DNA from: an uncultured Desulfuromonadales bacterium
GTDB lineage: Bacteria > Desulfobacterota > Desulfuromonadia > Desulfuromonadales > Geopsychrobacteraceae
Reading direction: 5' to 3'
Assembly: GCA_947259685.1 (NCBI GenBank)
Contig: CAMYNC010000052.1
Location: 1 to 23,000 of the forward strand
Length of the DNA stretch: 23,000 nt
The notes beneath the pieces were generated by a model. It worked only from the letters and a program-made list of their open reading frames with translations, was not told the DNA's origin and did not search any database. Below, one piece after another: positions 1 through 23,000 of the stretch; within the stretch, counting starts at the first letter, position 1, and every line of letters starts with the position of its first letter. Position numbers and translations under genes: made by a program.

Positions 1-13
1 ATCAGGGTCCGCA

Positions 14-92
14 GGGGACTTTCACCCCCAAGTCACCGGTTGGACACCACATCCAACCGGACGGCGCTTACGCGCCACGCGCCATGCCTGGC
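14..92. repeat. Run of short inverted repeats at the left edge
   Basis: Several hairpin-forming repeats follow one another. GGGG 14-17 can pair with CCCC 25-28, or alternatively GACTT 17-21 with AAGTC 30-34. CCGGTTGGA 36-44 pairs perfectly with TCCAACCGG 52-60 across a 7-nt loop. GGCGC 63-67 pairs with GCGCC 72-76, and GCCA 81-84 with TGGC 89-92. No convincing coding frame covers the stretch and the window cuts it at the left. It may be the end of a mobile or recombination element, or a structured untranslated region. I do not recognise the family. Confidence 0.45.
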
Positions 93-100
93 ACACCATT

Positions 101-130
101 AAAACGGCCCCGCCAGAAAGGTGGGGCCGT
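101..130 (-). terminator. Rho-independent terminator of the outer-membrane protein gene
   Basis: An 11-bp stem (104-114 with 120-130, one G:U pair when read on the minus strand) closes a 5-nt loop. On the minus strand it is followed directly by a T run (A run 101-104 on the plus strand). It lies about 80 bp past the stop of the minus-strand gene at 213-977. Confidence 0.8.
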
Positions 131-212
131 CGCTACTGTTCTCTAGTAAGATATTGTTGTAAACCTGAGCCCAACGCTATCCCTGAAGGTGTTCTTGGTT
201 GCCCGATTGAAC

Positions 213-977
213 CTAGAACCTCACCAACGCTCCGGCAAAGGGCCCGGAAAAGTCGGTGTCGACAAACAGATCATCATCGTCGACCTTCATGTCGAAGTAA
301 CGGTAGCCGGCATAAATGCCAACCATCGGCAGTGGAGAAAATTCGACCTGGGCTTCGGCATCGAGGAAGTGGTGGCCGTCAAATTCAAGATAGCCGACCC
401 GGCCGACAACGCCGAAAAAATCACCCAGGGCGATACGGGTCCGGGCACCGATGGTCGGAATGGGAACCAACGCCGACTCATTGTCCGTATAATCCTCGGT
501 CCGGTTATCGAATTCGACTTCGACGTCAACAACTTTTACCGCCAGTTCCAAGCCGAGTTGAAAGCGGGTCGGCAGATCGTCGAAGTTAAGCAGGAAATAG
601 GTATAACCGAAGTCGTAGAGATCAACCCTCAGCTCACTGCGAACACTATCTCCGGCGCTGATTGGCTGGCCATTGAAGCTGCCATCTACCGTCAGAGTGC
701 CGGTCCCGGAGAATTCAATCGGCAGATAGTTGAAAGAGAATCTTGAGTCGCCCCACTGAAAAGCAACCTCGGCGGTAACGTTCTCGCTGTCACCCAAATC
801 GAGATCATCCTCAACATCCAGCTTCTCGCTTACCCCATTTACCGTCCCGGCGATTTCACCACTTGGGCTGAGCAATTGATAGCCGAGTTTTGCTGAGAAA
901 AGTTCATCCGCCATTGCGCTTGTTGCAAGCAGCAGCAGGACACTTACCAGCCAGGTCACTTTACATTTGGTGAACAT
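213..977 (-). CDS. Outer-membrane beta-barrel family protein
   Basis: A 254-residue protein predicted to sit in the outer membrane. It begins with a Sec signal peptide (hydrophobic core LVSVLLLLATS, likely cleavage after ATSAMA). The rest alternates polar and hydrophobic residues as barrel strands do, and it ends in GALVRF; a C-terminal Phe is the usual outer-membrane assembly signal. An acidic loop (DDDDLFVDTD) near the end might bind cations. The start at 977 is preferred over the in-frame ATG at 1013 because AGGAG (983-987 on the complement) is well spaced before it and the signal peptide begins there. It has its own terminator and lies 88 bp after a radical SAM gene on the same strand. 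The ligand or role cannot be told from sequence. The class is fairly certain, the function unknown. Confidence 0.75.
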   Translation of the reverse strand: MFTKCKVTWLVSVLLLLATSAMADELFSAKLGYQLLSPSGEIAGTVNGVSEKLDVEDDLDLGDSENVTAEVAFQWGDSRFSFNYLPIEFSGTGTLTVDGSFNGQPISAGDSVRSELRVDLYDFGYTYFLLNFDDLPTRFQLGLELAVKVVDVEVEFDNRTEDYTDNESALVPIPTIGARTRIALGDFFGVVGRVGYLEFDGHHFLDAEAQVEFSPLPMVGIYAGYRYFDMKVDDDDLFVDTDFSGPFAGALVRF

Positions 978-1065
978 CTTTGCTCCTTTGCCTGTGAGTT
1001 TAAAAATAAACACACTCTAACAGAAAGATTGGAGAGCGCCAACTCTTAACGACAAAAGGAGCTTT

Positions 1066-1992
1066 TCAAAATAGTCCGAAATTGGGTCGATCGAGGCGTA
1101 AGCCGAGCCGCTTGGCCTGCTGCACTGCAGCAGCAAATTCGCTGCGCTGGGGGCGTTGAGCCAGGCGGGGATAGTCCGTCGCGCGATAACATGGGCGATA
1201 CTGGTCCATCAGGTTCAGATAGGTATTCGTTGCCAGTTCCGTGGCGATAAATCGCAGGATCTGCGGGGTGCCAGCCAGGTTGTCCGGCAAGTAGAGATGC
1301 CGAATCAACAGGCCACGGCGAGCGATCCCGGCTTCGATCTGCAGCTCTCCGACCTGCCGCTGCATTTCCAGCACCGCCGCCCGGTTGATTTCGGCGTAGT
1401 CTGGGACCTTTAGATACTCCTTGGCGACCTTTGAGTCGGCGAACTTCATATCCGGCATATAGATATCGATGATGCCGTCGAGCAGCTGCAGGGCACTGTG
1501 GCTGTCGTAGCCGCCGCTGTTATAGACGATCGGCAGGCACAATCCCTGTTTCACTGCCAGGAGCAGGGCCGCCAGGATCGGCGCAATGACCTGGCTGGGG
1601 CTGACCAGGTTGATATTATGACAGCCCATCCCCTGCAGGTTGAGCATCATCGCCGCCAGTTCCTCGGCAGAGACCTGCCGCCCCTCCCCCTTTTGACTGA
1701 TCTCCCAGTTCTGGCAGAAGACGCAGTTCAGGTTGCAGTGGCTGAAGAAGATCGTCCCCGAACCACGCCGGCCGACCAGTGGTGCCTCTTCGCCATGATG
1801 CGACCCATGACTGTAGACGATGGCATTCGCCCCGCAGCGACATCGCGCCCCTTTAACTGACTGCCGACGATCAACCCGGCACCGATGCGGGCAGAGGTCA
1901 CAGCTGGCCAGACGGGCCTGAGCTGCGTTGGCCCTGTTCTGCAGTTCCTGCTGATCCAGTTGCAGGTAGGCGGCGGTAAATTTCTCCGGCAT
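1066..1992 (-). CDS. PflX-like radical SAM protein (COG1313 type)
   Basis: A 308-residue cytoplasmic protein. The radical SAM cluster motif CNLNCVFC (CxxxCxxC) binds a 4Fe-4S cluster that cleaves S-adenosylmethionine, and it sits in the usual HCNLNCVFCQNWEIS context. An N-terminal CDLCPHRC motif is the extra cysteine cluster found in PflX-type proteins annotated as pyruvate formate-lyase activating-enzyme homologues. SHGSHHGEEAPLVG and the later YMPDMKF segment are also family-like. The start at 1992 is chosen because AAGGA lies 6 nt upstream; the in-frame ATG at 2016 has no good ribosome site. No glycyl-radical enzyme lies nearby, so its substrate is unknown. Family assignment is confident, the activity is not. 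Confidence 0.85.
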   Translation of the reverse strand: MPEKFTAAYLQLDQQELQNRANAAQARLASCDLCPHRCRVDRRQSVKGARCRCGANAIVYSHGSHHGEEAPLVGRRGSGTIFFSHCNLNCVFCQNWEISQKGEGRQVSAEELAAMMLNLQGMGCHNINLVSPSQVIAPILAALLLAVKQGLCLPIVYNSGGYDSHSALQLLDGIIDIYMPDMKFADSKVAKEYLKVPDYAEINRAAVLEMQRQVGELQIEAGIARRGLLIRHLYLPDNLAGTPQILRFIATELATNTYLNLMDQYRPCYRATDYPRLAQRPQRSEFAAAVQQAKRLGLRLDRPNFGLF

Positions 1993-2120
1993 TGTTATTC
2001 CTTTGACTTTATTCATTGAGCTTACCGCCTACTCTGTCGGCCGGCAACTTACGGGATGTAATTCTCTCTTTGCCTGCTAAGATAAGAGAACGATTCCGTT
2101 TTTTTGATCGGGAGTAGCCT

Positions 2121-2828
2121 ATGAACGAAACTCAGCGAACCGTGCTGATTGTCGAGGATGATCCGAACACCGCCGAGCTGGTGGCCACCTACCTGCAGCG
2201 GGAAAACTTCATCACGCTGATCGAATATGATGGCGAGCGCGGCCTGCAGGCGGCCCGCGAGCGACACCCGGATATGGTGATTCTCGATGTGATGCTACCG
2301 AATGTCGATGGTCTGGAGATCTGCCGCCGGCTGCGCAGCGAATCGGAGGTGCCGATTTTGATGCTCACCGCCCGTGAGGAGGAGCTTGACCGGGTGCTCG
2401 GCTTTTCCCTCGGCGCTGATGATTACGTGGTCAAACCATTCAGCCCGCGCGAACTGGTCGAACGGGTCAAGGCGATTCTGCGCCGGGTGCGGCCGCCTGC
2501 CGCACCGAGCACGCAGATCCTGCAGCACGGCTCCTTAAGTCTCGATCCCGAGAAGCACAAGGTCAGCCGCGACGGTGTGGCGATCAACCTGACGTCATCT
2601 GAATACAAGCTGCTGCACACCTTGATGGCGGTCCCTGGGCGGGTCTTTTCCCGCACCGAGCTGCTGCGCCACTTCTACGACCATGAAGAGGCGGTCGTCG
2701 ACCGGGTGATCGATGTCCATATCAATAAACTGCGGCAAAAAATCGAGCCCAACCCGAGCCATCCGGTGTTTATCGAAACCGTGCGTGGCTTCGGCTACAG
2801 GTTCGCCGAAAGGGCGCCCAGCGTATGA
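2121..2828 (+). CDS. OmpR-family response regulator (BaeR-like)
   Basis: A 235-residue transcription factor. The receiver domain (about 1-120) has the acidic pair Asp13/Asp14, phospho-acceptor Asp56 in ILDVMLP, Thr83 and Lys105 in DDYVVKPF. The C-terminal winged helix (about 135-230) carries VDRVIDVHINKLRQKI and the ending ETVRGFGYRF typical of OmpR/PhoB DNA-binding domains. GGGAG precedes the ATG. Its stop overlaps the start of the kinase gene (ATGA at 2825-2828), so the two are translationally coupled. The first linker and receiver resemble BaeR, which responds to envelope stress, but the signal cannot be read from sequence. The methionine-sulfoxide reductase cluster 1.2 kb downstream is a plausible target, by inference only. 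Confidence 0.93.
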   Translation: MNETQRTVLIVEDDPNTAELVATYLQRENFITLIEYDGERGLQAARERHPDMVILDVMLPNVDGLEICRRLRSESEVPILMLTAREEELDRVLGFSLGADDYVVKPFSPRELVERVKAILRRVRPPAAPSTQILQHGSLSLDPEKHKVSRDGVAINLTSSEYKLLHTLMAVPGRVFSRTELLRHFYDHEEAVVDRVIDVHINKLRQKIEPNPSHPVFIETVRGFGYRFAERAPSV

Positions 2829-3895
2829 AAAACCGCCTGCTCTGGAAACTGCTGCTGAATATTGTGCCGGTGATCGGGGTCACTATTCTGGTCGTCTGGC
2901 TGGCGATCGACAATCTGGCGGCAACCTACTTTATGCGTTTGATGGAAAACTATTCCATCGCGCCGCACGACAGCCACCAGATGTTTCTCGAAGCGGTCCA
3001 CCGTTACTTGCTTTGGGCGGCGCTGGCGGCGCTGGCGCTGGCCTTGCTGCTCAGCTATCTGATGACCAAACGGGTGCTGCGACCACTGTCGCAAATGACC
3101 CAGATCTCCCAGGAACTGGCCTCCGGAAACTTCAGCAGTCGGGTCGAGGTGGTCTCCAACGATGAAGTCGCCCAGCTCGGCCTGGCGTTTAATCGGATGG
3201 CCGAAAGCCTGGAACAGCTGGAGCAGTTGCGTAAAAACATGGTCACCGATGTCGCCCACGAATTGCGCACCCCGCTGACCAATCTGCGCGGCTACCTGGA
3301 AGGCTTAAGCGACAACGTGGTGCCGCCGTCACGGAAAACCTTCCGCATGCTGGAAAATGAAATTCTCCGCCTGGTGCATCTGGTCGACGATCTGCAACAG
3401 TTGAGCAAAGCCGAAGCGGCCCAGGCGTTTCTGCAACGCCGGGAGCTTTCGCTGGCCACTCTGATCGAACAGCTGCGCAGTCTGTTTGATCCCCGCTTTG
3501 CCGCCAAACAGATTCAGCTAGAGGTGCAGATCGATCCTGCCGACCTGCACCTGAACGCCGACCTCGATAAGCTGCTGCAGGCGCTGCGCAACCTGCTGGA
3601 AAACGCCTGGCGTTATACCCCGCCAGGAGGCCGGGTGCAGATCAGCGGTCGGCAACTGACAGGAGCGGTCGAGGTCGCCATCAGCAACAGCGGCGAAGGG
3701 ATTAAGCAGGCCGACCTGCCGTTTATCTTCGAACGCTTCTTCCGCGCCGACCGCTCCCGCTCCCGCGAACACGGCGGCGCTGGCATCGGCCTGTCGATCG
3801 TCAAGCAGCTGGTCGAGGCCCACGGCGGCCAGGTCGGCGCTGAAAGCCATGCCGGCCAGACCCGCATCTGGCTGCGCCTGCCTGCCTCCCACTAA
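2825..3895 (+). CDS. Membrane sensor histidine kinase (BaeS-like)
   Basis: A 356-residue inner-membrane kinase, partner of the preceding regulator. Transmembrane helices lie at about 8-28 and 61-80, with only a short periplasmic loop of about 30 residues between them. A HAMP linker (about 80-133) follows. The HisKA domain has His145 in DVAHELRTPL. The ATPase domain has the N box around Asn260 (NLLENAWRYTPPGG), the G1 motif NSGEGI at 288-293, the F box FIFERFFRADRS and the G2 motif GGAGIGL at 317-323. All catalytic motifs are present. The loop is too small for a classical folded sensor domain, so it may sense within the membrane or through a partner. The family is certain, the stimulus unknown. 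Confidence 0.93.
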   Translation: MKNRLLWKLLLNIVPVIGVTILVVWLAIDNLAATYFMRLMENYSIAPHDSHQMFLEAVHRYLLWAALAALALALLLSYLMTKRVLRPLSQMTQISQELASGNFSSRVEVVSNDEVAQLGLAFNRMAESLEQLEQLRKNMVTDVAHELRTPLTNLRGYLEGLSDNVVPPSRKTFRMLENEILRLVHLVDDLQQLSKAEAAQAFLQRRELSLATLIEQLRSLFDPRFAAKQIQLEVQIDPADLHLNADLDKLLQALRNLLENAWRYTPPGGRVQISGRQLTGAVEVAISNSGEGIKQADLPFIFERFFRADRSRSREHGGAGIGLSIVKQLVEAHGGQVGAESHAGQTRIWLRLPASH

Positions 3896-3988
3896 ACCAC
3901 CTCCTCCCATTCTGCAACGAACCCTGCTCCCGGGGTATCATGGAAGCAGGATCGCTCACGGCTATCTTTACCCAATCTTTAAGCAGCC

Positions 3989-4017
3989 TTGACCTGCCCT
4001 TTAAATGGATCTGTTAG
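3989..4017 (+). promoter_or_regulatory. Candidate sigma-70 promoter for the selenoprotein-msrBA cluster
   Basis: TTGACC (3989-3994) and TGTTAG (4012-4017) are 17 nt apart and lie 34 bp before the start at 4052. The -35 matches 5 of 6 consensus bases, the -10 only 3 of 6. No terminator was found between the kinase stop and this point, so read-through from the two-component operon is also possible. Confidence 0.3.
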
Positions 4018-4051
4018 GCTGATACCCAAGTCAGAAAAAAGGAGTAAGCAA

Positions 4052-4375
4052 ATGACCAAAAATATCCTGTTCTTGATCCTGTGCAGCCTCTGTTTTAGTG
4101 TCCTGCCGCTGGCTGCCGAGCCGCTGCACGCCAAGGCAACCTTTGCCGTTGACTGATACGATGTCGGCTTAGCTGCCCTGGAAGGGCGGCCCGGAGTGAT
4201 TGAGGTGGACAAGGCTTGGCAAAGATACGATGGCTACAAATTCAGGGAGATTAACCGGGTTGAATACGACCCACAACAGGTCAGCCTCAAGCAACTGGAA
4301 GAGCGCTTGCAAGAGGTGCGGACCTATCGATACACGGTAGAAAGCAGCTTACCGGATAAAGGAGAAGCACGATGA
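4052..4375 (+). CDS. Probable selenoprotein: exported mini-MsrA-like protein, TGA decoded as Sec35
   Basis: Reading TGA 4154-4156 as selenocysteine gives a 107-residue protein. GGAG (4041-4044) precedes ATG 4052. Residues 1-28 are a Sec signal peptide (core [18 protein letters not shown]). After Sec35 the frame stays open for 72 codons and ends in an ATGA overlap with msrB, which a neutral relic would hardly keep. Residues 29-56 align without gaps to residues 45-72 of the MsrA encoded downstream: ATFAVD-Sec-Y faces AIFAGGCF, so Sec35 sits on the catalytic Cys51, and PGVIEV matches AGVISV. Later [10 protein letters not shown] matches [10 protein letters not shown]. The MsrA substrate segment ([15 protein letters not shown]) is missing, so ordinary MsrA activity is doubtful. 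A MerP/HMA-like ferredoxin fold is the alternative reading. A nonsense pseudogene or sequencing error cannot be excluded, but the SECIS-like hairpin argues against it. Confidence 0.72.
4157..4194 (+). promoter_or_regulatory. Candidate bacterial SECIS element
   Basis: Immediately after the in-frame TGA, GCTGCCC (4172-4178) pairs with GGGCGGC (4184-4190), seven pairs with one G:U, closing the loop TGGAA (4179-4183). A lower helix CGG (4165-4167) with CCG (4191-4193) can form around a 4-nt bulge. The loop starts 23 nt after the TGA and carries GG. Known bacterial SECIS elements have a short stem with G in the apical loop within roughly 16-37 nt of the UGA and are bound by SelB. The geometry fits; function is inferred. 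Confidence 0.6.
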
Positions 4376-4917
4376 AAGTCTTGCAGATTCTCGGATTGAT
4401 AATTGCCGCAGCCGGACTGTTCTGGCTGACCCCGGGCGGGCAGAGCAAGGATGCCCTGGCGCAGACCGATTCCGAACAGCTCAAGCTCTATTCGGTTGAA
4501 AAAGGGGCGTATTTTCACAGCGCACCGGTGGTCAAAACAAAAGCTGAGTGGCAGCAGCAACTGACCCCCGCGCAGTACAAAATCCTGCGACAGCAAGGCA
4601 CCGAGTACGCCTACAGCGGCGAATACTGGAACAACCATGACCATGGTATTTACCGCTGTGCCGCCTGCGGCCTGGATCTCTATCACTCGAAGACCAAATA
4701 CGATTCCGGCACCGGCTGGCCGAGCTTCTATCAACCGGTGGCCGCAGAAAATATTGCCACCCGCAGCGATCGCAGCTATTTCATGGTGCGCAACGAACTG
4801 ATCTGTGCCCGCTGTCAGTCGCACCTGGGGCATGTCTTCAGCGATGGACCAAAACCGACCGGTAAGCGCCACTGCATCAACTCGGCCTCGCTGACCTTTG
4901 TCAAGCTGGATAAGTAA
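4372..4917 (+). CDS. msrB: Peptide-methionine (R)-S-oxide reductase MsrB, exported or membrane-anchored
   Basis: A 181-residue enzyme that reduces the R epimer of methionine sulfoxide in proteins. A hydrophobic N-terminus (about 4-20) is a signal peptide or anchor, placing it outside the cytoplasm. Zinc ligands are the pairs C96/C99 (CAAC) and C145/C148 (CARC). [11 protein letters not shown] is the family signature, and C168 in [10 protein letters not shown] is the catalytic cysteine, so this copy uses Cys, not Sec. The ATG overlaps the stop of the preceding selenoprotein gene (ATGA), and GGAG in that gene's tail (4361-4364) is its ribosome site, so the genes are coupled. msrA follows 18 bp later. 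Identification is firm. The electron donor (thioredoxin-like or DsbD/CcdA-like) is not in the window. Confidence 0.95.
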
Positions 4918-4935
4918 CCGAACAAGGAGGACGCT

Positions 4936-5592
4936 ATGTTAAGACGCTTGCTGCTGCTCTTGCCGCTGCTTGGCCTGCTGCTCGCCGGAGGACTGTTCGC
5001 GGCGAAGGAGAAAAACCCTATGGATAAACCCGAAACCATGGTCGAGACCCCGGCTGAAACGGAACGGGCGATCTTTGCCGGCGGCTGCTTCTGGTGTATG
5101 GAGCACCCGTTTGAAAGCCTCGCCGGAGTGATTTCAGTCAAATCGGGCTACACCGGCGGCGAAAAAGTCAACCCGAGCTACAAAGAGGTCTCGGCCGGCG
5201 CTACCGGCCATACCGAAGCGATCGAAATTGTTTTCGATCCGGCGGTGATCAGTTATTTCGAACTGCTCGAAGTCTTCTGGCAGCAGATCGATCCCACCGA
5301 TGCCGGCGGCCAGTTCGTCGACCGCGGCAGTCAATATCGTAGCGGTATTTACTATCTTAATGATGAACAGCAGCTGCTCGCCGAGGATTCCAGGCAGCAA
5401 CTCGAGGCCTCCGGGCGGTTCAGTGCACCGATTGCCACCGAGATCCTGCCGGCTGGAACCTTTTACCATGCCGAGGACTATCACCAGGACTATTACAAAA
5501 AGAATCCGCTGCGTTACAAATATTACCGCTATGGCTCTGGCCGGGATCGTTTTCTCGACAAGGCCTGGAGTGAAGAGCGCAAAGGCTCTTAG
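4936..5592 (+). CDS. msrA: Peptide-methionine (S)-S-oxide reductase MsrA, exported
   Basis: A 218-residue enzyme for the S epimer of methionine sulfoxide, complementing the MsrB just upstream. GGAGG lies 7 nt before the ATG. A leucine-rich signal peptide (1-22, [17 protein letters not shown]) places it in the envelope. The active site [11 protein letters not shown] has catalytic Cys51 and Cys54. The substrate segment [21 protein letters not shown] (residues 78-98) and HQDYYKKNP are canonical. There is no cysteine after Cys54, so the C-terminal resolving cysteines of E. coli-type MsrA are absent; recycling may use Cys54 or an external thiol. The neighbouring mini-MsrA-like selenoprotein could be a partner, by inference. 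Family assignment is certain. Confidence 0.95.
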
Positions 5593-5628
5593 GCGGCAAT
5601 TTTAATGGTATGGGCATTTTCGCAAAGT

Positions 5629-5647
5629 AGGACGGGGCTATCGTCCT
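5629..5647 (+). promoter_or_regulatory. Hairpin in the leader of the spondin-domain gene
   Basis: AGGACG (5629-5634) pairs perfectly with CGTCCT (5642-5647) around a 7-nt loop. It is preceded by CGCAAAG (5621-5627) and followed by CCATCCCGG. The parts loosely recall a GEMM-type riboswitch (CGCAAAG, GCC, GG), but the conserved order is not met. A structured leader is possible; the class is not assigned. Confidence 0.25.
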
Positions 5648-5687
5648 GCCATCCCGGTGGGGCCAAACAGACGAGACGGAGGCAACA

Positions 5688-6365
5688 ATGCGACACCTGC
5701 GAATGATCCTTATTACCTTTCTCACCCTGTCGATTACCCTGGTGGCTTTCGGGACAGCATTGGCGAAACCACATAAAGGCCAGATATTTAGTGTCACCAT
5801 CACCAATCTGACCAAAAAACAGGTATTCTCACCGCCGCTGGTGGTCAGCCACCAAAAATCGATTCAGCTGTATGAACTTGGCCAGCCGGCCAGTGATGGC
5901 ATCGTCGCCATCGCCGAAGGGGGCAACACCGCTCCCCTGGTTGCAGTGCTTGGCACCCTCGACAAGGTGCTGGATTATGCCATGGGCGGTGGTGCCATCG
6001 CACCTGGTGAATCGATGACCCTGAGGGTTCAAGCTCATGGGCGTTTCAACCGAATAAGTATTCTTAGTATGCTGACCAGCACCAATGACGCCTTTGTCGG
6101 GGTCAACAGCACCAGTATCCCTTATTTTGGAACCAAATCGCTGAATGCCGTCGCCTACGATGCGGGCAGCGAGAAGAATACCGAATTGTGTAGCGACCTG
6201 CCCGGGAAGCCCTGTGCGATGGATAGTGGGAATGCGCGGGTTCCCGCAGAGGCTGAGGGTTTTATCTATGTCCACAATGGTATCCACGGGGTGGGAGACC
6301 TGTTTGCCCCCAACATGACCTGGCAGAACCCGGTGGCCCGGGTGATGATAGAAAGAATGAACTGA
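5688..6365 (+). CDS. Exported spondin_N domain protein
   Basis: A 225-residue secreted protein. Residues 1-26 form a signal peptide (core MILITFLTLSITLVAFGTALA). The remainder matches bacterial spondin_N proteins: FSVTITNLTKKQVFSPPLVVSH at the start, ELGQPASDGIVAIAEGG, then VLDYAMGGGAIAPGES and a later FIYVHNGIHG segment. In animals the domain binds extracellular matrix; the role of bacterial versions is unknown. Two cysteines in CSDLPGKPC could form a disulfide. A good GGAGG ribosome site (5677-5681) lies 6 nt before the ATG. It follows msrA by 95 bp on the same strand and has a strong terminator 20 bp downstream, so it may be the last gene of that transcript or a unit of its own. Family fairly sure, function unknown. 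Confidence 0.8.
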   Translation: MRHLRMILITFLTLSITLVAFGTALAKPHKGQIFSVTITNLTKKQVFSPPLVVSHQKSIQLYELGQPASDGIVAIAEGGNTAPLVAVLGTLDKVLDYAMGGGAIAPGESMTLRVQAHGRFNRISILSMLTSTNDAFVGVNSTSIPYFGTKSLNAVAYDAGSEKNTELCSDLPGKPCAMDSGNARVPAEAEGFIYVHNGIHGVGDLFAPNMTWQNPVARVMIERMN

Positions 6366-6380
6366 GGTTTTGGAGTCCCA

Positions 6381-6408
6381 AAGGGCAGGCAGAACGCCTG
6401 CCCTTTTA
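6381..6408 (+). terminator. Rho-independent terminator after the spondin-domain gene
   Basis: GGGCAGGC (6383-6390) pairs perfectly with GCCTGCCC (6396-6403) across the loop AGAAC, followed by TTTT and preceded by AA. It closes the transcript that carries the spondin_N gene and possibly the msr cluster. Confidence 0.9.
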
Positions 6409-6482
6409 TATTATCCGCTGAATGCTACACTTGAACTGACCCGCCGGTGATAAATGATAAACTGCCTCGAAGGAGGCGCATC

Positions 6483-6719
6483 ATGGAAGAACGTTTCGCC
6501 AACAGTCATGAAGTCCTCGCCCGCCTGCTCAAGTATGCCCAGCAGAGTAAAGAGGCGGCAGAAAAGCTCCATCAGGAAATCTTTATTGAGCAGAAACGCA
6601 AGATCCAACTTCCCGACGGCCCGGTCCTGCTGTCCCAGAAGCAGGTTGAGGAATTCGTCGAACGTTTCAGCTCAGAGGTCGGACCGGAAATCTGGATTTC
6701 GAAGAGCGGCAAGTATTGA
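6483..6719 (+). CDS. Small hypothetical protein, 78 residues
   Basis: I do not recognise this gene. The start at 6483 is chosen over 6447 because AAGGAGG (6470-6476) stands 6 nt before it. The first 45 residues (MEERFANSHEVLARLLKYAQ onward) are highly charged and look like one long helix. A short beta-like stretch KIQLPDGPVLLSQ and a second helix QVEEFVERF follow. There is no signal peptide, membrane segment or cysteine, so it is probably a small cytoplasmic protein. It stands alone between a terminator and the convergent uvrB. Codon use resembles its neighbours, and the strong ribosome site supports real translation. Confidence 0.6.
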   Translation: MEERFANSHEVLARLLKYAQQSKEAAEKLHQEIFIEQKRKIQLPDGPVLLSQKQVEEFVERFSSEVGPEIWISKSGKY

Positions 6720-6780
6720 GGAAACCCTGAAGAGAAAAAAGCCTGGTTGCCTGCGTGCCCCTTCAGCTGTCCGGCTGGCG

Positions 6781-8778
<1,998 letters not shown>

Positions 8779-8861
8779 TGTTCACTTATTAAAAACGAAA
8801 ATAATTTAGCATCAGCGGCAAGCAGGAACGCAACCACAGTTTCTTGCCGAGTTTTGCTTGG

Positions 8862-10182
8862 TCAGGGCTCCAGGGGCAGCATAATGGTAACACAGGTGCC
8901 GGCGCCAGGGGTCGATGCGAAGCGGATTTCGCCGTTATGGTTTTGCTTGATGATGAAGAAACAAACTGACAGCCCCAATCCGGCTCCCGCCCCAGGTTCT
9001 TGGCTGGTGTAAAAGGGCTCGAAAAGTTTTGACAGAAGTTCCGTTTCAATACCGCTACCGTTATCGCAGATTTCGATCCGCAGTTGTTCCGCTGCTGTTT
9101 TGATCCGCAGCTTAAGGGTCGGTTGGAAAGTGTTTCGCTGCTTTGCTGGAGGTCATGTCAATGATCAGACCATCCCGATACTTCAAGTTCCCTGCTTCAG
9201 GGTAAATTGCCTGACCCCGCTCGTAAACCCAGCGGGCTTCCCCCTTCCGGGTCTGCAGGCGGTATTCAAACTCATAGAAATTTTTCTGCTCCAACGCTCG
9301 CTGGACCTCCTCGGCAACCCGCTGGCGGTCATCGGGGTGAATAATGCTGGCAAATGAACGGTGGCGATTATTAATGAAATCGGCCGCTGGATAGCCGCTC
9401 AGTTCCTCGATCGTCTCGCTGAGGTAGGTCATGGTGAACTGTTCATCATTCTGACAGCGATACACCACCCCGGGCAGGTTAGCCACCAGGCTGCGGTACT
9501 TCCACTCGCTCTCCTCCAGTCGACGGATGGTTAAAAAGGTATCGAACCCCTCAGGTAAGCGGCGACCGAGCTGTTCAAACAGGCGGCACTCGCCGGCGGT
9601 CCAGACACGCGGATGGGAACATTGATGCATACCGAACAACCAGGGTTTTCCGGTGCGTGGGTAGATGGCCAGGGTGATCTGCGACTGGATCGAAAACTGT
9701 TCAGCTGATTTTTCCGGCAACGGATTGGGACCCTGCAAATCGTAAACAACCGGCCCCCGACTCTCCAAGGCACACTGAAAAACACCCCGAGATTCTGCAT
9801 TCATCGGCAAATCGGTCTTTAAGGCAAACGCCCCTGGATATTCTGAGGTCGTGCATTCCATCAAAACCTGCCAACTCGCGGCAGTTGGGTCACAGGGATA
9901 AAGCAGCCAAGCCCGATCGGTACCGAAAATCTTCAGCGTGGCTTGCAGGAACTCTTCCATCAACTGTTCCAGGTCAACACTCTGCTGGATAATCTCATCG
10001 ACCTGCTCCAGGCTTTGCATGGAGCGCTGGTATGATTGATTGTCGTGCGGCTGCCGACTAAGCTGCTGTCGCAACTGCTCATTCTGAGATTGCAGCTCTT
10101 CAAGCTGTTGCCGCAGTTGCGCTAACATCTGCTGGTCTGTGTCCGGATGCTGATCTCCAGTTTGCAAGGCGGCCCCTCCCAT
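8862..10182 (-). pseudogene. GAF-PAS histidine kinase remnant, phosphoacceptor region deleted and frame broken
   Basis: Two adjoining frames make up one damaged kinase. The first (stop at 9112) has a coiled coil (QLRQQLEELQSQNEQLRQQL), a GAF-like domain (TDRAWLLYPCD to CRLFEQLGRR) and a PAS domain with its C-terminal cap (HPDDRQRVAEEV to GLIIDM). The second, about 9127 to 8862 in another frame, is the end of an HATPase domain: EICDNGSGI, LFEPFYTSQ, GAGAGLGLSVCFFI, stop TGA. The HisKA domain with its histidine and the N box, about 200 residues in the intact neighbour, are gone, and the join shifts the frame. The GAF-PAS part could still be made as a sensor-only protein. The start is uncertain: ATG 10182 is used, a TTG at 10248 is in frame, and neither has a clear ribosome site. 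The gene follows its intact paralogue on the same strand. Confidence 0.75.
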
Positions 10183-10293
10183 TTTGGAACAAAATGTTGA
10201 TAAAAAGACTAACAGGTCTGGAGAAATTTTCAGCGACTTTGTCGACAACTGGCGGAATGGATCTTGAGCCGGCGGAGGGTGGTTTACGGATGG

Positions 10294-12132
10294 CTACTCA
10301 TTGGATTTCGGCAGTTCGATGATAAACCGGCTGCCAACTTTGGGAGTGGTTTCAAGCTTCATTTTACCATTGTGATTTTTGGTAATAATGAAATAGCAGA
10401 TCGACATACCGAGCCCGGTCCCTTCGCCGATTTTCTTGGTGGTGTAAAAGGGTTCGAACACCCGCCGGGCAACTTCCTCACTCATGCCACAGCCATTGTC
10501 TTCAATTTCAAAGACTAGGGAGTTCGGCTTTTCTTTTAACCGCAAAATAAAGCGGGGCCGCTCGGTCTGCGGCAGGGTGGCTTGATTTTTTTCCCAGAAC
10601 TGCAACCGGTGGGTCATGGCATGGGCACCGTTGTTCAACAGATTGAGAAAGACCTGCTGCATCTGTACCGGATTGCATTGCACAGCCGGCAGCGGGTCAG
10701 CATAATCGCGCACCAGCTCGATCTTGCGAAAATCGTAGCTGCCTTCCAGATTGTAGCTGCTGGCCGCCAGTTCGACAGATTTATCGAGCAGGATGCTAAG
10801 ATCCTGCAACTGGAAACTGTCATCATGCTTACCGCCGAAGGTCAGCATATTTTGAATGATCTCGGCGGCCCGCTGCCCGGAACTGATTGTCGAGTCAAGA
10901 ATCCCGTGAATGCCGCGTTCGATCATATAGCTGTGCAGGTTATCGATACTGGTATCACAGGCTTTCGCCAGCTCGATATTCTTTGGCAGGTTGGTATTCA
11001 AACGATTCCGCAGCACCTGCAGGTTTTGCAAAATCGCCCCCAGCGGGTTGTTGATTTCATGGGCGATACCGGCGGCCAGGTTGCCGACCGAGAACATTTT
11101 CTCCTGTTGATTGAAGACCTCTTCCACCTGCAAACGTGCACTGACATCGTCAATTCTGAGCATCGCACCGGCGGTGTTCCGGCCGCTGATCGGGTAAAGG
11201 GAGATTTCCAGCTGCAAAAATTGGCCCTGCCGCTGCCAATCGACCCGCCTTGGCTGACAGGTTATGCGTGATCGGAGCGTCTGTTCAAGCAGCTCCTGAT
11301 CAATCGGAAACTCCGGCAGCAGTTCCGGTAAGAACTTCCCCAGCGCCGTCTGCGTGGTTATTCCGAAAAGTTTTTCAGCGCTATGGTTCCACTGGTTAAC
11401 CTGCTGCTGCAGGTCGACGCCGATCAGCGCCGAAGGCATTGCATCAAGAGTACTTTGCAGCAGACCCCGCAGCTGGGCTTCTTTTGCGAGCTGCTCCTGC
11501 TGAACATTCAGCCGACTTAACCCATCAGCAAATCGCTGCCCCAGTTCGCTGAACAACCCGGTCTCATCGCTGTGCCAGATCCGCGCCCGGGAGCACTGAT
11601 TCAAAGCGAGCAGGCAGGGAGAACCGGCCTCTGGAGTGAGCGGCAGTAACAGAATATTGCGACAGCCGAAACGTTCGACCAGCTTCTCTGGAATCGGCCG
11701 ATGATTTCCGCTAGTAAAGCTGGTCGGCTGCGACAGGGCAAAGGCGGCCTGAAAAAATCCGCTCAGCTCAGGGGACAAACGCGCTCGCCCGGCCGGCACT
11801 GGCCGAGCCTGTGGGTTCGCACTGCGGAAGAAACCGAGATTCCAATGGGCATTCTGGATATCGGCTTGAAAAAGAAGCCAGGCCTGATCGCAGACAAAGA
11901 TCTGCAGGCAAAGATCGAGAAATTTAGCACAGAGACTGGTAGCATCCGTTTCGGCGCGCACCATCCGATTGACCTGGGCAAAGGTATCCAACAGTTGTTC
12001 GCCAGCGAGATTCGGCGGCCGCAGCGACTGAGATTGTCCAGCTTCGGGAGCCTCGCTCGCTTCAACGTTCTGACGACTCTGCTGCGGAGTTTTTTTGCTC
12101 GGAGATGAATCCTTGCAGGGTTTATCGGTCAT
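10294..12132 (-). CDS. Cytoplasmic GAF-PAS sensor histidine kinase
   Basis: A 612-residue soluble kinase with no membrane segment. The start at 12132 has AAGGGG about 6 nt upstream, better than the in-frame ATG at 12159. Domains in order: a polar disordered N-terminus (1-45), a GAF-like domain (about 50-210, DQAWLLFQADI to LFSELGQRFADG), a PAS domain (about 225-335, LDAMPSALIGVDLQQQVNQW), HisKA with His358 in AAGIAHEINNPLGAIL, and an HATPase domain with the N box NLLNNGAHA, EIEDNGCGM, FEPFYTTKKIGEGTGLGMSI. The NtrB/AtoS-like HEINNPL motif is typical of cytosolic kinases. No response regulator lies beside it, so it is an orphan. Its GAF region is homologous to that of the downstream damaged kinase, indicating an old tandem duplication. 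The ligand is unknown. Confidence 0.9.
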   Translation of the reverse strand: MTDKPCKDSSPSKKTPQQSRQNVEASEAPEAGQSQSLRPPNLAGEQLLDTFAQVNRMVRAETDATSLCAKFLDLCLQIFVCDQAWLLFQADIQNAHWNLGFFRSANPQARPVPAGRARLSPELSGFFQAAFALSQPTSFTSGNHRPIPEKLVERFGCRNILLLPLTPEAGSPCLLALNQCSRARIWHSDETGLFSELGQRFADGLSRLNVQQEQLAKEAQLRGLLQSTLDAMPSALIGVDLQQQVNQWNHSAEKLFGITTQTALGKFLPELLPEFPIDQELLEQTLRSRITCQPRRVDWQRQGQFLQLEISLYPISGRNTAGAMLRIDDVSARLQVEEVFNQQEKMFSVGNLAAGIAHEINNPLGAILQNLQVLRNRLNTNLPKNIELAKACDTSIDNLHSYMIERGIHGILDSTISSGQRAAEIIQNMLTFGGKHDDSFQLQDLSILLDKSVELAASSYNLEGSYDFRKIELVRDYADPLPAVQCNPVQMQQVFLNLLNNGAHAMTHRLQFWEKNQATLPQTERPRFILRLKEKPNSLVFEIEDNGCGMSEEVARRVFEPFYTTKKIGEGTGLGMSICYFIITKNHNGKMKLETTPKVGSRFIIELPKSNE

Positions 12133-12217
12133 CTGTTCCCCTTTAGAAAAGCCCCACAAGTATTACCGGGCAAACGGAAAATGGCAAGATCATAGTGCTT
12201 TTTGCGCGGGTAAAAGC

Positions 12218-12258
12218 CTAAAAAATAGCCGGAATCAGCGGCAAGGGAGGTTTGCCGC
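12218..12258 (-). terminator. Possible terminator after the M23 peptidase gene
   Basis: Read on the minus strand, GCGGCAA (complement of 12252-12258) pairs with TTGCCGC (complement of 12238-12244) across a 7-nt loop. A T6 run follows after about 12 nt (A run 12220-12225). The gap between stem and T run is longer than usual, so this is tentative. Confidence 0.4.
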
Positions 12259-12289
12259 AGACCGCTGAAACAGTCGCGGGAGATGGCCA

Positions 12290-13117
12290 TTAATTTCCCT
12301 GCGAGGTCCCTGCAGCGAGCTCGGGAACCAGCAGGGCCGGATCGAGCCGCCGGTCGAACCAGTTGATCCGCCAGTCAAGGTGCGAGCCGGTCACCCGGCC
12401 AGTATCGCCAACTGTAGCAAGCCTATCTCCCTGCTTCACCAGCTGCCCCGGTTTGACCAGAATGCTGTCCAAATGCAGAAAACTGGAGGAAAGGCCGTGT
12501 CCATGGTCGATGATCAGGGTCTTGCCGGAAAAGAACATACCGGCATGGGCCAGGGAAACCTGGCCGCCGGCCGGCGCAATCACCGGGGTCCCGGTCGGAG
12601 CGGCGATATCGATACCGAAATGCGGACGCCGCGGTTCGCCATTTAAAATCCGCTGGCTGCCATAGACTCCGGTGATCGGCCCGACCACCGGCCAGATAAA
12701 TTTTTCCTGGAAATAGCTCAGCTCAGAATCGATCTGTCGCGCCCGTTTCACCAGCTTGGCCTCTTGGCGAATGCGCACCAGATCCTGCTCACTCGGGCTC
12801 ATCATTCGCTTGCTGATCCCGTCGATCCGCTGCACTTGGTACTCGCGCGCGCTGAGCTGCAGATCCTTTACGCTGACCGTTCCATCAGCGGCGATCTGGG
12901 TCAGATTATGTGTCAAGCCAGCATCCCGGCCGAAACCGAGCAGAAACCGGCCGGACGTGCTGACCTTAAGCTGTTGCTGACCATAGTAGACTCGGCTCCC
13001 GGGCTCGGTTTGACCGAGCAGCAGCCCACCCTGGGTCAGGGTGCCTTCAAGTGTCAGCTCAGCGGCGGCAGAAAAGGGCACACTGAGGAACAGCAGAGCG
13101 GCAATCAAACGCAACAT
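12290..13117 (-). CDS. Exported M23-family (LytM/lysostaphin-like) metallopeptidase
   Basis: A 275-residue periplasmic protein probably acting on peptidoglycan cross-links. The start at 13117 gives a proper signal peptide (MLRLIAALLFLSVPFSAAAE) with AAAGGA upstream; the longer reading from 13198 lies inside the preceding gene. After an N-terminal beta domain (about 20-95), a short helical linker (107-137) leads to the M23 domain: IWPVVGPITGVYGSQR, HFGID with ligands His166 and Asp170, HGHGLSSSFLHLD with His215, and SHLDW at 245-249. Most relatives have HLH there, so the last zinc ligand would be Asp248 rather than His. It follows the DUF748 gene by 10 bp and is probably in one operon with it. 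Family certain; whether it is an active hydrolase or a regulator is open. Confidence 0.92.
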   Translation of the reverse strand: MLRLIAALLFLSVPFSAAAELTLEGTLTQGGLLLGQTEPGSRVYYGQQQLKVSTSGRFLLGFGRDAGLTHNLTQIAADGTVSVKDLQLSAREYQVQRIDGISKRMMSPSEQDLVRIRQEAKLVKRARQIDSELSYFQEKFIWPVVGPITGVYGSQRILNGEPRRPHFGIDIAAPTGTPVIAPAGGQVSLAHAGMFFSGKTLIIDHGHGLSSSFLHLDSILVKPGQLVKQGDRLATVGDTGRVTGSHLDWRINWFDRRLDPALLVPELAAGTSQGN

Positions 13118-13127
13118 CCTCAATCCT

Positions 13128-16100
13128 TTATTTGCTGCTGATACTGAATTCGACCCGACTGGCCGGGCCCGATTCCGGTTTCTGGTAGATATCAACATTG
13201 GTTAAGAAAATCTGCCCTTTGATCTTTTCATTGTCAGCATACAGGGTATCGCGTACCGCCATCGCCCGGTTTTTCGCCAGGTTCTGCATCTGTTCGTCAT
13301 CCGCACGAATGTTGGCCAGGAGTAATTCTTCCATCTCTTCAACCGGCAGGGTTTTCAGCAGCCCGATAAAGTTGCGCGGCCGCTCAAATTCGGCAGATTT
13401 ATAAACTTCGGTCAAATATTTGGGATATTCCTGGTCGCTGATGGTCCGTTCTTCGCTGGTCACAGCCTGACCCTTTTCGGCCAGCTCCAACGCTTTGGCT
13501 TCGAGCAACAGCTTTTGTAGCTGTAGTTTCTGATACGCCTCAGGATCTTTGTCCCGATCGGCAAAGGCACTGATTTCCAGGGTCAGAGCTGGCCGGTCAG
13601 CAAGCATTTCAGCCAGCTTGGCCAGCGGTTGTTGTTGCTCGTTGCTTAACTGATCACTGCCGGCAGCAAAATCGATACTGGTGAAACCCTCATCACCACC
13701 GAACATGGCACCAAGCAGAGCAAAGGGTGAGGTGGCCGCCTTGACCAGCAGATTTTTAAGGATGGTGAAAATGGTGCTGGCGATACCAAAATCGGGATCG
13801 TCAAGATCACCGGAAACCGGCAGGTCGAGGTTAATCTCACCACTACTGTCCTTGAGCAGGGCAATCGCCAAGGACAGGGGTAAGGAAGTGGCCTTGTCAC
13901 TTTTAACCGTATCGCCAAGGGTGAACTGATCAATCATCACCCGATTTTGCGCCCGAACCTTGCGGTTTTCGATGTGGTAATTCAAATCGAGATAGAGCTT
14001 CCCCTTGTTGATCTTGTAGCCCAGGTAGGTTCCGGAATAGGGCGTCAGGGGCGCCAGATCGATATCCTTGAAGCTGATTAACAGGTCGGCATAAAGATTT
14101 TTGCTCAGAGGATTCAGCTTGCCGGTAATGGTCAGTGGTGAGTGATTTTCCAGCTGCCCCTGCAGATCGACGTCCGCCTGCATCTCCTCTTCGGCCGACA
14201 GGCCGGTGACCTGGCCACCCAATTTATACATTGTGGTGGTAAAGATCGACGAAAGATTGTGATCGGTAAAGGAGACGGTGCCACCCTGCAGGGTTACCGC
14301 ATCAACCTGGATGTCGAGCGGCTCGCTCGTCTCCAGGGTCTCAGTGCTGCCGCTCGCACTGTCGACAGCTGCTGAGCTGTCGGTTTGCTCAATGCCCTCT
14401 GTTTCCTCTTTCGCTTCGCTCTTGGCGGTAATGCTGGCCAGGTTGATCTCGCCAGTTTCGGTGATCAGAATTTTCGCCAGGTAGTCACTGAGGGAAACCT
14501 CTTTGATGGCGAGCTTGAAGGGTGCGATCTCCCCCTTGATCCCATCCAGGCCCAACTGCCCCCAGCTCAACAGTTCCCCGTCACTGAGCGGGTCACTGAC
14601 ATGGAATTCACTGATGTTCAGTCGTCCGCTGAAGCTGCCGGTAAAAGCTTCCTGTCCCTGCTGCAATGTCACAGCCAGGTCGCTGCTGAGCTTACCCTCG
14701 TTAAGTTCAGTGCGCAGATTTTCCGGGCGGAAATCGTTGATGATTGTTAACGGAAAGGCGTTGATCTTGGTTTGCGACTGCAAGCGCAGCGGGCTGTGGG
14801 TCAGGTGACCGGAGGAGTCAATCTGGCCACGACCGATCCGGACAGAAAGACTGAAGGGGCTCTGCTTCGATTCGGGGTAGGCCAGATTCTTCAGGCTGGC
14901 ATTGAACTGGTCGATTTTCAACCGGGGCTTTTTCGGCAAACTGGCATCGCTAAATTGCAGCGCGAATTTTTCCAAAGCAAGCCCCTCGAGCTGCAGCTTG
15001 AAGGCGCTGGGATCGATTTGGGCGGCTTTTTTCTGCCAGGGGAGTTCAACCGTCGTCGGGGCGGATTTTTCTGCGGCTGCACTTTCCTGCTGTTTTTCAC
15101 GCAACAACGCCAGGGGCGACAGCTTGCCATCGGCAGCGCGGCTGGCGATCAGACTGCCCTCCTTGAGGGTGATGCTGCCGATCTTCATCAGCTGCTGTTC
15201 AAGATCGAAAGAGCCGCCGGCGATACTCAGGTCCTTCAGGGTGAAGCGGTCTTCTTTGCTGAAAGGGACATTCAGCTGCTGCAGGCCCAACTGCATCTGG
15301 TCCAGCCTGAGACTGATTTCCGGGCCGAACTGAATATTGCTGGCTAAGTTCAGGTTGCCTTCCAGCGGCTGGGTCAGCAGGTCGGAGAAATAGGGGTAGT
15401 GCGGTTTCAGCTGAAAACCGTTGAGCAGCAAGGCCAGGTCGCCGCTGAGAGGATTCAGACCGAACTGACCCGCCAGCGAAAAGTTCAGCTCCCGTGCCGT
15501 TTGCAGTTTAAAGTTAAGCTCGGTCAGTTGCTCCGGGTAGGTGGAAAGGTTGTCGAGGCGCAGGTTGATCCCCTGGACTGTCTCCTTAAAGCCGCCTGAG
15601 GGGTAATCGTCCTGCAGGTGAACTGCTCCGTCGGCCAGAACCAGTTGGGTCAGGGTCACTAGGGGCAGTTTGGCTGGTTGCGACTTTTCCTCGGCGGCCG
15701 GTTCTGCTGCTGGCGGACTATTTTCCGGCAGCAGGTTCAGCAGGTTGAGCCGTCCTTCCTGGTCACGCTTGACAAACAGTTGTGGCTGATAGATTTCCAG
15801 CGAATGCAGGTCGAAGGATTGGTCCAGAAGGTCTGCCTGCTTGGCTTCAAGAAACAGGGTCGGCAACAGAAAGAGGTTGTCGCCGTTCGACTCACGAACA
15901 TCAATGTCGGACAGGGCTAATTCGCCGTTGATCAGCAATTGCGGAACCTGGGTATCGGAAACCCGGTAGGTCAGTTCAATCTGGCTGTCAAGCACCCCCG
16001 ATTTCACTTCGACCGGCAGCGGCACAGGCGAATGAAGGGCGTAAAAGCTCAGATCGATGTCAGTCAGTTCAAACGAGAGAGAAGTCTCCAGTGATTGGTC

Positions 16101-16742
16101 GAACGGCTTCAATTGACCGCCCGCGCGTAGTTCAGAACCGTTCAACAGCAAGCGTAGATGCGGTTTGACATACTCATCGGTCAAGTAGGGGACGTTACCA
16201 ACAAAGGGGACTGCCAGGCTGAGTTCCCGCACCTGATGCTGAGATTTATTTACTGAAAGATGGTCACTGAAGTCGATTTGACCACCGGTCACAACGATAT
16301 TATTGAAGGAAAAGAGCAGTGGCTCGCTCGGCTCCGTGCTGCTCGTCTCCGGCTGATCCCCGCCCAGGCGGGTGAAATCGGAAAAGTTGAACTCCTGCTT
16401 GCCGAGCAGTTCGATATTGGCATAGGGCTGATCCAGCTCGACCCGGTCGAGAATGATCGCCTGATCGATAATCGAACGGACGCTACCGGAGAGCATCAGG
16501 CGCGAAAAGGCGACAAAGGCTTTATCGCTGTCCTGCTCACTTAGTTTCAGTCCGTTAACCTCGAGGGTTAAGGTAAAGGGATTAAAATAGGCTTTTTCGA
16601 TCTGCAGCTTACGGCTGGTATTTTCAGCGAACCAAGCGCTCCCTTGTTTTTTGATCTGCCAGGGGACTATCAGCATAGACAACAGCAGCAGGCCGAGAAT
16701 AACCCCGACGGTAATCAGCGAAATTTTTTTCCAGCGTGGCAT
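13128..16742 (-). CDS. DUF748 / AsmA-like giant envelope protein with OmpA-like C-terminus
   Basis: A 1204-residue protein anchored by one N-terminal membrane helix (about 5-27, ISLITVGVILGLLLLSMLIV), with nearly all of it in the periplasm. The long repetitive body (SGSVRSIIDQAIILDRVELD, FSFNNIVVTGGQIDFSDH and similar beta stretches) is that of DUF748/AsmA-type proteins, which form long beta grooves; several AsmA relatives move phospholipids between membranes. From about residue 1025, FAAGSDQLSNEQQQPLAKL, LTLEISAFADRD, NLAKNRAMAVRDTL and RVEFSI follow the order of an OmpA-like peptidoglycan-binding domain, but with a long insertion. GAGG precedes the ATG. Linked to an M23 peptidase 10 bp downstream, it may bridge the inner membrane and cell wall. 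The family is confident, the role inferred. Confidence 0.9.
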   Translation of the reverse strand: MPRWKKISLITVGVILGLLLLSMLIVPWQIKKQGSAWFAENTSRKLQIEKAYFNPFTLTLEVNGLKLSEQDSDKAFVAFSRLMLSGSVRSIIDQAIILDRVELDQPYANIELLGKQEFNFSDFTRLGGDQPETSSTEPSEPLLFSFNNIVVTGGQIDFSDHLSVNKSQHQVRELSLAVPFVGNVPYLTDEYVKPHLRLLLNGSELRAGGQLKPFDQSLETSLSFELTDIDLSFYALHSPVPLPVEVKSGVLDSQIELTYRVSDTQVPQLLINGELALSDIDVRESNGDNLFLLPTLFLEAKQADLLDQSFDLHSLEIYQPQLFVKRDQEGRLNLLNLLPENSPPAAEPAAEEKSQPAKLPLVTLTQLVLADGAVHLQDDYPSGGFKETVQGINLRLDNLSTYPEQLTELNFKLQTARELNFSLAGQFGLNPLSGDLALLLNGFQLKPHYPYFSDLLTQPLEGNLNLASNIQFGPEISLRLDQMQLGLQQLNVPFSKEDRFTLKDLSIAGGSFDLEQQLMKIGSITLKEGSLIASRAADGKLSPLALLREKQQESAAAEKSAPTTVELPWQKKAAQIDPSAFKLQLEGLALEKFALQFSDASLPKKPRLKIDQFNASLKNLAYPESKQSPFSLSVRIGRGQIDSSGHLTHSPLRLQSQTKINAFPLTIINDFRPENLRTELNEGKLSSDLAVTLQQGQEAFTGSFSGRLNISEFHVSDPLSDGELLSWGQLGLDGIKGEIAPFKLAIKEVSLSDYLAKILITETGEINLASITAKSEAKEETEGIEQTDSSAAVDSASGSTETLETSEPLDIQVDAVTLQGGTVSFTDHNLSSIFTTTMYKLGGQVTGLSAEEEMQADVDLQGQLENHSPLTITGKLNPLSKNLYADLLISFKDIDLAPLTPYSGTYLGYKINKGKLYLDLNYHIENRKVRAQNRVMIDQFTLGDTVKSDKATSLPLSLAIALLKDSSGEINLDLPVSGDLDDPDFGIASTIFTILKNLLVKAATSPFALLGAMFGGDEGFTSIDFAAGSDQLSNEQQQPLAKLAEMLADRPALTLEISAFADRDKDPEAYQKLQLQKLLLEAKALELAEKGQAVTSEERTISDQEYPKYLTEVYKSAEFERPRNFIGLLKTLPVEEMEELLLANIRADDEQMQNLAKNRAMAVRDTLYADNEKIKGQIFLTNVDIYQKPESGPASRVEFSISSK

Positions 16743-16822
16743 AGAAAGACCTCAAGAGTGCGGAATGGCTGAAACAATGCAAAAGTTTATCACATCAGCG
16801 CAGAAATGGCCTGCCCAGTTGA

Positions 16823-16850
16823 TTGTCGCGAGCAATTTCCTTGTTACAAT
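16823..16850 (+). promoter_or_regulatory. Candidate promoter for the dppA remnant
   Basis: TTGTCG (16823-16828) and TACAAT (16845-16850) are 16 nt apart. The -10 matches 5 of 6 consensus bases, the -35 only 3. It lies about 150 bp before the dppA start, so the leader would be long. A small hairpin CCCTT/AAGGG (16880-16892) lies in that leader. Nothing else was recognised between 16743 and 17003. Confidence 0.3.
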
Positions 16851-17003
16851 GGGATCTTTACCTCATTAAAGCCAAGTGACCCTTATCAAGGGCAGGATGA
16901 CTGCTTGACAGCGGTGCTGGGCTGGTTGCAGTTTGGCAGCTTTTTTATTCTCACCAAGGATCACTATGCATTACCCAACCCGATATTCTTCAGGAGGTCT
17001 GAC

Positions 17004-17428
17004 ATGCGCTCAATCCTCACCCGACTGCTCCCGCTCCTCGCTCTGCTGGCTGTGGCCGGACTGGCCCAGGCGAAAACCCTGGTCTATTGTTCGGAAGGCA
17101 GCCCGGAAGGCTTCAATCCGGTCTTTTACACCGCCGGCACCACCTTTGATGCCACATCGAAAAACGTTTTCGAAGGGCTGACCCACTTCGTCCGCGGCAC
17201 CACCACCATCGAACCAGGCATGGCGGAAAGCGGGCAGATCTCCGAAGATGGCAAAACCTACACCTTCAAGTTGCGTCAGGGGGTCAAATTCCATTCCGCC
17301 AAACACTTTATTCCGACGCGCGACATGAACGCCGATGACGTCCTCTTTACCTTCGAGCGTCAGTGGAAACCGACCATCCCTTCCACAAGGCCTCTGGCGG
17401 CAGCTACGAAGGTATAATTAATATGTGA
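17004..17428 (+). pseudogene. dppA: Truncated, frameshifted dipeptide ABC transporter binding protein (dppA remnant)
   Basis: Only the first quarter of a DppA-type periplasmic peptide-binding protein remains (about 140 residues; the family is about 530). AGGAGG (16992-16997) precedes the ATG. Residues 1-22 are a signal peptide, then KTLVYCSEGSPEGFNP, EDGKTYTFKLRQGVKFH and MNADDVLFTFERQWKP closely follow E. coli DppA from memory. After that Pro the frame reads nonsense to a TAA at 17415, whereas a one-base shift near 17370-17372 restores DHPFHKASGGSYEGIINM, the expected DppA continuation, ending at TGA 17426-17428. The rest of the gene, and any dppBCDF genes, are missing; a ChaN-like gene follows instead. 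So there is one small deletion plus a large truncation, probably at a recombination join near 17428. It is not expected to work. Confidence 0.88.
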
Positions 17429-17492
17429 AGTCCGGGTGATCGCCAAAGAAGAGAAAGCCCATCCTGCTGAATGAAGGAGCACGAGATCGACA

Positions 17493-18281
17493 ATGAACTA
17501 TCGATGCTACGGCAAACAGGGGGACGAGATCCACTCTGACGATATGGCAGAGTCCCTTGCCAAGGCAGACGTGGTTCTCTTCGGTGAACTGCACGGCACC
17601 CCTCTTATCCACCGGTTGCAGCAGGAGATCACCCGCGAGCTCTTCGCCATCAGAAAGCAGGACCTGGTTCTCGGGACTGAAATGTTCGAGGCGGACGATC
17701 AACTGATCCTGGATGAATACCTTTCCGGACTGATCCTGCATCGACATTTGGTGGCTGAGGCCAAGGTCTGGGACGGGTACGATAGCGATTACCGGCCGCT
17801 GGTCGATTTTGCCAGGGAGCAGGGCCTGCGTTTCATTGCCACGAATATCCCCAGACGCTATGCCAACCTGGTGGCCCGCGAGGGGCTCGGTGCCCTGGAG
17901 CGTCTCCCTGACGAGGCGAAGCGGTTCATCGCTCCTTTCCCGATAACGGTAGATCTAGCGACCCCCGGCTACCAGGAAATGCTGGGGATGAATATGGAAC
18001 AGGGAATGGGAATGGAGCCGGGCAATTTCGTCGCGGCCCAGGCGGTAAAAGATGCGACCATGGCGCATTTCATCCTGAACAACCTGCCGCCCGACGGGCT
18101 GATGGTCCACTTCAACGGCGATTACCACTCCAAACGGTACGGCGGTATTTACTGGTACCTGCAGCGGGCCGACAGGGATCTCACCGTGTTGACAATTGCT
18201 TCGGTTGCGGGAGAATCCCTGGAGTTCGCTGAAGGATGCAGGGACTTGGGGGATTTTGTACTGATTGTTCCTGAGGTTTGA
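17493..18281 (+). CDS. ChaN-like (Cofac_haem_bdg, PF04187-type) protein
   Basis: A 262-residue protein of the ChaN/Tiki-like fold, known from Campylobacter ChaN as a haem-binding lipoprotein linked to iron uptake. Near the N-terminus VVLFGELHGT (28-36, Glu32 and His34) is the family signature. Further family-like blocks are LVLGTEMFEADDQ, VDFAREQGLRFIATNIPRRYANLVAREG, PGNFVAAQAVKDATMAHFI and VHFNGDYHSKRYGGIYWYL. There is no signal peptide or lipobox, unlike exported members, so this copy looks cytoplasmic or has lost its 5' end. The only ribosome-like GGAG is 13 nt from the ATG, which is long, and no other in-frame start exists before an upstream stop. It lies directly after the dppA break, which suggests it arrived by, or was re-joined in, the same rearrangement. 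Confidence 0.82.
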   Translation: MNYRCYGKQGDEIHSDDMAESLAKADVVLFGELHGTPLIHRLQQEITRELFAIRKQDLVLGTEMFEADDQLILDEYLSGLILHRHLVAEAKVWDGYDSDYRPLVDFAREQGLRFIATNIPRRYANLVAREGLGALERLPDEAKRFIAPFPITVDLATPGYQEMLGMNMEQGMGMEPGNFVAAQAVKDATMAHFILNNLPPDGLMVHFNGDYHSKRYGGIYWYLQRADRDLTVLTIASVAGESLEFAEGCRDLGDFVLIVPEV

Positions 18282-18320
18282 ACCTGAATCCGTGAGTTCT
18301 GACCCATAAAAACAATCCGA

Positions 18321-18482
18321 GGAGGCTGCCCGAGAATAAGGGCCGAAGCGAAAATCCAGAAGTTTGAGAACAGCTTTTGGGTCGTTTGAGAGCTCATAGC
18401 CGTAGCTATGGGCCGAAAAGGAGCTGAAATATGAGCCAAGCAGCTGGGTTTGCAGCCGGCCTTCTATTCTCGGACAGCCTCC
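18321..18482. repeat. 162-bp palindromic element (possible MITE or structured RNA)
   Basis: The ends GGAGGCTGCCCGAGAATA (18321-18338) and TATTCTCGGACAGCCTCC (18465-18482) are inverted repeats matching at 17 of 18 positions. Pairing continues imperfectly inward for about 20 more bases (GGGCCG-AAGCGAAAATCCAG against the complement of CTGGGTTTGCAGCCGGCC). At the centre CATAGC (18395-18400) and GCTATG (18405-18410) make a perfect tight hairpin, with AGCTC (18391-18395) and GAGCT (18421-18425) outside. No coding frame fits. The layout resembles a non-autonomous palindromic repeat; target-site duplications are not evident. It lies 39 bp after the ChaN-like stop. Confidence 0.65.
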
Positions 18483-18839
18483 GAGGCAGCTTTCAGGGCA
18501 GTTTGAGCTGAGAGGGGAATTTTTGTAAATCTGACCACCGTTCAGTGTCCAGAAATACGGGGATTCCAACAATGACAATCAATTGAGCTTAGGTTGATAA
18601 CAATATCTTGAGACACAACAAAAGAGCCGGCAATATTTCCCAATTCACACACGGCGGGAGATTAATGCCAGTCGGGTAGATGCTTGACTTTATTAAACCT
18701 TTATGTTCCCGTGAACAGATGTTGTTTGCAGGCAAGTGTCGTCGCGGGATAAGAAAACCAGCCCCCCCTATATCAGGGGTATTTCATTGTTCCGCTTTCA
18801 ATAGCTGCGGGATCCCACTAAGAATAAGGAGGCAACATC
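18483..18839. other. Intergenic region upstream of the amino acid transporter
   Basis: No gene was found. TTGACT (18684-18689) could be a -35 but has no acceptable -10 at 16-18 nt. A weak hairpin CCCCT/AGGGG lies at 18766-18780. The ribosome site AAGGAGG of the transporter gene is at 18826-18832. The rest is AT-richer than the neighbouring genes and shows nothing I recognise. Confidence 0.5.
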
Positions 18840-19577
18840 ATGAGAAAACTGGCGGTATTAATTCTTACGAGCATCATGATTTTAACGTCCGGAGCGGCTT
18901 TTGCCGACAAATTGTATGTCGGTGTTGACACGGCTTTCGTGCCTTTTGAATATAAAGGCAAAGATGGCAAATACACCGGGTTTGATATCGATCTATGGGC
19001 AGAAATTGCAAAACGCATCGGTGTTGAATATGAATTGAAGCCGATGGATTTCAATGGTCTGATTCCTGGCTTGACAACCGGCAACCTGGATGTTGCCCTG
19101 GCGGCGATTTTTATCAAATCTGCCCGGGAGGAGAAAATCGACTTTTCTCATCCCTATTTCAGGGCTGGCCTGAAGGTCATGGTTCAGGAAAGCAACCAGG
19201 ACATCAAGGCTCCTGCTGATCTGAAAGGTAAAGTTGTTGCGGTAAAACTCGGCACCGCAACCGTTGAATATGTTGAAACCCTCGGCGCAAAGAAAGTCGT
19301 CAAGTTCCCCAATATCGATCAAGCTTATCTCGAAGTTGCCACCGGCGGTGCTGATGCGGCAATGCATGACACCCCGAACGTTCTCTATTACATCAAGACT
19401 GCCGGCAAAGGCAAGGTCAAGGCGGTCGGTCCCGACGTCAAAGCAGCCCAGTACGGGATTGCCTTTCCGCAAGGGAGTGCCTTGCGTGACAAAGCAAACG
19501 TTGCTCTTCTCAAGATGATGGAGGATGGCGCTTACGCTAAGCTTTACCGAAAATGGTTTGATGCAGACCCTGAATAG
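18840..19577 (+). CDS. Polar amino acid ABC transporter, periplasmic binding protein (GlnH-like)
   Basis: A 245-residue family 3 solute-binding protein that captures an amino acid in the periplasm and delivers it to the permease encoded next. Residues 1-22 are a signal peptide (ILTSIMILTSGAAFA). The mature part begins KLYVGVDTAFVPFEYKGKDG and has the hallmark YTGFDIDLWAEIAKRIG, GLIPGLTTGNLDVALAAI, EKIDFSHPYF and KLGTATVEYV; these are close to glutamine-binding GlnH. AAGGAGG stands 7 nt before the ATG. The ligand is probably glutamine or another polar amino acid, by resemblance only. A strong terminator separates it from the permease, so it should be made in excess. Confidence 0.94.
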   Translation: MRKLAVLILTSIMILTSGAAFADKLYVGVDTAFVPFEYKGKDGKYTGFDIDLWAEIAKRIGVEYELKPMDFNGLIPGLTTGNLDVALAAIFIKSAREEKIDFSHPYFRAGLKVMVQESNQDIKAPADLKGKVVAVKLGTATVEYVETLGAKKVVKFPNIDQAYLEVATGGADAAMHDTPNVLYYIKTAGKGKVKAVGPDVKAAQYGIAFPQGSALRDKANVALLKMMEDGAYAKLYRKWFDADPE

Positions 19578-19635
19578 GTTGAGGGGAAAAGCCAACTGAC
19601 CTGCAGTGAATTTAATGCAGAACGAAAGTATGCAC

Positions 19636-19685
19636 TCAGAATCCCTTCTGCACGAGCCTGTGCAGAAGGGATTCTGAATTTTTTA
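19636..19685 (+). terminator. Intra-operon terminator between binding protein and permease
   Basis: A perfect stem of 18 bp (19636-19653 with 19660-19677) closes the 6-nt loop GAGCCT and is followed by a T run at 19679-19684. It is the strongest hairpin of the window. Partial read-through would leave the downstream permease and ATPase at lower levels than the binding protein, a common arrangement in binding-protein transporters. Confidence 0.93.
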
Positions 19686-19726
19686 GCAGCATCTCCAGTT
19701 AACAGCCTTTACGGACGAGACAAATC

Positions 19727-20449
19727 ATGGATTTTGAATTTTCAGTTATTGTCGAATCTGTTCCTGCTCTTCTGGCCGGGGCCAAACTGACTTGGATCAT
19801 CACCATCCTGGGGATTATCGGGGGCATGGCCTGTGGTATTTTAGCCGGATTAGGGCGTATCGCCGGGACAGAAGCTCTTGGAGAACAGCCGCACGGGATC
19901 TTCAGGCCGATCAGTATCCTGATCAGGTATATATCCGGCGGCTATGTGGAGATGATACGCGGCACCCCGATCATTGTTCAGGCCATGTTTCTCTACTTTG
20001 CCTTTCCAATGCTGGTCAAACTTGTCACCGATATCGAACGCTTTCGTATTGAAGCTTTAACTGCCGCAGTCATTACAATTATCATCAATGCTGGGGCCTA
20101 CATTGCGGAGATCGTCCGGGGATCAGTCATGTCCGTTAACAAGGGACTGTTGGAAGCCGGGATGTCTCTGGGAATAAGTCGGTTTCAGCTGATCGTTCAT
20201 GTTATCGGCCCGATAGCTTTCAGAAGAATGATCCCCCCGCTCGGCAATCAGTTTATCATCAGCCTCAAGGACACCTCCCTTTTTATTGTCATCGGGGTCG
20301 GCGAATTGACAAGACAGGGCCAGGAAATTATGGCCAGCAATTTCAGGGCGCTTGAAATCTGGCTGACTGTGGCCGTCATGTATCTGATTATGACAACAGT
20401 GCTGGCCATGACATTACGACACCTCGAAAGAAGGATGAAGATATTTTAA
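19727..20449 (+). CDS. Polar amino acid ABC transporter permease (GlnP/HisM-like)
   Basis: A 240-residue inner-membrane subunit with about five hydrophobic segments (for example [20 protein letters not shown] and [20 protein letters not shown]). [20 protein letters not shown] is the HisM/GlnP family signature, and [20 protein letters not shown] is the EAA coupling loop that docks on the ATPase. The length is typical of this family. The ribosome site before the ATG is weak (ACGAGA), consistent with lower expression than the binding protein. The ATPase gene starts 1 bp after its stop, so the two are coupled. The insert at about 48-62 ([15 protein letters not shown]) is a little longer than in GlnP. 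The assignment is firm, the substrate inferred. Confidence 0.95.
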
Positions 20450-20450
20450 A

Positions 20451-21191
20451 ATGCCGAGCATTATTGAACTGAAGAATGTGTGTAAGTCGTTTGGAAACAC
20501 CGAAGTTTTACACAACATCAACCTTTCCATACAGGAGGGTGAGGTTGTTGTGATCATAGGCCCGTCCGGCTCCGGAAAATCGACCCTGCTTCGTGGGATC
20601 AACTGCCTGGAAATGATAACCAGCGGGGAGCTGATCGTTGACAGTATCAGCATCCCTGCTGAGCAGAAAAGGGTCCGCCAGATACGGCTGGAGGTCGGTA
20701 TGGTCTTTCAGCAATTCAATCTTTTTCCACACATGACCGCGCTTGAGAATGTCGCTTTCGGCCCTCGCAAGGCGAGAAAACTGAATAAGGCTGAAGCAAC
20801 AGAGATTGCCAGAAACCTGCTTGACAGGGTTGGGTTGGCTGAATTTGAAAACAAACTCCCCGGGCAACTTTCCGGTGGGCAGCAGCAACGTGTTGCGATC
20901 GCCAGGGCCTTGGCAGTCAGCCCCAAAGTCATGCTGTTTGATGAGCCGACATCGGCTCTGGACCCCGAAATGATCGGTGAAGTTCTCGATGTTATGAAAA
21001 GCATTGCCAAAGACAGCGGCATGACAATGGTTGTAGTCACCCATGAAATGGGGTTTGCCTCCCAGGTCGGCAGCAGGCTGATCTTTATGGACGATGGCAG
21101 AATTATCGAAGAAGGCAAGCCCGGTGAAGTGATGAAAAATCCCCAGTCTGAACGACTCAAGGACTTTTTAGGGCATGTGAAGCATCACTAA
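20451..21191 (+). CDS. Polar amino acid ABC transporter ATPase (GlnQ-like)
   Basis: A 246-residue ATP-binding subunit powering uptake. Motifs in order: Walker [10 protein letters not shown] at 37-45, Q-loop [16 protein letters not shown] signature LSGGQQQR, Walker [14 protein letters not shown] with the D-loop, and the switch histidine in [10 protein letters not shown]. Length and sequence are typical of GlnQ/HisP proteins, and no residue is missing. It starts 1 bp after the permease stop with only a weak Shine-Dalgarno inside that gene, so it relies on translational coupling. It is the last gene of the transporter unit; no clear terminator was seen between its stop and the metY promoter region. 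Confidence 0.96.
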
Positions 21192-21260
21192 AAAGCTGGC
21201 CTTCCCATTATTATCAGATATCCTATCCTTATCGTCCACCAACACACTCCGGCTTTATTC

Positions 21261-21290
21261 TTGACAATCGCGCTAGGCCCATGCTAGATA
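21261..21290 (+). promoter_or_regulatory. Candidate metY promoter
   Basis: A consensus -35 TTGACA (21261-21266) and TAGATA (21285-21290) are 18 nt apart, about 85 bp before metY. The -35 is perfect, the -10 matches only 3 of 6 bases. It overlaps the inverted repeat at 21289-21312. Confidence 0.5.
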
Positions 21291-21312
21291 GTCAAACCTC
21301 GATACTTGACTA
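21289..21312. promoter_or_regulatory. Inverted repeat, candidate operator of metY
   Basis: TAGTCAA (21289-21295) and TTGACTA (21306-21312) are a perfect 7-bp inverted repeat with a 10-nt spacer, centred where transcription from the candidate promoter would begin. This fits a dimeric repressor site. It does not match the MetJ box, and the regulator is unknown. Confidence 0.45.
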
Positions 21313-21328
21313 ATCCACTCATTGTTAA

Positions 21329-22663
<1,335 letters not shown>

Positions 22664-22684
22664 AAGCAGGACATATAGCAAACC

Positions 22685-22716
22685 AAAAGGCGGGTTCTTC
22701 GGAACCCGCCTTTTTT
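22685..22716 (+). terminator. Rho-independent terminator after metY
   Basis: AAAAGGCGGGTTC (22685-22697) pairs perfectly with GAACCCGCCTTTT (22702-22714) around a TTCG tetraloop closed by C-G, and the T run continues to 22716. The flanking A run makes it potentially bidirectional. Confidence 0.96.
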
Positions 22717-22781
22717 GTATCATTTGACAACAGTGAGGCTATCCCGTTTTGTGGTGAAAGGCATTTTTACCATGGGGGACG

Positions 22782-22911
22782 CGGGGAACACGCGGGAAAC
22801 CAAAAAATGAAGAAAGCTCTTTGAAATAAATTCTACGAATTTAGTGAAGAGGTTTAGACCCAAGGTCCAAAGAATTTTATCATAGTCTTTAGCCTGCCCC
22901 CGTGTTCCCCG
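22782..22911. repeat. GC-rich inverted repeat in the right-hand intergenic region
   Basis: CGGGGAACACGCGGG (22782-22796) and CCCCCGTGTTCCCCG (22897-22911) are inverted copies matching at 14 of 15 positions, enclosing 100 bp of AT-rich DNA. ACCATGG (22769-22775) and GTGGTG (22911-22916) extend them loosely. No gene is visible from 22717 to 23000, apart from further short GC clusters near the edge. The arms may belong to a dispersed repeat family; the window end prevents a decision. Confidence 0.5.
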
Positions 22912-23000
22912 TGGTGAATAGAGATTTTAAGGTTTTGTCAATTTTTCTGTATGCGGGTTCACCATCCCTTTTTATTGCCCCGCGAAACCACGCATGGTAC

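Follow-up and report, generated by a model that had tools for sequence, protein, structure and literature searches.

A gene almost certainly encoding a small selenoprotein lies directly upstream of msrB and msrA in a Desulfuromonadales genome

Layout of the locus

The window (the whole 23,000-nt stretch of DNA that was analysed) carries a two-component system, a short gene interrupted by an in-frame TGA, msrB and msrA on the same strand, in that order (Table 1). The short gene, at 4052..4375, is the subject of this analysis. Its N-terminus is hydrophobic and signal-like as read from the sequence, codon 35 is the TGA, the residues right after this position are YDVG, and the frame stays open for 72 more codons. 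The stop codon overlaps the msrB start (ATG 4372-4374) in an ATGA. A first-pass annotation had proposed a selenoprotein here, citing a signal peptide, a good ribosome site, the frame open past TGA 4154 and the overlap with msrB, all of which were recovered. It had also expected a conventional gene caller to stop at the TGA and lose the gene or report a 34-residue peptide; the gene is shortened in the database, but the listed product is a 56-residue piece that begins at GTG 4205.

Table 1. Coordinates of the features at the locus and the basis of each assignment
Feature	Position	Strand	Basis
OmpR-family response regulator gene	2121..2828	+	Pfam Response_reg and Trans_reg_C
Sensor histidine kinase gene	2825..3895	+	Pfam HAMP, HisKA and HATPase_c
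Direct-repeat block (TCTTTA-type), candidate response-regulator binding site	3965..4008	+	Conservation; binding inferred
TGnTA, candidate -10 element	4012..4016	+	Invariant columns in 8/8 aligned rows
Ribosome-binding site GGAG	4041..4044	+	Sequence; 7 nt before ATG 4052
Selenoprotein gene, 107 aa, Sec as residue 35, stop TGA 4373-4375	4052..4375	+	Frame, homologues, selection
TGA read as selenocysteine (residue 35)	4154..4156	+	TGA in 24 loci, Cys in 11 loci and in 121/137 listed proteins
Bacterial SECIS hairpin; stem 4172-4179/4183-4190, loop GGA 4180-4182	4172..4190	+	Fold and comparison
56-aa piece P0010, internal GTG start; truncated call of the selenoprotein gene	4205..4375	+	Protein search listing
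msrB, N-terminal membrane/export-like segment; start overlaps selenoprotein stop	4372..4917	+	TIGR00357, 187 bits (cut-off 113)
msrA, N-terminal export-like segment	4936..5592	+	TIGR00401, 211 bits (cut-off 108)

The repeat block between the histidine kinase gene and the short gene consists of two 17-nt copies in the window, 22 nt apart and 71 % alike. The block is kept in all eight aligned upstream regions, and most of the invariant columns fall within the first copy (3965-3981). Binding sites of OmpR-family regulators typically consist of direct repeats. Orthologues of the response regulator are found upstream of family members at L001-L006, L008, L020, L022 and L025, and related loci likewise carry the histidine kinase upstream of the family member. 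The conserved upstream block suggests that the operon is probably controlled by the adjacent two-component system. In the window, a scan for sigma-70 consensus promoters and terminators found neither, no Rfam family exceeded its gathering cut-off and ARAGORN reported no tRNA gene.

Other genes of the window include one for a Spondin_N domain protein (5688-6365) downstream of msrA; a relative also lies directly downstream of the Cys form at L065, whose flanks hold no msr match. A solute-binding protein gene (PF00496, 16806-17417) ends after 57 of 368 profile positions and looks truncated, and is followed by a ChaN-type haem-binding gene (17493-18281).

The in-frame TGA, the hairpin and the selenocysteine machinery

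A first protein search, with Cys replacing Sec, returned two 63-residue proteins, both beginning just past the critical position. A profile search returned 19 proteins, the window's own piece among them, and a later profile search with 24 rows returned 248 and listed 120 of them. From the matches listed, 137 proteins were aligned (P0003-P0140 minus P0010, the window's own piece), with Cys at the Sec position in 121, Trp in three and Gly in one, while a further 12 begin three residues downstream of this position. Such start sites are consistent with gene callers that, on meeting a TGA, move to the next ATG or GTG. The three proteins with Trp (P0005, P0012 and P0018) are known as proteins only and come from contigs of 797-1748 bases; their Trp probably reflects gene calling under code 4, with a TGA at this position.

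Genome contigs were scanned with a single peptide pattern in a collection of 84,980 species, giving 11 loci, of which 10 were true homologues and every one of these had TGA at the equivalent of codon 35. The remaining locus, L011, was dropped as a chance match to another protein. Further surveys covered 277 genomes of the window's class, 395 of its phylum and 12 of the phylum of L009 and L010. In the class survey, 61 genomes matched and 23 were judged to carry the domain; seven of the 38 weaker matches (L039-L045) were examined and comprised five MsrA, one HMA protein and L042 (G064:C4:21309-21395), which resembles the C-terminal remnant of a family member with the Sec/Cys part missing. Searches of plasmids gave weak tblastn matches only (32-35 % identity, E 0.3-0.4) and no blastn match to the locus.

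In total, 24 TGA loci (window included), 11 Cys loci and one Ser locus (L055) were collected. The Cys count takes in L037 (TAG in frame), L034 (no clear ATG) and L030 (contig without the start) and omits L035 (begins past the Sec position), L036/L070 (fusion) and L055. One TGA locus, L038, whose contig ends inside the gene, was omitted from the hairpin and neighbour counts, which are based on 23 rows. The Ser-bearing L055/L064 showed no msr match within the flanks seen. Cys or TGA at position 35 of homologues, which the first-pass annotation had named as an outcome that would support its reading, was observed among those checked, the exceptions being the Ser at L055, the three Trp and the single Gly. 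On a tree of 34 rows, built from few columns and with many forks unresolved, the Sec/Cys label required three changes (shuffled mean 9.5; 0 of 500 shuffles as low).

The window hairpin, which the first-pass annotation had described as SECIS-like and at the right distance, has an 8-bp stem, a GGA loop, a TGA-to-loop spacing of 23 nt and a folding energy of -14.1 over 27 nt. The bacterial SECIS model, as given in the available part of PMC13188914, has a loop of 3-9 nt, a stem of 4-16 bp, G within the first two loop positions, a spacing of 16-37 nt and an MFE <= -7.5, and the window hairpin agrees with every one of these terms. As a single fold it is unexceptional: the 48-nt fold of the window is ordinary relative to shuffles (z -1.35; 18 of 200 as stable), and -14.1 kcal/mol is reached at 13 of 6151 codon positions of the window genes. 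The evidence beyond chance is comparative, and consists of the TGA kept in 24 loci, the pairing kept and purifying selection downstream of the TGA.

Each of the 23 TGA loci forms 6-8 of the eight pairs, compared with 2-5 in the 11 Cys loci, and standard pairs fill 92.9 % and 40.9 % of pair cells, respectively. Both-side changes were observed at three of the eight pairs in the TGA loci; none of 500 shuffles reached the covariation score and four of 500 reached the both-side pair count. Registers slid along the alignment scored at most 0.065, compared with 0.219 for the true register; the register slid by -1 likewise has three pairs with both-side changes, but in three cells rather than eight. 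Mean fold energy was -13.0 kcal/mol for the Sec form and -6.6 kcal/mol for the Cys form. A hairpin with at least 7 pairs, a loop of 3-7 nt that has G at its first or second position, and <= -9.6 kcal/mol, an energy limit chosen after the Sec loci were seen, was present in 20 of the 23 Sec loci (three fail) and none of the 11 Cys loci; across the genes of the window it occurred at 100 of 6151 codon positions (1.6 %). Synonymous codon identity within the hairpin was higher for the Sec form (917 of 1281, 0.716) than for the Cys form (72 of 166, 0.434), while the flanking values were 0.481 vs 0.522 and 0.347 vs 0.291. From this synonymous codon comparison, the hairpin seems to account for part of the constraint on the LEGR peptide.

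The selenocysteine machinery was examined in 14 genomes of TGA-form relatives: SelB exceeded its cut-off in 12 and tRNA-Sec was detected in 12, with at least one of the two in all 14 and both in 10. Among 12 other genomes (11 Cys read, G014 unread), SelB was found in 11 and tRNA-Sec in nine; as sel genes also occur in most of these other genomes, their presence alone does not mark the Sec form. In a control set of 14 well-known genomes, SelB was over its cut-off in two (E. coli and M. jannaschii) and tRNA-Sec was over the limit in five at the lax setting and two at the strict setting; the tRNA-Sec matches counted here score at least 66.9 bits, against a lax cut-off of 47. In G009, a run of 100 N precedes the open frame that encodes a C-terminal piece of SelB, at a distance of about 240 nt, and a pilus-type ATPase gene lies on the other side of the run; this arrangement indicates that selB is probably broken by an assembly gap in this genome.

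These lines of evidence have to be set against other readings of the TGA. A dead gene or sequencing error, in which the TGA would be a nonsense mutation of a Cys codon, can draw on the single base that separates TGA from TGC or TGT and on the common occurrence of the Cys form. However, 24 loci share the TGA at this codon, with 37-70 % protein identity to the window among those of one alignment, the hairpin is held in the TGA loci only, and comparison of the window with L001 past the TGA gave dN 0.149 and dS 0.83, which points to purifying selection acting downstream of it. The repeated TGA together with these substitution rates refutes decay or error at this locus, leaving it a very slim chance; the preference of the first-pass annotation for selenocysteine over a dead gene was well placed. 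Translation of the TGA as tryptophan, or plain stop readthrough, would account for the Trp of P0005, P0012 and P0018, which are protein sequences alone, and is extremely improbable. The usual residue of homologues is Cys rather than Trp, a SECIS hairpin is present and relatives encode sel machinery, while the selenoprotein gene itself and the genes at 2121-2828, 5688-6365 and 17493-18281 end in TGA, which rules out a genome-wide reassignment of TGA to Trp. Since independent lines agree (an in-frame TGA conserved among loci with Cys in homologues, and a downstream hairpin conforming to the bacterial model in the available part of PMC13188914), the gene almost certainly encodes a selenoprotein in which UGA at codon 35 specifies Sec.

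Fold, gene neighbours and relation to known families

Alignment of the family with MsrA by hhalign (98.0 %, E 2e-13, 56 columns) placed Sec opposite the catalytic Cys. The 13 best Foldseek matches of the predicted model (pLDDT 83.8, with blocks of residues 31-90 above 90) were MsrA, all with E-values above 0.001, and in VIA-align the MerP/HMA metal-binding domains scored equal to or above MsrA, so that MsrA and HMA were not separated by this comparison. On the basis of homology and the predicted model, the protein resembles a core MsrA fold (beta-alpha-beta-beta-alpha-beta) in which Sec replaces the catalytic Cys. The MsrA catalytic set, which we take to be Cys51, Tyr82, Glu94, Asp129 and Tyr134 (E. 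coli numbering), is invariant in 18 aligned MsrAs, and the segments of Tyr82, Asp129 and Tyr134 are missing from the window protein. Glu66 stands opposite MsrA Glu94 only in a weak match, and in the 56-column hhalign alignment the gap is placed such that the two do not face each other. No second conserved Cys or Sec that could form an internal disulfide was found in the family alignment, and no CxxC motif.

Family models gave no assignment. The window protein scored 12.6 bits with PF01625 (cut-off 23.7) and had no match to TIGR00401 up to E 1, and across the 24 family members the best values were E 4.2e-4 for PMSR and E 0.019 for TIGR00401. Scores were also far below the cut-offs of the models for two catalogued selenoprotein types, NF041383 (VPGUxxT type 2; 28.4 bits, cut-off 275, with only the C-terminal part matching) and NF041115 (UxxU; 13.2 bits, cut-off 95; best member E 2.5e-4). 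The DF and DG models (NF049942 and NF049953) were not among the 15 NCBIfam families matched by any of the 24 members, and neither matched in the six family-carrying genomes, the DG model also having no match in the control genomes. Thus, no NCBIfam or Pfam model exceeded its cut-off for the window protein and, judged by E-values alone, none came near any cut-off for the other 23 members.

The gene neighbourhood ties many members to methionine sulfoxide repair. Within the flanks viewed, which extended about 6 kb at L001-L010 and no more than about 1.5 kb elsewhere, msrA or msrB adjoins 18 of 23 Sec loci (the window and 17 of the other 22) and seven of 11 Cys loci, leaving five Sec and four Cys loci with neither gene. 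The msr genes are downstream in the window and L001-L010 and upstream in L049, L053 and L054; no msr match was found in the wider flanks of L022, L047, L024, L031, L032 and L033. In the window and at most loci, MsrA and MsrB have, judged by eye, hydrophobic export-like N-termini, and the MsrA of L026 and L029 has no such segment as drawn. In L063 (1638-2450, + strand), MsrB and the Sec domain are encoded by a single open frame, upstream of which lie matches to a histidine kinase and a response regulator; this fusion is a strong functional link to the repair enzyme. A second fusion, L070 (G095:C1:50055-50903, minus strand), is a VPGC thioredoxin-like protein whose C-terminal half is the Cys form of the domain, and it lies near msrA and msrB. 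The VPGC half and the family domain are separate genes in G138 and in G103, the family domain of the latter being interrupted. Near three Sec loci without msr (L048, L050 and L051; wider flanks L060-L062) lies a molybdopterin oxidoreductase-type gene, which is possibly an MsrP or sulfite-oxidase relative (PF00174 E 3.5e-30 in L062; the L061 and L060 copies are 73 % and 61 % identical).

Several known systems resemble parts of this arrangement. Selenoprotein MsrA (PF01625/TIGR00401; C. oremlandii 4lwj and 4lwm) shares the fold core, Sec at the catalytic position and a methionine-sulfoxide context. However, the window protein is about half the size of MsrA and lacks the segments of three catalytic residues, and a complete Cys-type MsrA is encoded beside it in the same operon. 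The UxxU protein (NF041115), MerP and HMA domains share its ferredoxin-like fold, and in HMA proteins the reactive residues are likewise at the start of helix 1, whereas the window protein has one Sec and neither a UxxU nor a CxxC motif. HprRS-MsrPQ of E. coli is a two-component-controlled periplasmic Msr system; the likeness lies in the two-component genes that adjoin repair genes for methionine sulfoxide with export-like N-termini, and in the family members of L060-L062 near a PF00174-type molybdopterin gene. It differs in having other enzymes and no selenoprotein, and regulation in the window is read from the conserved upstream block. The domain of the window family is of the same type as the C-terminal part of NF041383 (model positions about 145-205), which is matched by 24 of 24 members (best E 3.4e-11) and by the L070 protein in hhalign (97.7 %). 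The catalogued Sec of NF041383 lies in an N-terminal VPGU thioredoxin-like domain that is missing from the window protein, while the Sec of the window family lies in the C-terminal-type domain, its place being taken by Cys in L070.

In Table 1 of PMC13188914, a 2026 inventory of 119 families and subfamilies in which NF041383 is named 'hypothetical protein OS_HP5', no entry fits the window family, the nearest being MsrA and NF041383. The DF and DG families, as described in the available part of PMC12013277, do not match it, and a text search of the available part of PMC5029168 found no mention. A literature search covering main texts found no paper linking a selenoprotein to an MsrA-like protein or to MsrA of Desulfuromonadales. 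The supplementary tables of PMC8318568, as referred to in its available part, hold 34 candidates that could include the window family. As far as main-text literature and the NCBIfam and Pfam models show, this is a new family, almost certainly Sec-carrying, of which an earlier unlabelled sighting is possible.

Candidate role in methionine sulfoxide repair

Membership of an exported Msr system is very probable for this protein, and it is equally probable that the gene both encodes a selenoprotein and belongs to such a system. The UGA at codon 35 would be read as Sec by means of the adjacent hairpin, yielding a small, probably exported protein built on the MsrA core fold and lacking most of the remaining MsrA active site. 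The repair operon would supply selenoprotein, MsrB and MsrA, with export-like N-termini on all three, probably under control of the two-component system just upstream. The reactive Sec could then attack the sulfenic acid or disulfide left on MsrA or MsrB after reduction of methionine sulfoxide, and the oxidation would be handed on to a periplasmic thiol system. Comparison supports the Sec/Cys exchange, the SECIS hairpin, the fold (by homology and model), the linkage to msr genes and one MsrB fusion, whereas we infer export, regulation by the adjacent regulator and, above all, the electron-transfer step. An Msr enzyme is the best guess for the partner because of the fold, the position of Sec, the gene neighbourhood and the MsrB fusion. 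A part as reductant or relay for MsrA and MsrB, rather than another role, is suggested tentatively and falls somewhat short of probable. A fuller version, in which an MsrA fold pared down to its core has become a dedicated selenol carrier, exported to regenerate both enzymes outside the cytoplasm, is possible but more doubtful.

Two other roles were weighed against that of a carrier. The protein could itself be a miniature Sec enzyme that reduces methionine-S-sulfoxide, another small sulfoxide, a peroxide or a chlorine oxidant. This is unlikely, although it deserves consideration: the protein ends before the Asp129/Tyr134 region and has no Tyr82 segment, and without these catalytic residues it is hardly a complete reductase. 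A full MsrA, moreover, is often encoded by a neighbouring gene. It could alternatively be a sensor, or a binder of metals or electrophiles of the HMA/MerP type, whose single Sec binds a metal or reacts with an oxidant and which signals to the adjacent histidine kinase, a reading that we regard as improbable. A single Sec or Cys without CxxC, the fusion to MsrB in L063, which points to a repair enzyme, and the profile comparison, which favours MsrA and was made with MsrA alignments only, hence not head-to-head with HMA, all weigh against it. The single Sec without a resolving residue instead argues for the selenol carrier, which would need a second thiol protein.

The locus extends the known selenoproteins by a family whose genes are truncated by gene-finding programs. 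Its division into Sec and Cys forms, with a SECIS hairpin in the Sec form only, offers a clear natural example of dual coding constraint. Because gene neighbourhood in many members, and fusion in one, connects the family with MsrA and MsrB that have export-like N-termini, it represents a concrete candidate for a route by which Desulfobacterota might keep exported Msr enzymes reduced. If the carrier role is true, this would be an Msr electron donor with a ferredoxin-like rather than a thioredoxin fold and with its own two-component system.
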